Source of the DNA: Gammaproteobacteria bacterium
GTDB taxonomy: Bacteria; Pseudomonadota; Gammaproteobacteria; Nitrosococcales; Methylophagaceae
Direction: 5' to 3'
Length of the DNA: 64,000 nucleotides
NCBI GenBank assembly: GCA_029248745.1
Contig: JAQWIT010000003.1
Span: forward strand, 62,001 to 126,000
Shown: positions 1 through 64,000 of the stretch, piece by piece
Layout: the number at the start of each line of letters is the position of its first letter
Numbering within the stretch: position 1 is the stretch's first letter
Notes under the pieces: generated by a model
Told to the model about the DNA's origin: nothing
The model's input: the letters and a program-made list of their open reading frames with translations, nothing else
Databases searched by the model: none
Program-made: the position numbers and the translations under genes

Positions 1-327
1 ATCTAATACAACTGTATCCATTTCTAATTCTTTTTTGAGCAAAGGCATCAATTTGATTCGAATCTGAGCACCATCAATTTTAGCGAATTGCTCGGCTTGG
101 AATCCATTAGCATTACTAAGCGATAAAGGACCTAATTCAAGTGCAATCCAGGGAAAAACGGATAGTCCAATGCCGCCTTCCAAATTAAGTGTGCGGCCAG
201 TCGCTTTTTCGACTTGTTCAGAAATCTGTTGTTTGTAATCATTAGGATCCACAATGAAGGGCAGGGTGATGAGCCCGATGATAATGACAATGATGATAAA
301 AGCAATGAGTTTGAGCAAAAGGCGCAT
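1..327 (-). CDS. AsmA-family protein, N-terminal part (runs off the window)
   Basis: The reading frame starts at an ATG at 327 on the minus strand and stays open for 109 codons to the window edge, so the rest of the gene is missing. The product begins with a single hydrophobic segment (about residues 3-22) followed by a motif of the type DPNDYKQQISEQVEKATGR, which is typical of AsmA-family inner-membrane-anchored proteins with a large periplasmic part, linked to outer-membrane lipid or protein homeostasis. It lies 60 bp downstream of the decayed gene on the same strand. Family assignment rests on the N-terminus only. Confidence 0.75.
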   Translation of the reverse strand, partial: MRLLLKLIAFIIIVIIIGLITLPFIVDPNDYKQQISEQVEKATGRTLNLEGGIGLSVFPWIALELGPLSLSNANGFQAEQFAKIDGAQIRIKLMPLLKKELEMDTVVLD

Positions 328-386
328 AATCAAATTTCCCTAAATCGATTTTTCTAGTGACAAGTGCGGTTGTAGCTTAGTTCTAC

Positions 387-2370
387 TTAGTCTTTTTTTA
401 CTGCGTAATTAAACTGCTCATGAGTGAGTGAATGATTAAGCAGTTTTTGCGTCAATATTGTATAGGTTTTTTCATCATCATTGACATCAAAAGTACGATT
501 AGGAGAATAATCACTTTTCCCTACAATGATGGTCTGCGCTTGGCGAATCTCTGCGATAGGCGCGAGGTAGAGGCCTTTTGTTTGAGTAGTTTTCTCATGA
601 GGCGACAGGTAAATCGTGGCTGGGTTACCTGGACGGAGTTGCAGGCCTAGATCTACACTTTCGTTGTTATCAATTTGTAACCAACGAATAGTAACGAGTT
701 TGGGAGGTAAATCAGCTTCAAAAACACCTAGAAAATCGCCAATACTCTGGTCAGGGAGGTTGATCTTACCCAGCGAGCCATAAGGCCAGTACTACTATGA
801 TTGCAAACAGACCACTCGGCCGTTTCGCTATCATCATTTTTGGCTAGAGAATGGTGAATTGCTTCAAAGCCATTGGCCAATCTTACTAGACGTTCTTTAG
901 AACCAGACTGCCGTTGAAAATTAGCATTGAATTAAGGAATAACTCTCTTTGATAAACGAATATCAAGGTTATAACGACCTAGTGTACTGGTATTAGCAGC
1001 AGCATCAAAAATTTGTTCGATAGCAAACAACACACCTTGCGGATTTAATAGTCTCACATAAGTTTGTTAACGCTATTCTATATTGATGTGGTGAAGTGGT
1101 ATCGACATGCGGTCACTATTACCTTCTAGACAGGAATTACCTACTAAGGCCGTGGTATTTTCAGTTGCCTTCTGGTGATAGGTGAGTGGCGTGATGTTAC
1201 CCTATCAGCCATTTCGGCCATTAAATTAAAAAGCCGAAAGACATCATACTGATCTAGGCTGTGAGGCTCAGCAATACCCGTTAACATAATTCGGCTATAG
1301 TAATGAATAAAAGTTTTTTTGGTACTGGAAAATTTCAAGGAAGCTTACTTGTCAAGTACCTCATCAGCCTCACAATAAAGATAGAGTTGATGTAATTCAT
1401 GCACGGCCCCTTTTGGCGAGCTCAGATAGTGCCGAAAACTATGAATCATTAACAATCTGATAGATTCAGTTGCTCGAATAATGGCAAATAAAAACGGTGT
1501 GTTTAAGCGAGGTCGAAGGCCTTACTGGTAATATTGCATAATGCCTAGTCTATAGCCCAAGGCTAACTCTTCTTTATAAGTATTGAGTTGTTTGACCTTC
1601 GCTTTAAAGACCGCGGGATCTGACATCTCCAACTTAACGGCTTCGATGTCACGGTTAAAAACAAAATGATTAATCGGTTCACGATAGAGTTCCAGCAGGG
1701 CTAGACGGTTTGTGGCCGCCATTGCTACCCGGTTAGGAGAGATCAGTTTTCTAGCAGGGCATCTATAGTGGCTTTATCATCATCCTTAGGTAAAGTCCTG
1801 ATCCATTTAGCTAAGGCCTTAGCTTCACTAATAATTGTTAATTTTGTATCTGATTCAGGTGCAACATAGAGTGCTAGCGCGGGCAGGTCATAAACGGGCG
1901 ATTTATGTCGTGATAGGTGCTTGTAAACAGGGCCTAAGAATGACGTTTTTTTTGCAGGCTTATGAATCGTCTCGTCAACAGTTTTTGTTTTAGGTTTAGC
2001 TTTTAGGGCTAGAAATCGTTTTGGGTGCGGGTGGTTTTTCAGTTTGTTCCGCAGCCATTACTTTGATTTGCTCTTCGGCAGCATTTAACACTTCAACGAG
2101 CTCTTTGGTACGAATGGGCTTTTTAATAATAAAATTAGCCAAAGCATTAGTCTGGTTTTTTGAGCTAAGGCTGCACTGACGCCGCGACGTTGCTGGCGTA
2201 ACATCTAGCGACCTTGTTCTGTATCAAGGCCATAGACAAACAAGTCAAATTGACCAGATTGACTGACTTGCCATTCGCTGTCTAAGCGAATCAGATAATT
2301 GTAAAACCGAGTTAAGTGAGGCCATATCAATATTATTGATACCGCACAATTTAATCCGAAACGTTGTCAT
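387..2370 (-). pseudogene. Decayed PilZ-like (cyclic di-GMP effector type) protein gene
   Basis: Coding sequence can be followed on the minus strand from an ATG at 2370 to a TAA at 387, but only by changing frame several times. I count about five frame changes (near 2310, 2155, 2010, 1750, 1195 and 760) and several in-frame stops, including a TAG after GLDTEQGR and a TAA after GIMQYYQ. The pieces form one protein of about 650 residues: an N-terminal receiver-like part, a linker rich in Lys/Pro, a helical part with RLALLELYREPI, and a C-terminal part (EWSVCNHSSTGLMARW, VTIRWLQID, DLGLQL) that resembles PilZ-like domains of large c-di-GMP-binding proteins. The start overlaps the CorC-like stop as ATGA, so it was translationally coupled. 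The PilZ-like label is by remembered motif similarity. Confidence 0.75.
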
Positions 2371-3644
2371 GACGAACTTGCCTCATGACTATCTTCTCGG
2401 ATCCGAACGGTTCTAATAACGTTATCAGCTGTTTGTACAATTTCAATCACATACTGTTCGATACGTAAACTAACATTAGGCTCTGGAATACTTTCCAAGT
2501 ACTCTAGGATCAAACCATTAATAGTCTTAGGGCCTTCAGTTGGTAGTTCCCAATGGTTACTTCGATTAATTTCACGAATATTAGCGGAACCGTTAATCAA
2601 ATAACTACCATCTTCCTGTGGATGGATATCTTTATCTTCGTCAATATAGTCTGCTGTAAATTCGCCGACAATTTCACGAAAGATATCTTCCAATGTGATT
2701 AAACCAATAAGATCGCCATATTCATCAACAACGAGGCCAGTCCGTCTTTTTTGACGTTGAAATTGAATGAGTTGCGTATTAAGCGGTGTACCTTCGGGGA
2801 CGAAATAGGCGGCCTTGATAATCCCATTTAGCGTTTCGACGGTTAAATTATCTTGAGCTAATAAATGCAAAGCCTTACGGACATGTAAAATACCAATTAA
2901 TCTATCTAGGCTGGTTTCATAAACGGGTAGCCGGGTATTACCACAATAAGAGAGTTGCTTAATAATATCGGGTAATGGCGCATCAACATTGAGACCATCA
3001 ATTTCACTTCGTGGCACCATCACATCATCAACAGTGACTTTCTCCAAGTCTAAGATACTCATCAACATCTTTTTATGTCGTTGAGGTATCAGGCCCCCCG
3101 CTTCCTTTAAAGCCATTCTTAACTCTTCAGAATTGATGGCATCGGACATGGTTTCTTCGGGTTTAATACCAAATAGATTTAAAAGCTGGTTGGTAATTAA
3201 ATTGGTAAACCAGACTAAAGGATAAAGTAAAACTAAAAGTGGTTTAAGGATAAAGCTGGCAGGAAATGCAATACGTTCAGGGTGTAGCGCAGCAAATGTT
3301 TTCGGCGTGACTTCAGCAAATAGCAGAATAATCAGCGTCAAGGTGAACGTCGCAACGACAATGCCATTTTCGCCAAATAATTTAACGCCAATAATAGTCG
3401 CAATGGCTGACGCTAAAATATTAACGAAGTTATTGCCTAATAAAATGAGGCCGATAAGTCGATCAGGCCGGTTTAGGAGTTGACTTGCGCGCGTGGCACC
3501 TGAATGACCTTCTTGTTCTAAATGGCGCAAGCGATAACGGTTCAAAGACATTAATGCGGTTTCTGAGCTTGAGAAAAAAGCAGAAAAAACGAGCAAAATA
3601 AATAAGATAAATAATAAAAAAGTTATCGAAGTACTTTCGAGCAT
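2367..3644 (-). CDS. HlyC/CorC-family membrane protein with DUF21 and CBS domains
   Basis: 425 residues. The N-terminal ~190 residues are a DUF21 (CNNM) transmembrane domain with an early FSSSETALMSLNRYRLRHLE segment. Two CBS motifs follow (about 205-330, including VTVDDVMVPRSEIDGL and GLITLEDIFREIVGEF), then a CorC_HlyC domain (about 345-415). Related proteins (E. coli YfjD/CorB, CorC) are tied to Mg2+/Co2+ efflux or resistance; the transported ion here is an inference. It is downstream of the CcsA-like gene and divergent from ffh, an arrangement also known in enterobacteria (yfjD-ypjD-ffh). Confidence 0.88.
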   Translation of the reverse strand: MLESTSITFLLFILFILLVFSAFFSSSETALMSLNRYRLRHLEQEGHSGATRASQLLNRPDRLIGLILLGNNFVNILASAIATIIGVKLFGENGIVVATFTLTLIILLFAEVTPKTFAALHPERIAFPASFILKPLLVLLYPLVWFTNLITNQLLNLFGIKPEETMSDAINSEELRMALKEAGGLIPQRHKKMLMSILDLEKVTVDDVMVPRSEIDGLNVDAPLPDIIKQLSYCGNTRLPVYETSLDRLIGILHVRKALHLLAQDNLTVETLNGIIKAAYFVPEGTPLNTQLIQFQRQKRRTGLVVDEYGDLIGLITLEDIFREIVGEFTADYIDEDKDIHPQEDGSYLINGSANIREINRSNHWELPTEGPKTINGLILEYLESIPEPNVSLRIEQYVIEIVQTADNVIRTVRIREDSHEASSS

Positions 3645-3663
3645 GATGTGTTTTTATAAACGC

Positions 3664-4464
3664 CTATGATTGGGGTAAAATAAATTCCAGCACGAATTTA
3701 CTACCAAAATAAGCTAAAACCAAAAATAAAAACCCGACCAAAGTCCATTTTATGGCAGTTTGACCACGCCAACCATATTGCCAACGGCCCCAAAGCAAAG
3801 TGGCAAACACACACCAAGCAATAAGTGATAAGACCGTTTTATGAGCCAGCTGCTGTGCAAAGATATCATCAAGAAAAATAAAGCCAGTAATTAAGCCAAT
3901 GGTGAGTAATAAAAAGCCACTGCCGATTAATTGGAATAAACTTGCTTCCATAGACTGTAACGGAGGTAACTGTCGCATAATACCGCCTAGATTACGCTGA
4001 CGGATCTGACGTTCTTGGACAGCTAAGACTAGGGCTTGTATTGCGGCTAAAGTGAATAAACTATAGGCTGTTAATGATAATAGAACATGCCATTCTAATG
4101 CAGGAGAGGATAAGCTTCCTGCCGAATCGGAAGGCAAAGTAGATTTCAAAATAAGGGTTAAAGCAACCAGAGGATAGATAAGTATGCCTGGATGTGCAGC
4201 ATGGTTTTTAAAACCAATCAGATAAGCGATAAATGCCATTACCCAAGCGGCAATGGTCATCGTACTAAATAGACTGACATCCCACCCACCTGCATCTGCC
4301 ATAGTGAAAAAGATATCGGTACCATGAAAAATTAAAGCGAAAACCGTTAACAAACCAACGGGCAAAGCTAATGCTTGCGTCTTATCACCTTGCACAAAAT
4401 GTCGGATCAAGACCACACTACATACAAGATAGAGCAATAATGCGAGAGAATTTGCAATGGCCAT
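3664..4464 (-). CDS. CcsA/YpjD-like cytochrome c assembly family membrane protein
   Basis: 266 residues with about eight predicted membrane segments and conserved histidines (FHGTDIFF near residue 47; HVLLSLTAYSLFTLAAIQAL near 125; HKTVLSLIAWCVFATLLWGR near 208). The last motif and the WGRWQYGWRGQ that follows are characteristic of the CcsA/YpjD family, whose members handle heme in cytochrome c maturation or have unclear function. It is transcribed divergently from ffh and 19 bp ahead of the CorC-like gene. A dedicated cytochrome c role is unproven. Confidence 0.85.
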   Translation of the reverse strand: MAIANSLALLLYLVCSVVLIRHFVQGDKTQALALPVGLLTVFALIFHGTDIFFTMADAGGWDVSLFSTMTIAAWVMAFIAYLIGFKNHAAHPGILIYPLVALTLILKSTLPSDSAGSLSSPALEWHVLLSLTAYSLFTLAAIQALVLAVQERQIRQRNLGGIMRQLPPLQSMEASLFQLIGSGFLLLTIGLITGFIFLDDIFAQQLAHKTVLSLIAWCVFATLLWGRWQYGWRGQTAIKWTLVGFLFLVLAYFGSKFVLEFILPQS

Positions 4465-4603
4465 TTAAGCGTATTCCATGTCACATAATAAAAAAGAAGT
4501 CATCACAGGATGATGAGCGATGTAATCATAAAGGAACTAATATATCAGTTATAATTAACAATAACGTACTATAGATACTACGAAATGAACAGCAAGGTGA
4601 ACC

Positions 4604-5971
4604 ATGTTTGATAGTTTAAGTGACCGCTTAGGAAGTACATTACAAAAGCTTCGAGGCCAAGGAAGATTAACTGAAAGTAATATAAAAGAGAGCCTACGTG
4701 AAGTACGGATGGCTTTACTTGAGGCTGATGTTGCGTTGCCCGTGGTTAAAGCCTTTATCGATCGCGTTAAAGAACGCGCGATGGGTCAAGATGTACTTCG
4801 CAGTTTGACACCAGGGCAAGCTCTCATCAAAGTGGTTAATGATGAATTAGTCACAGTCATGGGTGAGGCAAACGAATCACTTAATCTGAATATGCAGCCT
4901 CCTGCCGTGATCTTAATGGCAGGCTTACAAGGTGCAGGTAAAACAACCAGTGTTGCCAAATTAGCGAGATGGTTAAAAGAAAGCCAGAAAAAATCGGTCA
5001 TGGTGGCCAGTGCTGACGTATACCGCCCTGCTGCGATAGAACAATTAAAAACCTTGGCGATTGAGGTTGAAGCCAACTTTTTCCCAAGTGATACGAGCCA
5101 AGATCCTGTTGATATTGCTAATGCGGCTGTAGCAGAAGCGAAATTAAAATTCATCGATGTGGTGATTATTGATACCGCGGGTCGTTTGGCCATCGATGAA
5201 GAGATGATGGCCGAAATCAAACGGTTACATGCCGCGATTAGCCCGATTGAAACCCTGTTTACGGTTGATAGTATGACGGGTCAAGATGCTGCGGTGACAG
5301 CAGATGCATTTAATAATGCCTTGCCACTCACCGGGGTTATCTTAACGAAAACAGATGGTGATGCTCGTGGTGGTGCTGCTTTATCGATTCGTCATATTAC
5401 CGGTAAGCCAATTAAATTTATGGGTGTCGGTGAGAAAACAACCGCACTAGAACCCTTCCATCCTGATCGTGTGGTATCACGTATTTTAGGAATGGGAGAC
5501 GTATTATCGCTGGTGGAAGAAGCACAGCGGAAAATGGATCAAGGCTCAGCCGAGAAATTAGCTAAAAAGCTTAAAAAAGGTAAAGGCTTTGACTTAGAAG
5601 ATTTCCGAGATCAATTACGCCAAATGGGCAATATGGGTGGCATTGGCTCGATGATGGAAAAATTGCCGGGTATCGCGAATATCCCTGCAGCAGCAAAACA
5701 ACAGGTGAATGATAAAGAACTAAGTCGTCTAGAAGCGATCATTAATTCGATGACGAAAAAAGAACGTCAACGGCCTGACATTATCAAAGGGTCACGTAAG
5801 AAGCGTATAGCAGCAGGTTGCGGCATGCAGATCCAAGATGTAAATCGTTTACTGAAACAGTTCACTCAAATGCAAAAGATGATGAAGAAAATGAACCAAA
5901 AAGGCGGTATGGCTAAGATGATGCGTGGTTTAGGTGGCAGATTCCCGTCTGGCGGGGGCATGCCTTTTTAA
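4604..5971 (+). CDS. ffh: Signal recognition particle protein Ffh (SRP54)
   Basis: 455 residues, normal length. The N domain (1-~90) is followed by the GTPase domain with the P-loop GLQGAGKTT near 105, DVYRPAA, DTAGR near 190 and TKTDGDARGG near 248. A Met-rich M domain (about 300-435) contains the 4.5S RNA-binding part (GSRKKRIAAGCG) and binds signal sequences, ending in repeated Met/Lys and a Gly-rich tail. It binds 4.5S RNA and targets nascent inner-membrane proteins to FtsY. The ATG is preceded by AAGGTGA. It opens the ffh-rpsP-rimM-trmD-rplS run. Confidence 0.98.
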   Translation: MFDSLSDRLGSTLQKLRGQGRLTESNIKESLREVRMALLEADVALPVVKAFIDRVKERAMGQDVLRSLTPGQALIKVVNDELVTVMGEANESLNLNMQPPAVILMAGLQGAGKTTSVAKLARWLKESQKKSVMVASADVYRPAAIEQLKTLAIEVEANFFPSDTSQDPVDIANAAVAEAKLKFIDVVIIDTAGRLAIDEEMMAEIKRLHAAISPIETLFTVDSMTGQDAAVTADAFNNALPLTGVILTKTDGDARGGAALSIRHITGKPIKFMGVGEKTTALEPFHPDRVVSRILGMGDVLSLVEEAQRKMDQGSAEKLAKKLKKGKGFDLEDFRDQLRQMGNMGGIGSMMEKLPGIANIPAAAKQQVNDKELSRLEAIINSMTKKERQRPDIIKGSRKKRIAAGCGMQIQDVNRLLKQFTQMQKMMKKMNQKGGMAKMMRGLGGRFPSGGGMPF

Positions 5972-6056
5972 CACAAAGCTAATTTAAGCTTTTCAAATGC
6001 AAGATAAGTGCGTAAAATATCTCAGTTTTCCGATCCCGCTTTAAACAGGCAGAAAT

Positions 6057-6305
6057 ATGGTCACAATTAGAATGTCTCGCAGTGGTGCAAAAAAGCGCCC
6101 TTATTATAATGTTGTAGTCGCTGATTCACGTAATAAACGTGATGGTCGCTGCATCGAACGTGTTGGTTTCTTCAATCCGCGGGCTCAAGGACAGGAGGAA
6201 ACATTACGTCTAGATATGGAACGTATTACACATTGGATCAACTTAGGTGCACAAACATCAGATCGTGTTGCTAACTTGATCATGCAAGCACAAAAAGCAG
6301 CATAG
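6057..6305 (+). CDS. rpsP: 30S ribosomal protein S16
   Basis: 82 residues starting [20 protein letters not shown], the typical S16 N-terminus, with [13 protein letters not shown] in the middle. It is a small-subunit assembly protein. It begins the classic rpsP-rimM-trmD-rplS operon; rimM follows 19 bp later. Confidence 0.98.
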
Positions 6306-6324
6306 AACAGTTTTAGGTTCCGGT

Positions 6325-6849
6325 ATGACCGCGACCGCATCCAAGGAATTTATTCCGGTTGGTAAAATTGCCGGAGTTTTTGGGATTAAGGGGTGGATGA
6401 AAGTCTTTTCATACACCGACCCAAGAAAGAATATATTAAGTTACAGCCCATTGTTCCTTTCCGTTAAGGGGCAGTGGATTGAAGCAAAAGTATCCAATGG
6501 ACGTATACAAGGTAAAGGGATTGTCATTGCATTAGATAATGTGACTGATCCTGAGCAGGTTTTACCGTTAATTGGCACGGCATTGGCCATAAAAAAAGAA
6601 CAACTAAAACCAACCAGCTCAGAAGAGTTTTATTGGTCAGAACTAACTGGTTTAGATGTCATCAATTTGGATGGGTACGTATTTGGCCAAGTTGATAGCA
6701 TAGTAGAAACAGGTGCGCACGATGTACTTGTTGTAAAGAATAAAGAACTAAAGGCAGAATGCTTAATTCCATTTGTATTGGAAGAAATCGTTCAAAAAGT
6801 CGACTTAGATAATGGAGTTATTGAGGTTGACTGGGAAGCTGATTATTAG
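6325..6849 (+). CDS. rimM: Ribosome maturation factor RimM
   Basis: 174 residues. The N-terminal RimM domain starts at VGKIAGVFGIKGWMKVFSYTD; a C-terminal PRC-barrel (about 95-170) contains EEFYWSELTGLDV and ends with EVDWEADY. RimM binds S19 and assists late 30S assembly. Position between rpsP and trmD is canonical. Confidence 0.97.
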   Translation: MTATASKEFIPVGKIAGVFGIKGWMKVFSYTDPRKNILSYSPLFLSVKGQWIEAKVSNGRIQGKGIVIALDNVTDPEQVLPLIGTALAIKKEQLKPTSSEEFYWSELTGLDVINLDGYVFGQVDSIVETGAHDVLVVKNKELKAECLIPFVLEEIVQKVDLDNGVIEVDWEADY

Positions 6850-6873
6850 GAAACTTAATTGAGGAACAGGCGC

Positions 6874-7620
6874 ATGCGTATAGGTGTAGTGTCATTGTTT
6901 CCTCACATGTTTGATGCCATTAGCGAATATGGTGTAACAGGCCGAGCAGTAAAAGAAGGCTTGTTAACACTAGCACATTGGAATCCACGTGATTTCACGC
7001 AAGATAGGCATAAGACAGTAGATGATAGGCCTTATGGTGGCGGCCCTGGCATGGTGATGAAAGTAGCACCATTACAGCAAGCTATCCATGCTGCAAAACA
7101 GCAGTTGGGTCCGCAAACAAAAGTTATTGCATTGTCACCGCAAGGACGGGAGTTGGATCAACAAGGTTTGCAAGAATTAGCAACAAGAGAGGAAATGGTT
7201 TTTGTTGCAGGACGTTATGAAGGCATTGATGAACGCCTGATAGAACAAGAGATAGATGAGGAATGGTCAATAGGTGACTATGTCCTCAGTGGGGGTGAAC
7301 TTGCAGCAATGGTGATGGTGGATGGGATAGCAAGATTATTACCCGGTGTGTTAGGTGATGAAGAGTCGGCACAACAAGATTCTTTTATGGCAGGTCTATT
7401 AGACCACCCACATTACACACGACCAGAACAATGGGCAGATCGACGCGTACCTAGTGTGTTACTAGGAGGCGATCATGAGGCGATACGACAGTGGCGTCTC
7501 AAACAGTCGATAGGTCGAACGTGGTTAAGGCGACCTGACTTGTTAGCAGTGATGACACTGAATGATGAGCAGAACGCATTGTTAGAACAATTTATTGCCG
7601 AGTGGCAAGAAGAACAGTAG
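6874..7620 (+). CDS. trmD: tRNA (guanine-N1)-methyltransferase TrmD
   Basis: 248 residues from the ATG at 6874, which has GAGGAA eight bases upstream; a longer TTG start at 6859 is less likely because the family begins [10 protein letters not shown]. The product methylates G37 of tRNAs reading CUN, CCN and CGG using SAM. SPOUT-knot motifs are visible: [12 protein letters not shown] near residue 53, LSPQGREL near 85, [12 protein letters not shown] near 110 and [10 protein letters not shown] near 130. Confidence 0.97.
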
Positions 7621-7638
7621 GAATTTAGGAGTAGAACA

Positions 7639-7986
7639 ATGAGCAATATTATTGAACAGCTAAACGCTGAGCAAATGAGACAGGACATTCCTGAATTTTC
7701 TTCAGGCGATACTGTTATTGTTAAAGTAAAGATTAAAGAAGGTGATCGTGAGCGTGAACAGGCCTTTGAAGGTGTTGTTATTGCTAAACGTAACCGTGGC
7801 CTTCATTCTGCTTTTACTGTACGTAAAATCTCAAGTGGTGTTGGTGTTGAACGTGTTTTCCAAACACACAGCCCTGCTGTTGCAAGTTTAGAAGTGATTC
7901 GTCGTGGTGATGTACGTCGCGCTAAACTATATTACTTACGTGAATTGACTGGTAAAGCTGCACGTATTAAAGAAAAATTATCATAA
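7639..7986 (+). CDS. rplS: 50S ribosomal protein L19
   Basis: 115 residues. Motifs of L19 are present: [31 protein letters not shown] and the C-terminal [21 protein letters not shown]19 sits at the 30S-50S interface. It is the last gene of the operon; a strong terminator follows 40 bp later. Confidence 0.98.
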
Positions 7987-8025
7987 AGTCTTTTTGCACC
8001 TGATTTAAGGTGCATGAGATTCAAC

Positions 8026-8062
8026 AAAAAGGGCATTGCTGGTTTCAGCAATGCCCTTTTTT
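8026..8062 (+). terminator. Rho-independent terminator after rplS
   Basis: Perfect 10-bp stem GGGCATTGCT (8031-8040) with AGCAATGCCC (8047-8056), a 6-nt loop, flanking A and T runs, and a T tract from 8057. It ends the rpsP-rimM-trmD-rplS transcript. Confidence 0.95.
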
Positions 8063-8100
8063 ATGGCGAAATCTTGAGTTAATTTAGGTATTATGCAGTA

Positions 8101-8586
8101 ATGACAGAATTACAGCAGATAGCATTGCCCTTATCTAAGGGCCCAATCAAGCAATTGTCATTAACAATTGTAGACGATACGTTAAGCATTATTGCCATTG
8201 ACTTTGAGCGACAAGCTACTACAACATCCACGTCAGTACTATCACCCCAAATAAAGGAAGTGATGCAGCAGCTCAAGCAATATAGTCTGCAAGCGCACAA
8301 TGGCTGGTCTATTGGTTTGCCTGAATCAGGAACCGTTTTTCAAAAACGGGTTTGGCAACATTTACAATCTATCCCAATGGGGACGACACAAACCTATGGT
8401 GAAGTGGCGAAAGCACTCAATAGCTCTGCAAGGGCTGTTGGTAGTGCCTGTCGTGCTAACCCTTATTTATTAATCGTTCCCTGTCACCGGGTTGTTAAAA
8501 GCAGAGATATTGGTGGTTTTGGTGGAAAAATAGATGGCGAAGCAATAGCGATAAAGCATTGGTTACTGGCGCATGAAAAACAATAA
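8101..8586 (+). CDS. ogt: Methylated-DNA--protein-cysteine methyltransferase
   Basis: 161 residues. The C-terminal DNA-binding domain has FQKRVWQHLQSIPMGTTQTYGEVA and the active-site PCHRVV (Cys near residue 127), which accepts the alkyl group from O6-alkylguanine in a suicide reaction. The N-terminal domain is short and poorly conserved, as in Ogt-type enzymes. The 3' end overlaps the start of xerD by 14 bp. Confidence 0.93.
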   Translation: MTELQQIALPLSKGPIKQLSLTIVDDTLSIIAIDFERQATTTSTSVLSPQIKEVMQQLKQYSLQAHNGWSIGLPESGTVFQKRVWQHLQSIPMGTTQTYGEVAKALNSSARAVGSACRANPYLLIVPCHRVVKSRDIGGFGGKIDGEAIAIKHWLLAHEKQ

Positions 8587-9481
8587 ATTAGCCGAGTCGC
8601 CAGCTTATCTAGAACCTTTTTTAGATAGTCTGTGGTTAGAGTCAGGTCTAAGCAAAAATACCGTGGAAGCTTATCGGCGGGACTTAATGGCCTTTGCAAT
8701 GTGGTTAGCTCAGGATGAAGTATCATTATCAGCGGCAACCCGAGAAGACATCTTGCACTATCAAGGTGTACGAATACAAGAAAGTCGAAAAGCACGCAGC
8801 GAAGCGCGCTTATTATCTAGCCTAAGACGTTTCTATCGTTATTTGTGCCGTGAGGAAATAAGAGAATCAGATCCGACAACACAAATAGAATCACCCCGCT
8901 TAGGCCGCCCTTTACCGGAAGGACTAACGGAACAAGAAGTTGAAAATTTATTAAAGCAACCTGACATCAGCCATCACCTTGGCCTAAGGGATAGAACAAT
9001 GCTAGAGGTGCTTTATGCAACGGGTTTACGTGTTTCCGAATTAGTGACGTTGACGATCGAGCAACTCAATATGCGCCAAGGGCTAGTGCGTTGTGTGGGA
9101 AAAGGTAATAAAGAACGTTTGGTACCTTTAGGAGAAGTGGCTTTAGACTGGTTACAACAATATTTAATCGAAGCCCGACCTGTTTTATTACAAGGTTACG
9201 TTAGTGAAGACTTATTTCCGACGCGGCGTGGTAAAGCGATGACACGACAAGCTTTTTGGTATTTGATTAAACGTTATGCACTGCAAGCTGAAATAGAAAA
9301 ACCACTATCACCACATACTCTAAGACATGCTTTTGCAACCCATTTGCTTAATCATGGAGCTGATTTACGTGTTGTCCAATTATTACTGGGACATTCAGAT
9401 TTATCGACAACTCAGATATATACCCATATCGCACGAGAAAGATTAAAATCATTGCATGCAAGCCATCACCCAAGGGCTTAG
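8573..9481 (+). CDS. xerD: Site-specific tyrosine recombinase XerD
   Basis: 302 residues. The N-terminal SAM-like core-binding domain (about 12-100) starts LEPFLDSLWLESGLSKNT; the catalytic domain carries the Arg in ATGLRVSEL, Lys in GKGNKERLVP, HTLRHAFATHLL, LGHSDLSTTQIY and the nucleophilic Tyr in IYTHI. With XerC it resolves chromosome dimers at dif. The motifs fit XerD better than XerC. It overlaps ogt, so the two are probably co-transcribed. Confidence 0.94.
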   Translation: MKNNKLAESPAYLEPFLDSLWLESGLSKNTVEAYRRDLMAFAMWLAQDEVSLSAATREDILHYQGVRIQESRKARSEARLLSSLRRFYRYLCREEIRESDPTTQIESPRLGRPLPEGLTEQEVENLLKQPDISHHLGLRDRTMLEVLYATGLRVSELVTLTIEQLNMRQGLVRCVGKGNKERLVPLGEVALDWLQQYLIEARPVLLQGYVSEDLFPTRRGKAMTRQAFWYLIKRYALQAEIEKPLSPHTLRHAFATHLLNHGADLRVVQLLLGHSDLSTTQIYTHIARERLKSLHASHHPRA

Positions 9482-9523
9482 CAATGATAGAATCTCACCA
9501 TTACAACCTATTGGGAACAAAAG

Positions 9524-10009
9524 ATGCCGGCGTTTGATATCGTCTCTGAAGTCGATCAACATGAATTGACCAATGCAGTTGATCAAGCAAACCGAGAATT
9601 AGCCAGCCGCTATGATTTTCGGGGTAGCGATGCCAAAGTGGAGCAAGCAGCTAAATTGCTCATATTATTTGCTGATAGCGATTTTCAATTAGAACAGCTA
9701 CTAGATATCTTACGTTTGAAGTTGGTCAAACGAAAAATAGAAGTCAGTTGCTTAGAGATTAAAGAGCCGATGGGCCAAGGTAAAATGCGTAAACAAGACG
9801 TGATTGTGCGGGAAGGAATTGAAAAAGATCTCTCACGTGAAATCGTAAAATTAGTCAAAGAAAGTAAGCTGAAAGTACAAGTGGCAGTACAAGGGGAAAG
9901 CTTACGAGTTACGGGTAAAAAGAGAGATGATTTACAACAAGTGATGGCTTTGTTGAAAGGCAATGACAGTCTTGATATGCCATTACAATTTAATAACTTT
10001 AGAGATTAG
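9524..10009 (+). CDS. yajQ: YajQ-family nucleotide-binding protein
   Basis: 161 residues, family length. Begins [22 protein letters not shown] and has [13 protein letters not shown] and the C-terminal [17 protein letters not shown]. YajQ proteins are cytoplasmic ferredoxin-fold proteins; members in Xanthomonas and Pseudomonas bind c-di-GMP and act with a LysR-type regulator. Nucleotide specificity here is not shown by the sequence. It lies 8 bp ahead of dsbC. Confidence 0.95.
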
Positions 10010-10017
10010 GAACCCAG

Positions 10018-10722
10018 ATGATAAAACTTTATCTTATCCTGCTGCCATTTCTGGCATGGATTGGCTCAGTTCAAGCTGACACTGTACTAAAAGCCAAACT
10101 AGAAGCAATGTTACCTGGCATGGTGGTAGAAAGGATGTCAGCGCTTGAAGGCACTGATTTTGTTGAGGCAGTTGTTGATGGACAAGTGGTCTACTTTTCT
10201 AAAGATGCGCGTTACGTATTTCAAGGTGATGTGATTGCGTTGGACTCTCGTGAGAATATCACCCAGTTGAGAAGAACAGGAATTAAAAAAGAAGCATTAG
10301 CCTCGTTAAATGAAGACGACATGATTGTGTTTGAACCGAAGAAAACAGAGCATATTTTGACTGTTTTTACTGACATTGATTGCGGTTACTGCCGTAAACT
10401 ACATGAGCAAATGCCCGAATATAATGATTTAGGCATTAAAATTCGCTACATGGCGTTCCCGCGTTCTGGTCCAAACTCTGCCTCGTTTGATAAAGCTGTA
10501 AATGTGTGGTGTGCTGAGAATCGTCAACAAGCCATGACTGATTCAAAAGCCGGTAACCGAGTAGAGAAAGAGGCATGTGATAATCCGGTTGCTGCACATC
10601 TTGAGGCTGGACGCCGTCTAGGAGTAGAAGGCACACCCGCTTTATTTCTTGAATCAGGTGAGTTGTTACCAGGTTATATTCCACCTAAGCGTTTAAAAGA
10701 TATTTTAGACAAGAAGGTCTAA
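10018..10722 (+). CDS. dsbC: Periplasmic thiol:disulfide isomerase DsbC
   Basis: 234 residues. A signal peptide ends about VQA-D (residue 20). An N-terminal dimerisation domain (about 21-85) is followed by a thioredoxin fold with active-site CGYC at 122-125, a second Cys pair (WCAEN and EACDNP) and the cis-Pro loop GTPALFL. It rearranges wrong disulfides in the periplasm. Its stop overlaps the convergent lpxH stop. Confidence 0.95.
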   Translation: MIKLYLILLPFLAWIGSVQADTVLKAKLEAMLPGMVVERMSALEGTDFVEAVVDGQVVYFSKDARYVFQGDVIALDSRENITQLRRTGIKKEALASLNEDDMIVFEPKKTEHILTVFTDIDCGYCRKLHEQMPEYNDLGIKIRYMAFPRSGPNSASFDKAVNVWCAENRQQAMTDSKAGNRVEKEACDNPVAAHLEAGRRLGVEGTPALFLESGELLPGYIPPKRLKDILDKKV

Positions 10723-11462
10723 ACCAACTTTAAAATAGATGTGGACTTAGGACTGCGCGGATCGAATAATTGCAATTGATAGCCATCGAATAACATAAAA
10801 CTGGGCGTTGATTGCCAATCACCTAAAACGATTCTGTGATGGTTATCATCTAGTTGATGGATAGCTGGTCGGTGAGTATGGCCGTGCAATAAATACTTAA
10901 CACTATGCTGCTTCATGACACGGCTGACTTCATCATGATTAACATCCATGATCATAGCCGTCTTTTGTTGTTTTTGTTCGCGACTTTTTTGTTTGATTTT
11001 GTCTGAAATACCTTGACGGTATTTCGCCGATAAGCATAAGAAACAACGCTGCAAAAAGCGGCTTCTAGTCCAACGTCGGTAACGCTGATAACTCACGTCA
11101 TCAATACATAAGCTGTCGCCGTGCATGAGCAGGATATCTTGGCCCGCCAGATTAATTTTAGTTGGGTCAGCGAGTAAGGTCATACCACAACACATAGCAA
11201 ACGCTTTTCCCATCATAAAGTCACGATTGCCCACCATCAGGTAACTCTTTATACCAACATGATTAAGTGCGATGAGTTGGTCGATCAGGGGCTGAAATTC
11301 GTCGGGAACAATATCATCTCCTAACCAGGTATTAAATAGATCACCAAGGATATAAAGCTGATCAATATTGGGTGCTTGCTGTGCTAAAAAATCGACGGTA
11401 AGTTGAATGAGCCCGGGTTGATCGGGACGGAGGTGTAAATCGGATATGAATAAAGTCGACAT
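10719..11462 (-). CDS. lpxH: UDP-2,3-diacylglucosamine diphosphatase LpxH
   Basis: 247 residues. Calcineurin-type metal-binding motifs are all visible: SDLHL near residue 7, LGDLFNTWLGDD near 39, VGNRDFMMG near 77, MHGDSLC near 113 and LLHGHTHRP near 192. The enzyme makes lipid X in lipid A synthesis on the inner face of the inner membrane. It shares two bases of its stop codon with dsbC on the opposite strand. Confidence 0.95.
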   Translation of the reverse strand: MSTLFISDLHLRPDQPGLIQLTVDFLAQQAPNIDQLYILGDLFNTWLGDDIVPDEFQPLIDQLIALNHVGIKSYLMVGNRDFMMGKAFAMCCGMTLLADPTKINLAGQDILLMHGDSLCIDDVSYQRYRRWTRSRFLQRCFLCLSAKYRQGISDKIKQKSREQKQQKTAMIMDVNHDEVSRVMKQHSVKYLLHGHTHRPAIHQLDDNHHRIVLGDWQSTPSFMLFDGYQLQLFDPRSPKSTSILKLV

Positions 11463-11514
11463 AATAGATGATGCCTCTTAACGGCTAGACCGCAAAGAGG
11501 CAAAAATAAAGGAC

Positions 11515-12096
11515 TTAGTCGATAACCGTAGCACTTTGAATCACGACATTATCATTGGGTACATCTTGGTGGTGACCACGTGCTCCCGTGCTGACTCCAC
11601 GAATCTCATCAACGACATCCATGCCTTCAACGACATGAGCGAAAACGGCATAACCCCACGCATCACGGTTCTCTGCACGGAAATTAAGAAAGTCATTATC
11701 AACGGTGTTAATAAAAAACTGTGCTGTCGCAGAGTGCGGATCGCCCGTTCTAGCCATTGCTAATGAACCACGGGTATTCGTTAAACCATTATTGGCTTCA
11801 TTTTCAATGGGGTCGTTAACCGCTTTTTGTTCAAAACTTTCATCAAAACCGCCGCCTTGAATCATAAAGTCTTTAATAACTCTGTGGAAAATAACGCCAT
11901 CATAAAAACCACTTTCAACGTAGTTTAAAAAGTTAGCAACAGTATTCGGTGCTTTATCAGCATCGAGTTCAATGATGATGTCACCATGGGAAGTAGAAAG
12001 TTTAACTTTTGGCAAAGTATTGCCTCCTTGAGAACAAGCAGTAAGAAAAGAAAGGATAAATAAAGGCAGTAACAAATAGCGAAAAAAAGTTTTCAT
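11515..12096 (-). CDS. Cyclophilin-type peptidyl-prolyl isomerase, predicted lipoprotein
   Basis: 193 residues from the ATG at 12096 (a GTG five codons earlier would spoil the signal peptide). Residues 1-21 are a lipoprotein signal with lipobox LTAC, so the mature enzyme is probably lipid-anchored in the periplasm. The catalytic domain has [28 protein letters not shown] and [10 protein letters not shown], as in PpiA/PpiB. It accelerates prolyl cis-trans isomerisation. Divergent from cysS, as ppiB often is. Confidence 0.9.
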
Positions 12097-12197
12097 CCAA
12101 GTTTGCCCCACTGATTAATAACAGAGAAGCTATGATAGTGTAAATAAGCTATTAAGTGGAGTGTTAAAGCTACTTTTAATAGTGAACATCACGTAAA

Positions 12198-13589
12198 ATG
12201 ACCACCATGCTGCATATACATAATAGTTTAACCAAACAAAAAGAACGTTTTACTCCTATCGAACCAGGCAAAGTAAAGCTTTATGTCTGTGGAATGACGG
12301 TGTATGACTTTTGTCATGTGGGCCATGCCAGAGTGATGGTGGTATTTGATGTGGTAACACGTTATTTACGTGCGAGTGGGTACGATGTCACTTATATTCG
12401 CAATATTACTGATATTGATGACAAAATCATTGCCAGAGCGAATGAAAATAACGAAACAATACAAGCGTTAACTGAGCAGTTCATTACTGAAATGCACAGA
12501 GATGCCGATGCATTGGGTGTAGAAAGGCCGACGGCTGAACCCAAGGCAACAGAGGCAATATCAGAAATGTTAGCCATGATCGAAACCTTAATTGACAAAG
12601 GCTTGGCTTATGCGGCAGACAATGGTGATGTTTATTATGATGTCAGTGAGTTTCCTGACTACGGTAAATTGTCAGGCAGAAATATAGAAGAGTTGCGTGC
12701 TGGTGAGCGCGTAGCAGTCAATGAGTCGAAACAAGACCCAATGGATTTTGTGTTGTGGAAAGGGGCTAAACCAGAAGAGCCTTCATGGGACTCACCTTGG
12801 GGCAAAGGCAGACCTGGGTGGCATATAGAATGTTCTGCCATGTCGGCGGATAGCTTGGGAAAACAGTTTGATATTCATGGCGGTGGCCAAGATTTGCAAT
12901 TTCCTCACCATGAAAATGAAATTGCGCAATCAGAAGGCGCACATGGCTGTCAGTATGTCAACTATTGGATGCACAATGGTTTTGTTCGTATCGCTGATGA
13001 AAAAATGTCTAAATCATTGGGTAATTTTTTCACCGTAAGAGAAGTCCTTGAGCAATATGATGCAGAGGTGGTCCGTTATTTTATTTTAACGAGCCATTAT
13101 CGTAGCCCGCTGAATTACTCAGAAGAGCAATTAGATCAAGCTAAAAACACGCTGACTAAGTTTTATAGTGCTCTACGTTATGTTGAAATTGATAGTGCGC
13201 TTGATTGGCAACAAGACACTGAGTTTGCTCAACGCTTCAAAACGGCAATGGACGATGATTTCAATACGGCATTAGCCTTGTCTGTCATGTCGGATGTCAG
13301 GCAAGTCCTAAATAAGCCGCAGGTGCAAGAAAACGCAGAACAAAAAAACTACTATGCAAGCCTGTTAGTGTCTTTTGGTCGAGTGTTAGGGCTATTCCAG
13401 CAAACAGCAGACACTTTTTTGGCTGGTGCTAGTGATGATGACGTTACTGAAATCGAAGATCTTATCAACCAAAGAAATCAGGCACGCGTCGATAAAGATT
13501 GGACGAAAGCCGATCAGGTTAGAGATAAACTAACAGCGATGGGTATTATTTTAGAAGACGCCGCAGGGAAAACCAGCTGGCGGAGATAA
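12198..13589 (+). CDS. cysS: Cysteinyl-tRNA synthetase
   Basis: 463 residues from the ATG at 12198; an ATG at 12207 would match the family start (MLxIxNSLT) even better. Zinc and ATP-binding motifs: [18 protein letters not shown] (HxGH-type), [15 protein letters not shown] and [11 protein letters not shown]-terminal DALR-type domain follows. It charges tRNA-Cys in the cytoplasm. Confidence 0.97.
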
Positions 13590-13594
13590 TAATA

Positions 13595-14452
13595 TTATTG
13601 GTCGTGTAACGAATCAGCTGCGTAGAACGTGTTTTCAAGTAAAGCCGCGACAGTCATGGGTCCGACACCACCCGGTACTGGGCTAATCCAAGCGGCTTTT
13701 TCTTTAGCGACATCAAATTCGACATCACCGACTAATTTGCCTTTGTCGAGTCTATTAATACCCACATCCAGTACGATAGCACCCTCTTTAATCCATTCTC
13801 CAGAGATAAAGTTCGGTTTACCTACAGCAACTACCAGAATATCTGCACGACGAACATGAAATTCTAGATCCTTAGTCATTCGGTGGCAGACAGTGGTAGT
13901 ACAACCAGCTAATAACAATTCCAATGCCATCGGACGACCGACAATATTAGAAGCGCCAACCACTACAGCCTCTTTCCCTTTTACGCTGATATTGGCATGT
14001 TTTAACATAGTCATTATGCCTTTTGGCGTACAGGGACGAAGTTGAGGGTTACGCTGGGCCAAGCGACCAATATTATAGGGATGAAAACCATCAACATCTT
14101 TATGAGGTGCAATATTTTCGATGATTTTTTCAGCATTAATATGCTCAGGGAGCGGTAGCTGCACTAAAATGCCATCAATGGTAGTGTCTTCATTTAATTG
14201 AGTAATTAATGTGAGTAGATCAGCTTCACTACTTGTTTCAGGTAAATCATATGAGTCAGACTTAAAACCAATTTCTTCACAGCTGCGACGTTTACTGCCG
14301 ACGTATACTTGAGAAGCGGCATCTGAACCTAATAAAATTACAGCTAAACCAGGGCGACGTTTTCCTGCTTTAACACGTTGTTCCGTTGCTATTTTTAAGT
14401 CTTGCTTAAGTGCTGAAGCAATCGCTTTACCATCAATTAATTGGGCCGTCAT
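13595..14452 (-). CDS. folD: Bifunctional methylenetetrahydrofolate dehydrogenase/cyclohydrolase
   Basis: 285 residues from the ATG at 14452 ([12 protein letters not shown]); an upstream in-frame ATG at 14491 is out of line with family length. Motifs: [16 protein letters not shown] near 52, VQLPLPEHI near 98, the NADP-binding [11 protein letters not shown] near 165 and [12 protein letters not shown] near 260. It interconverts methylene-, methenyl- and formyl-THF. Convergent with cysS, 5 bp apart. Confidence 0.97.
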
Positions 14453-14528
14453 AAAACAGTTCCGCAAAGTCAAAACACGATATAGTCTCATGTTGCGTCT
14501 TTTACATCAAAAAAGTTCTATCACGTGA

Positions 14529-14557
14529 TTGACTGTTGTTAGTCTTCAGCGTATGAT
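14529..14557 (+). promoter_or_regulatory. Sigma-70-type promoter of the tRNA genes
   Basis: TTGACT (14529-14534) and TATGAT (14552-14557) are separated by exactly 17 bp. A start near 14564 would lie about 30 bp ahead of tRNA-Pro, and tRNA-Arg could be read from the same transcript. Confidence 0.7.
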
Positions 14558-14594
14558 TTCGCCTTTCTTCGAGGATGTCTGTTCTTCGATATGT

Positions 14595-14671
<77 letters not shown>

Positions 14672-14705
14672 CTTCAAAATTCACATTCTCTTTAAGTTTA
14701 ACAAT

Positions 14706-14782
14706 GCGCCCGTAGCTCATTTGGATAGAGCATCGGCCTTCTAAGCCGAGGGTAACAGGTTCGAATCCTGTCGGGCGTGCCA
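14706..14782 (+). tRNA. tRNA-Arg (UCU), 3' part rebuilt by an integrated element
   Basis: 77 nt with encoded CCA. The anticodon arm is TCGGC-CTTCTAA-GCCGA, anticodon TCT, reading AGA. The first acceptor pair is G-T (G1 with T at 14778), a wobble. From 14715 onward the sequence recurs at 20605-20676 with two differences (14765 A versus G; 14778 T versus C), so the present 3' part is probably the element's copy and the original 3' end lies at the far side of the element. Confidence 0.95.
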
Positions 14783-14786
14783 TTTC
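14715..14786 (+). repeat. attL: left 72-bp repeat inside tRNA-Arg
   Basis: Matches 20605-20676 at 70 of 72 positions. It begins in the D arm (GCTCATTTGG) and ends six bases past CCA (ATTTC). Crossover must lie within the repeat, most likely in the anticodon region where the copies are identical. Confidence 0.92.
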
Positions 14787-14806
14787 ACATAACTTGAGAT
14801 TAACCT

Positions 14807-14823
14807 GTCACACAGGAGTCACA
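14807..14823 (+). repeat. Left GTCACA-N5-GTCACA direct repeat, possible Int arm site
   Basis: GTCACA at 14807-14812 and 14818-14823, an 11-bp period. The same arrangement occurs near the right end (20467-20483). The second hexamer abuts the AGGAG ribosome binding site (14814-14818) of the integrase, so protein binding here could limit int expression. Confidence 0.6.
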
Positions 14824-14826
14824 GTT

Positions 14827-15771
14827 ATGCCATCAATCCGTTTCCGAAATTCAAAGTATCAAGTGCTCGTTCGTATGAATGGCATTTCAATCTCTAAAAC
14901 TTTCACTAAGAAATCTGATGCCCAAAAATGGGCTAAATGCGCAGAAGTAGCTATTGAGTCTGGTCGATATAAGAGGGAGCTAACACTTACCGTAAAGGAA
15001 GCACTAGCAACTTATAAGGATAAAAGGATTTCTCATGATAAGCGATCACATCCCCATGTTAATAATGCCATAAAAGGACTAGGTTCTATCCGAGTTGATT
15101 TATTAAACTCTCATCACCTTGTTCGATACCGGAATATGCGTCTAGATACACATAGTTTGCAGACTGTTAAACATGAGCTGTCAATGGTTCTTAGAGCTTT
15201 AAAGTGGATGAGGGATGAAGAAGGGTATGAACAGATAAAAATACCCACTGTTAAGATGCCTAAACTACCAAGAGGGAGAGATAGAAGGCTAAGTACAGAC
15301 GAACTTAATGGTCTATTAATAGCACTGAAGTCAACACCACAAGTTCAATTTATCATTGAGTTGGCTATTGAAACGGGTATGAGACGTTCAGAAATAATAA
15401 ATTTAGATTGGTCACATGTTAATCTGAACAGCAAAACTCTTCTTATACCTAAGACAAAAACAAATATCCCAAGAACTATTCCTCTTACAAGCAAGGCTTT
15501 GTTAATACTTTCTATGCTACCAAGAAGCATTACTGGACAAGTGTTTAACATCAAGGCTGATAGTGTCTCACATGCCTTTAGAAGAGCTTGTAAGCGTATT
15601 GGAATTGATGATCTCAGATTCCATGATCTACGGCACGAAGCTATATCTAGGTTCTTTGAAATGGGTTTAAATGTTATGGAAGTGGCTTCAATAAGTGGAC
15701 ACAAAGACTTAAAAATGCTTCAAAGATATACTCACCTCAGAGCAGAGGATTTAGCTAAAAAACTAGGTTGA
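14827..15771 (+). CDS. Tyrosine integrase of the tRNA-Arg element
   Basis: 314 residues from the ATG at 14827, chosen for its AGGAG eight bases upstream; an in-frame ATG at 14794 would lie just past the tRNA. The N-terminus (SIRFRNSKYQVLVRMNG, then KKSDAQKWAK) resembles phage integrase arm-binding domains. The catalytic domain has ETGMRRSEI, HDLRHEAISRF, SGHKDLKML and the Tyr in QRYTHL. It should recombine the tRNA-Arg att sites. Nothing suggests inactivation. Confidence 0.93.
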   Translation: MPSIRFRNSKYQVLVRMNGISISKTFTKKSDAQKWAKCAEVAIESGRYKRELTLTVKEALATYKDKRISHDKRSHPHVNNAIKGLGSIRVDLLNSHHLVRYRNMRLDTHSLQTVKHELSMVLRALKWMRDEEGYEQIKIPTVKMPKLPRGRDRRLSTDELNGLLIALKSTPQVQFIIELAIETGMRRSEIINLDWSHVNLNSKTLLIPKTKTNIPRTIPLTSKALLILSMLPRSITGQVFNIKADSVSHAFRRACKRIGIDDLRFHDLRHEAISRFFEMGLNVMEVASISGHKDLKMLQRYTHLRAEDLAKKLG

Positions 15772-15772
15772 T

Positions 15773-15937
15773 ATGATAATGAGCTTAATTGTACTCGGGG
15801 ATATGACCAAGCCAAGTCATTCTTTTATTGAGTTAGTTGATATTAATGACATACACGAGCTTTCAAAAACTACTAGAACTCTAGACACTGGATGTGAGTG
15901 TTCAAATAGGTGCTTAGTTGAGTTAATAATTAACTAG
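15773..15937 (+). CDS. Small ORF directly behind the integrase, 54 codons
   Basis: The ATG at 15773 lies one base after the integrase stop, and the frame stays open to TAG at 15935. The product (MIMSLIVLGDMTKPSHSF..., ending in a GCECSNRCLVELIIN segment with three Cys) is not recognised. The tight coupling with int is where some elements place a directionality factor, but no helix-turn-helix is evident. It could be a chance frame in AT-rich DNA. Confidence 0.35.
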   Translation: MIMSLIVLGDMTKPSHSFIELVDINDIHELSKTTRTLDTGCECSNRCLVELIIN

Positions 15938-16337
15938 TAATTACAAAATACACAATTAAATAACATTAAATACTCTAGACTTGAGATGATCTAAAACACT
16001 ACTTACATTGAATTATATTATTTACATCATCACCTTTATTACAGAATATAACTAACAAGTGTGTGTATCTATTATGATCCAATATAGGAGCTATTATTAG
16101 TAGAGATATAGCTACTAATGATGGTATAAATCTATAGTTATAGAGTTAGTATTATAGTGTTATGGGTATATAGGGCACGTAAGAGACTATGGATTATGAT
16201 AGAGACCTAACATGGGTAGAAAACCTCAAGATACAGAGCTATTCAAGGTGACTACTCATCATCAATGCCAAATGAGGGTTCGTGCTTAATTAAAATGTTA
16301 TAGTACATTTATAACAATGTTATTGGTACTAAATAAA
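15938..16337 (+). other. AT-rich non-coding stretch in the element
   Basis: About 400 bp of AT-rich sequence with no convincing gene. It contains an 8-bp inverted repeat, ATTAGTAG (16096-16103) with CTACTAAT (16112-16119) around an 8-nt spacer, and many TATA-like tracts. A 25-codon frame at 16212-16289 starting MGRKPQDTELF is possible but has no support beyond being open. It is the upstream region of the barrel gene and may hold its promoter or operator. Confidence 0.5.
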
Positions 16338-17438
16338 ATGAATAATATCGGATTGATTAAGTCAATTAGCTTTTCCCAGTTGACGGCCTTAATAATACTC
16401 TTCGGATTCTCTAACGCAGCCATCTCGGAAGAGGCTAGGAGCCGTAGTGGATGGTCTACAGCTAGTAATGACAATGAAGAAAATACCTCTCAGTCATTAA
16501 AGAATATCAACAGCTATGCTGATAACTCCACAATTGTTGCAAAACAATTAGTCAAATTGGCTTCAGCAGCTGGCGATGGAAGGGCAACAGAGACATATTT
16601 AAAGCAGAGTCTTGCCGATACAGCTCTTGATGCACTCAAAAACTCCTATTCTGCAGAATGGATTAAACGAATTGAGGCTGAAATAAACGTTCAAGCTAAT
16701 TCGAAGCCAGTATTTTCTGTTAGAACAGTTCAACCTCTATACCAATCTCCAAATAAAGAAAAAACACTTTTTACTCAACTTCGTTATGCAGAACATACTG
16801 AATTTAGTGAACGAAGACATACAACAAATATAGGCTTAGGATATAGGCAACTATTTTCAGACAAAACATTAATGCTAGGTGGGAATATTCACCTTGACCG
16901 TGAGTGGAAAAGGGACCATAACAGATTAGGGTTAGGGGTTGAGGCACGCTGGTACGGTGCAGATATTTTCTTAAATCGTTACCAGGGATTGTCTTCAGAC
17001 CGGTCCATTTCAAGCATTACAACTGAAGAAATTTTAGATGGCTGGGACCTTCAAACTATGTTGCAAGTTCCTTATGTACCTTCTGTCAGAATCTTAGCTA
17101 CTAGCTCTAGATGGAAGGTGGGTTCTGGAGAGTACTCTAACGGCTGGGAAGCAGGTATTGAAGCCGATTTGACTAGTTTTTTACAATTAACAATTGGTGC
17201 AAATGATTACAGTAGTGATAATAAGAACAAAGGTATGTTTCTTAGGTTACGCTTAAGCCCTGGTCAGTACGGAAAAAACAGACCAACATTACTAAGTGCT
17301 AACAGCATATCCACTGAGCCATGGCAAATGAGAGATATGAGCAACTATACACTGGATAGAATTCGAAGAAGTGAAAACATCAAACTACAGCGGATTACGA
17401 AATCAGCTGGCTTAAAGATCGTTGTCGTAAGAAATTAA
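16338..17438 (+). CDS. Short inverse-autotransporter beta-barrel protein
   Basis: 366 residues from the ATG at 16338; another ATG at 16317 is possible, and neither has a good ribosome binding site. A signal peptide covers about residues 1-30 (cleavage near NAAISEE). Residues ~125-330 show the intimin/invasin/YchO-type barrel pattern: FTQLRYAEHTEF, TTNIGLGYRQLF, MLGGNIHLDREW, LGLGVEARWYG, DGWDLQTMLQVPYVP. Near the C-terminus, RSENIKLQR recalls the linker after such barrels, but no Ig-like passenger follows. It would sit in the outer membrane. It is 16 bp ahead of a secreted-protein gene. Confidence 0.8.
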   Translation: MNNIGLIKSISFSQLTALIILFGFSNAAISEEARSRSGWSTASNDNEENTSQSLKNINSYADNSTIVAKQLVKLASAAGDGRATETYLKQSLADTALDALKNSYSAEWIKRIEAEINVQANSKPVFSVRTVQPLYQSPNKEKTLFTQLRYAEHTEFSERRHTTNIGLGYRQLFSDKTLMLGGNIHLDREWKRDHNRLGLGVEARWYGADIFLNRYQGLSSDRSISSITTEEILDGWDLQTMLQVPYVPSVRILATSSRWKVGSGEYSNGWEAGIEADLTSFLQLTIGANDYSSDNKNKGMFLRLRLSPGQYGKNRPTLLSANSISTEPWQMRDMSNYTLDRIRRSENIKLQRITKSAGLKIVVVRN

Positions 17439-17454
17439 TATAGGTTATAACATA

Positions 17455-18108
17455 ATGAAGCATTTCGTAATTTTTGCAGCATCAGTTTATTTATTTTCCA
17501 GCATTGCTATTGCTGGCACATGCGGTTCTGATGGCACTATTTGTTGTTCAAGCGTTTCTACAACCGAGCAATTTGAGTGTGTAGCCCCAGCAGACGATAA
17601 GTACCAATTCCAAATCAAAAGGTTTGGTTTTGAGCGTGCAGATGGGACTATTGTATGGGTGGGAAGCCCGACTACCTTTGATGCTTCATCTGTATCCGCA
17701 GGCTCATCAGTTGGCGCATATGCCTCAGGAGAGCCTCTTCCATATGGAACTTATGTGGCTCTAAGGCCCGAAATTAGCGGTGTAACCACTGTTAGCGCAA
17801 GTGGAACAACCAAAACTCTAGATAATATAAGTTGTGCTGCAACTGATGAATCTGTGGATATAATAGCAGAAGATCCAAACATACCTCTTTGCTCTGCTGC
17901 TCCCGCCGCTGCCGAGTGTAACACTGGTGATGGGTTTCTAAGAATACGAGACGCATCTGCCGGCAGCTTCACAATTAGTGAGAGTTCGTCACCGACCATT
18001 ACATTTGGCTTTGATGTCGACTCAGCAGTGGTGTTTAATATTAGCGCCCCTGGAATATGCTCATACAAAGATCTTGGCTCATTAAATGTAACCTTGACCG
18101 TGCAGTAA
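17455..18108 (+). CDS. Secreted Cys-rich protein of unknown function
   Basis: 217 residues, not recognised. A clear signal peptide (MKHFVIFAASVYLFSSIAIAG, cleavage after AIA) is followed by a Ser/Thr/Ala/Gly-rich, probably beta-rich mature part with eight Cys (GTCGSDG, ICCSS, FEC, ISCAA, PLCSA, AECNT, GICSY), enough for four disulfides. It follows the barrel gene by 16 bp in the same direction, so the pair probably forms an operon. An adhesin-like or pilin-like partner of the barrel is possible but only inferred from location. Confidence 0.75.
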   Translation: MKHFVIFAASVYLFSSIAIAGTCGSDGTICCSSVSTTEQFECVAPADDKYQFQIKRFGFERADGTIVWVGSPTTFDASSVSAGSSVGAYASGEPLPYGTYVALRPEISGVTTVSASGTTKTLDNISCAATDESVDIIAEDPNIPLCSAAPAAAECNTGDGFLRIRDASAGSFTISESSSPTITFGFDVDSAVVFNISAPGICSYKDLGSLNVTLTVQ

Positions 18109-18187
18109 CTAATGTTAAAAAAAGATATTAAAGCTGAAGACCCTCTTTTTTCGTACTTATAATCATTAAATGGCTTGTGAATTGCAT

Positions 18188-18512
18188 TTGAAGATTTTGT
18201 GTACTTAGACTTGCTTACTTCTTAGCACCAATGCTTTCGCTTGTTATGATGAGAGTCTTAGTTATAAAGCCAATTTCGATAACTGCTTGGTTGAGGCTGA
18301 AGAAGGATATGCAAAGACTCAATACAACCTTGGGCTTAATGTATGGGATGGGTCAAGACTACAAGAGTGCACACATGTGGTTCAACATAGCAGTTGAAAA
18401 TGGAATTCCAAGAGCAATAAAGGGCAGAGACATCGCAGCTAAAGAAATGACACCATCACAAATAGAAAAAGCACAAGATATGGCTCGTGAGTGGATGGCT
18501 GAGCATCAATAG
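18188..18512 (+). pseudogene. Broken secreted Sel1-repeat protein
   Basis: From TTG at 18188 the frame reads a signal-like segment (KILCT, in-frame TAG at 18206, then CLLLSTNAFA), then CYDESLSYKANFDNCLVEAEEGYAKTQYNLGL. A +1 shift near 18337 is needed to continue into LMYGMGQDYKSAHMWFNIA, a Sel1/TPR-like repeat, and the tail ending WMAEHQ. The usual GVPQ before DYK is missing. A start lost to TTG, an in-frame stop and a frameshift make this a pseudogene. Its end overlaps the next gene. Confidence 0.75.
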
Positions 18513-18969
18513 ATTACTTCTACCCTTACTTTTACTCTTTACCTTATCAACCCAAGCAGAAACATTAGAAGGTAAGGTAGTTAAGATAGCTGATGGCGAT
18601 ACGCTTACTATACTCACTTCAACAAACCAACAAGTAAAAGTTAGATTAGCTGGCATTGATACGCCTGAAAGAAAGCAGCCTTTTGGTAATAGAGCTAAAC
18701 AAGCTCTTTCTAGCCTAGCCTTTCAGAAACAAGCATTAGTAGAGATAGAGACAAAAGACAGATACGGAAGAACTGTAGGTGTTGTTTTTGTTGATGGTTT
18801 AAATGTGAACCATGAATTAGTTAAACAGGGTATAGCATGGGTTTATAGGAAATACACTAGCGATAAAAGGCTTTATGCTCTGGAATCAGAAGCGAAACAA
18901 TCTAAACGTGGGCTTTGGTTACAAGAGAATCCTATACCACCTTGGGAGTGGCGTAGAGGGAGGCGTTAA
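18487..18969 (+). CDS. Secreted SNase-like (thermonuclease family) nuclease
   Basis: 160 residues from GTG at 18487. A signal peptide runs to about TQA-E (residue 24). The staphylococcal-nuclease fold shows IADGDTLTI, RLAGIDTPER, ETKDRYGRTVGVVFVDG (catalytic Arg and Asp region) and GIAWVYRKY, ending in PWEWRRGRR. It would cleave DNA or RNA outside the inner membrane. It overlaps the Sel1 pseudogene by 26 bp. Confidence 0.88.
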   Translation: MSGWLSINRLLLPLLLLFTLSTQAETLEGKVVKIADGDTLTILTSTNQQVKVRLAGIDTPERKQPFGNRAKQALSSLAFQKQALVEIETKDRYGRTVGVVFVDGLNVNHELVKQGIAWVYRKYTSDKRLYALESEAKQSKRGLWLQENPIPPWEWRRGRR

Positions 18970-19139
18970 ATCACCAGTTTTTAAATTCTTTTAATAGTTA
19001 AGCCCATCTATATTTTACTTTTCATTTGTCTACACTGTTACTACTCTTATTTAAATAGCAAATAACTTGGAAATCTGGGGATGAGATCCTATGATGCTAA
19101 GTAAGGAATTATTCGATAATGTTTTGCGAGGTCTCTTTT

Positions 19140-19874
19140 ATGGAAAAAAACACACCGACACGAAATCCTAAATGGTCGCGAGACGAGCTTATACTGGCGT
19201 TGGACTTCTACTTAGATCATCGTCCTTCTCTTCCTGATAAAAACACTTCTCAACTCCAAGAAGTGAGTAAAACTCTCAACAAATTAATGAATAAACTCGG
19301 TCATACAGGTAATAACAAGTATAGAAATCCAAATGGTGTTTATATGAAACTTATGAACTTCTTGCCATTTGACTCGACTTATTAGGGAAAAGGACTATCA
19401 CGAGGTGGTAAGGGCGATAAGGAAGTTTGGGATTCATATGCGGATAAACCAGATTTATTAAAAAGCATAGCAAATAATATTAAAGCTAACATTTCCTCAG
19501 ATGTTGGACCCGCCTCGTATGACTATGATGATCTTGATGAAGACGAAGCAAAAGAAGGAAGACTCCTTACTGTTGTTCATAAAAGGCGTGAAAGAAACAA
19601 AAAGATTACCCAGAAGAAAAAAGAAACCGTGCTAAAACGATTTGGCACACTTGCATGTGAAGTATGTAATTTTGATTTCAGTAAAGTGTATGGAGAACGT
19701 GGAAAAGATTATATCGAATGTCATCACACTATCCCTGTTCATCGAATGAAAGAGGGCGATAAGACTAAGTTGTCTGATTTAGCATTAGTTTGTTCAAATT
19801 GTCACAGGATGATTCACAGAAAACGTCAGTGGTTAAATATTGATGAATTACGTTCAATAATTCAAGATCAGTAA
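19140..19874 (+). pseudogene. HNH endonuclease gene with one in-frame stop
   Basis: Starting at ATG 19140, the frame reads an N-terminal part (NPKWSRDELILALDFYLDHR) up to TAG at 19383-19385, then continues in the same frame: GKGLSRGGKGDKEVW, and the HNH domain CEVCNFDF, IECHHTIPVHRM, LALVCSNCHRMIHRK. Two CxxC pairs and HH fit McrA-like HNH nucleases. Only one codon breaks it, so this is a recent nonsense mutation, readthrough, or a sequencing error. A GTG at 19629 could restart the HNH domain alone. Confidence 0.8.
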
Positions 19875-19876
19875 TA

Positions 19877-20281
19877 ATGGAGCGAAGTACCTCAAAAGAC
19901 AATGCTAAATCAGCTTGCTTGTTTTGTAACATACCTACAGAACGAATTATTGAAGAGAATGAACTAGCATATGTTATTGAAGATAATTTCCCTGTAACTG
20001 AAAAACACACCCTCGTCATTCCTAAAAGACATGTTTCCTCTTATTTTGAACTCACAGAAGAAGAAGTTATTGCTTGTGATTCTCTTCTTGAAAAAAACAA
20101 AGATAGAATACTGATAACAGACTCATCAATCAGCGGATTTAACATCGGAATCAATATAGGTGAAGATGCTGGTCAGACAATATTTCACTGCCATATCCAC
20201 TTGATACCACGAAGGAAAGGAGATGTTATTAACCCCAAAGGTGGCGTCCGTGGTGTTATCCCTTCTAAACAATCATATTAG
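19877..20281 (+). CDS. HIT-family nucleotide hydrolase/transferase
   Basis: 134 residues. CLFC near the N-terminus is a HIT-type metal-site start; TEKHTLVIPKRHV and the active-site triad HCHIHLIPR (near 111-119) define the family, which cleaves nucleoside phosphoramidates or dinucleoside polyphosphates. It begins 2 bp after the HNH gene, so the two are expected to be co-transcribed. The substrate is unknown. Confidence 0.88.
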   Translation: MERSTSKDNAKSACLFCNIPTERIIEENELAYVIEDNFPVTEKHTLVIPKRHVSSYFELTEEEVIACDSLLEKNKDRILITDSSISGFNIGINIGEDAGQTIFHCHIHLIPRRKGDVINPKGGVRGVIPSKQSY

Positions 20282-20604
20282 GATTTTCTCTAACACACTA
20301 CTGCTTTTGGGCTAAACAATACGAGTTTCTTGTTTAGAGTTTTAGCTAGCAGAAAACAGAAGTTTCTATATTTCACCTCTTATGTGTCTGAGCAGATACT
20401 AATAATAATTAATCTATAAAAATAGCCCCCCCGCCCCTTTATTTCTTAGCCAATTAAATAAATCCTGTCACACGTCAGTCACACTTGGAATGGAATATGC
20501 GTCAGATATCGCATATAATCATCGCTCATACGATTATGTTTTTTAGTTGTTAAGTTGTTATGTGGCATGGTGCTTCAGCAGAAATTGTTAAGATAATTAA
20601 CAGT
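20282..20604 (+). other. Right end of the element, no gene seen
   Basis: About 320 bp between the HIT gene and the right repeat. Apart from the GTCACA pair at 20467-20483 and a C run near 20427, I see no coding or structural signal. Confidence 0.6.
20467..20483 (+). repeat. Right GTCACA-N5-GTCACA direct repeat, possible Int arm site
   Basis: GTCACA at 20467-20472 and 20478-20483, same orientation and period as the left copy; the context CCTGTCACAC is also shared. Lies about 120 bp inside the right repeat. Role as an integrase arm site is inferred. Confidence 0.6.
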
Positions 20605-20676
20605 GCTCATTTGGATAGAGCATCGGCCTTCTAAGCCGAGGGTAACAGGTTCGAGTCCTGTCGGGCGCGCCATTTC
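20605..20676 (+). repeat. attR: right 72-bp repeat, orphan 3' part of tRNA-Arg
   Basis: Same sequence as 14715-14786 except G at 20655 and C at 20668. Upstream of 20605 the tRNA 5' part is absent (AATTAACAGT instead of the acceptor/D-arm start), so this copy cannot be a functional tRNA. Its C at 20668 would restore a G-C first acceptor pair. Confidence 0.92.
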
Positions 20677-20883
20677 TTAAGTCTTTAAAATAGTAGCCGC
20701 AACTATCTACTTTCGTCATCTTCTATTTTTTCTACGCCAAGTGCCTCTGGTGTATTCCGCTATTTTTCATACACAGCCTATGTAAGAAAGTATTCCTCTA
20801 TTTTTGTGTGATATGTGTATTTTTAATATGTAAATGAAGACATGTTTTTAACCTTGCTATATTGGCATTATCATTGACAGTAG

Positions 20884-20923
20884 CAGTGCTTTATATGAAA
20901 TTGACGGTTAAGCGAAACAGGGG
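20884..20923 (+). promoter_or_regulatory. JUMPstart-like sequence
   Basis: CAGTGCT (20884-20890), GTTAAGC (20907-20913) and CAGGGG (20918-20923) occur in the same order as in the JUMPstart element found before many O-antigen and capsule operons, but with larger gaps, and the ops core GGCGGTAG is absent. If real, it would recruit RfaH-type antitermination. Weak evidence. Confidence 0.3.
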
Positions 20924-20979
20924 AACTGAATTTAAAAGATATTTATGAGATATTAGGATAACAATACTTCGAGTATGAT

Positions 20980-21009
20980 TTGACATTTCTCAACATTTTT
21001 TTGGATAAA
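20980..21009 (+). promoter_or_regulatory. Candidate promoter upstream of the dehydratase gene
   Basis: TTGACA at 20980-20985 and GATAAA at 21004-21009, 18 bp apart. It would give a leader of about 130 nt before the TTG start at 21148. Confidence 0.45.
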
Positions 21010-21147
21010 CTTATTATTGAGCAGAAAGTTCATAGCTTTTTGATGTAGCGTTAGTCTTTTTAAAGGGGCTATAAGCATCCTGATTTTAGTAAAATTTATC
21101 ATTCATATGTGATTGGATAATTAACTTAAAAAGGTTTTAATTTTATT

Positions 21148-23109
21148 TTGGTACAAGATACGAATCTTCATTCCATTTCTAAATGGTTCTTAAGTCAATC
21201 ACGTTCTTCTAAGAGAGTGATAACGCTAATAGTCGATGTTTTTGCTGTAGTGGTATCTTTATGGATAGCATTCTCATTACGCTATAGTGAGCTTTATATA
21301 CCGCCTCAACAACAGTTGTGGGTTTTCGTGCTTTCACCTCTTTTAGCTATTCCAGTATTCATACGTTTAGGGCTTTACCGAGCCATAGTGCGATATATAG
21401 GTGTAGATGCACTTTTTACTATCTTCAAGGCCGTTGCGTTATACACATTATTGCTGGGAACTGCGGTCTTGCTTGCGGGTTCATTCGCGGGAGTAGTACC
21501 AAGAACAGTGTATGGGATTAATGCACTTATTTTACTACTATTCACTGGTGGCAGTCGTTTGATAGCGAGATGGTGGTTTTCTGACTTGTTTGATAGGAAA
21601 GAGTTTGCATCTCAACAAGCACTACCCAATGTTCTTATTTTTGGTGCCAGCTCTTCTGGAATTCAGTTAGCAGAAGCATTAAATCGCTCACGACAACAAA
21701 AACCGGTAGCCTTTATAGATGATGCTAAACAATTACATAATCAAATAATTAATAATTTAGTAGTTTATCCGACGGAAAAGTTGGCTTATTTGATTGAAAA
21801 ATATGGAGTTAGAGAAGTATTAATTGCTATTCCAAATGCATCCCGTCAAAGACGTAATGAGATAATCCGCTTGTTAGAGGAATACCCTGTTCATGTGCGA
21901 ACTTTGCCCGATTTAAGCGATTTAGCGGAAGGAAAAGTGACGGTATCCGATATACGTGAAGTCGATATAGCTGATCTTTTAGGGCGTGAACCAGTAGATC
22001 CTATTCCTAAGTTATTACATGCGAACATTACGGATAAAGTGGTGATGGTAACAGGGGCGGGAGGTTCAATTGGTTCTGAATTATGTCGACAGATAGTGCG
22101 GCTTTCACCAAAACAATTGATCTTGTTTGAATTGAATGAATTCAACTTATATGCAATCGATAAAGAGTTAAAGAATGACAATCCAGAGGTGAAAGCTGTC
22201 GCTTTATTAGGTTCGGTTCAAGATAAGCAGCGTCTGCAAGTAATCTTTGAGCAATTTGATGTTGAGACGATATATCATGCTGCTGCATACAAACATGTAC
22301 CGCTGGTAGAGCAAAACATTGCAGAAGGCATAAGAAATAATGTGTTTGGAACCCTCAGTTGTGCATTGGCTGCCATCGAAGCGAAAGTGAATACATTCGT
22401 GTTAATTTCAACAGATAAAGCGGTAAGACCAACCAATACTATGGGGGCGAGTAAACGCTTAGCCGAATTAACATTGCAAGCATTGAGCGAATCGAAAAAT
22501 TTTGACAATATTACACGATTCACAATGGTACGATTTGGCAATGTATTAGGTTCTTCTGGTTCTGTCGTACCTCTTTTCCGAGAGCAAATTGCTAACGGTG
22601 GTCCGGTCAGAGTCACAGACGAAAGGGTTATTCGTTATTTTATGACAATACCTGAAGCCGCTGAATTAGTAATACAGGCAGGTGCGATGGGAGAAGGCGG
22701 AGAAGTATTTGTCTTGGACATGGGCGAACCGGTCAAAATAGTTGATCTGGCAAAACGCATGATTCACCTAAGTGGCTATATTGAAAAGGATAAAGAGCAC
22801 CCGGATGGTGATATTGAGATTGTGTATACAGGGTTAAGGCCTGGAGAAAAATTGTACGAAGAGTTACTGATTGGTGACAATGTGATAGACACTGGACACA
22901 GTATGATTATGCGGGCGTCAGAAAAATTTATTCCTTGGTCTGAACTCAAAGAAATATTATCCCAATTACAACAAGTTAATGAAGCAAATGAAACAGAACA
23001 AATTCGAACTATCCTGCTGGAATATGTGGATGGGTTTAAGCCACAATGTGATAATCAAGATTGGTTAAAGCCTATTTCAGTTACTCAAAACAGTTTTAAT
23101 CTAGATTAA
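21148..23109 (+). CDS. WbpM/PglF-type UDP-GlcNAc 4,6-dehydratase
   Basis: 653 residues from a TTG start. The first ~150 residues hold four membrane segments, a CoA-binding-like domain follows (VLIFGASSSGIQLA near 172), then an SDR domain from ~290 with TGAGGSIGSELC, and LISTDKAVRPTNTMGASKR (Lys active-site region; the usual YxxxK Tyr is replaced by Met, as in the WbpM class). It makes UDP-4-keto-6-deoxy-GlcNAc for QuiNAc/FucNAc-type sugars. First gene of the locus. Confidence 0.93.
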   Translation: MVQDTNLHSISKWFLSQSRSSKRVITLIVDVFAVVVSLWIAFSLRYSELYIPPQQQLWVFVLSPLLAIPVFIRLGLYRAIVRYIGVDALFTIFKAVALYTLLLGTAVLLAGSFAGVVPRTVYGINALILLLFTGGSRLIARWWFSDLFDRKEFASQQALPNVLIFGASSSGIQLAEALNRSRQQKPVAFIDDAKQLHNQIINNLVVYPTEKLAYLIEKYGVREVLIAIPNASRQRRNEIIRLLEEYPVHVRTLPDLSDLAEGKVTVSDIREVDIADLLGREPVDPIPKLLHANITDKVVMVTGAGGSIGSELCRQIVRLSPKQLILFELNEFNLYAIDKELKNDNPEVKAVALLGSVQDKQRLQVIFEQFDVETIYHAAAYKHVPLVEQNIAEGIRNNVFGTLSCALAAIEAKVNTFVLISTDKAVRPTNTMGASKRLAELTLQALSESKNFDNITRFTMVRFGNVLGSSGSVVPLFREQIANGGPVRVTDERVIRYFMTIPEAAELVIQAGAMGEGGEVFVLDMGEPVKIVDLAKRMIHLSGYIEKDKEHPDGDIEIVYTGLRPGEKLYEELLIGDNVIDTGHSMIMRASEKFIPWSELKEILSQLQQVNEANETEQIRTILLEYVDGFKPQCDNQDWLKPISVTQNSFNLD

Positions 23110-23295
23110 TAATAAAGCTCGAATGTCCCATTATCTGTTTGTTTCATGCCAGTTAGAAAGTAGATGTGAGCTAACTCAGTCAGTTATTGGAAAAAGCTTA
23201 GAAATAAATAGGGTTCATTGACTTGTTAAGAGTGTAATAATTTGACATGTACTTAGGGTATAATTTTATTTTTGTTTTTAATGGATTAGCAGAGC

Positions 23296-25146
23296 ATGTG
23301 CGGAATTGTCGGTGGAATCGCTGAGAGAAGCGTGACCCCAATCTTATTAGAGGGACTTAGAAGGTTAGAGTATCGAGGATATGATTCTTCCGGTATTGCA
23401 TTATTGGATGTAAATAATGTGATCCAACGTGTGCGTGCGTTAGGAAAAATAAAGCAGCTTGAAAATAAGATCGAACAAGCCCCAACGCCTTTTGTTGGCA
23501 ATATAGGTATTGCCCATACTAGATGGGCGACGCATGGTATACCTTCTGAAAATAATGCCCACCCCCATATTTGCAATAATAAAATCGCTGTTGTTCACAA
23601 TGGTATTATTGAGAACTACCAAGCCTTAAAGCGAGCCCAACTAACTGCTGGTTATCGATTCACTTCCGAAACAGATACTGAAGTTATTGCTCATGCTATT
23701 CATCAGCAGTTAGAAACAACAGATGATTTGTTACAGGCGGTTACTCAAACATTAAGTGAATTTGAGGGTGCTTATGCATTAGGTGTTATTGCTTTGAACG
23801 ATCCAGATACATTGATTGCGTCTAAAAAAGGGAGTCCGCTAGTAATTGGGGTAGGGATAGGAGAATGTTTTATTGCATCGGATATTTCTGCGTTATTACC
23901 AGTTACCCAACACTTTATCTTTTTAGAGGAAGGCGATATCGCCAAACTGACCCGTCAATCAATCGAAATTTATGATCTGAATGGACATAGAGTAGAACGT
24001 CCTGTCAAAGTTTCGAGCCTAAGTGTTACAGCTGTAGAATTAGGCGAACATCGTCATTACATGCACAAAGAAATCTTTGAGCAACCTCAAGCAGTTATAG
24101 ATACATTAGAGGGGCGTATCACACAAGATAAAGTGCTGGTCTCAACTTTTGGGCCACAAGCTGAAGCCATTTTTAAAGACATAGAGCAACTTCATATTAT
24201 TGCCTGTGGAACAAGTTATCATGCAGGTTTAGTGGCAAAGTATTGGGTGGAAGATATTATTAGTTTACCCTGCCAAGTAGAGGTGGCTAGCGAGTTTAGA
24301 TACCGAAATCCTGTTATTAAAAACAACACATTATTTGTTACGATTAGCCAATCAGGCGAAACTGCAGATACTCTGGCGGCATTACAGAAAATTAAAAAGC
24401 GTGAATTGAAAAATATTCCAACTTTAACGATTTGTAATGTGGCTGAGAGTAGTTTAACTCGCGAATCTGATCTTAGTTATTTGACTCATGCCGGTCCTGA
24501 AATTGGGGTGGCATCGACTAAAGCATTCACCACGCAATTAGTGGCATTAGCTTTGTTGATTAGTAGCATAGGTAAAGTTAAACGAACACTCAATGCAAAG
24601 CGTGAAGCTAAAATTGTTAGTGGATTACAAAAACTTCCGAACCTAATAGCGAGTGCGTTGACTCATGAAAAAGAAATAGAAGCCATTGCTCAACTGTTTG
24701 CCGACAAACAACATGCCTTATTTTTAGGGCGAGGTACAATGTACCCCATCGCAATGGAAGGTGCACTTAAGCTAAAAGAAATTAGTTATATTCATGCCGA
24801 AGCCTACCCAGCCGGAGAGTTAAAACATGGTCCTTTGGCACTGATTGATGAAAATATGCCCGCTGTTGCCATTGCACCACTTGATGATTTGTTAGATAAG
24901 TTGAAATCAAACTTGCAAGAAGTTAAAGCTCGAGGTGGTCAGATGATAGTCTTTGAGGATGAGAAATCTGACATTAGTTCGGAAGCAGGTTTTAGAGTTA
25001 TCAAAGCAACGACTAATGTTGGTAGAATAACAGCACCGATAACTTATAATATCTTGTTGCAGCTACTTAGTTACCATGTGGCTTTGATAAAAGGTACAGA
25101 CGTTGATCAACCGAGAAATTTGGCTAAATCGGTGACGGTTGAATAA
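23296..25146 (+). CDS. glmS: Glutamine--fructose-6-phosphate aminotransferase
   Basis: 616 residues. Cys2 after the initiator Met (MCGIVGG) is the glutaminase nucleophile; GYDSSGIAL and HTRWATHG follow. Two SIS domains (about 290-420 and 460-600) include [23 protein letters not shown] and the C-terminal KSVTVE. It makes GlcN-6-P, the first step to UDP-GlcNAc. Its place inside a polysaccharide locus, away from glmU, ties precursor supply to O-unit synthesis. Confidence 0.97.
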
Positions 25147-25174
25147 AACTCAAAAGCTATCAAAAAGCATATTG

Positions 25175-26248
25175 ATGAAATCTAAAAAAATTCTAGTCAC
25201 TGGTGGTGCAGGCTTTATCGGTTCAGCAGTGGTGAGGCACCTCATCAACGATACCAACGATCAGGTCATCAACGTTGACAAGCTCACCTATGCAGGCAAT
25301 TTAGAATCGCTCACCCCTGTCAGTGATAACCCTCGATACACTTTTGAAGAAGTCGACATCTGCGATGCAAAAGAAATCAAACGGTTATTTAAACAGCATC
25401 AACCGGACATCATCATGCACCTAGCCGCGGAATCCCATGTTGACCGTAGCATTGATGGCCCAGGAGATTTCATTCAGACTAATATTCTTGGCACCTATAA
25501 TTTACTGGAACAGGCAAGAGATTATTGGACTAATCTACAACCAGAAAAAAAAACAGGCTTTCGCTTTCACCACATTTCTACTGATGAGGTGTATGGAGAT
25601 CTAGAAGGCACTGATGATTTGTTTACTGAAACTACGCCTTATGCACCTAGCTCTCCCTATTCAGCCTCCAAAGCCAGTTCAGACCACATAGTTCGCGCAT
25701 GGAATAGAACCTTTAAGCTACCAACCATCATCACGAACTGTTCAAACAACTATGGTCCCTATCATTTTCCAGAGAAATTGATTCCATTAGTTATTCTTAA
25801 TGCATTGGCGGGTAAACCGTTACCCGTATACGGCAAAGGTAATCAAATAAGAGACTGGCTGTATGTCGAAGATCACGCACGAGCCCTTGTGCTGGTGGCT
25901 ATTTGCGGAAAAATCGGCGAAACCTACAATATCGGTGGACGTAATGAAAAGCAAAACATAGATGTCGTCAACACCATTTGTGAGTTACTCGAAGAACTAG
26001 CCCCGAACAAACCGAAAGGAATCAATAATTACAAAGATCTGATTACCTTTGTAATGGATAGAGCAGGCCATGATATGCGTTATGCTATTGATGCCAGTAA
26101 AATTCAAAAAGAACTTGGCTGGACACCACAAGAAACCTTTGAAAGCGGTATCGGAAAAACCGTTCAGTGGTACTTAGATAATCAAGAGTGGTGTAAGCAT
26201 ATACAAGATGGTAGTTATCAGCGAGAAAGGTTAGTAAATTATTCATGA
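25175..26248 (+). CDS. rfbB: dTDP-glucose 4,6-dehydratase
   Basis: 357 residues from the ATG at 25175 ([20 protein letters not shown]). Motifs: Rossmann GGAGFIG near 9, [12 protein letters not shown] near 82, [13 protein letters not shown] near 135 and [10 protein letters not shown] near 165. It turns dTDP-glucose into dTDP-4-keto-6-deoxyglucose. An upstream TTG at 25139 overlaps glmS and is unlikely. The stop overlaps the next ATG. Confidence 0.95.
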
Positions 26249-27126
26249 AAGGTATTATTCTAGCTGGCGGTTCTGGCACACGTTTGTACCCTATTACCAA
26301 AGGCATATCTAAACAGTTGCTGCCAATTTACGACAAGCCGATGATCTACTATCCGCTATCAGTGCTGATGTTAGCTGGCATTCGTGAAATACTGGTCATA
26401 TCGACACCAGAAGACCTACCTAACTTCCAACAACTATTAGGTAACGGGAGCCGGTTTGGTATAAAGCTTAGCTATGCTGAACAAGCTAACCCCGATGGCC
26501 TCGCCCAAGCCTTTATTATTGGTGAACAATTTATCGGTAACGACAGCGTTTGTCTGGTGTTGGGCGACAACATCTTTTATGGACAAGGTTTTACCCCTAA
26601 ATTGCGTGAAGTAGTGAAACGCACAGAGGCAGGACAAAGTGCTACAGTATTTGGCTATCAAGTTAAAGACCCAGAGCGCTTTGGTGTCGTTGAATTTGAC
26701 GAAAATATGCACGCCATCTCCATTGAAGAAAAGCCTAAAAAACCAAAGTCGCATTTTGCAGTAACAGGTCTGTATGTTTACGACAACGATGTCATAAATA
26801 TTGCCAAACAAGTCAAACCTTCGCATCGTGGCGAGTTGGAAATTACCAGTGTCAATCAAGCTTACCTAGAACGTGGAGTTCTAAATGTCCAATTATTAGG
26901 TCGAGGCTTTGCCTGGCTCGACACGGGAACTTATGAAAGCCTGCTCGAAGCAGCCCAGTTTGTCGAAACCATTGAAAAACGGCAAGGTTATAAAATCGCC
27001 TGTCTAGAAGAAATCGCTTTTAATAGCGGTTGGCTTACAAAAGCGCAATTAAAAGAACAGGGTGAACAACTTAGTAAAAATAGTTATGGGCTGTATCTTT
27101 TACAACTAGTAGAAGAGAGGGCATGA
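26245..27126 (+). CDS. rfbA: Glucose-1-phosphate thymidylyltransferase
   Basis: 293 residues. [43 protein letters not shown] and GFAWLDTGT are hallmark RmlA motifs. It makes dTDP-glucose. rmlC and rmlD do not follow, so the product is not dTDP-rhamnose; the next three genes show a 3-amino sugar instead. Confidence 0.96.
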
Positions 27127-27524
27127 GTTTGGTGAAAATAATTGAATTCCCACCACTAGGTGATGAACGAGGATTATTGGTTGCCTTGGAGGTCAACAAA
27201 ACCATTCCTTTCGACATTAAGCGGGTTTATTATCTTTTTGGCACTAAAGAAGGTGTCAGCCGAGGTTTTCACGCCCATAAAGCCCTGAAGCAAGTTGCGG
27301 TCTGCATTACTGGAAAATGTCGTATATTGCTGGATACTGGTAAAGAAAAAGCCGAAGTATGGCTGGACTCGTCAAATAGGGGTATAACTATCGATTCAAT
27401 GGTTTGGCACGAGATGCACGACTTCAGTCCTGACTGCGTGCTATTGGTACTTGCCAGTGAGCATTATGACGAGACCGATTATATTCGTGATTATGATGAT
27501 TTTATCCAAGAGGTAAACGGATGA
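27123..27524 (+). CDS. FdtA/QdtA-type sugar 3,4-ketoisomerase
   Basis: 133-residue cupin. [19 protein letters not shown], with the His pair of [16 protein letters not shown], is the active-site strand of FdtA/WxcM-like enzymes. It moves the keto group of dTDP-4-keto-6-deoxyglucose to C3. Sequence alone does not tell the galacto (FdtA) from the gluco (QdtA) product. ATGA overlap with rfbA. Confidence 0.87.
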
Positions 27525-28075
27525 GTTTTATCCATTCATTGGCAGATGTGCAATCTACTCAAATTGGAAAGGGCACAACCATCTGGCAATTCAGTGTTGT
27601 GCTTACTGGAGCGAAGATTGGCAAAAACTGCAATATTAACGCGCTAACACTAATAGAAAATGATGTGGTGATTGGCAATAATGTCACTATTAAATCAGGT
27701 GTTCAGGTTTGGGATGGCTTACGCATTGAGGATAATGTATTTGTAGGGCCTAATGTCACCTTTACTAATGACTTTACCCCGCGATCCAAACAACGCCCAT
27801 TGGCATTTTTAACAACTACCATCGCACAGAATGCGTCAATTGGTGCGAATGCAACTATTATCTGCGGCATTAAGATCGGTCTGTATGCCATGATTGGAGC
27901 TGGTGCAGTTGTGACAAAAGACGTGCCAAATTATGCACTCGTTTACGGTAATCCCGCAAAACAACAGGGTTGGATATGTGAATGTGGAGTGAAGTTGCAG
28001 AAGTTCATTTGTCCAAGCTGTGAGACTAATTATCAAATGGTTGATAAAAAACTTAAGAAAAAGTTGGTAAAGTGA
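27521..28075 (+). CDS. FdtC/QdtC-like sugar N-acetyltransferase (left-handed beta-helix)
   Basis: 184 residues. Hexapeptide repeats run from about 12 to 145 ([52 protein letters not shown]). An unusual C-terminal tail has CECG and CPSC, possibly a small zinc ribbon. With its neighbours it should acetylate dTDP-3-amino-3,6-dideoxyhexose. Overlaps both neighbours by 4 and 4 bp. Confidence 0.85.
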
Positions 28076-29193
28076 TCCCATTTTTAGATTTAAAAGGTAT
28101 AAATGCCCAATACCGAGAGCAACTTATCAAAGCTGCAATTGATGTAATTGACTCTGGTTGGTACATACAAGGAGAACAAGTTAAGGCTTTTGAAGAAGAG
28201 TTTGCCAATTACTGTGGCACTAAACATGCTATTGGCGTGGCGAATGGATTAGATGCCTTGATTCTGATTTTTAGGGCTTATAAAGAGTTAGGAAAATTGA
28301 AAATGGGTGATGAAGTTATTGTTCCAGCAAATACTTATATTGCCTCTATTTTAGCTGTTACTGAGAATGGCTTAAAAGCTGTACTGGTTGAGCCTGACGA
28401 AAGTAGCTTTAATCTCTCGCTAGAAGCAGTGAAAAATGCCATCAGCCCAAATACAAAAGCCATTTTAGCCGTCCATTTATACGGTCAACTAGCCGATATG
28501 CCTACAATTAACGCCATTGCAAAAACTCATAGTCTATTAGTGATTGAAGATTCCGCACAGGCACACGGCGTAAGTCTAGATGGGAAAAAATCAGGTAACT
28601 GGGGCGATGCCGCTGGTTTTAGTTTTTACCCAGGTAAAAACCTCGGCGCACTGGGCGATGCCGGTGCCGTCACTACCAATGATGATGAATTAGCTCAAAC
28701 GATTCGATCACTTGGCAATTATGGCAGTCATAAAAAGTATGAAAATCTCTACCAAGGTGTCAACAGTCGTTTAGATGAACTGCAAGCCGCCCTATTACGA
28801 GTGAAGATCAAGCATTTAGATGTTGATACCTCGCGCCGCAAAAACATAGCACTCGCCTATGTCAAGGGCATCCAAAACCCCGCAATTCAACAGCCCATTG
28901 CGGCTGAAAGTACTTTGGAAACACTGGAAATACACGTATTTCATTTATATGTAATTCGCACTGAACAACGCGAAGCCCTGCAGGCGTACTTGAGTGCCGC
29001 AGGCGTGCAAACCTTGATCCATTACCCCATACCACCGCACCAGCAACAAGCCTATGCTCGATGGAATAGTGAGTGCTACCCACTCACCGAAGCCATTCAC
29101 CAACAAGTACTTAGCTTACCTATCAGCCCAGTTATGAGTGATGAAGAGGTGAATGTAGTGATTGAAGCCTGTAACGCTTTTCAAGCTGACTGA
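28072..29193 (+). CDS. FdtB-like PLP-dependent sugar 3-aminotransferase
   Basis: 373 residues from GTG at 28072 ([14 protein letters not shown]). DegT/DnrJ family: GVANGLDAL near 57, EDSAQAHGV near 162, and [18 protein letters not shown] near 183 with the PLP Lys. It adds the 3-amino group to the keto sugar. Overlaps the acetyltransferase stop as GTGA. Confidence 0.9.
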
Positions 29194-29198
29194 TACGC

Positions 29199-30449
29199 AT
29201 GACCCTAATCAAAACCAGCCTGCTGAATGGCATTGCTGTTGCCATCAAAATGCTAACCCTACTGGGCTTGAACAAGATTCTTGCTATCTATGTTGGCCCG
29301 TCAGGATATGCGGCTTTAGGCCAGTTCCAGAACGCCATTCAAATGATCACTACCTTTGCCAGTGGAGCTATTAATACCGGTGTCACTAAATATACCGCTG
29401 AGTATTACGGAGATGAAACCAGACAACATGCAATATGGCGGACAGCTGGTACCATTGCGCTGACAGGCTCGCTATTGGTTGCTGTTTTAGTCGCCACCTT
29501 CAACCAGGCGCTAGCAGGTTGGGTTTTAAAAGATGAAAGTCTTGGTAGTGTATTTATCTGGTTTGCCGCCACGTTGGTGTTATTTGTATTTAATACTTTG
29601 CTGTTGGCAATCCTTAACGGTAAAAAAGAGATCCGACGTTATGTGATTGCGAATATTGCCGGTAGCCTTTTTGCATTGGCTGTTACTTCCGTAATGGCAA
29701 TTCAGCTGGGTTTGTATGGCGCACTAATCGCCTTAGCGATTTACCAGTCACTGACATTCTTTGTCACCTTTGCGCTAATCTATAAAACCAGCTGGTTTCG
29801 ACTGAGTTATTTGTTTGGCAGTATTGACCGTCAGGCAGCAAAAAATCTGGGAAAATACACCGCTATGGCGCTCACAAGTGCAGTCTGTGTACCTGTTAGC
29901 CATATTCTGATTCGTAACCATTTGGGCGATACCCTCGGCTGGGATGCCGCAGGTTACTGGGAAGCTATGTGGCGGCTAAGTAGCGCATACCTGATGCTGA
30001 TCAGTACCACATTGGGCGTGTACTACCTGCCCAAATTGTCAGAATTACAAACCCCTGCTGACATCAAAAATGAAATCCTACAAGGCTATAAAATTATTCT
30101 GCCTGTCGCCACTGTTTTGGGGCTGATTATCTATCTGAAGCGCGATTTGATTATCCACATACTGTTCAGTGCCGAGTTTACACCAATGGAGTCGCTGTTC
30201 GCCTGGCAGATGGTAGGGGACTTCTTGATGATAGCTAGCTGGATAATGGGCTATGTCTTGGCAGCTAAAGCTTATATTTTTATCCATATGACATTTCAGG
30301 TTTTTTTCCCTGCATTTTTCTTTTTTTTGGTAATGCAGTTTACTGAAAAATACGGAATAGAAGGCGCGGCTATTGCTCATGCAGCAACATATTCTCTTCA
30401 TATAGTGACAATGTTTTTCGTTCTTAAAATGAAAGGAGTTTTTAAGTAA
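29199..30449 (+). CDS. Wzx-type O-unit flippase
   Basis: 416 residues, 10-12 hydrophobic segments. The N-terminus (LIKTSLLNGIAVAIKMLTLL, KILAIYVGPSGYAALGQFQN) matches WzxE/RfbX-type translocases, and its length equals that of WzxE. It would move the lipid-linked repeat unit across the inner membrane. The end overlaps the next start (TAATG). Confidence 0.87.
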   Translation: MTLIKTSLLNGIAVAIKMLTLLGLNKILAIYVGPSGYAALGQFQNAIQMITTFASGAINTGVTKYTAEYYGDETRQHAIWRTAGTIALTGSLLVAVLVATFNQALAGWVLKDESLGSVFIWFAATLVLFVFNTLLLAILNGKKEIRRYVIANIAGSLFALAVTSVMAIQLGLYGALIALAIYQSLTFFVTFALIYKTSWFRLSYLFGSIDRQAAKNLGKYTAMALTSAVCVPVSHILIRNHLGDTLGWDAAGYWEAMWRLSSAYLMLISTTLGVYYLPKLSELQTPADIKNEILQGYKIILPVATVLGLIIYLKRDLIIHILFSAEFTPMESLFAWQMVGDFLMIASWIMGYVLAAKAYIFIHMTFQVFFPAFFFFLVMQFTEKYGIEGAAIAHAATYSLHIVTMFFVLKMKGVFK

Positions 30450-31036
30450 TGAAAAGATTGAGACGGTTGATTATTTTGTTTTTTGTCAGATTCATTCAGG
30501 CAGTAAGGATTTTTATTTATAAATATTTCTTTTCAGATTGTTCATTCACTCTGAACACTGTGAAATTAAATCAGCCTGTCAGATTTTGTGGGAAAGGTAA
30601 AGTCATACTCAATGACTGTGAGATTGGGGTTTATAGCTCTCCTTTTTTTACAAATGGGGTTTCTTATATTGAAGCTAGGCACGCGAATGCATTTGTCAAA
30701 GTTGGGGCAGGAACATGTATAAATAATAATTTTTCGGCCATTGCTTATGATGGTGGTATTTCTATAGGAAAAAGATGTCTTATAGGTACCAACGTGACTG
30801 TAATTAACTCTGATTTTCATTCATTGAACTATCTGGATCGTGGAAATAAAAAAATAATTAGTAAAGATGTTGTTGTTAAAGATGATGTTTTTATTGGCAA
30901 TGATGTGACAATATTAAAAGGTGTAATTGTTGGTTGCGGTGCTGTGATTGGATGCGGTTCAATAGTATTAAATGATGTGCTCCCAGCAACAATCGTAGCT
31001 GGCAACCCAGCAGTTAAAATACGAGATGTTTTTTGA
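30449..31036 (+). CDS. WbbJ/Maa-like O-acetyltransferase
   Basis: 195 residues with a Lys/Arg-rich, hydrophobic N-terminus and left-handed beta-helix repeats from about residue 60 (VGAGTCINNNFSAIAYDGG, IGKRCLIGTNVTVI, IGNDVTILKGVIV, CGAVIGCGSIVLND, AGNPAVKI). It probably O-acetylates a sugar of the repeat unit. AT-richer than the rml genes. Confidence 0.8.
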   Translation: MKRLRRLIILFFVRFIQAVRIFIYKYFFSDCSFTLNTVKLNQPVRFCGKGKVILNDCEIGVYSSPFFTNGVSYIEARHANAFVKVGAGTCINNNFSAIAYDGGISIGKRCLIGTNVTVINSDFHSLNYLDRGNKKIISKDVVVKDDVFIGNDVTILKGVIVGCGAVIGCGSIVLNDVLPATIVAGNPAVKIRDVF

Positions 31037-31971
31037 TGAATAACAACTACCCATTAGTCACTGTCATTTTTCTTTCGTATCAGCAGGAGCGCTATGTAGA
31101 AGAGGCCCTTTTGTCTCTTTTGAATCAAGATTATGAAAAGATTGAATTGATTATATCTGATGATGCATCTCAAGATAGAACGCAAGAGATAATCCAATTT
31201 GGATTAGATAAATATCTTGGACCTAAGAAAATTGTCAAGACGTTTAATGATAAGAACTTAGGCCTTGTGCCTAACTTTAATAAATGCCTGAATATTGCTT
31301 CTGGTGAGATCATTGTAGTTGCTGCAGGTGATGATATAAGTTTGGTTGATAGGGTAAGTAAATCTGTAGATATACTCATGAAGGAAGGTATATCGGCTGT
31401 TTCATTTTCTGATATCCGCATTGATGAAAATGGTAATGCCATTCCATGGCATCAATTAGATGTGGATAACGTTTTTTCACTGAAAGATTATTTGAGTGGG
31501 TCTAAGCTTCATGCGAGCGGTGCTTCAAGAGCGTTCAAGCGCGAAGTTTTCGATGTTTTTGGTGATATAAATATAACTTGTCCAACTGAAGATACACCCT
31601 ATATTCTAAGAGCCTTGTACTTGGGGGATTTTTATGTTTCAAAAGAACCTAGTATAAAATACAGAGTACATCCGAGATCATTGTCATCGCCTAGCTCATT
31701 ATATAGGATGGATGTGTCTCTGATAACTAATCAGTATATGTTTGATGCTTGCAATGCCTTCAGTAAAAATATTGTCGATGCTGACACTTTTTATCAGATT
31801 TCACGCTGGATTGAATATCTTGGCATTTATAGAAATGCCGGAAAAGAATTATACTTTTCGAAAAATAAATCCTTATATTTTTTAAGTGATATAGTTTTTA
31901 GTAAGAAAATAAAACTGTTTGATAAGCTTAGACTGGCAAAGCAAGCTTTTAAGTTTTTGATACAAAAATAA
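31036..31971 (+). CDS. Family 2 glycosyltransferase
   Basis: 311 residues from ATG at 31036, which overlaps the preceding TGA; a TTG at 31033 is in frame. GT-A motifs: PLVTVIFLSYQQERYVEEAL, IELIISDDASQDRT near 40, and a DD-containing VVAAGDDISL near 95. One of three glycosyltransferases in the locus. An 18-bp direct repeat crosses its stop codon. Confidence 0.85.
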   Translation: MNNNYPLVTVIFLSYQQERYVEEALLSLLNQDYEKIELIISDDASQDRTQEIIQFGLDKYLGPKKIVKTFNDKNLGLVPNFNKCLNIASGEIIVVAAGDDISLVDRVSKSVDILMKEGISAVSFSDIRIDENGNAIPWHQLDVDNVFSLKDYLSGSKLHASGASRAFKREVFDVFGDINITCPTEDTPYILRALYLGDFYVSKEPSIKYRVHPRSLSSPSSLYRMDVSLITNQYMFDACNAFSKNIVDADTFYQISRWIEYLGIYRNAGKELYFSKNKSLYFLSDIVFSKKIKLFDKLRLAKQAFKFLIQK

Positions 31972-31990
31972 GGTTTTTGATACAAAAATA
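31953..31990 (+). repeat. 18-bp tandem repeat at the 3' end of the glycosyltransferase gene
   Basis: GTTTTTGATACAAAAATA occurs at 31953-31970 and 31973-31990, with AG between. The first copy contains the start of the stop codon, the second runs into a decayed frame. Confidence 0.85.
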
Positions 31991-32289
31991 TTATTTACAG
32001 ATTATTATAGTTTTAATGATTTTGGCGATTATTTGTTTGTATTGTCATGTGTTAATGGCCTGAAGAATTTGAGTGGGAATTATGCGCTAGCAATATTTTC
32101 ACCACCAGTTAGTGGTATTGATGGAAAATATTAGGTTTTTTCATAAGTATTCTGAGGGTGTTTATGTATCTATGTTAACGTTGTTGTTTAAGTGTTTTGA
32201 ATAATGCTTCTCTTGACATTAAATTCCGTCAAAACTATTTTTTAAAGAACAGAGAAGAGATGGGTATTTTTTATTGCAGAGCTCTATGA
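31979..32289 (+). pseudogene. Remnant of an unrecognised polysaccharide-locus gene
   Basis: Two open stretches look coding. From 31979 to 32134 one frame reads DTKILFTDYYSFNDFGDYLF and continues VNGLKNLSGNYALAIFSPP before a TAG. From 32200 to 32289 another reads NNASLDIKFRQNYFLKNREE. Neither has a start codon and they are out of frame with each other. The FGDYLF pattern recalls N-termini of pyruvyl-transferase-like proteins (next gene: NLGDIAIM), but this is weak. Confidence 0.5.
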
Positions 32290-32381
32290 AAGACTATTTT
32301 TCAGTTCCCAGTTATACATAAAGTAGTCAAAAAATAAGACAGTTTGTTATCTAAGTATTCAGCCAAAATTAAGTAATAAAT

Positions 32382-33584
32382 ATGAGTAAGCATAAAATTC
32401 TATCTGTGGGAATCTGTACCACAGATAATCTCGGTGATATAGCAATTATGACTATGATTCATAATATGTTCACAGACGCAGGGTACCAAGTTGAAAAGAT
32501 AGATTTTAATTTTCGAGCTTTAGTCGAAAATACATTTCCATTTTTAGTTCAAAAACGGTCATCCAGTGAAGCTGACGTCAGCGTAAAGATAGTCAAGTGC
32601 GATTGTCTTGATAATCGATTCTTTAAAACTCTCAGAAACTGTTTGAAATTCTTTTTTTATTGGCCCTTAGTTTTGATTATTTTTCTACGCAAATCTAGAG
32701 GGTGCTCCAAAGTGTTCATTGGGGGTGGTAATTTGCTTATGGGGGTCGAGTACGGGTTTCCATTGCAAGCTCTCACTTATGTGTTGTTTAGTAAACTTAT
32801 GCGAAAGAGAGTTGATTTCCTTTGTGTTGGTGCAGGGCCATTTACTGCACCAGGTGTTAAGTTCCTTCTAGGTTATGCCCTGAGATTATCTGACCGAGTA
32901 ATTTGTCGCGATAGCGAGAGTATGAAATTAATAGAGAAAGAGTTTGGTTCTGACTCTGTTAAACTTGATGTGATACCAGACCCTGTATTGTTATGGCCGA
33001 AATTGTCGGAAACAAAGGGATACAAGTATGATGTTCTGATTAATGTGCTACCTCTTTTTTCTGTATCTATTTTTCCTGATGGCGATAAACAGAAGGCCAA
33101 CAATTTTAGAACATCTATAGAGAGGCTTATTACAGAGCTGATCAGCAGAGAATTAACGGTTGGTATTTTTATTACTGATGCTGCGGTTGATGCTCATATT
33201 GGCAAACAAGTTATAGAAGGGGTTTTAGCAAATACTGGTACCCAATTGATATTGGAAGTCCCAAGTAATCCAAACGAGTTGGCGATGTTATGCAACCAGA
33301 CTCGTATTATTTTTTCTTCTAGGATGCATGGTGCTATTATGGCACTTTCGCAGTATGTTCCAGCGCTATGCATATGCTGGCAACCGAAGGTTGAAGGGTT
33401 GTATTCTGAACTTCAAATGGAAGACTTCTTGGTCAAGCTTGATGATTTAGGCCGGTTCTCAGTGTCAGATACTGTTAGTAAAATTTTTGACATTCATACA
33501 AAGCAACAAGCTTATATTGGTTATATCCAGCAAAAGCTGGATAAGATTAAATCTCAGTATATTGAGTTATGGGGCACACTGTGA
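32382..33584 (+). CDS. Polysaccharide pyruvyl transferase-family protein
   Basis: 400 residues. The start ILSVGICTTDNLGDIAIM, FIGGGNLLMG near 110, LCVGAGPF near 150, and SSRMHGAIMALSQYVPALCI near 308 with the conserved RxHGAI are typical of CsaB/WcaK-type proteins. It could add a pyruvate ketal to the polymer; many family members are uncharacterised. Flanked on both sides by gene remnants. Confidence 0.82.
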   Translation: MSKHKILSVGICTTDNLGDIAIMTMIHNMFTDAGYQVEKIDFNFRALVENTFPFLVQKRSSSEADVSVKIVKCDCLDNRFFKTLRNCLKFFFYWPLVLIIFLRKSRGCSKVFIGGGNLLMGVEYGFPLQALTYVLFSKLMRKRVDFLCVGAGPFTAPGVKFLLGYALRLSDRVICRDSESMKLIEKEFGSDSVKLDVIPDPVLLWPKLSETKGYKYDVLINVLPLFSVSIFPDGDKQKANNFRTSIERLITELISRELTVGIFITDAAVDAHIGKQVIEGVLANTGTQLILEVPSNPNELAMLCNQTRIIFSSRMHGAIMALSQYVPALCICWQPKVEGLYSELQMEDFLVKLDDLGRFSVSDTVSKIFDIHTKQQAYIGYIQQKLDKIKSQYIELWGTL

Positions 33585-33623
33585 TTCATGACGGTTGTTA
33601 GGTTGTGTGTATAGGAGGCTTTA

Positions 33624-33876
33624 TTGAGATTAATTATTCACGCGGTTAATGTCCATCAAGGAGGAGGGAAAACATTACTAAAGACTCTATTAGATCCCAT
33701 TCCTTCAGATCTAGATACGGCATTAAATATGCTCGTTCCTCAGCGACTAAATACGGATGATGTGACAGCATTATTTTATGCTTTTAGAACCTGAGAAAAA
33801 ATTTTATATTAATGGTGCAGTCAATGAAATTACACCTAATTTACTGTTAATTCAGTCTTGGGCTTCTTTCACCTAA
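33624..33876 (+). pseudogene. 5' fragment of a family 4 glycosyltransferase, paralogue of the next gene
   Basis: TTG at 33624, after a GGAGG (33614-33618), starts 56 codons with NVHQGGGKTLLKTLLDPIP, ended by a TGA at 33792. A -1/+2 frame change continues as LEPEKKFYINGAVNEITPN to a TAA at 33876. The next gene begins with nearly the same segment (NVHQGGGKTLLISLI), so this is the truncated start of a related transferase. Confidence 0.7.
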
Positions 33877-33967
33877 CATCTCTACTTTTAACTACCCTTC
33901 TTAAGGTTTTTTGGATAGTTTTTCTCTGCCTACGGAGGGATCTAGGCAATATTGCAGGCGAACTAAA

Positions 33968-34999
33968 ATGGGTATTAAAAGATTACTTTACGCTCCGAAT
34001 GTACATCAGGGTGGAGGGAAAACATTATTAATTTCACTGATAAAGGCTTTGAAGGATGATGATGTTAGCTTGGTATTAGATGAGCGACTAGATTTGCCTA
34101 CCGGGCTGCTGAAAAGAGAGGTTTTTTGGGTTAAGCCAACATTAGCTTCAAGACTTGGGTTTGAGCTGAGGTTGAATCGACTAATTACAGAAGATACAGT
34201 AGTTTTATGTATGGGCAATCTGCCTCCGTTATTTATTAAGCGCGGCATTCAAAAAGTGTTTGTTCAAAATCGCTATTTAGTTGAAGAAATCTCTTTAACC
34301 TCTTTCCCTGTTAAGACCCGTATACGGATAATGATTGAGCGTTGGTGGCTTCGTTTTAGAGTGACAGGAATTGATAGTTTTATTGTTCAGACACCAACGA
34401 TGCAAAGGTTGATAAAGCAAGCGTTTGGGGTGGAAGCAAAAGCTTTCCCATTTTTATCGATAGAAATGAGGAGTGACTTACCAATTGATAGAAAAATAAA
34501 TGAGAAAATTTACGATTTTGTATACATCGCCTCTGGTGAACCACACAAAAATCATAAAACTCTAATTTACGCATGGGTTGCATTAGCTAAAGAAGGTATT
34601 TTCCCAAGTCTATGTCTGACCTTAGACAATAAAAAGTTTCCCTTATTATGTGATTGGATAATTTCCAAAGCAGAAAATAATGACTTGAAAGTTTTTTTAA
34701 TTGGGGAGTACTCTCATAACGACATCAATAAAATATATCAACAATCTGAGACTTTAATATATCCCTCCTTGTTTGAGTCATTTGGGTTGCCTTTAATTGA
34801 AGCGGCACTGTTAGGGTTGCCAGTATTAGCGAGTAATAAATCATATGTGAGTGATGTTATCGTCCCATCAGGAGTTTTTGATCCTCATTCTTTTCAAGAT
34901 ATTGCTAATGCTGTTCAAAAATTTAAAGCTGAGCCTGCATTGTTGGCTATTGAGTTGTCAGAGGCAGAAGATTTTCTTGAAGATGCTTTTAAAGAGTAA
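33968..34999 (+). CDS. Family 4 glycosyltransferase
   Basis: 343 residues from ATG at 33968; an earlier in-frame ATG at 33911 lacks family support. N-terminal PNVHQGGGKTLL and a C-terminal GT-B domain with YIASGEPHKNHKTL near 203 and the SLFESFGLPLIEAALLGLPV motif near 277, where the EX7E Glu pair binds the donor sugar. Likely adds one sugar to the repeat unit on the cytoplasmic side. Confidence 0.87.
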   Translation: MGIKRLLYAPNVHQGGGKTLLISLIKALKDDDVSLVLDERLDLPTGLLKREVFWVKPTLASRLGFELRLNRLITEDTVVLCMGNLPPLFIKRGIQKVFVQNRYLVEEISLTSFPVKTRIRIMIERWWLRFRVTGIDSFIVQTPTMQRLIKQAFGVEAKAFPFLSIEMRSDLPIDRKINEKIYDFVYIASGEPHKNHKTLIYAWVALAKEGIFPSLCLTLDNKKFPLLCDWIISKAENNDLKVFLIGEYSHNDINKIYQQSETLIYPSLFESFGLPLIEAALLGLPVLASNKSYVSDVIVPSGVFDPHSFQDIANAVQKFKAEPALLAIELSEAEDFLEDAFKE

Positions 35000-35003
35000 A
35001 ATT

Positions 35004-35213
35004 ATGATTCTAAGAGCATACAAGGTGATTAGTAAAGGTAAAATGACCAGCCAATTATTCATGTTATTGATAATTGTTTTTTTCTTTATATTTATTGATA
35101 ATTTCCTCAAAGTGAGTTTCCGCCAACCTTATTCGGGGATGGTGACTTTTTTCTTATCGGGGTTGTTGTTAAGTAGGTTGTCCATAGCAAAAAAAACAGC
35201 TCAGGCTAAGTGA
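35004..35213 (+). CDS. Small membrane protein, unknown
   Basis: 69 residues. Begins MILRAYKVISKGKMTSQ, then two hydrophobic segments (about 18-35 and 47-60) separated by a short FRQPYSG loop, ending in a Lys-rich tail. The frame fits exactly between the two glycosyltransferase genes: 4 bp after the first stop, and its TGA directly precedes the next ATG. Not recognised; too small for a Wzy polymerase. Confidence 0.5.
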   Translation: MILRAYKVISKGKMTSQLFMLLIIVFFFIFIDNFLKVSFRQPYSGMVTFFLSGLLLSRLSIAKKTAQAK

Positions 35214-36452
35214 ATGAAGGTTTTAATCGTCACTCAATATTTTTGGCCAGAATCTTTCATTATTAACCAATTAGCTACGACAATGGCTAGACTGGGTCAT
35301 GAGCTTGTTGTCTTGACGGGTAAACCAAACTACCCAGATGGAAAAGTCTATCAAGGCTATCAGGAACAAGGGATACAGTATGAGACCATGGATGAGGTGG
35401 AAGTTATACGTGTACCGTTAAGACCAAGAAGGTCTGGCGGTGCCAAAGCGTTGTTATTGAATTATTTATCCTTCATTTGGTCAGGTTTAATACGTTTCCC
35501 TTCTCTGTTGAAAGGAAGGCAGTTTGACGTGATATTTGTGTTTGCACCCTCCCCAATCACGTCAGTGATTCCCGCTATTCCTCTAAAGTATTTAAAGCGT
35601 GCACATTTAGCGATATGGGTACAAGATTTATGGCCTGAGAGCCTATCAGCGACCGGTTTTATTAAAAATAAACTGGTATTAAAGCTAGTTCGTTATCTAG
35701 TGAAAGGTATCTATGCTTTATCTGACACTTTATTGGTTCAATCAAAAGCTTTTATTGGGCCTGTAAGTCAATTATCACATGAAGACAAAACAATCTATTT
35801 TCCGAATGTTATGAACGACATGATTAATGAGGAACCTGAAATGGAGATTAATCGCTTACCAGTCTATTTAAGAAAATATTTGGATAATTACTTTTGCTTG
35901 GTATTTGCTGGCAATATAGGTAAGGCACAATCAATAGAGACATTGATCAATGCAGCTGAGCAATTAGATGGTTTTTCTGAAATTAGATTAGTCATAGTGG
36001 GAGCAGGGAGTAGGTTGGCATGGGCAAAGGAAGAGATTGAAAGGCGAGAGATAAAAAATATTATTTTTACAGGTAGCTTTCCAATGGAAGCAATGCCACC
36101 GCTTTTTAATAAAGCAAAAGCCCTGTTAGTGACACTTAATGCAGAGGAAATCTTTGCTTATACCATCCCGAGCAAAGTCCAGGCCTATATGAGTGCTGGG
36201 CGTCCGATTATTGCCAGTATTAATGGCGAAACAGCACGCGTGATAGATGAAGCGGGCGCCGGGTTAACGTGTCCTGCAGATGATGCTTCAAGTTTGGCAG
36301 AGAGAATTACTCAGTTTTTTAATCTGTCAGAAGCCGAGCGTGACATAATAGGCGGCAATGGGCGGCAGTATTTCTTGGATAATTTTGAAATGCAGCAGCA
36401 GTGCAAAAAATTAATAGAAATCTTTGAACAAAGACTCGAAGCTAAGAGATAA
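35214..36452 (+). CDS. WbuB-like family 4 glycosyltransferase
   Basis: 412 residues. The N-terminus VLIVTQYFWPESFIINQLA and LTGKPNYPDG are typical of WbuB-type GT4 enzymes; WVQDLWPESL near 140 and the C-terminal IPSKVQAYMSAGRPIIASI near 323 fit. In enterobacteria WbuB lies next to fnl/qnl genes and adds L-FucNAc or L-QuiNAc; the same neighbourhood here suggests that role. Confidence 0.87.
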   Translation: MKVLIVTQYFWPESFIINQLATTMARLGHELVVLTGKPNYPDGKVYQGYQEQGIQYETMDEVEVIRVPLRPRRSGGAKALLLNYLSFIWSGLIRFPSLLKGRQFDVIFVFAPSPITSVIPAIPLKYLKRAHLAIWVQDLWPESLSATGFIKNKLVLKLVRYLVKGIYALSDTLLVQSKAFIGPVSQLSHEDKTIYFPNVMNDMINEEPEMEINRLPVYLRKYLDNYFCLVFAGNIGKAQSIETLINAAEQLDGFSEIRLVIVGAGSRLAWAKEEIERREIKNIIFTGSFPMEAMPPLFNKAKALLVTLNAEEIFAYTIPSKVQAYMSAGRPIIASINGETARVIDEAGAGLTCPADDASSLAERITQFFNLSEAERDIIGGNGRQYFLDNFEMQQQCKKLIEIFEQRLEAKR

Positions 36453-36460
36453 ACATTAAA

Positions 36461-37324
36461 ATGAAAGTTCTTATTCTAGGTGCGGCGGGCATGCTTGGAA
36501 ATGCTGTCTATAGCGTGCTGTCAGCAACTGAACATCAAGTCTATGCCACGCTTCGTAATGCGACGATGGCAGCACATTTCAATGCTTTGTTACAAAACAA
36601 TTTGATCAGTGATGTAGATGTATTAAATTCTGAACGTTTGGCTGAGGTATTAACACAAGTAAAGCCTGATGTTGTGGTGAATTGCATCGGTCTGATTAAA
36701 CAGTTAGATAATGCGAATGATCCTTTAGCTGTACTGCCCATTAATGCACTATTTCCTCACCAATTGGCAATGGCATGTGCCAATATCGATGCAAGATTAA
36801 TCCATATCAGTACTGATTGTGTTTTTAATGGTCGTAAAGGGCTTTATAAAGAAACAGACCTTTCCGATGCGGAAGATTTATATGGCAAGTCTAAGTTCAT
36901 TGGCGAATTACATGATTTACCGCATGCGGTAACATTACGTACCTCTATTATCGGTCATGAACTGAATAGCAATGATTCGCTGGTAGATTGGTTTTTATCA
37001 CAAACTGGAACAGTCAAGGGTTATAAGAAAGCTATTTTTTCGGGTTTGCCAACCGTAGAATTAGCGAGAGTCATTAAGGACTTTGTGATGCCACGAACGG
37101 ACTTGCAGGGCTCATATCATGTGTCGGCCGATCCTATTGATAAATATACTTTGCTAAATTTGATAGCAAATATATATGGTAAAGAAATAGAGATCATTGC
37201 AGATGAAAAAGTACATATTGACCGTTCTTTGAACTCTGATAAGTTCAGACAAGCGACAGGTTATCAGCCGCCAAGTTGGCCAATATTAATTGAAAAAATG
37301 TATCGTGCAAATAAAGGAATTTAA
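36461..37324 (+). CDS. RmlD-like reductase, probably QnlA/WbvR type
   Basis: 287 residues. Rossmann LILGAAGMLGNAVY, VNCIGLIKQ near 69, HISTDCVFNGRKG near 114 and YGKSKFIGE near 142. FnlB/CapF-type enzymes for UDP-L-FucNAc have about 370 residues with a C-terminal cupin, which is missing here; the length fits QnlA/WbvR, which reduces the keto intermediate towards UDP-L-RhaNAc/L-QuiNAc. The substrate is inferred from its neighbours. Confidence 0.75.
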   Translation: MKVLILGAAGMLGNAVYSVLSATEHQVYATLRNATMAAHFNALLQNNLISDVDVLNSERLAEVLTQVKPDVVVNCIGLIKQLDNANDPLAVLPINALFPHQLAMACANIDARLIHISTDCVFNGRKGLYKETDLSDAEDLYGKSKFIGELHDLPHAVTLRTSIIGHELNSNDSLVDWFLSQTGTVKGYKKAIFSGLPTVELARVIKDFVMPRTDLQGSYHVSADPIDKYTLLNLIANIYGKEIEIIADEKVHIDRSLNSDKFRQATGYQPPSWPILIEKMYRANKGI

Positions 37325-37330
37325 TAGACT

Positions 37331-38341
37331 ATGTTTGATAATAAAATATTAATGATTACGGGCGGTACAGGATCGTTCGGTCATACAGTACTAAAGAGAT
37401 TCCTCGATACTAATGTAAAAGAAATTCGTATCTTCAGCCGTGACGAAAAAAAGCAAGAAGACATGCGAATTGAATTAGCAAATGATAAGGTCAAGTTCTA
37501 CATTGGTGATGTGCGTGATTACGATAGTGTGTCACAAGCGATGATAGGGGTTGATTACATTTTTCATGCCGCGGCTTTAAAACAAGTCCCTTCATGCGAG
37601 TTTTATCCAATGGAGGCAGTTAAAACAAATGTCGTGGGAACGGAAAATGTTTTAAATGCAGCCAATGTGAATGGGGTACAACGCGTTGTTGTGTTAAGCA
37701 CGGATAAGGCCGTTTATCCTATCAATGCTATGGGTATTTCTAAAGCGATGGCTGAGAAGGTGGTCGTAGCGAAATCGCGTTCAATTTCTGAGGCAGGCCC
37801 CGTTGTTTGCTGTACACGTTACGGTAATGTCATGGCTTCTCGTGGTTCAGTGATTCCCTTATTTATTAATCAGATGAAAGCAAATCAACCTTTGACAGTG
37901 ACCGATCCGAATATGACGCGGTTTTTGATGTCATTAGAAGACTCCGTCGACCTAGTGATACATGCTTTTGAGCATGCAGAGCAGGGGGACATTTTTGTCC
38001 AAAAAGCTCCTGCTTCAACGCTAACCGACTTAGCGCAAGCATTAAAAGAGTTATTTCAAAGTGAAAGTACAATAAAAATTATCGGTACTCGTCATGGAGA
38101 AAAGCTATACGAGTCATTGATTTCCCGTGAGGAAATGTCAAAGGCACAAGATCTGGGACGCTACTATCGTATTCCAGCAGATAATCGTGACTTGAACTAC
38201 GAAAAATACTTTGTAGAGGGTGAAACACATATCACTGAGGTAGATGACTATACCTCACATAACACCCATCGATTGAACGTTGAGGAAGTCAAAACCTTGT
38301 TATTGAATCTCGACTATATTCAGGAGACTTTAAATGCTTAA
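37331..38341 (+). CDS. fnlA: UDP-GlcNAc 4,6-dehydratase/5-epimerase (FnlA/WbjB/CapE type)
   Basis: 336 residues. TGGTGSFGHTVLKRFL near 8, RIFSRDEKKQEDMR, FHAAALKQVPSCEF near 82 and STDKAVYPINAMGISKAM near 120. It converts UDP-GlcNAc to the L-arabino keto intermediate, first step to UDP-L-FucNAc or L-QuiNAc. Overlaps the next gene by 8 bp. Confidence 0.9.
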   Translation: MFDNKILMITGGTGSFGHTVLKRFLDTNVKEIRIFSRDEKKQEDMRIELANDKVKFYIGDVRDYDSVSQAMIGVDYIFHAAALKQVPSCEFYPMEAVKTNVVGTENVLNAANVNGVQRVVVLSTDKAVYPINAMGISKAMAEKVVVAKSRSISEAGPVVCCTRYGNVMASRGSVIPLFINQMKANQPLTVTDPNMTRFLMSLEDSVDLVIHAFEHAEQGDIFVQKAPASTLTDLAQALKELFQSESTIKIIGTRHGEKLYESLISREEMSKAQDLGRYYRIPADNRDLNYEKYFVEGETHITEVDDYTSHNTHRLNVEEVKTLLLNLDYIQETLNA

Positions 38342-39461
38342 AGTCATGACATTAGTAGGTACTCGCCCTGAATTAATCAAAATGAGCCGCGTAATTGCCG
38401 AATTAGATACGCAAGTCAATCATATTTTGGTTCACTCTGGCCAAAACTATGATTATGAACTCAATCAAGTTTTTTTTGATGATTTGGGTATTCGTAAGCC
38501 AGATCACTTTTTGAATGCTGGTGGTGATTCAGCAGCTAAAAGCATCGCTGATATTATTGCCAAGGCAGATGATGTCTTTGAATTAGAAAAGCCCGATGCT
38601 TTATTGTTATATGGTGATACCAATACCTGTTTAGCCATTATGGCAGCCAAAAGACGCAAAATACCTATTTTCCATATGGAAGCAGGCAATCGTTGTTTTG
38701 ATCAACGGGTGCCAGAAGAATTAAACCGTAAAGTGCTCGATCATTTAAGTGATATTAATTTAGTCTTAACGGAACATGCTCGCCATTATTTATTGGCGGA
38801 AGGTATTCGACCTGAAACCGTGATTAAAACGGGTTCGCATATGGAAGAAGTATTAGATTTCTATATGCCTAAAATTCAGGCTTCGACCATTCTCGACCAA
38901 GAAGGCCTTAAGCAGGATGAGTTTTTTATAGTAAGCACACATCGGGAAGAAAATGTTGATACAGAACAGAACTTACTTGATTTGTTAGAAACACTTCAAG
39001 CACTTGCTAAAACTTACCAATATCCTATTATCGTTTCTACACATCCAAGGACCAAGAAAAGGCTAGAGAGCTTGGATGTTAAAGAAGTGCATCCTTTGAT
39101 TCGTTTTGTAAAACCTCTTGGTTTATTAGATTATATTAAACTCCAAATGTCTGCTTTTTGTATTCTGTCAGATAGTGGCACGATTACTGAAGAAGCCTCA
39201 TTGTTAAATCTCCCAGCAGTGACAATTCGCAACGCACATGAGCGTCCCGAGGGGATGGATGAAGGTACTTTGATAATGAGTGGCCTCAAAACTGAAAGGG
39301 TATTGGAGTCAGTGAAAGTGATTACAAGTCAGCATAACCGTGCAGAGAGGGTGATGACATTAGTTGGAGATTACAGAGGTGGTACAGTGTCTAAGAAAAT
39401 TGTCAGAATTGTACTGAGTTATACCGATTATATTAATCGGACAGTCTGGTCTAAAGTTTAG
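38334..39461 (+). CDS. UDP-sugar 2-epimerase (FnlC/QnlB type)
   Basis: 375 residues of the WecB/UDP-GlcNAc 2-epimerase fold: TLVGTRPELIKMSRV, HSGQNYD near 34, GDTNTCLA near 97, HMEAGNRCFD near 118, STHREENVD near 203 and SDSGTITEE near 277. Coupled to fnlA, it should carry out the C2 epimerisation ending the UDP-L-QuiNAc (or L-FucNAc) route. Confidence 0.87.
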   Translation: MLKVMTLVGTRPELIKMSRVIAELDTQVNHILVHSGQNYDYELNQVFFDDLGIRKPDHFLNAGGDSAAKSIADIIAKADDVFELEKPDALLLYGDTNTCLAIMAAKRRKIPIFHMEAGNRCFDQRVPEELNRKVLDHLSDINLVLTEHARHYLLAEGIRPETVIKTGSHMEEVLDFYMPKIQASTILDQEGLKQDEFFIVSTHREENVDTEQNLLDLLETLQALAKTYQYPIIVSTHPRTKKRLESLDVKEVHPLIRFVKPLGLLDYIKLQMSAFCILSDSGTITEEASLLNLPAVTIRNAHERPEGMDEGTLIMSGLKTERVLESVKVITSQHNRAERVMTLVGDYRGGTVSKKIVRIVLSYTDYINRTVWSKV

Positions 39462-39475
39462 AAAGTCAAGTAACG

Positions 39476-40441
39476 ATGATTCTTGTGACAGGTGCGACAG
39501 GTTTTGTGGGTCAAAATCTAGTAGGTTCTCTTTTGATGAAGAATAAACCAGTTAGGGCTTGTGTACGTAGTCGATACAACAAGTATATAGAGAGTCCATT
39601 ACTAGAGCTATTTATCGTTAAAGATTTAGAACAAATAGCAAGCTGGGAAAAATCTTTACAAGATATAGAGGTTGTTATTCACACTGCGGCCCGAGTTCAT
39701 ATCATGGAGGATAAAGAGGCCAATCCATTAGCTGAGTTTCGAAAAGTAAATACCGAAGGGACTTTAAATCTAGCAAGACAAGCAGCAGAGCATGGTATCA
39801 GGCGGTTTATTTTTATCAGTTCAATTAAAGTAAATGGTGAAATGACTACAATTGGCGAGCCTTTTAAACCAACAGATAACACCATTCCCACAGATCCTTA
39901 CGGTTTATCCAAATATGAGGCTGAGCAAGGCTTATTAAGTATCGCAGACGAAACTGGTATGGAAGTCGTTATTATCAGACCACCTCTAATTTATGGTCCA
40001 GGTGTTAAAGCAAACTTTGCTTCAATGATGAAGTGGGTTTCTAAGGGAATACCATCACCCCTTGGGGCAATTGAAAATCAACGCTCTTTAATTGCCCTTG
40101 AGAATTTAACTGACTTTATTATTCATAGCATTGATCATCCCAAAGCAGCTAATGAGGTCTTTCTCATTTCCGATGATGAAGATGTATCGACAACAGAATT
40201 ATTGAGGAAAGTAGCAAAAGCATTTGGTAAGCAGACTACGTTATTGCCTATTCCGGTGAATTTAATGACATTTTTTGCCAGACTTTTTGGTAAAAAAACT
40301 ATCGCTGATCGCTTATTTAGCTCTCTACAAATTGATAGTAGTAAAGTGAGAGATTTATTAGATTGGAAGCCAGTCATCACTATGGATGAACAATTAAGAA
40401 AGACAGCAGAAGCGTACATTAAAAATGAAAAGAATCTTTGA
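39476..40441 (+). CDS. NAD-dependent sugar epimerase/reductase (WbpV/Gnu/WreQ-like)
   Basis: 321 residues. ILVTGATGFVGQNLV, VIHTAARVHIMED near 64, FISSIKVNGE near 105 and YGLSKYEAE near 142 (active YxxxK). In related loci it pairs with a WbpM-like dehydratase and an initiating transferase to make QuiNAc or FucNAc; here it overlaps the transferase gene by 17 bp. Whether it is a C4 reductase or epimerase is not decided by sequence. Confidence 0.82.
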   Translation: MILVTGATGFVGQNLVGSLLMKNKPVRACVRSRYNKYIESPLLELFIVKDLEQIASWEKSLQDIEVVIHTAARVHIMEDKEANPLAEFRKVNTEGTLNLARQAAEHGIRRFIFISSIKVNGEMTTIGEPFKPTDNTIPTDPYGLSKYEAEQGLLSIADETGMEVVIIRPPLIYGPGVKANFASMMKWVSKGIPSPLGAIENQRSLIALENLTDFIIHSIDHPKAANEVFLISDDEDVSTTELLRKVAKAFGKQTTLLPIPVNLMTFFARLFGKKTIADRLFSSLQIDSSKVRDLLDWKPVITMDEQLRKTAEAYIKNEKNL

Positions 40442-40985
40442 TCTAATACTAGCAGTGTTCGTGACTGCCATACTTTTCATTCCTATGATAACAATTGCTA
40501 TTGTTATTAAATTAACTTCTGAGGGACCAATCTTATATTGGTCAGATCGCGTTGGTCAGCATAATCATATTTTCAAAATGCCTAAATTCCGCAGTATGAA
40601 AACGGATACTCCTGCTGTTGCAACACATTTATTGGAGGATCCAAAAAGTGTATTAACACCTATTGGTGATTTCTTGCGTAAGTCGAGTCTAGATGAGTTG
40701 CCACAAATATGGAATATATTGAAAGGGGATATGAGCTTTGTTGGCCCTAGACCTGCTTTATATAACCAAGACGATTTAATTGAACTGAGAACACAGCAGG
40801 ACATTCATAAGTTATTACCCGGATTGACAGGTTGGGCACAAATAAATGGTCGAGATGAGTTATCTATTCCTGATAAAGTTGCTTTGGATCTCGCTTATAA
40901 AAAGAAGCAATCATTTTGCTTTGATTTAAAAATTCTCTATCTTACTTTTGCTAAAGTGCTTCTAAAGGATGGCGTAACTCACTAG
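40425..40985 (+). CDS. PglC-like initiating sugar-phosphate transferase
   Basis: 186 residues, the short monotopic type: a single N-terminal re-entrant hydrophobic segment (4-30), then ILYWSDRVGQ, KFRSMKTD, SSLDELPQIWNILKGDMSFVG with the catalytic Asp-Glu, and LPGLTGWAQINGRD. It transfers a sugar phosphate (likely a QuiNAc-type sugar) to undecaprenyl phosphate, starting each repeat unit. Last gene of the locus. Confidence 0.9.
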   Translation: MKRIFDLILAVFVTAILFIPMITIAIVIKLTSEGPILYWSDRVGQHNHIFKMPKFRSMKTDTPAVATHLLEDPKSVLTPIGDFLRKSSLDELPQIWNILKGDMSFVGPRPALYNQDDLIELRTQQDIHKLLPGLTGWAQINGRDELSIPDKVALDLAYKKKQSFCFDLKILYLTFAKVLLKDGVTH

Positions 40986-41077
40986 AAATGAGTTGTCACG
41001 ATACGTAATTATAGCTATGCTTCTTGTTGACGAACCAGTGAAGGTCGTCATTTACATCAATAACAAGGAGAAATGGA

Positions 41078-41347
41078 ATGAAGTTAACAAAATTTTTATT
41101 GCCAACAGTTCTGGCATTACTCTTATCACTAGGTACAGCTTTTTCAGCTGATAAAATCAATATCAATATTGCTACTCAGGAAGAGTTGCAAATGATCAAG
41201 GGTATTGGGCCTTCAACAGCGATGAAGATTGTTGATTATCGTGAAAAAGTTGGTACGTTTTCTAGCATTGACGAATTAACGCAAGTTAAAGGGATTGGTG
41301 ATAAGAAGTTGGAGAAAGTCGCTGAACAGATCACTGTTTCAGAATAA
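41078..41347 (+). CDS. comEA: ComEA-like helix-hairpin-helix DNA-binding protein
   Basis: 89 residues. A signal peptide ends near FSA-D (residue 24); the rest is a double HhH domain (ININIATQEELQMIKGIGPSTA, FSSIDELTQVKGIGDKKLEK). ComEA proteins bind incoming DNA in the periplasm during natural transformation. AAGGAG precedes the ATG by 7 bases. Single gene, ended by a hairpin. Confidence 0.9.
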   Translation: MKLTKFLLPTVLALLLSLGTAFSADKININIATQEELQMIKGIGPSTAMKIVDYREKVGTFSSIDELTQVKGIGDKKLEKVAEQITVSE

Positions 41348-41363
41348 TTACTAATATTCACTT

Positions 41364-41401
41364 AATGGCGTGGTCAGCAGATGATGGCTACGCTATTTTT
41401 G
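41364..41401 (+). terminator. Terminator after comEA
   Basis: AATGGCGTGGTC (41364-41375) pairs with GGCTACGCTATT (41386-41397) using three G-T pairs, followed by a T run. It separates comEA from the convergent glnD. Confidence 0.75.
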
Positions 41402-41402
41402 T

Positions 41403-44024
41403 TTAGTGGCTTAAGCTAATAACAAGGGCATCGTGAAGTTGTTTTTCTTGTTCTTCCTCTAGATGTTGTTGCTCAGCTGTACATATAAAAAATACATCTT
41501 CGACTTGGTCACCTAGAGTAGTCAGTTTGGCATTAATGAGCTGTACATCGCATTGTAAAAACGATTGAGCGATTGCCGAGACCAATCCTGGTCTATCGTG
41601 GGTGTGAATCTCTAAAATTGTATGATCTTGTTGTAAGTTGCTTTCAAAATGGATCACAGGTTCCGATTCAAATAACTTCATCTTACGAGGAGTATGAACA
41701 GGACAATAAGCTTCTACTTCATTTAAGCTTAATAATTGTGTCTCAATTGCACTCATGATATCTGATTGCGGATGTGCAGATTCATTGACAATAAACGTGT
41801 TAAGCAACTCACCATTCTTAGCACTATTAACCTTTGCATCTAAAATATTCAGCTGTAATTGCTCTAAAACAGAGCTTATAGCAGCAAAAACATTTGGCCT
41901 GTCTTTGGTGATAATCAGAATCTCTATGGTATCTTGCTGATCATATAAACGTGTTGCGACTAGTGTCGGTTTTGTCGGCTGTTGCAAGCGTTGCTCCGTT
42001 TGCCATACAAGGTCTTCTACACTTTGGCGTAAAAAATAATCGTCATCATAGTGTTGCCAAATATCAATTATTTGTTGCTCAGGCCATGAACGATCTTGTA
42101 ATTCGTTTAAAGCAAATTGACGTTGTTGCTCACTTTTTTCTTGGGTGCTTTTGGCCAATTCCTCATGTTGCTCTAACCATTGTTCAGTTGAATAATAGAG
42201 TTGCTTGAGCAATGAGTCGCGCCAGCCATTCCATAAATTATCATTAGTCGCTCTAATGTCTGCCACTGTAAGTAAATATAGATATCGTAACCTATCCATT
42301 GTTTGTACAGTTTGAGCAAACTTTTTAACAACATCGGGATCGTGAATATCATAACGCTGTGCCGTAGCAGACATGGATAAATGATGTCTTACAAGGAATG
42401 CCACAGTTTGCGTGTCGTCATCACTTAAACTATGCAATTTACAAAATTCATTTGCATCAGCAACACCGAGTTTACTGTGATCACCACCTCTACCTTTAGC
42501 GATATCATGAAAAAGGCCAGCTATATAGAGCAGTTCTGGTTTAGGAAGTTGATAAAAAACCTTACTACATAATGAAAATTCATCTTTATATTCTTCACAT
42601 GAAAAACGGCGTAAGTTTCGTACCAAAAACAGGGTGTGTTCATCGACGGTGTATGTATGGAAAAGGTCGTGCTGCATTTGGCCAACAATTTGTCCAAAAG
42701 CAGGTAAATAAGCACCCAGTACCCCAAGCTGATTCATACGGCGGAATTCGTGCGTAATGCCTTTGGGTTGACGTATGATTTCCATAAATAAACTACGGTT
42801 TCTAATATCAGCTCGGAAATGATGATTAATGAGATGTATATGTGCGTGCAATTGTCTGATGGTGTTAGCACGAACCCCTTTTATTGCGGGGTGCTGTTGC
42901 AAAATAAGGAACAGCTCTAACATTGCATATGGGTAAAAGGCGAAAATACCGGGGTTGATGGTTTCTAAGTAGCCGTTATGTACTTGGAAGCGACTATTGA
43001 TAGTGTCTATGGCTCGTGGCTCATCAGCTAGAATAATGTTTTCTAAAAATAGCTGTGCTAATAATTCATTCATTTGACCTATAGACCGAGCACAAAGATA
43101 ATAATCTTTCATAAAATATTCGACGGCTAGGCGCTTCTCATCATCTTGATAGCCAAGTTGTTGAGCCAGCTCACGCTGATAGTCAATCATGAGTTTTTCT
43201 TGTTTGCGCCCAGCCTGTGTGTGCAAGACAAAACGAACGCGCCATAAAAAGTGTTGTGCTTGTTCTAGCGCGGTATATTCATTATTTTCTAAAAAACCTT
43301 TTTGATACAGACCGTAAAGATCTGTCACTGCAAAATGCTGTAGGGCGATCCAGTTAATGACTTGCATATCTCTCAGTCCGCCTGGTGATTCTTTTATATT
43401 GGGTTCGAGATTATTTGCGGTATCATTAAATTTCAAATGGCGCTGCTTTTGCTCATCGAGTTTAGCTTGATAGAAGCGTTTTTCATCCCATGTTTTATTA
43501 GTCACAGTGAGTAACTGTAATGATGTGAAAAGGGAAGGTAGACCGGCTAGTAGGCGAGTTTCAAGTAAATTTGTGGCAATGGTAATATCACTTTCAGCTT
43601 GTTCCCTACATTCACGTAAGGTACGCACGCTATGGCCTATTTCCAGGCCGACATCCCATAGTGTTGTTAAAAAATGTGATAGTTGTTCTGGAGGTTGGTC
43701 AGAGACTGACTCATCCAATAAGATAAGCAAATCAATATCCGAATAAGGATGTAATTCACCGCGGCCATAGCCACCGACTGCAAGCAAACTGATTGGGCAG
43801 TCGATATCAATATAATGATGCCAAAGGCATTGTAATACTTCATCTACAAAATGTGACCGTAGATGGATAAGTTCGACTATATCAAGGCCGCTTTCAAACT
43901 GCTGTTGAATATAGTCCTGACCAACTTTGAGTGCATCTCGAAAAATACTAGGCTCGTTGTCAGTTCTGTCTAACTGTTGATTTTCAGCAACTTCCCAGAG
44001 TGAGCACGACTCTTTTGTTAGCAT
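41403..44024 (-). CDS. glnD: PII uridylyltransferase / uridylyl-removing enzyme GlnD
   Basis: 873 residues. Nucleotidyltransferase motif VGGYGRGELHPYSDIDLL near 85, HD domain with LFHDIAKGRGGDHSKLG near 500 (HTLFLVRNL before it), and two ACT domains (about 690-770 and 800-870) that sense glutamine. It uridylylates PII in low nitrogen, feeding the NtrB/NtrC cascade whose target sites appear before amt at 58887-58931. It follows map by 6 bp. Confidence 0.96.
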   Translation of the reverse strand: MLTKESCSLWEVAENQQLDRTDNEPSIFRDALKVGQDYIQQQFESGLDIVELIHLRSHFVDEVLQCLWHHYIDIDCPISLLAVGGYGRGELHPYSDIDLLILLDESVSDQPPEQLSHFLTTLWDVGLEIGHSVRTLRECREQAESDITIATNLLETRLLAGLPSLFTSLQLLTVTNKTWDEKRFYQAKLDEQKQRHLKFNDTANNLEPNIKESPGGLRDMQVINWIALQHFAVTDLYGLYQKGFLENNEYTALEQAQHFLWRVRFVLHTQAGRKQEKLMIDYQRELAQQLGYQDDEKRLAVEYFMKDYYLCARSIGQMNELLAQLFLENIILADEPRAIDTINSRFQVHNGYLETINPGIFAFYPYAMLELFLILQQHPAIKGVRANTIRQLHAHIHLINHHFRADIRNRSLFMEIIRQPKGITHEFRRMNQLGVLGAYLPAFGQIVGQMQHDLFHTYTVDEHTLFLVRNLRRFSCEEYKDEFSLCSKVFYQLPKPELLYIAGLFHDIAKGRGGDHSKLGVADANEFCKLHSLSDDDTQTVAFLVRHHLSMSATAQRYDIHDPDVVKKFAQTVQTMDRLRYLYLLTVADIRATNDNLWNGWRDSLLKQLYYSTEQWLEQHEELAKSTQEKSEQQRQFALNELQDRSWPEQQIIDIWQHYDDDYFLRQSVEDLVWQTEQRLQQPTKPTLVATRLYDQQDTIEILIITKDRPNVFAAISSVLEQLQLNILDAKVNSAKNGELLNTFIVNESAHPQSDIMSAIETQLLSLNEVEAYCPVHTPRKMKLFESEPVIHFESNLQQDHTILEIHTHDRPGLVSAIAQSFLQCDVQLINAKLTTLGDQVEDVFFICTAEQQHLEEEQEKQLHDALVISLSH

Positions 44025-44030
44025 TTGATG

Positions 44031-44798
44031 TTATAAGACCTCGTCTTCACGACGTGTCAAGATCTCATGACCATCTTCGGTGACTAAAATAGTGTGTTCC
44101 CATTGAGCTGATAATGAGCGATCTTTTGTGACAACCGTCCAGCCATCTGGTAGCTGTTTAATATGACGCTTACCTGCATTGACCATTGGCTCAATAGTAA
44201 ATGTCATCCCAGCCTCTAATGTGAGTCCTGTATCAGGACTGCCATAATGGAGTACTTGAGGATCTTCATGAAAAACACGACCGATGCCATGGCCACAGTA
44301 TTCGCGAACAATTGAAAAACGCTCTTTTTCAGCATGTTGCTGAATGGCATGGCCAATATCACCCAGACGAATATCAGGTTTAACCATCGCTATTCCAACC
44401 AGCATTGCTTCACGTGCATTTTCGGTGAGTCTTTTAGCCATGATCGATGTTTTGCCAATGTGAAACATTTTACTGGTGTCACCGTGGAACTCATCTTTAA
44501 TAACGGTAATATCAATATTGATAATATCGCCATCCTTTAATTTCTTACTACCGGGGATACCGTGACAGATAACGTGGTTAACTGATGTACAAATAGACTT
44601 CGGAAAACCATGGTAATTGAGTGGGGCAGGGATGGCATCTTGCTCGTTAACTATATAATTATGACAAATTTCATCTAGTTCATCGGTGGTGATACCTGCC
44701 TTAACATAAGGTTCAATCATCATTAGAACTTCAGCAGCTAGGCGACCAGCAACACGCATTTTTTCTATTTCTTCGGGTGTCTTAATACTGACGGCCAT
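44031..44798 (-). CDS. map: Methionine aminopeptidase, type I
   Basis: 255 residues. Metal-binding Asp/His/Glu motifs: INIDITVIKDEFHGDTSKMF near 93-108, YCGHGIGRVFHE near 170, TFTIEPMVN near 201 and WEHTILVTEDG near 233. Removes N-terminal Met. Divergent from rpsB, as in E. coli. Confidence 0.97.
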   Translation of the reverse strand: MAVSIKTPEEIEKMRVAGRLAAEVLMMIEPYVKAGITTDELDEICHNYIVNEQDAIPAPLNYHGFPKSICTSVNHVICHGIPGSKKLKDGDIINIDITVIKDEFHGDTSKMFHIGKTSIMAKRLTENAREAMLVGIAMVKPDIRLGDIGHAIQQHAEKERFSIVREYCGHGIGRVFHEDPQVLHYGSPDTGLTLEAGMTFTIEPMVNAGKRHIKQLPDGWTVVTKDRSLSAQWEHTILVTEDGHEILTRREDEVL

Positions 44799-44870
44799 TG
44801 TCTGTCATATCCTGCTTAGTTAATTAGATTTAGTGTGAGGATGTATAGTTTGCCGTAAAATGGTTAAAAC

Positions 44871-44921
44871 AACCAGAAAATGATTTTTATTATCATTTTT
44901 AATAAAGCTTATTTTCTGGTT
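44871..44921. repeat. Nested inverted repeat between map and rpsB
   Basis: AACCAGAAAAT (44871-44881) is an exact inverted match of ATTTTCTGGTT (44911-44921); inside it a shorter AAAATGAT/ATCATTTT pair occurs. It lies between the map start and the rpsB promoter. Function unknown; could be an operator or an RNA hairpin of either transcript. Confidence 0.6.
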
Positions 44922-44951
44922 TTGTATGAGACAGAGATAGTTTCTATCTAA

Positions 44952-44980
44952 TTGTTTTTATCTCTTTTTTGTGGTATAAA
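44952..44980 (+). promoter_or_regulatory. Promoter of rpsB-tsf
   Basis: TTGTTT (44952-44957), 17-bp spacer, TATAAA (44975-44980), followed by a GC-rich start region (TTGCGCC) as expected of a stringently controlled promoter. Confidence 0.75.
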
Positions 44981-44987
44981 ATTTGCG

Positions 44988-45110
44988 CCTGTTTAGGCAA
45001 AAATCACACATGCACCGACACAAGTTTCGGGGTGCTAACTGCTCGTCAGTTTAGTCGATACTTGGGGTGTGTGGAGGTTTAACCCCGATTTTTATTATAA
45101 GGTTTTATTA
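44988..45110 (+). ncRNA. rpsB leader, probable S2 autoregulatory element
   Basis: The ~120-nt leader has paired segments: CACAC (45006-45010) can pair with GTGTG in the GGGTGTGTGG run near 45066-45075, GCACC/GGGTGC forms a hairpin around the ACAAG loop, and a GGGGTTAAA-type segment pairs ahead of the start. gamma-Proteobacterial rpsB leaders of this kind bind S2 and repress rpsB-tsf; the match is by position and foldability. Confidence 0.6.
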
Positions 45111-45112
45111 AA

Positions 45113-45868
45113 ATGGCAAAAACAACTATGCGCCAAATGCTAGAAGCAGGCGTACACTTTGGACACCAAACACGTTATTGGAACCCAAAAATGGCTCCAT
45201 TTATTTTTGGTAAACGTAACAATATTCATATTATTAATCTTGAGCAAAGCCTTCCTATGTTCAACGATGCATTAAACTTCATTGGCAAACTGGCATCTAA
45301 AAAAGGCCGTATTTTGTTTGTAGGAACAAAACGTGCAGCTCAAGATGCGATTCGCGAAGATGCAGAAAGAGCAGCAATGCCTTATGTTAATCGTCGTTGG
45401 TTAGGCGGTATGTTGACTAATTATCAAACAGTTCGTCAATCAATCAAACGTCTAGACAGCATCCAAGAAATGATGGATTCTGGCAAAGTAGAAGGCTTGA
45501 AAAAGAAAGAAATTCTAACGTTAACGCGTGAACAAGAAAAATTAGAAAAGAGTATCGGTGGCATCTGTAAAATGGGCGGTTTGCCAGATGCTTTATTTGT
45601 AATTGATGTCGATCACGAGCGTATTGCAATTAAAGAAGCCAATAACCTGGGCATTCCTGTTGTTGCGGTAGTCGATAGTAATAGTAATCCAGATGGTGTT
45701 GATTACGTCATCCCTGGCAACGACGATTCAATGCGTGCAATTAAACTGTACACAATGAGTATGGCAGATGCCATTTTAGAAGGGCGTGCATCAGTTGCCA
45801 CTGGTGAAGCTGAAGAAGAACTTGTAGAAGTTGTGGCTGAAGAAACAACAGAAGAAGCTGCAGAGTAA
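45113..45868 (+). CDS. rpsB: 30S ribosomal protein S2
   Basis: 251 residues. [40 protein letters not shown] and [19 protein letters not shown] are S2 signatures, with an acidic Glu-rich tail. S2 is added late to the 30S body and anchors S1. First of the rpsB-tsf operon. Confidence 0.98.
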
Positions 45869-45888
45869 CTTCTTTTTAAATGAAGCAG

Positions 45889-45914
45889 CAGGCTCGCTAT
45901 AGTTAGCGGGCCTG
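45889..45914 (+). promoter_or_regulatory. Hairpin between rpsB and tsf
   Basis: CAGGCTCGCTA pairs with TAGCGGGCCTG (one internal mismatch), 4-base loop, without a T run. Likely an attenuator or mRNA-processing hairpin rather than a full terminator; it would let tsf be expressed at a lower level than rpsB. Confidence 0.5.
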
Positions 45915-45990
45915 TGTTGTATATATGGTTACAGATGTTGGGTTTGAAACAATAAATATAGATAAAATAAGTCAAATTGAAGGGTGAGAA

Positions 45991-46872
45991 ATGGCTATTA
46001 CAGCGGCATTAGTAAAAGAACTTCGTGAGCGCACAGGCTCGGGAATGATGGAATGTAAGAAAGCATTAGTAGAATCTAACGGTGATATTGATGTTGCAAT
46101 TGAAACAATGCGTAAAGCAGGTTTGGCAAAAGCGGATAAGAAGTCTGACCGTGTAGCAGCAGAAGGTGTGATTGCAATTGAAACAAGTGCAGATGGCAAA
46201 AATGCTGTGATGCTTGAAGTGAATTCAGAAACAGACTTTGTGGCTAAAGCAGATGACTTTATAAATTTTGTGGCGCAAGTAGGTAAAGTCGTATTAGATA
46301 AAAGTCCAGCAGATGTTGACGCCATGATGGCATTACCGTTTGATGGTGGTGAGAGTATTGATACAGCTCGCCAAGCGTTGATTGCGAAAATTGGCGAAAA
46401 CATTCAAATTCGTCGTTTTTCAATGATGAGCGTTGAAGATGGTGTTATCGGTTCTTACCGTCATGGTGACCGCATTGGTAGCATGGTCACAATTTCTGGT
46501 GGTGACATGACATTGGCAAAAGACATTGCAATGCATGTTGCTGCAAGTCGACCTCAGGCGATTTCAGGTGCAGACTTACCATCTGATTTACTTGATAAAG
46601 AACGTGATATTGTGGCAACACAAGCACGTGACAGCGGTAAACCAGAAGCCATTATCGAGAAAATGGTCGAAGGTCGTATGAAAAAATTCGTTAATGAAAT
46701 TAGCCTATTAGGTCAAAGCTTCGTAAAAGACCCTGATGTTACTGTTGAAAAACTAGTGGCAAATGCCGGCGCAACAGTGAGTGAATTTGCTTTCTTCGAA
46801 GTTGGCGAAGGCATTGAGAAAAAAGAAGATAACTTCGCTGAAGAAGTGATGGCTCAGGCGCGAGGAAACTAA
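45991..46872 (+). CDS. tsf: Elongation factor Ts
   Basis: 293 residues. The N-terminal UBA-like domain [21 protein letters not shown] and the core motif [12 protein letters not shown] are diagnostic. It recycles EF-Tu-GDP to EF-Tu-GTP. GGGTGAGAA precedes the ATG. Confidence 0.98.
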
Positions 46873-46876
46873 AACG

Positions 46877-47602
46877 ATGTCTGAAACGGGAAAACAGCCG
46901 GTGTACAAACGTGTGCTACTAAAATTAAGTGGTGAAGCGTTAATGGGGGATGCTGATTATGGCATTCAGCCAGAGGTGATATCCCGTTTTGCTAAAGAAA
47001 TTGCCGAGCTCAGTACGCAAGGTATTGAGCTCGGTATCGTTATTGGTGGTGGTAATATTTTTCGTGGGGCTGGCTTAGCAGCCAGCGGTATGGATCGTGT
47101 TAGCGGGGATCATATGGGCATGTTAGCAACGGTAATGAATGCTTTAGCATTACAAGATGCTATTGAGCAGCAAGGCCGTTTTTGTCGTGTGATGTCAGCG
47201 ATTCGAATTAATGAAGTTTGTGAAGATTATTTACGTCGTCGTGCTATTCGACACCTTGAAAAAGGCCGTGTGGTGATATTTGCTGCAGGTACAGGGAGTC
47301 CATTTTTTACAACAGATTCTGCTGCTAGCTTGCGTGCTGTTGAAATTGGTGCAGACCTCATGCTCAAGGCAACGCAAGTGAATGGTGTCTATAGTGCAGA
47401 CCCAAAAACCAATCCAAAAGCGACGCGCTATACTGAATTAACATACGATGAGGTGATTAATAAACGCTTGGCCGTAATGGACACGACAGCAGTGGTGATG
47501 TGTCAAGAACAAAAAATGCCATTGAGAGTGTTTAATGTACATAACGTAGGTAACCTGACCAAAATTATCTATGGTGAAGAAATCGGTACACTAGTTAAAT
47601 AA
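46877..47602 (+). CDS. pyrH: UMP kinase
   Basis: 241 residues. [15 protein letters not shown] near 10, [12 protein letters not shown] near 53, and [17 protein letters not shown] near 136. It phosphorylates UMP to UDP; hexameric, GTP-activated and UTP-inhibited in the family. 4 bp after tsf. Confidence 0.98.
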
Positions 47603-47624
47603 AAATCAGTTGTAGGAATCAACC

Positions 47625-48182
47625 ATGATTGAAGATATTAAAAAAGATGCAGCCGAAAGAATGCAAAAAAGTGTAGCCGCATTGGGTAACGCGATGGCTA
47701 AAATTCGTGCTGGTCGTGCTCATACCAGTTTATTAGATCACGTTGTTGTCCCTTATTACGGTTCTGATGTTGCATTAAGCCAAGTGGCCAATGTGGGGAT
47801 CGAAGATTCAAGGACTTTAACAGTCACGCCGTGGGAAAAACCAATGCTGTCGGTCATTGAAAAAGCGATCATGACATCAGATTTGGGTGTCAACCCTAAT
47901 AGTGCTGGCATGACGATCAGAATCCCCATTCCACCCTTAACTGAAGAGCGTCGCCGTGATTTGGTTAAAGTAGCTAAATCAGAAGCAGAAGGTGCCCGTG
48001 TCGCGGTACGCAATATTCGTCGTGATGCCAACAGCACACTGAAAGAGTTATTAAAAGAAAAAGAAATCTCAGAAGACGAAGAGCGCGGTGCCGAAGAAGT
48101 CGTCCAAAAATTAACCGATGATGTTATTAAGCAAGTAGAACAAGTGCTCGCAGATAAAGAAGCAGACTTAATGGAAGTGTAA
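47625..48182 (+). CDS. frr: Ribosome recycling factor
   Basis: 185 residues, normal length. [25 protein letters not shown]-type core ([15 protein letters not shown]) and [19 protein letters not shown]. With EF-G it splits post-termination ribosomes. Confidence 0.98.
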
Positions 48183-48203
48183 CGCCAGTTACCTTCAACG
48201 ATT

Positions 48204-48947
48204 ATGACTGAGGACAGTCAACAAGTACCCAAACACATTGCAATTATAATGGATGGTAATGGCCGCTGGGCCAAAAGTCGCCATCAATCCCGCTTCATGG
48301 GCCACAGGGCCGGTGTTAAATCCGTTGAAAAAATTGTTAAGCATTGCGTTAAATGTGAGGTTGAAGTACTCAGCTTATTTGCATTTAGTAGTGAGAATTG
48401 GCGAAGGCCTACTAAAGAAGTCAGTTTATTGATGGAATTGTTTGCCGTTGCGCTTAAACAACAAACCAAACGAATTCATAAAAATAATACACGTCTTCGT
48501 GTTATCGGCGATATCAGTAAGTTCTCGAAAAGTCTTCAAAAGCAAATTGAAGAAGCACAAACCATCACAGAAAATAATACAGGTCTAACGATCAATGTCG
48601 CAGCGAACTATGGTGGACGCTGGGATATTACGCGATCGGTGAAGCAGCTAGCAGAACGTGTTATGGAAGGTAGCTTAAAGCTAGAAGACATTACAGAACA
48701 ACAGATTACGCAAGGCCTTATCACAGCTGATTTACCTGAACCTGATTTGTTTATTAGGACAGGGGGCGAACAGCGAGTCAGTAATTTTATGCTGTGGCAG
48801 ATGGCCTACACTGAATTCTATTTTACGGACACGCTTTGGCCAGATTTCGATGAACAAGTATTAGATACCGCCATAGCCTCATTTAATCAGCGTGAGCGTC
48901 GTTTTGGTAAAACATCAGAGCAGTTAAAAGAGTGTAACGATGCTTAA
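48204..48947 (+). CDS. uppS: Undecaprenyl diphosphate synthase
   Basis: 247 residues. IMDGNGRWAKSR near 15 (catalytic Asp), GHRAGVKSVEKIV near 32, FSSENWRRP near 70 and LFIRTGGEQRVSNFMLWQ near 188. Makes the C55 lipid carrier used by peptidoglycan and by the O-unit pathway of this window. Overlaps cdsA by 8 bp. Confidence 0.97.
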   Translation: MTEDSQQVPKHIAIIMDGNGRWAKSRHQSRFMGHRAGVKSVEKIVKHCVKCEVEVLSLFAFSSENWRRPTKEVSLLMELFAVALKQQTKRIHKNNTRLRVIGDISKFSKSLQKQIEEAQTITENNTGLTINVAANYGGRWDITRSVKQLAERVMEGSLKLEDITEQQITQGLITADLPEPDLFIRTGGEQRVSNFMLWQMAYTEFYFTDTLWPDFDEQVLDTAIASFNQRERRFGKTSEQLKECNDA

Positions 48948-49761
48948 ACAACGATTGATTACAGCAGCTATTCTGATTCCCTTAGTTGTGTTGAGCATAC
49001 TCAAATTAGAGACATCACAGTTGCAATGGTTTATTGGCCTAGTCTCTGTTTTGGCAGCATGGGAATGGCTAAGTATTATCGGTATCAATGATGTAATAAA
49101 ACGACTTATCTGGGTAGTTGGTTTGATATTGGTGGTGGCATTGATTGCTTATTTACCCATGATGTTCATTTTAATATTAGCATTACTATCGTGGCTTGCG
49201 GCATCAGTCGTAATACTGAAATACGGACATACAGGCCTACCAGCAAGGTTAGCGAAGTTGTTTAAGAAAACGCGCTTTGGTATTGTCTGTACATTCTTAT
49301 TACTGACCTTTTTTTGGCTTTCCATCACGATTCTTCACCGAACGCCTCTAGGACCAGAACAATTATTATACGTGCTAGTCAGCGTTTGGTTAGCTGATAC
49401 AGGTGGCTATTTTGTAGGGAAAAAATGGGGCAAAACACCACTGGCTAAATCAGTCAGTCCTAATAAGACTTGGCAAGGTGTTTGGGGTGCATTGGGATTA
49501 TCAGCAGTCTGGGCTATAGTGGCCTATACGTTGGGCATTAATGGTGATTTATCGTTACTCTTATGGTTATGTCTGACGCTTTTAACGGTCATGGTCTCTA
49601 TTGTTGGAGATCTATTTGAAAGTCTATTTAAACGCAGCTTTAATGTTAAAGACAGTGGCAATTTATTACCAGGACATGGTGGTATTCTAGATCGTATTGA
49701 TAGTTTGATTGCAGCTGTTCCTATTTTTGTTGCAGGTCTGATGTTAACTGGATCCCTTTAA
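48940..49761 (+). CDS. cdsA: Phosphatidate cytidylyltransferase
   Basis: 273 residues with about 7-8 membrane segments and the C-terminal signature [21 protein letters not shown] followed by [12 protein letters not shown]. Makes CDP-diacylglycerol for phospholipid synthesis in the inner membrane. Confidence 0.97.
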
Positions 49762-49762
49762 A

Positions 49763-50938
49763 GTGCAATTAGTGACATTATTAGGTTCTACTGGCTCAAT
49801 AGGGGAAAGTACACTAGATGTATTAGCTCGCCATCCTGAGCAATACCAAATATATGCACTAACAGCCAATTGCTCAGTCGAGAAGCTATTTGAGCAGTGT
49901 CAAAAATTCGAACCAACCAAGGCAGTCATGCTAGATGAAGACAGTGCCGAGAAACTATCAAAAAAAATAAAAGAGGCTAACTTAAACACGAAAGTGTTGG
50001 CAGGTGAGCAAGCTTTACAGCAAGTAGCTGAGCATAGCGCTGTCGATTATGTTGTCGCAGCAATTGTCGGAGCCGCGGGCTTATTACCAACGTTATCGGC
50101 TGCAAAAGCAGGCAAGCACATTTTATTAGCGAATAAAGAAGCCTTAGTAATGAGCGGGCATTTGTTAATGCAAGCCGTTGAAAAAAATCGAGCGACACTC
50201 TTGCCTGTGGATAGTGAACATAATGCGATATGGCAATGCCTTCCGGTAGGAGATAAGCAACGATATCATTTCGATGGTAAAGGTATCAGGCGGATCATCT
50301 TAACAGCGTCCGGTGGCCCTTTTAGAGATTATGCGTTAGCAGAACTAGAACATGTGACACCAGAACAGGCTGTCGCACACCCGAATTGGTCAATGGGCCA
50401 GAAAATTTCGGTTGATTCTGCCACCATGATGAACAAAGGATTAGAAGTGATTGAAGCACATTGGCTATTTGGCTTGTCCAATCAACAGATCGATGTGGTA
50501 TTACACCGTCAAAGTATTATTCACTCAATGGTTGATTATGTTGACGGTTCAGTCTTAGCTCAGATGGGTAATCCGGATATGAGAACACCAATTGCAAATG
50601 CCTTGGCCTGGCCTAAACGGATTGATTCGGGTGTTGTGCCACTGGATCTGGTTGAAGTGAGCCAATTGAATTTTGCTAAAGCGAATTACCAACACTTCCC
50701 ATGCTTAGCATTAGCCTATCAAGCACTAGAAAGCGGCGGTACAAGTACCGCTATTTTAAATGCGGCTAACGAGGTTGCTGTTGAGGCTTTTTTGAATAGG
50801 CAGATTAAGTTCACTGAGATTGCCAAAACCATAGCGTATGTTTTATCCCATCAAACAGCTTCGTCTGGCGAGACATTAGAGCAAGTATTAGCAGATGACC
50901 AAACGGCTAGAGAACTAGCCAGAAGTTATATTTCCTAA
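49763..50938 (+). CDS. dxr: 1-deoxy-D-xylulose 5-phosphate reductoisomerase
   Basis: 391 residues from GTG at 49763, one base after the cdsA stop. NADPH fold [26 protein letters not shown] near 126, [10 protein letters not shown] near 151, TASGGPFRD near 178 and [19 protein letters not shown] near 214. Second step of the MEP isoprenoid pathway. Confidence 0.97.
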
Positions 50939-50944
50939 CGCGCT

Positions 50945-52291
50945 ATGCAGTCCCTTTTCTTCTTTCTTATTGCATTAGCATTATTAATTGCAGTCCATGA
51001 GTTTGGTCACTTTTGGGTCGCTCGCCGTTGTGGCGTTAAAGTACTGAAGTTCTCGATAGGGTTTGGCAAACCAATTTGGCAGAAAACTGGAAAAGACGGA
51101 ACAGAATATATTGTGGCGGCTATCCCACTGGGTGGTTACGTCAAAATGCTAGACGAATGTGAAGGTGAAGTGCCCCTCGAGCAACTGGGTCAAGCTTTTA
51201 ATCGGCAGACATTGGGCAAAAGAACAGCCATTGTGGCAGCAGGGCCGATTGCCAACTTACTCTTTGCCATTGTGGCTTATTGGTTGGTTCTTGTTTCCGG
51301 TGTGCCAGGCATTAAACCTATTGTTGAACAAGTAGCAGAGGACTCACCTGCAGCATTCTCTCAGATTCTGCCAGGTGATCAAATCAAGCAGATAAACGGT
51401 GAAATGACGCCGACATGGGCAACGGTTGATCAAGTTCTCAGGACGATAGCAGACGACGGAGGCATAGCTGAAATCACGCTTGTAAGGCATGAAAGTAAAG
51501 TCATTAAAAAAATAAAAATAGCACAACAGTCGATGTTAGTAGCAAGCCCCAACAACATTATCAAGGATTTGGGGCTAACAGCTAAGCTATACGATTTAAA
51601 ACCTGTTTTAGGAAAGGTAATTGAGAACCAGGCTGCTGCTCAGGCAGGTTTAAAAACAGGCGACATTATATTGTCGACAAATGGCCAAATGATCGAATCG
51701 TGGCAACAATGGGTAGAAGTGATTAAAGCTAACGCTGAAAAAGAATTGTCAGTTGCATTAAACAGAAAAAATCAAAAAATCACATTAAACCTCACGCCAA
51801 AACGTGCGGAACAAAGTCATGGATTTATAGGTGCTGCAGTAGATTCAAGTGCGACAGCCGTACCAGAACCATTAATATCTGAGTTACGTTATGGTCCAAT
51901 ATCTGGTGTGATAAAAGCGATTCAAAAGACATGGCAAATGTCATCGTTAACCGTAAAAAGTTTTATTGGCATGTTAAAAGGTGAAGTATCTACTAAAAAT
52001 TTAGGTGGTCCTATCAGCATAGCGCAGTCCGCAGGTGCATCGGCAGATAGAGGAAGTGTAGCATTCCTGAGCTTTCTGGCATTAATCAGTATCAGTTTAG
52101 GTATTTTAAATTTATTGCCTATCCCAATCTTAGACGGCGGTCATTTAATGCTCTATTTCTTCGAGTGGGTAAACGGAAAACCTGTATCAGAAGCTGTTCA
52201 ATTACAAGGACAAAAGATAGGGCTGATTTTATTACTGGCATTGATGTTTTTTGCTTTTTTCAATGACTTATCAAGACAGTTTGGATTATAG
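50945..52291 (+). CDS. rseP: Site-2 protease RseP
   Basis: 448 residues. Zinc site HEFGH near residue 18, two PDZ domains (about 120-200 and 215-300), and the second metal ligand region LLPIPILDGGHLM near 400. Inner-membrane protease that cleaves RseA-type anti-sigma factors after DegS. Located before bamA as in most gamma-proteobacteria. Confidence 0.96.
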   Translation: MQSLFFFLIALALLIAVHEFGHFWVARRCGVKVLKFSIGFGKPIWQKTGKDGTEYIVAAIPLGGYVKMLDECEGEVPLEQLGQAFNRQTLGKRTAIVAAGPIANLLFAIVAYWLVLVSGVPGIKPIVEQVAEDSPAAFSQILPGDQIKQINGEMTPTWATVDQVLRTIADDGGIAEITLVRHESKVIKKIKIAQQSMLVASPNNIIKDLGLTAKLYDLKPVLGKVIENQAAAQAGLKTGDIILSTNGQMIESWQQWVEVIKANAEKELSVALNRKNQKITLNLTPKRAEQSHGFIGAAVDSSATAVPEPLISELRYGPISGVIKAIQKTWQMSSLTVKSFIGMLKGEVSTKNLGGPISIAQSAGASADRGSVAFLSFLALISISLGILNLLPIPILDGGHLMLYFFEWVNGKPVSEAVQLQGQKIGLILLLALMFFAFFNDLSRQFGL

Positions 52292-52358
52292 GGCCAATGA
52301 AGGTACACTAACGCATTAATCCATGGGATCGATAGCGTTTAAGTACTGTCACTAAACA

Positions 52359-54641
52359 ATGAATAAAATATTAAGTTTTGTCATTTTATTATTATTAAGT
52401 AGCTCTGTATTAGCAGAAAGCTTTGTAATTAAAGATGTTCGCGTTGAAGGTTTACAGCGTATTGCTGAAGGCACCGTTTTTAACTATGTGCCATATAAAG
52501 TAGGCGATGAAATTTCATCGAAAGATGCTAAAAATATAATAAGAGCATTGTTTAAATCAAAATACTTTGATGATGTGAGAGTTGAAGCAGAAGGTGATAC
52601 TTTAGTTATCTATGTCAGTGAGCGTCCAGCAATATCAAGCATTGAGTTCGTTGGTAATAATGATATTGACAGTGAAGATTTAGCCGGCACATTGAGACAA
52701 ATTGGTTTCGCAGAGGGGCAAGTCTACGAACAAGCCATACTTGAGCGTGTAGAACTAGAGCTTCAAAGACAGTATTTTAGCCGTGGTAAATATGGTGTGT
52801 CGATTGAATCTGAAGTCGTTGAGTTGCCCCAGAACAGAGTAGGCATAGTGCTCACCATGCAAGAAGGGATTGTTGCAACTATTGGTGGCATCAGCATTGT
52901 AGGTAACACGTCTTATCCTGAAGAAGATTTATTGAGTGAGTTAGAATCAGCTACGGGTAATTTATTATCAATCGTCACGAGGGATAACCAATATTCGAGA
53001 CAAAAATTGTCAGCGGATCTTGAAACACTTCGCTCATTCTACCTAGACCGTGGTTTCGTCGATTTTGTCGTTGAATCAACGCAAGTATCTATTACAGATG
53101 ATAAAAGGGAAATGTTCATCACGATTAATATTTCAGAAGGCGAACGTTATCAAATTAAGGAAGTCCGGCTTGCTGGGGATTTAATAGTACCTGAGGAAGA
53201 ATTATTCAACCTGGTCATCATTAAGAAAGATGCCGTTTTTTCACGTAAACAAGTTACTAAAAGTAGTGAATACTTAACCAACCGTCTTGGTAACGATGGC
53301 TATGCCTTCGCTAATGTCAATGCAGTGCCTAAGATTGATCGGGAGAATCGGTTAGTGACACTGACTTTTTATGTCGACCCTGGAAGGCGTGCTTATGTTA
53401 GGCGCATTAACATTGAAGGTAATAGTAGAACACGAGATGAAGTAATAAGACGTGAGTTACGTCAGCAAGAAGCTTCATGGATATCAACCGGAGATGTTGA
53501 GGTGTCGCGTGCGCGTGTCCAGCGTATAGGCTATTTTGAAGATGTCAATGTTGAGACAATACCTGTATCAGGAACTGCAGATCAGGTTGACCTAGATTTC
53601 ACTGTTGTAGAGCAATCCTCAGGTAATTTGTCGGCTGGTTTAGGTCTTTCTCAATCTGACGGTCTGCTCATCAATGCAAACATCTCCCAGCAAAACTTCA
53701 TGGGAAGCGGTAAGTATGTCAGTCTAGGCTTTAATAACAGTGATACCAATACTGTATACAGCTTCGGCTATACTAATCCATTTGCAACCGTAGATGGTAT
53801 TAGCCAAGGTTTTAGCGCTTTTTACCGAGAAACGGATACCGATGATAGCAGCAATAATGTAGCGACATTCAATACTGATGTTTGGGGCGGTTCTACAAAC
53901 TTCGGTATTCCGATATCTGATGATAACCGTGTTGGGCTTGGTTTTGGCTATGAGAATACCGAATTAAAGCTACCAAAAAACACTACTATCGAACGCTACA
54001 GTGATTTTGTGTCCAGGGAAGGGGATAGCTACGATACATTCTCTGTCACACTAGGGTGGTCTAGTAACACGAGAAATCATCCGATTTTACCTACCAGAGG
54101 TAAATTACAAAAATTTTCTGCCGAAGTGGCCGTACCAGGTGGTTCTTTACAATATTATAAATTAAATTATGAAGATCGAAGGTATTCACCACTGACGAGT
54201 GACCTAACAATGGCATTTGGTGGGCGCTTAGGCTACGGTAAAGCTTATGGTAGTACTGATAAATACCCGTTCTTCGAAAATTTTTATGCGGGTGGTCAAA
54301 ACAGCGTCAGAGGATTTAGTAGTAACACTCTAGGGGTAAAGGATAATAAACAAGCTTTGGGTGGTAATTTACTTGTAACAGCAGGTGCCGAACTTATTTT
54401 TCCGTTACCCTTTGTTAAAAAGCAAATTAAATCAATCCGTCTAAGCGCATTCACTGATGTAGGGAATGTGTACGACGAAAACGAAAATTTTGATGCTGGA
54501 TTGCTGCGTTATTCAGCTGGTTTGTCTGCAATATGGATTTCGCCATTTGGGCCAGTATCTGTCAGTGTGGCACGACCATTTAATAAGCAAGATGACGATG
54601 AAACAGAAATATTCCAGTTTGCCGTCGGTTCGGCATTTTAA
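52359..54641 (+). CDS. bamA: Outer-membrane protein assembly factor BamA
   Basis: 760 residues. Signal peptide ends about VLA-E (19); five POTRA domains (about 22-420, starting FVIKDVRVEGLQRIAEGT) and a C-terminal 16-strand barrel with GGQNSVRGF near 650 (loop 6 RGF) and a terminal Phe. Core of the BAM complex; bamB lies at 59683. Confidence 0.98.
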   Translation: MNKILSFVILLLLSSSVLAESFVIKDVRVEGLQRIAEGTVFNYVPYKVGDEISSKDAKNIIRALFKSKYFDDVRVEAEGDTLVIYVSERPAISSIEFVGNNDIDSEDLAGTLRQIGFAEGQVYEQAILERVELELQRQYFSRGKYGVSIESEVVELPQNRVGIVLTMQEGIVATIGGISIVGNTSYPEEDLLSELESATGNLLSIVTRDNQYSRQKLSADLETLRSFYLDRGFVDFVVESTQVSITDDKREMFITINISEGERYQIKEVRLAGDLIVPEEELFNLVIIKKDAVFSRKQVTKSSEYLTNRLGNDGYAFANVNAVPKIDRENRLVTLTFYVDPGRRAYVRRINIEGNSRTRDEVIRRELRQQEASWISTGDVEVSRARVQRIGYFEDVNVETIPVSGTADQVDLDFTVVEQSSGNLSAGLGLSQSDGLLINANISQQNFMGSGKYVSLGFNNSDTNTVYSFGYTNPFATVDGISQGFSAFYRETDTDDSSNNVATFNTDVWGGSTNFGIPISDDNRVGLGFGYENTELKLPKNTTIERYSDFVSREGDSYDTFSVTLGWSSNTRNHPILPTRGKLQKFSAEVAVPGGSLQYYKLNYEDRRYSPLTSDLTMAFGGRLGYGKAYGSTDKYPFFENFYAGGQNSVRGFSSNTLGVKDNKQALGGNLLVTAGAELIFPLPFVKKQIKSIRLSAFTDVGNVYDENENFDAGLLRYSAGLSAIWISPFGPVSVSVARPFNKQDDDETEIFQFAVGSAF

Positions 54642-54662
54642 TTAGAAAGTTTGGAGAGAAGT

Positions 54663-55169
54663 GTGAAAAAAATGAAGTTTATTTGGCTATGTCTTTGGAT
54701 CGCCGTTTTTAGCACACCCAGTAATGCTGCTGAGCTTAAAATAGGTGTTGTTAATGCAGCGGCTGTTATGGAGCAATCTCCACAAAAAACACGTGCACTA
54801 GCGCGTTTAGAGAAAGAATTTTCGTCACGAAGTAAGGCGATTGAAAGTAAAATAAAAAGCTTAAGGTATAACCAAGAAAAGTTGGTTAAAGATAGTGCGA
54901 TTTATAGCGCAACTGAATTGAAAAACAAAGAACGAACCATTGTTAGCGAACAACGTGATATTAAGCGCTTACAAGATGAATATAGTGAAGACTTATCGAT
55001 TCGCCGCAATGAAGAACTGAGAAAGTTAGAAAAAGATATAGCCCAAACGATTATTGAGTTGGCTAAAAAAGAATCATTTGATCTAGTTGTTTTCCAAGGT
55101 GTTATTTTTGCGAGCGACAAGGTTGATATTACAGAAAAAGTATTAACGCTACTAAAGGCAAAAAAATAG
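54663..55169 (+). CDS. skp: Periplasmic chaperone Skp (OmpH)
   Basis: 168 residues from GTG at 54663, which has GGAGAG upstream; TTG at 54651 or ATG at 54672 are alternatives. Signal peptide to about SNA-A; mature part begins LKIGVVNAAAVMEQSPQ and has a long coiled coil rich in Lys/Glu (about 45-125). Holds unfolded outer-membrane proteins for BamA, just upstream. Confidence 0.92.
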   Translation: MKKMKFIWLCLWIAVFSTPSNAAELKIGVVNAAAVMEQSPQKTRALARLEKEFSSRSKAIESKIKSLRYNQEKLVKDSAIYSATELKNKERTIVSEQRDIKRLQDEYSEDLSIRRNEELRKLEKDIAQTIIELAKKESFDLVVFQGVIFASDKVDITEKVLTLLKAKK

Positions 55170-55186
55170 CCTTATCCTAAATTCGA

Positions 55187-56194
55187 ATGTGGACTCTTGA
55201 ACAAATAGCGCAGAATGTCAAAGGTAAAGTCCTTGGAGACGGTGCATGGGAAGTTAATAGTGTAGCGACGCTAAAGTCTGCAAAATCCCACCAAGTTAGT
55301 TTCCTGGCTAATAGCAAATATACAAAACACCTCGAATCCACAAATGCAGGTGCTGTTCTCGTAACACAAAAAATGGCAGAAGCTGTTACGGGTAATGCCA
55401 TTGTTGTAGAAGATTCATATATTGCTTATGCGCTTGTGGCAAGGTTATTAAACCCAGAACCAGAAAACTATGCTGGAATTGCGGCAACAGCAGTTGTTAA
55501 TCCAAATGCAAAAATACCTGAGGACGCATGCATTGATGCTAACGTTGTGATTGGAAACAATGTCTCATTAGGAAGAGGTGCTTTCATCGGGGCTGGGACG
55601 GTGATCCAAGATGGTGTGATCATAGGTAATAACGCGAGGATTAACCCAAATGTCACAATCTGTCATGATGTGATAATCGGTGATGATGTGATCATTCATC
55701 CAGGCGTTGTGATCGGTGCAGATGGGTTTGGTATTGCAAATAACAAAGGAAAATGGCTCAAAATCCCCCAATTAGGTACGGTCGAAATTGGTCACGATGT
55801 AGAAATTGGTGCCAATACCACTATTGATCGTGGCGCATTGGAAAATACAGTAATCGGTAATGGTGTGAAAATCGATAATCAGGTACAAATCGGTCACAAC
55901 GATATTATCGGAGATAACACAGCAATTGCTGGTTGTGTAGGGATAGCAGGTAGTACAGAAGTTGGTGAAAATTGTATTATTGGTGGTGGGGTAGGTATTA
56001 GCGGTCATATCAAAATTGCTGATGGTGTTATGATGACAGGTATGACGATGGTCACGAAGTCTATTTCAGAACCAGGCAGTTATTCTTCTGGCATTCCCGC
56101 AGAAACAACTAATCAATGGCATAAAAACGTTGTCAGATATCGTCAATTAGCGAAACTGACAGAGCGTGTAAAAAAATTAGAGCGTCCGTCGTGA
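55187..56194 (+). CDS. lpxD: UDP-3-O-(3-hydroxyacyl)glucosamine N-acyltransferase
   Basis: 335 residues. N-terminal uridine-binding domain (1-~100) with [16 protein letters not shown], then hexapeptide repeats and the catalytic His in [11 protein letters not shown] near 237; the C-terminal helix is [19 protein letters not shown]. Third step of lipid A synthesis. Confidence 0.97.
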
Positions 56195-56290
56195 CTATAA
56201 CTGAAAAAAGTTTATAAACGAAGAAAGCAGATTAAGTGTGATCCAAGAACGAAAAGAGCATCAAATGATACAATCAAAGGATAATAAAGC

Positions 56291-56740
56291 TTGAATACCA
56301 TCGATATACATGAAATACAGAAATTACTCCCTCATCGCTATCCTCTTTTGCTGATAGATCGTGTTATTGAGCTTACACCAGGTGAACACCTAGTTGGTAT
56401 TAAGAATATCACTTTTAATGAGCCACAATTTACCGGTCATTTTCCTCAACGCGTAATTATGCCAGGTGTATTAATTCTGGAATCACTTGCACAAGCTACA
56501 GGGTTATTAGCATTTAAAACAGCAAACGATTTGGATTCTGATGAAGAGTTATACTATTTAGCAGGTATTGATAACGCACGTTTTAAAAGACCTGTTGAAC
56601 CGGGTGACCAGTTAAGATTAGATGTGAAGTTAGTTAAACAAAAACGCAATTTATGGAAGTTCTTTGGTGAAGCAAGTGTAGATGGTGAACTCGTCGTCAG
56701 CGCTGATATTATGTGTGTTAATCAACCTTTACCGCAATGA
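56291..56740 (+). CDS. fabZ: (3R)-hydroxyacyl-ACP dehydratase FabZ
   Basis: 149 residues from a TTG start ([24 protein letters not shown]) with AAAGG upstream. Active-site motifs [22 protein letters not shown] contain the catalytic His and Glu. Acts in fatty-acid elongation and competes with LpxA for 3-hydroxyacyl-ACP. Overlaps lpxA by 4 bp. Confidence 0.97.
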
Positions 56741-57507
56741 TCCATGAAACGGCAATAATTGATCCTTCAGCTAAGATTGCAAAGGACGTTACAATCGGGC
56801 CCTACTCTATTATTGGTCCGGAGGTGGAAATAGGTAACGGCTGTCATATTGCATCGCATGTCGTTATTCAAGGGCCAACTAAACTGGGGCAGAATAACCA
56901 AATTTATCAATTTTCATCTATTGGTGAAATACCACAAGATAAGAAATATGATGGTGAAGCCACCTTACTGGAAATTGGCGATAACAATGTGATTAGAGAA
57001 AGCGTCACGATTAATCGCGGTACAGTACAAGGCGGGGGGGTTACTAAAATCGGCAACGATAATTGGATTATGGCTTATGTACATATCGCACATGATTGTA
57101 TTGTTGGTAATGAAAATACCTTTGCCAATAACGCCACATTAGCTGGCCATGTGCTTATCGATGATCATGTTATTCTCGGCGGGTTCACTTTAGTGAGTCA
57201 ATTTAACGCTATGGCTTCTTATTCATTCAGTGCAATGGGTAGTGTTATATCACGTAATGTACCTCCGTACGTTCTTGTCTCCGGCCACATGGCAAAACCC
57301 TTCGGTGTCAATGTCGAAGGATTGAAGCGGCATCAATTTAGTGATAAACAGATAAAAAATATTAGGCAAGCCTATAAATTGACTTATCGTTCTGGATTAA
57401 AGGTAGAACAAGCTAGTCAAGCGATACAAGAGCTTCAGCAAGAACAAACAGAATTGAGTTTGTATACCGATTTTCTGAGTAAACAACAAGGCGGTATTAT
57501 CCGTTAA
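56737..57507 (+). CDS. lpxA: UDP-N-acetylglucosamine acyltransferase LpxA
   Basis: 256 residues. Left-handed beta-helix (1-~190) with the catalytic His in [13 protein letters not shown] near 122, and a C-terminal helical part. First step of lipid A synthesis. lpxB does not follow as it does in E. coli; a terminator and the convergent amt do. Confidence 0.97.
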
Positions 57508-57523
57508 GCAGCGCGTATTTAAT

Positions 57524-57562
57524 CAAAAAAAGGGGCTTACAGATGTAAGCCCCTTTTTTTAT
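57524..57562. terminator. Terminator between lpxA and amt
   Basis: AGGGGCTTAC (57531-57540) with GTAAGCCCCT (57545-57554), a 4-base loop, an A run before and a T run after. The symmetry suits termination of both convergent genes. Confidence 0.93.
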
Positions 57563-57580
57563 AGGTATCACTTGATAATC

Positions 57581-58765
57581 CTATTCATTCGGTGGAGTAG
57601 CACTGATTTTATGAATACTTAAGTCAGCACCATCATATTCTTCTTCTTCAGAAAGCCGTAGTCCAAAGAGTAAACTTAGAATCCCGTAAACGATAAAACC
57701 ACCTCCAAATGCGATGGTAACACCCAATGCAGTACCGATTAATTGTGACATCATACTTACGCCACCTAATCCACCAAAAGAAAGTTGGCCAAAAATGCCA
57801 GCAGCAATACCACCCCATACTCCACAAAGCCCATGTAACGGCCAAACACCCAAGACATCATCAATTTTCCATTTGTTTTGTGTCAGCATGAAGGTATAGA
57901 CAAATAAGCCACCAGCGACACCGCCCGTAATAAGCGCACCAAGAGGGTGCATAACATCGGAACCAGCACAAATAGCAACGAGACCAGCAAGTGGACCATT
58001 GTGAACAAAGCCAGGGTCATTACGGCCCACGAAACAAGCCATTAGTGTCCCGCCAACCATAGCCATTAAAGAGTTAACCGCGACCAGGCCACTGATGCCA
58101 TCGACTTCTTGTGCTGACATAACATTAAAACCAAACCAACCAACGGTTAAAATCCACGCTCCTAATGCTAAGAAAGGGATGTTAGATGGCGGGTGAGCAA
58201 CGACTTCACCTCGTTTACCATATCGTCCATGACGTGGACCAAGTAATAAAACAGCAGCCAAGGCAATCCAGCCACCAACAGCATGAACTACAATAGAGCC
58301 AGCAAAATCATGGAAACCATAGCCGTAACTTGTCTCTAACCAGGCTTGAATACCATGTGCACCATTCCAACTTATACCTTCAAAAAAGGGATAGATAAAA
58401 CCAGCTAGAAAAAAAGTAGCGATTAATTGAGGATTAAACTTAGCGCGTTCAGCGATACCACCCGACACAATTGCGGGGATTGCTGCTGCAAAGGTCAACA
58501 AGAAAAAGAACTTCACTAAAGCATAACCATTACTATCCATCAGTGATGGACCTGGCTGTAAAAAGTCGATGCCATAGGCAATACCATAACCGATAAAGAA
58601 ATAGGCTATTGTAGAAACACCAAAATCCGTGATAATTTTGACTAAAGCATTAACTTGGTTTTTCTTACGGACAGTCCCGACTTCTAAAAAAGCAAAACCA
58701 GCATGCATTGCCAGAACCATAATGGCACCAAGTAAAATAAAAAGAACATCAGTTGAACTTTGCAC
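57581..58765 (-). CDS. amt: Ammonium transporter (Amt family)
   Basis: 394 residues from GTG at 58765, preceded by GAGG. Eleven membrane segments; the two pore His lie in VVHAVGGW near 161 and WPLHGLCGVWGG near 305; the N-terminus ALFLEVG-type motif reads AFLEVGTVRKKN. Moves ammonium into the cell. No glnK is adjacent, which is unusual for an NtrC-controlled amt. The upstream region has a sigma-54 promoter and two NtrC-type sites. Confidence 0.95.
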   Translation of the reverse strand: MQSSTDVLFILLGAIMVLAMHAGFAFLEVGTVRKKNQVNALVKIITDFGVSTIAYFFIGYGIAYGIDFLQPGPSLMDSNGYALVKFFFLLTFAAAIPAIVSGGIAERAKFNPQLIATFFLAGFIYPFFEGISWNGAHGIQAWLETSYGYGFHDFAGSIVVHAVGGWIALAAVLLLGPRHGRYGKRGEVVAHPPSNIPFLALGAWILTVGWFGFNVMSAQEVDGISGLVAVNSLMAMVGGTLMACFVGRNDPGFVHNGPLAGLVAICAGSDVMHPLGALITGGVAGGLFVYTFMLTQNKWKIDDVLGVWPLHGLCGVWGGIAAGIFGQLSFGGLGGVSMMSQLIGTALGVTIAFGGGFIVYGILSLLFGLRLSEEEEYDGADLSIHKISATPPNE

Positions 58766-58805
58766 AACTTTTTCCTCAGTTTAAAGAATTAGAACTAAAT
58801 ACATT

Positions 58806-58822
58806 AGCAATAAATGCACCAA
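58806..58822 (-). promoter_or_regulatory. Sigma-54 promoter of amt
   Basis: On the minus strand TTGGTGCATTTATTGCT fits the -24/-12 consensus: GG and GC are separated by exactly 10 bases, with TTGC at -12. It lies about 40 bp before the GTG start. Confidence 0.85.
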
Positions 58823-58886
58823 ATCAGTTCAATGTAGAACAATCAAGTGCTTATATGATACTTGGACTATTAAATAACTTTGCTAA

Positions 58887-58901
58887 GCACCAATAAAGTG
58901 C
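58887..58901. promoter_or_regulatory. Weaker NtrC-type site
   Basis: GCACCAATAAAGTGC matches the GCACCA-N3-TGGTGC dyad in the left half and in GTGC of the right half. Its centre is 30 bp from the strong site. Confidence 0.6.
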
Positions 58902-58916
58902 CTGTGTTGTATGTGG

Positions 58917-58931
58917 GCACCATATTGGTGC
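58917..58931. promoter_or_regulatory. Strong NtrC-type enhancer site
   Basis: GCACCATATTGGTGC is a perfect dyad identical to the classical NtrC consensus core. It sits about 105 bp upstream of the sigma-54 promoter, a normal enhancer distance. Confidence 0.85.
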
Positions 58932-59048
58932 TTTTGTGATGTGATATCGGTCCAAGATCATATCTACATCAGCTAGTAAGATTAACGTATAATCACCCTT
59001 TTGATTTTTTCCATTGATACATAATTTTCAATGGTCTAGGAGATTAGC

Positions 59049-59681
59049 GTGGATATTTACGCATCAGATGAGGAAAAAGGCGAAGAGATTAAGCGCTGGT
59101 GGCGTGAGAATGGTCTTGCTGTCATGGTTGGAATTGCCTTGGGTGTTGCAGGCCTTGTCGGTGGTCGTTATTGGTTGAATCAGCAGACTGTGAGTACTAC
59201 ACAAGCGTCGAGTTTATATCAACAGGCAAGTGTCTATCTTGCAGAAGGCGATGGTAGTCAAGCAATGAACGCCGTTGATAAATTATTCAGTGATTTTGCT
59301 AGTACACCTTATGCGACATTTGCTGCATTTGATATGGCCAAAAATAGTCTGGCCAGTGAAGACATTAATAGTGCAAAAGCTTATTTAGAATGGGTTATCA
59401 TTCATGCTAAATTAACAGGACAAAAAGAAATTGCCAAGTTAAGACTCAGTCAATTACAGTTGGATGAGTCAAACTTTGACGAAGCATTAGAGACGTCAAA
59501 CCTTGGAGAAACAACAGCATTTAAATCCTTATTCGATGAATTGAAGGGTGATATCTATCTTGCACAAGGTAAAACTATTGAAGCTGCATCGGCATACCAA
59601 GCTGCCAAAATGACGTTAGATGAGAATGATCCCCGAGGTTTAATTCTCAAGTTAAAATTAGATGATATTGCAGGGTCATAA
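59049..59681 (+). CDS. YfgM-like TPR ancillary SecYEG translocon/envelope protein
   Basis: 210 residues from GTG at 59049. DEEKGEEIKRWWRENG near 6, one membrane segment (about 23-45), then TPR-like helices in the periplasm. The family member YfgM associates with SecYEG and PpiD. Directly followed by bamB and der, the usual order. Confidence 0.88.
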   Translation: MDIYASDEEKGEEIKRWWRENGLAVMVGIALGVAGLVGGRYWLNQQTVSTTQASSLYQQASVYLAEGDGSQAMNAVDKLFSDFASTPYATFAAFDMAKNSLASEDINSAKAYLEWVIIHAKLTGQKEIAKLRLSQLQLDESNFDEALETSNLGETTAFKSLFDELKGDIYLAQGKTIEAASAYQAAKMTLDENDPRGLILKLKLDDIAGS

Positions 59682-59682
59682 A

Positions 59683-60864
59683 ATGATGAGGCTAGCCTTA
59701 AAGTTCCTTACCGTCGCTATATTGAGCTCTAGCTTGATGGCCTGTTCAATTGGTAGCGGGCGGCTGCCCGATTGGTTAGTCGATGACAAAATTGTACTTC
59801 CCCCAGCTGAATTAGTTGATTTTGATGCCGAATTTGAAGCTGATGAGGTCTGGTCAGAGGATGTGGGTGAAGGTGCTAAAACGGAATATAGCGATTTAAG
59901 TCCATGGCTTCAAAATGGTGCGATTGTGGCAGTCGACTATCAAGGCGAAGTTAATAGCCTCGAGACGAGTTCAGGCGATTTAAATTGGAAAATAGAACTA
60001 GAAGTACCCGTCGTTACCGGTCCTGGTGGTGGTGAAGGTTTAATTTTGATAGGCAGCCAGCAGGGTGAAGTGATTGCCTTAGATGAAAGCACTGGTGAGT
60101 TTAAATGGCGTCAACGATTATCAAGTGAAGTGTTAACGCCACCTAAGGCGGCTTATGGTGTCGTGGTTGCTAGAACAGCGGATGGTAGAATGACTGGACT
60201 CTCATCGAGTGATGGTACGGTGTTATGGAATTACCAACGTGCAGTGCCGTTACTAAGTCTTCGCGGTGCTAGCCCCCCTGTTGTGTATGATGACAGAGTC
60301 ATAGCAGGATACGCTAACGGTAAATTAATCGCGATCTCAATAACAGATGGTAAAGTGATTTGGGAACGAAGTGTAGCCATTCCACGAGGTCGAACAGAAA
60401 TTGATCGTCTTGTTGACCTCGATTCCGCTCCAGTGATTCGTTATGGCCGGGTGTATGTAGTGGCTTATCACGGTAACGTTGCTGCGATTGATATAGATTC
60501 AGGCCAAGAACTTTGGTCAAGAGAAATGTCATCGAAAGCAGGCTTAGATGTCGATCCAGATGTTGCTGTTTATATTACTGATGAAGAAAGTCATATTTGG
60601 GCAGTAAAGGATGGATCTGGAAATGGTCTCTGGCGTCAAACAGAATTGTTGAGACGGAGATCAACAGCCCCTACTATTGTTGGTGACTACGTTGTTGTAG
60701 GGGATCTAGAAGGATACGTACATTGGATGTCACGCCAAGATGGCCGATTTGTCGCTAGAATGCGAATTTCCGGATCAGCGATTCGAAGTAAACCTTTAGT
60801 AAAAGATGACTTGATATTTGTTTCTGCAATGGACGGTACACTCGCTGCCATTCGAGTACCATAA
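59683..60864 (+). CDS. bamB: Outer-membrane assembly lipoprotein BamB
   Basis: 393 residues from ATG at 59683, with AGGG upstream; an earlier in-frame start at 59662 overlaps the previous gene. Lipoprotein signal with lipobox LMAC. PQQ-like eight-bladed beta-propeller repeats such as GSQQGEVIALDESTGEFKW and GNVAAIDIDSGQELW. Part of the BAM complex with bamA at 52359. Confidence 0.95.
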   Translation: MMRLALKFLTVAILSSSLMACSIGSGRLPDWLVDDKIVLPPAELVDFDAEFEADEVWSEDVGEGAKTEYSDLSPWLQNGAIVAVDYQGEVNSLETSSGDLNWKIELEVPVVTGPGGGEGLILIGSQQGEVIALDESTGEFKWRQRLSSEVLTPPKAAYGVVVARTADGRMTGLSSSDGTVLWNYQRAVPLLSLRGASPPVVYDDRVIAGYANGKLIAISITDGKVIWERSVAIPRGRTEIDRLVDLDSAPVIRYGRVYVVAYHGNVAAIDIDSGQELWSREMSSKAGLDVDPDVAVYITDEESHIWAVKDGSGNGLWRQTELLRRRSTAPTIVGDYVVVGDLEGYVHWMSRQDGRFVARMRISGSAIRSKPLVKDDLIFVSAMDGTLAAIRVP

Positions 60865-60868
60865 TCGA

Positions 60869-62275
60869 ATGCAAGCTGTTATTGCCCTAGTGGGGCGCCC
60901 GAATGTCGGTAAATCGACATTATTTAACAAGTTAACGCGTAGCCGTGATGCTCTGGTTGCCGATCATGCTGGTTTAACGCGTGACAGAATTTATGGCACA
61001 GCTGACATAGAGGGCTGTAGTTTTATTCTGATTGACACGGGAGGTCTAACGGAGCAGTCCGACAACATGTCGGGCCTTATGCGTCAACAAGCCCAATTAG
61101 CGATTGATGAAGCTGATACCATCTTCTTTTTAGTCGATGGCCGAGCGGGCCAAACGGCTGCAGATGAAGATGTTGCTGCTCAATTACGTAATGCAGATAA
61201 GCCTGTCATGCTAGTGGTAAATAAAGCGGAAGGCGAGCGTCCTGAAATGATAGCGGCTGATTTTTATTCGCTTGGTCTGGGTGAACCACATGTTATTTCA
61301 GCAACCCAGAATAGAGGTCTAAGTGCGCTGATAGCGCAGTTACGGGAAAGGCTTCCCAATATTATTCAGACAGCGGATACGGATAACGATGAGGAGGATC
61401 CGAAATCACAGGTGATTAAATTAGCTGTGATGGGGCGTCCAAATGTTGGTAAATCAACATTAATCAACCGCATTATCGGCGAAGACAGAGTTGTTGCTTA
61501 TGATGAGCCAGGAACCACTCGAGATAGCATTCATATTCCATTCGAGAAAGATACTCGTCAATATACATTGATTGATACTGCAGGTGTACGCCGTCGTTCT
61601 AAAGTGTCTGAAAAGTTGGAAAAATTCAGCATTGTTAAAACACTACAAGCTTTGGAAGAGGCTAATGTGGTGATCTTAGTATTAGATGCACATGAAGGGA
61701 TTGTCGAGCAGGATTTGCATTTAGCAGGCCTAATTATTGAAAGTGGCCGAGCTGTTGTCATAGCTGTCAATAAATGGGATGGTTTAGAAAAGACAGAGCG
61801 CGAATGGGTTGCAAGTCATGTAGAGCGCCGTTTACCATTTTTAAGTTTTGCAAAAACGCATTTTATCTCAGCCTTGCATGGCAGTGGTGTAGGTCTATTA
61901 TTTAAATCAGTCAATCAAGCCTATGATTCTGCAATGGCACAGTTACAAACTCCTAGGCTAACACGTGTTCTCGAAGATGCTGTGGCAGATCATCCACCAC
62001 CATTGGTCAGAGGAAGAAGGATTAAATTCCGTTACGCCCATCTTGGTGGTAAGAATCCTCCCCGAATTATTATCCACGGAAATCAAACAGATTCAACACC
62101 GCAAAGTTATCGGCGTTACTTGGAGAATACATTTAGAGATGTATTAAAGCTCCATGGCACACCGGTGATGATTGAATTTAAAAAAGGCGACAATCCATTC
62201 AAAGGACGCAAAGCCAAAATCAATAAAGAGACAAAAACAACGAAACAACGCCCAACATCAAAACGTGTGAGGTAA
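60869..62275 (+). CDS. der: GTPase Der (EngA)
   Basis: 468 residues from ATG at 60869. Two tandem GTPase domains, each with GRPNVGKST (near 10 and near 190), DTGG/DTAG switch motifs, NKAE and NKWD, then a KH-like domain with GKNPPRIIIHGNQ. Acts in 50S assembly. Starts 4 bp after bamB. Confidence 0.97.
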   Translation: MQAVIALVGRPNVGKSTLFNKLTRSRDALVADHAGLTRDRIYGTADIEGCSFILIDTGGLTEQSDNMSGLMRQQAQLAIDEADTIFFLVDGRAGQTAADEDVAAQLRNADKPVMLVVNKAEGERPEMIAADFYSLGLGEPHVISATQNRGLSALIAQLRERLPNIIQTADTDNDEEDPKSQVIKLAVMGRPNVGKSTLINRIIGEDRVVAYDEPGTTRDSIHIPFEKDTRQYTLIDTAGVRRRSKVSEKLEKFSIVKTLQALEEANVVILVLDAHEGIVEQDLHLAGLIIESGRAVVIAVNKWDGLEKTEREWVASHVERRLPFLSFAKTHFISALHGSGVGLLFKSVNQAYDSAMAQLQTPRLTRVLEDAVADHPPPLVRGRRIKFRYAHLGGKNPPRIIIHGNQTDSTPQSYRRYLENTFRDVLKLHGTPVMIEFKKGDNPFKGRKAKINKETKTTKQRPTSKRVR

Positions 62276-62289
62276 GAAGCTAAAGGATC

Positions 62290-62613
62290 TTATAAAATAC
62301 CTTCATCTACACCCATTAAATTTTCTAGATTGCTTAAGTGGCCACGAATTTTCTCACGTGAGGAAATTTTTTCTCTCGCAGCAAATGGCAAGTCAGTAAA
62401 CATAATCACTTTCTTCTCGATTAAAGTCGTAATTAAACCTTCTAAAACACGAACAAATTCGCCATCAGAAGTCGATAAGGCGACTTTTGCTTCGTCAGTT
62501 TTAGTTGAGTTGGCCAGATAAGTAATGAGTTCTGGAGAATGTATTGAAAGTTCTTCATCTTCTGGAGACTGTGCTGTTTCGTTAACAGCGACAATATCAC
62601 CCTTAGTATTACA
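62290..62613 (-). pseudogene. 5'-truncated gene of the small tryptophan-synthase-beta-like family
   Basis: An open frame on the minus strand reads NTKGDIVAVNETAQSPEDEE and ends with FVRVLEGLITTLIEKKVI, FTDLPFAAREKI and a TAA at 62290. The end pattern matches small proteins annotated in pseudomonads as tryptophan synthase beta-like, which begin MxYVxR before the NxxG. That start is missing: upstream of codon CNTKG no ATG, GTG or TTG occurs before an in-frame TGA, and a terminator hairpin (62613-62640) sits there. Confidence 0.6.
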
Positions 62614-62640
62614 AAGCCGTGCTCAGTCACGGCTTTTTTA
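62613..62640 (+). terminator. Rho-independent terminator after der
   Basis: AAAGCCGTG pairs with CACGGCTTT around CTCAGT, followed by TTTTA on the plus strand. It would end der read-through before fabA. Confidence 0.85.
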
Positions 62641-62738
62641 TGTCCAAAAATGAGAAATAGTTCACGAATTTTTCTAGTTTATAGCGGACCATGATATGAT
62701 GGCGTCTTGCCAAGTATGAGGCGCTTTTAGAGAATTTC

Positions 62739-63254
62739 ATGAGTAAAGAATCGTCGTATAGTTACGAACAGCTTTTAGAATGCGGCCACGGTCAAATGTT
62801 TGGCCCTGGCAATGCCCAGTTACCTACTCCCAATATGCTGATGATGAATCGCATCGCCCACATAGCGAATACGGGTGGTGAATATGGTAAAGGCGAAATC
62901 ATTGCGGAATTAGACATTACACCGGACCTTTGGTTCTTCGATTGTCATTTTCCTGGCGATCCCGTTATGCCGGGCTGTTTAGGGCTTGATGCGATGTGGC
63001 AACTGGTTGGTTTTTTCCTCGCTTGGGATGGCAATCCTGGTCGTGGTCGAGCATTAGGCGCCGGGGAAGTGAAATTCACAGGCCAAATTTTACCGACAGC
63101 AAAAAAAGTCACTTATAAATTAGATTTAAAACGGGTTATTGCTAGAAAATTAGTTCTAGCAATCGCAGATGGTTCAGTCTCCGTAGATGGTCGTGAAATT
63201 TATACAGCGAAAGACCTCCGTGTCGGACTATTTACTTCTACAGATGATTTTTAG
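62739..63254 (+). CDS. fabA: 3-hydroxydecanoyl-ACP dehydratase/isomerase FabA
   Basis: 171 residues. The active site [29 protein letters not shown] (His near 70, Asp near 84) is diagnostic. Introduces the cis double bond in unsaturated fatty-acid synthesis. fabB follows 9 bp later, the classic pair. Confidence 0.98.
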
Positions 63255-63263
63255 GAACCAGTA

Positions 63264-64000
63264 ATGAAACGTGTTGTTGTTACAGGGTTAGGTATTACGT
63301 CATGTCTAGGTTTAGATGCCGAGTCAGTGACAGAGTCACTTCGTACAGGACGTTCGGGTATCAAATTTAAACAAGAATATGCTGATATGGGGTTCCGTAG
63401 TCATATAGCTGGCTCAGTAGATATTGATTTTAAAGAATATATAGATCGTAAAGTATTGCGCTTCATGGGTGATGCAGCAGCTTATGCCTATATTTCAATG
63501 CAGCAGGCGATTGCTGACGCTGGATTAACAGAAGACCAGGTTTCTAACCCACGGACAGGTCTAGTAATGGGATCAGGTGGTGCTTCATCATCAAATCAAG
63601 TTGAAGCAGCCGATATCATGCGTGATAAAGGCCTTCGCCGTGTTGGCCCGTATCGTGTAACCCAGGTCATGGGTAGCACAACGTCAGCCTGTCTCGCGAC
63701 GCCGTTTAAGATTAAAGGCGTCAATTATTCAATGTCATCAGCCTGTGCAACTAGTGCACATTGTATTGGCAATGCGATGGAACAAATTCAACTCGGTAAA
63801 CAAGACATTGTCTTTGCCGGTGGTGCTGAGGAAGAGCACTGGACGATGAGTTCTTTATTTGATGCCATGGGTGCGCTTTCAACTAAATATAACGATACGC
63901 CAGATAAGGCTTCTCGTGCTTATGATGCCGATCGTGATGGCTTTGTCATTGCCGGCGGCGGTGGTGTATTAGTCCTAGAAGAATACGAACATGCTAAAGC
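63264..64000 (+). CDS. fabB: 3-oxoacyl-ACP synthase I FabB, 5' part (runs off the window)
   Basis: The ATG at 63264 starts [18 protein letters not shown], and 245 codons are visible with the active-site Cys in [14 protein letters not shown] near 163. Elongates unsaturated acyl chains made by FabA. The 3' third, with the two His, lies beyond the window. Confidence 0.97.

Follow-up and report, generated by a model that had tools for sequence, protein, structure and literature searches.

The locus examined here raises a question of partnership: does an HNH endonuclease gene broken by one in-frame TAG belong with the HIT gene that follows it? The pair lies in a stretch of 64,000 nucleotides (the window) from a gammaproteobacterium of the Methylophagaceae. 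Two key issues are: (i) whether the two genes form a unit or are chance neighbours; and (ii) what the TAG signifies. A sequence-only reading had taken the pair for a defence or plasmid-competition module on a mobile element, either just disabled or dependent on readthrough or on translational restart. We conclude that the pair is probably one cargo operon of an integrative element in a tRNA-Arg gene, composed of a type-IV-like HNH endonuclease and a HIT phosphohydrolase partner, and recently disabled by the TAG.

The integrative element and its insertion site

The pair is indeed carried on a mobile element. An integrase gene, a 72-nt duplication of the tRNA end and empty sites in relatives are all present, identifying an integrative element in tRNA-Arg of ~5.9 kb (5,890 bp from the tRNA to the repeat copy), with the HNH and HIT genes at its right end. 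The features are:

14706..14782, + strand, intact tRNA-Arg(TCT), left attachment site (ARAGORN; 3′ part within the 72-nt repeat)
14827..15771, + strand, tyrosine integrase, just downstream of the tRNA (PF00589, E = 4.4e-30)
16317..17438, + strand, cargo: inverse-autotransporter-type beta-domain protein (PF11924, E = 3e-28)
17455..18108, + strand, cargo: 217-aa protein with a signal-peptide-like start (by eye); Pfam, PADLOC and NCBIfam gave no family match (E <= 0.1)
18231..18512, + strand, cargo: short Sel1-like ORF (weak Sel1 match, E = 0.06)
18487..18969, + strand, cargo: thermonuclease (SNase) with a signal-peptide-like start (by eye) (PF00565, E = 9.8e-29)
19140..19874, + strand, HNH endonuclease gene with one in-frame TAG (ORF reading, Pfam, alignment, structure model)
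19383..19385, + strand, the in-frame TAG (codon 82); in the predicted model it falls between N-terminal-domain helices 64-72 and 91-100
19629..19874, + strand, possible restart ORF of 81 aa from GTG, covering just the HNH domain; considered an unlikely start
19877..20281, + strand, intact HIT-family protein, 134 aa, HxHxH motif FHCHIHL (PF01230, E = 1.3e-17; alignment)
20605..20676, + strand, right attachment site, formed by a 72-nt copy of the tRNA-Arg 3′ end (97%; repeat search)

Among the cargo of this very small element are an outer-membrane protein of inverse-autotransporter type and, next to it, an exported-looking protein (16317-18108).

The folD-tRNA DNA was matched in 29 of 29 genomes of the genus, in some of them (e.g., G016, G019, G022 and G023) by a short tRNA-like match only. 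Ten related sites were read. Five are of the empty type, in which capD lies no more than a few hundred bases from the tRNA and there is no insert (L374, L375, L376, L377 and L380). In two others the tRNA is followed by part of a related integrase (L373 and L378), and two have other DNA before an intact tRNA copy (L371 and L372), including sugar dehydrogenase and glycosyltransferase genes recognised by eye in L371; L379 ends short of capD. Because related genomes show empty, occupied and remnant sites, the tRNA-Arg beside capD is a recurrent integration site, or hotspot.

The HNH gene and its product

The HNH frame runs from ATG 19140 (a second in-frame ATG lies upstream, at 19119) to TAA 19872-19874, and its read-through product has 244 residues. 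ORF reading confirmed that the frame is open on either side of the single TAG at 19383. The frame is not due to chance, since 20,000 shuffles of the stretch never gave fewer than five in-frame stops (mean 18.4); the other five frames contain 11-31 stops each. The read-through protein matches PF01844 (HNH; E = 1.3e-9) and keeps the Cys and His residues of that domain (C173, C176, H196, C218, C221, H222 and H226). When invariant columns were counted on 27 aligned relatives, with the window sequence excluded, the window protein kept 20 of 21, the exception being V for L at residue 42, and it departed in none of 30 further columns conserved at >=90%. All 16 invariant columns after the TAG are kept, which fits the earlier suggestion that the gene has just been disabled.

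The predicted model (pLDDT 86) has a helical N-terminal domain (~1-120) and an HNH domain (~165-232). By profile, the best PDB match is EcoKMcrA (6ghc, E = 4.1e-6), for the HNH part only. VIA likewise aligned the HNH part only, with Z scores of 5.5 to 6ghc and 5.6 to CBASS Cap5, which fall in the middling range of that tool's scale, and Foldseek found nothing at E <= 0.001 for the model in BFVD or PDB. The N-terminal domain had no recognised match to a known reader by profile, Foldseek or VIA, the last of which barely tested this half of the protein.

The relatives retrieved comprise 34 loci from a scan of genome contigs and 57 from a viral scan; in a plasmid scan 201 records matched, nine of them covering >=80% of the query. 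Members of the family stand alone or behind other domains. In L028 a ScoMcrA head domain (5zmm, E = 3.1e-15) precedes the same HNH module, and this, with the EcoKMcrA match, upholds the assignment of the HNH protein to a restriction type. In L059 a window-type N-terminal domain is followed by an EVE domain and then a McrA-like HNH. Stops are found in the aligned part of three of the 91 fetched relatives (L052, L057 and L059). L059, from Brevundimonas, has an in-frame TGA (at 6061) that lies within this shared N-terminal domain; L052 contains three stops.

Several plasmid relatives lie among restriction genes, including SinI-type genes on Psychrobacter pA42P5; nearby genes encode a PLD/Z1 protein and a cytosine methyltransferase for PsyG_26, and a restriction endonuclease and a DGQHR protein for Priestia pBEH1, while a Rhizobium plasmid has an integrase nearby. 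A DNA cytosine methyltransferase is adjacent to, or one gene from, two plasmid relatives, an arrangement that would suit a type II accessory as well as a type-IV-like module. No methyltransferase was found by Pfam among the seven proteins of the element, and inspection by eye of the ORFs immediately flanking the 27 relatives brought none to notice. The HNH protein is best read, from these similarities, as a member of a mobile family that resembles modification-dependent (type IV) restriction enzymes. These searches assigned the N-terminal domain to no recognised fold, so calling it a putative modification reader is by analogy.

In the window an SNase gene neighbours the HNH gene, as one does for a relative on Rhodococcus plasmid pWB1 (L416 2843-3553, E = 1.4e-18); near a Caulobacter relative there is an SNase-looking ORF by eye, with no Pfam match (L049 6695-7144). 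SNase may be a third recurring partner.

The HIT protein

As the sequence-only reading had noted, the HIT gene starts (ATG 19877) 2 bp after the HNH stop codon. No clear ribosome site of its own was seen by eye. The subfamily to which the protein belongs has a conserved C-terminal GGVR tail. HIT domains of this kind also occur at the end of HNH-HIT fusion proteins, and the three motif histidines of the window HIT are common to the nine fusion rows of the alignment. In a HIT tree of 67 rows, which has few columns and many unsure forks, the five rows closest by path to the window HIT are without exception fusion HIT domains. Its side of the tree comprises 30 rows (support 100/98), with every one of the ten fusion rows among them, together with 14 viral rows and five others. 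The HIT genes that have an HNH_2 partner are scattered across the opposite side; the association with HNH thus seems to have more than one origin.

This tree position would fit a window HIT that is the fusion protein minus its front; no remnant of such a front is visible at the gene. As a separate 134-aa ORF, the window HIT falls outside the family of single polypeptides with N-terminal domain, HNH and HIT. The window's own genome also contains a second HIT remnant between chromosomal genes (L244 7892-8041; G000:C1:151891-152043), which consists of the last 50 residues only and is ~74% identical to the window HIT.

Recurrence of HIT genes with HNH nucleases

For its own HNH family, the window's arrangement is rare. 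A HIT gene is near the HNH gene at one of 34 genome loci and none of 57 viral loci (1/91 overall). The one case, L038 from Comamonadaceae, has a 332-aa HNH-HIT fusion, with HIT as the last domain, 12 bp downstream of the HNH gene; a ResIII helicase gene lies beyond the fusion. In the HNH tree no starred clade unites the window with L038, and the two pairings may therefore be independent.

A different picture emerges when the HIT gene is the starting point. Across the class, 46 of 369 genomes have a HIT gene of the subfamily, a count that includes the window's own genome. An HNH gene is fused to or abuts the HIT gene at seven of 44 loci, as against none of 35 control stretches (Fisher p = 0.013; p = 0.048 without the fusions), a small comparison that is not blind, because the HNH models were home-made and partly trained on counted loci (L242, L243, L246 and L247), with a fourth model added after the plasmid result. 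The 44 loci omit three distant HIT matches (G158, G311 and G199) and the own-genome fragment; the controls were 35 stretches obtained of 40 asked for, from 28 of the same genomes, and represent long contigs and a non-random choice. Two of the seven loci are fusions (L242 and L243), four have HNH_2 neighbours (L246, L247, L272 and L284) and one has an HNH_4-type neighbour (L251). The HNH proteins of L246 (E = 2.8e-34) and L247 (E = 2.6e-13) match the phosphorothioate-restriction family NF045808, both below the NCBIfam cut-off. No HNH was found fused or abutting at the other 37 loci; several of the 44 stretches end at contig ends (e.g., L242, L275 and L276), so that a neighbour can be missed. 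The controls contained one weak HNH match in 356 kb (E = 1e-4), away from any HIT gene, in a stretch that holds Zorya genes and shares a contig with L247 (L288). A Pfam scan of 85 HIT neighbours gave HNH_2 in four (one of them, at L272, entered manually to replace the neighbour picked automatically) and HNH in two; for 70 control genes, the 25 families listed, of 125, include no HNH family.

A second class, chosen for the fusion in genome G467, had the HIT in nine of 289 genomes. Three are HNH-HIT fusions (L241, from G467; L393; and L394), four have no HNH link (L395, L397, L398 and L400), and two are fusion relatives that have the N-terminal domain and HIT with no detected HNH (L396 2498-3652 and L399 5273-6397). 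In the genome of L399, the match in the second-class scan had an in-frame TGA. In an order centred on a fusion genome, three of 78 genomes had the HIT, namely two fusions and one remnant.

Plasmids provide further pairs. Among nine plasmid records with a subfamily HIT, four have an adjacent HNH gene: HIT comes first in Polaromonas (L404) and Aromatoleum (L406), and HNH comes first, as in the window, in Hymenobacter (L411, where the HNH has a Pfam score below the cut-off and is annotated in the record as an HNH protein) and Persicobacter (L412). The other five, from Jeotgalibacillus, Pontibacillus, Methylocystis, Methylosinus and Paraburkholderia, have no adjacent HNH. Tight couplings, ranging from an 8-nt overlap to a 3-bp gap, are found at L246, L247, L284, L406, L411 and L412. 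E. coli genomes gave no DNA match to the HNH-HIT pair. Of 99 phage records matching the front half of the fusion, none matched over 80% of it, and no viral hit to that half was confirmed; with the whole fusion, the best 80 of 112 viral loci matched the HIT end, and 12 of them were used in the HIT tree. A HIT is present in 21 phage records, and the one that was read has no annotated HNH gene adjacent.

HIT proteins of this subfamily thus recur fused to, or abutting, several kinds of HNH nuclease. The sequence-only reading was to stand or fall with the recurrence of HNH-HIT neighbourhoods, and on this point it stands because they recur in other genomes and plasmids; the recurrence holds for HIT with HNH nucleases generally and not for the window's own HNH family. 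This bears on a rival account, in which the HNH gene and an unrelated housekeeping-type HIT gene lie side by side as decaying cargo on a degrading island and share no function. The 37 HIT loci with no HNH found, the scarcity of HIT neighbours in the window's HNH family and the three relatives with stops are all compatible with it. On the other hand, it does not readily accommodate HNH-HIT fusions at 11 loci, the close coupling to HNH_2- and HNH_4-type nucleases with either gene first, or the position of the window HIT on the fusion side of its tree. We regard decaying cargo as unlikely, while giving it some weight.

Genomic setting of the HIT loci

Eleven fusion loci were read (L038, L147, L148, L237, L238, L239, L241, L242, L243, L393 and L394; L240 is a second fusion copy in the genome of L239). 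In five of them the fusion directly adjoins another nuclease or restriction gene:

L038, an HNH gene of the window's family
L237, an HNH_2 gene 20 bp upstream
L148, a type-IV-like HNH gene with a weak SRA match
L241, a cluster (2875-9714) with DndD-, DndB- and PT-restriction-helicase-like genes
L393, a T5orf172 nuclease gene

The L239 fusion abuts a prophage DNA-methylase gene, and that of L243 has an HNH gene 3.5 kb away; no nuclease or restriction gene directly adjoins the fusions of L147, L238, L242 and L394. As for the two-gene arrangements, the HIT-HNH pair of L246 comes directly after zorA3-, zorB3- and zorF3-like genes, and that of L247 is beside a DarT/NADAR gene pair. A solo HIT gene with no HNH partner lies between a type-IV/Mrr-like gene and AbiEi/AbiEii in L264 (113-3605). 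The control stretches likewise contain defence genes (Zorya, Hachiman and Dpd models), and the defence-gene setting of the HIT loci is for that reason suggestive only.

Possible roles of the HIT protein

Enzymes of the HIT family cleave bonds that link a nucleotide to another group; AMP-lysine is one such bond (HINT enzymes). In the operon that we favour, the N-terminal helical domain would recognise a target on incoming DNA, which the C-terminal HNH domain would nick or cut. The HIT protein would act on the same event and, in the simplest case, would clear the cut DNA, or an adenylated partner (DNA ligase, for instance), of nucleotide adducts; the damage would then stay and nicks would be kept open. 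A job at the cut site is the simplest role that could be common to HIT proteins beside several kinds of HNH nuclease.

Alternatively, the HIT protein could hydrolyse a nucleotide signal, as proposed for ThsC, and thereby regulate the nuclease instead of acting on DNA ends. ThsC is the HIT protein of Thoeris type II, for which the PADLOC authors propose hydrolysis of a nucleotide signal (PMC8565338, in the part of the article available), and the PADLOC ThsC model matches the window HIT (E = 8.4e-9). No other Thoeris protein was found among the seven element proteins scanned, nor did reading the paired loci bring any cyclase or TIR gene to notice, and a signalling role seems doubtful to us. A Thoeris assignment was itself rejected, the HIT/ThsC match being the only one that PADLOC gave for that system among the seven proteins.

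The proposed operon could also be an instance of something broader. HIT proteins of this subfamily might be general partners of HNH restriction nucleases, with an anti-repair function: by taking AMP off ligase or off nicks, they would leave the nicks of weak nickases unsealed, in association with several HNH families and one fusion, and the window would then hold a freshly silenced copy. We consider this generalization a long shot.

Meaning of the in-frame TAG

The TAG most likely reflects a recent nonsense mutation or a base error, and it would leave an N-terminal fragment of 81 residues. The residues aligned to codon 82 vary among the relatives, so no conserved residue is lost there. If it is a nonsense mutation, translation of the HIT gene would probably be lowered too, because that gene lies 2 bp after the HNH gene and has no clear ribosome site by eye; the module would then be off in the window strain. 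A sequencing or assembly error, with the gene in reality intact, would be in keeping with the retention of nearly all other conserved features and with a sample of one genome of the species, but the change is a substitution and not a homopolymer slip, and we think such an error improbable.

TAG is an ordinary stop here and terminates 12 of 53 long ORFs in the window. Among 37 tRNA matches in the genome, 30 and a further six regions were read and the last is the duplicated tRNA end (one, C9, is unconfirmed as a tRNA); no CTA anticodon, as an amber suppressor would have, occurs in this non-exhaustive set, from which some expected tRNAs are missing. These observations speak against the dependence on readthrough that had been entertained. 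It is correct that GTG 19629 is the first possible start (ATG, GTG or TTG) past the TAG. Its position is occupied by V, F, A or T in the relatives, the codon is GTG in four of 27 and ATG in none, no clear ribosome site precedes it by eye, and its product would comprise the HNH domain but not the N-terminal one; restart there is accordingly not supported. A functional TAG, whether for regulated readthrough or as a deliberate split with an HNH polypeptide restarting at that GTG, draws on the otherwise open frame and its conservation downstream, but on the evidence just given, with all 27 aligned relatives uninterrupted and a bare HNH domain expected to be harmful (SprMcrA minus its N-terminal domain is a non-specific nicking enzyme, according to the available part of PMC7461809), it is very improbable.

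Relation to known systems

The window HNH protein is like the EcoKMcrA/ScoMcrA class in its C-terminal HNH, in its layout of an N-terminal domain followed by HNH, and in having relatives with a ScoMcrA head or EVE; it is unlike that class in an N-terminal domain with no known-reader match, in the HIT gene that follows and in the TAG interruption. The SBD-HNH phosphorothioate-dependent enzymes (NF045808; SprMcrA type) are likewise paired with solo HIT genes elsewhere (L246 and L247), but in the HIT-first order, and they belong to a different HNH family. The HNH-HIT fusions (L038 and others) appear, in their predicted model, to resemble the wH-HNH fusion endonucleases (PMC11037411, available part) in having an N-terminal part whose helices and strands follow a winged-helix-like order, and then HNH, and differ in adding a C-terminal HIT; the fusion model is of low confidence (pLDDT 70, pTM 0.42) and too weak for a structure search, and neither the N-terminal nor the HNH part of the fusion is present in the window.

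For the HIT protein, ThsC (PMC8565338, available part) offers a precedent of a HIT protein in a defence setting, whereas the Thoeris core genes thsA and thsB are absent by PADLOC among the element's seven proteins. With HinT/Fhit/Ap4A-type hydrolases the window HIT shares the HxHxH motif and the sequence family, and its subfamily differs by the conserved GGVR tail and the genomic link to HNH nucleases.

In the open-licence literature we found no report of HNH-HIT pairing; only the PADLOC paper surfaced, on HIT in Thoeris, in the part of it available. 'HIT' does not occur as a whole word in the main text of the article on PT-dependent enzymes (PMC7461809), nor 'HIT domain' or 'histidine triad' in the main text of PMC11037411. 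The window thus apparently presents a known class of restriction nuclease with an unreported HIT partner, in a freshly broken copy.

Finally, we note that many modification-dependent restriction enzymes have been described as lone proteins. The repeated presence of a HIT partner, whether HIT or HNH comes first and whether the two are fused or tightly coupled, points to a nucleotide-processing step in some of these systems; in some cases Dnd-like, DarT or Zorya genes lie next to the pair. If the HIT protein blocks repair or removes an adduct, the restriction of phages by weak HNH nickases would have an explanation. Intact HNH-HIT pairs already exist in annotated plasmids, and the idea is therefore directly testable.
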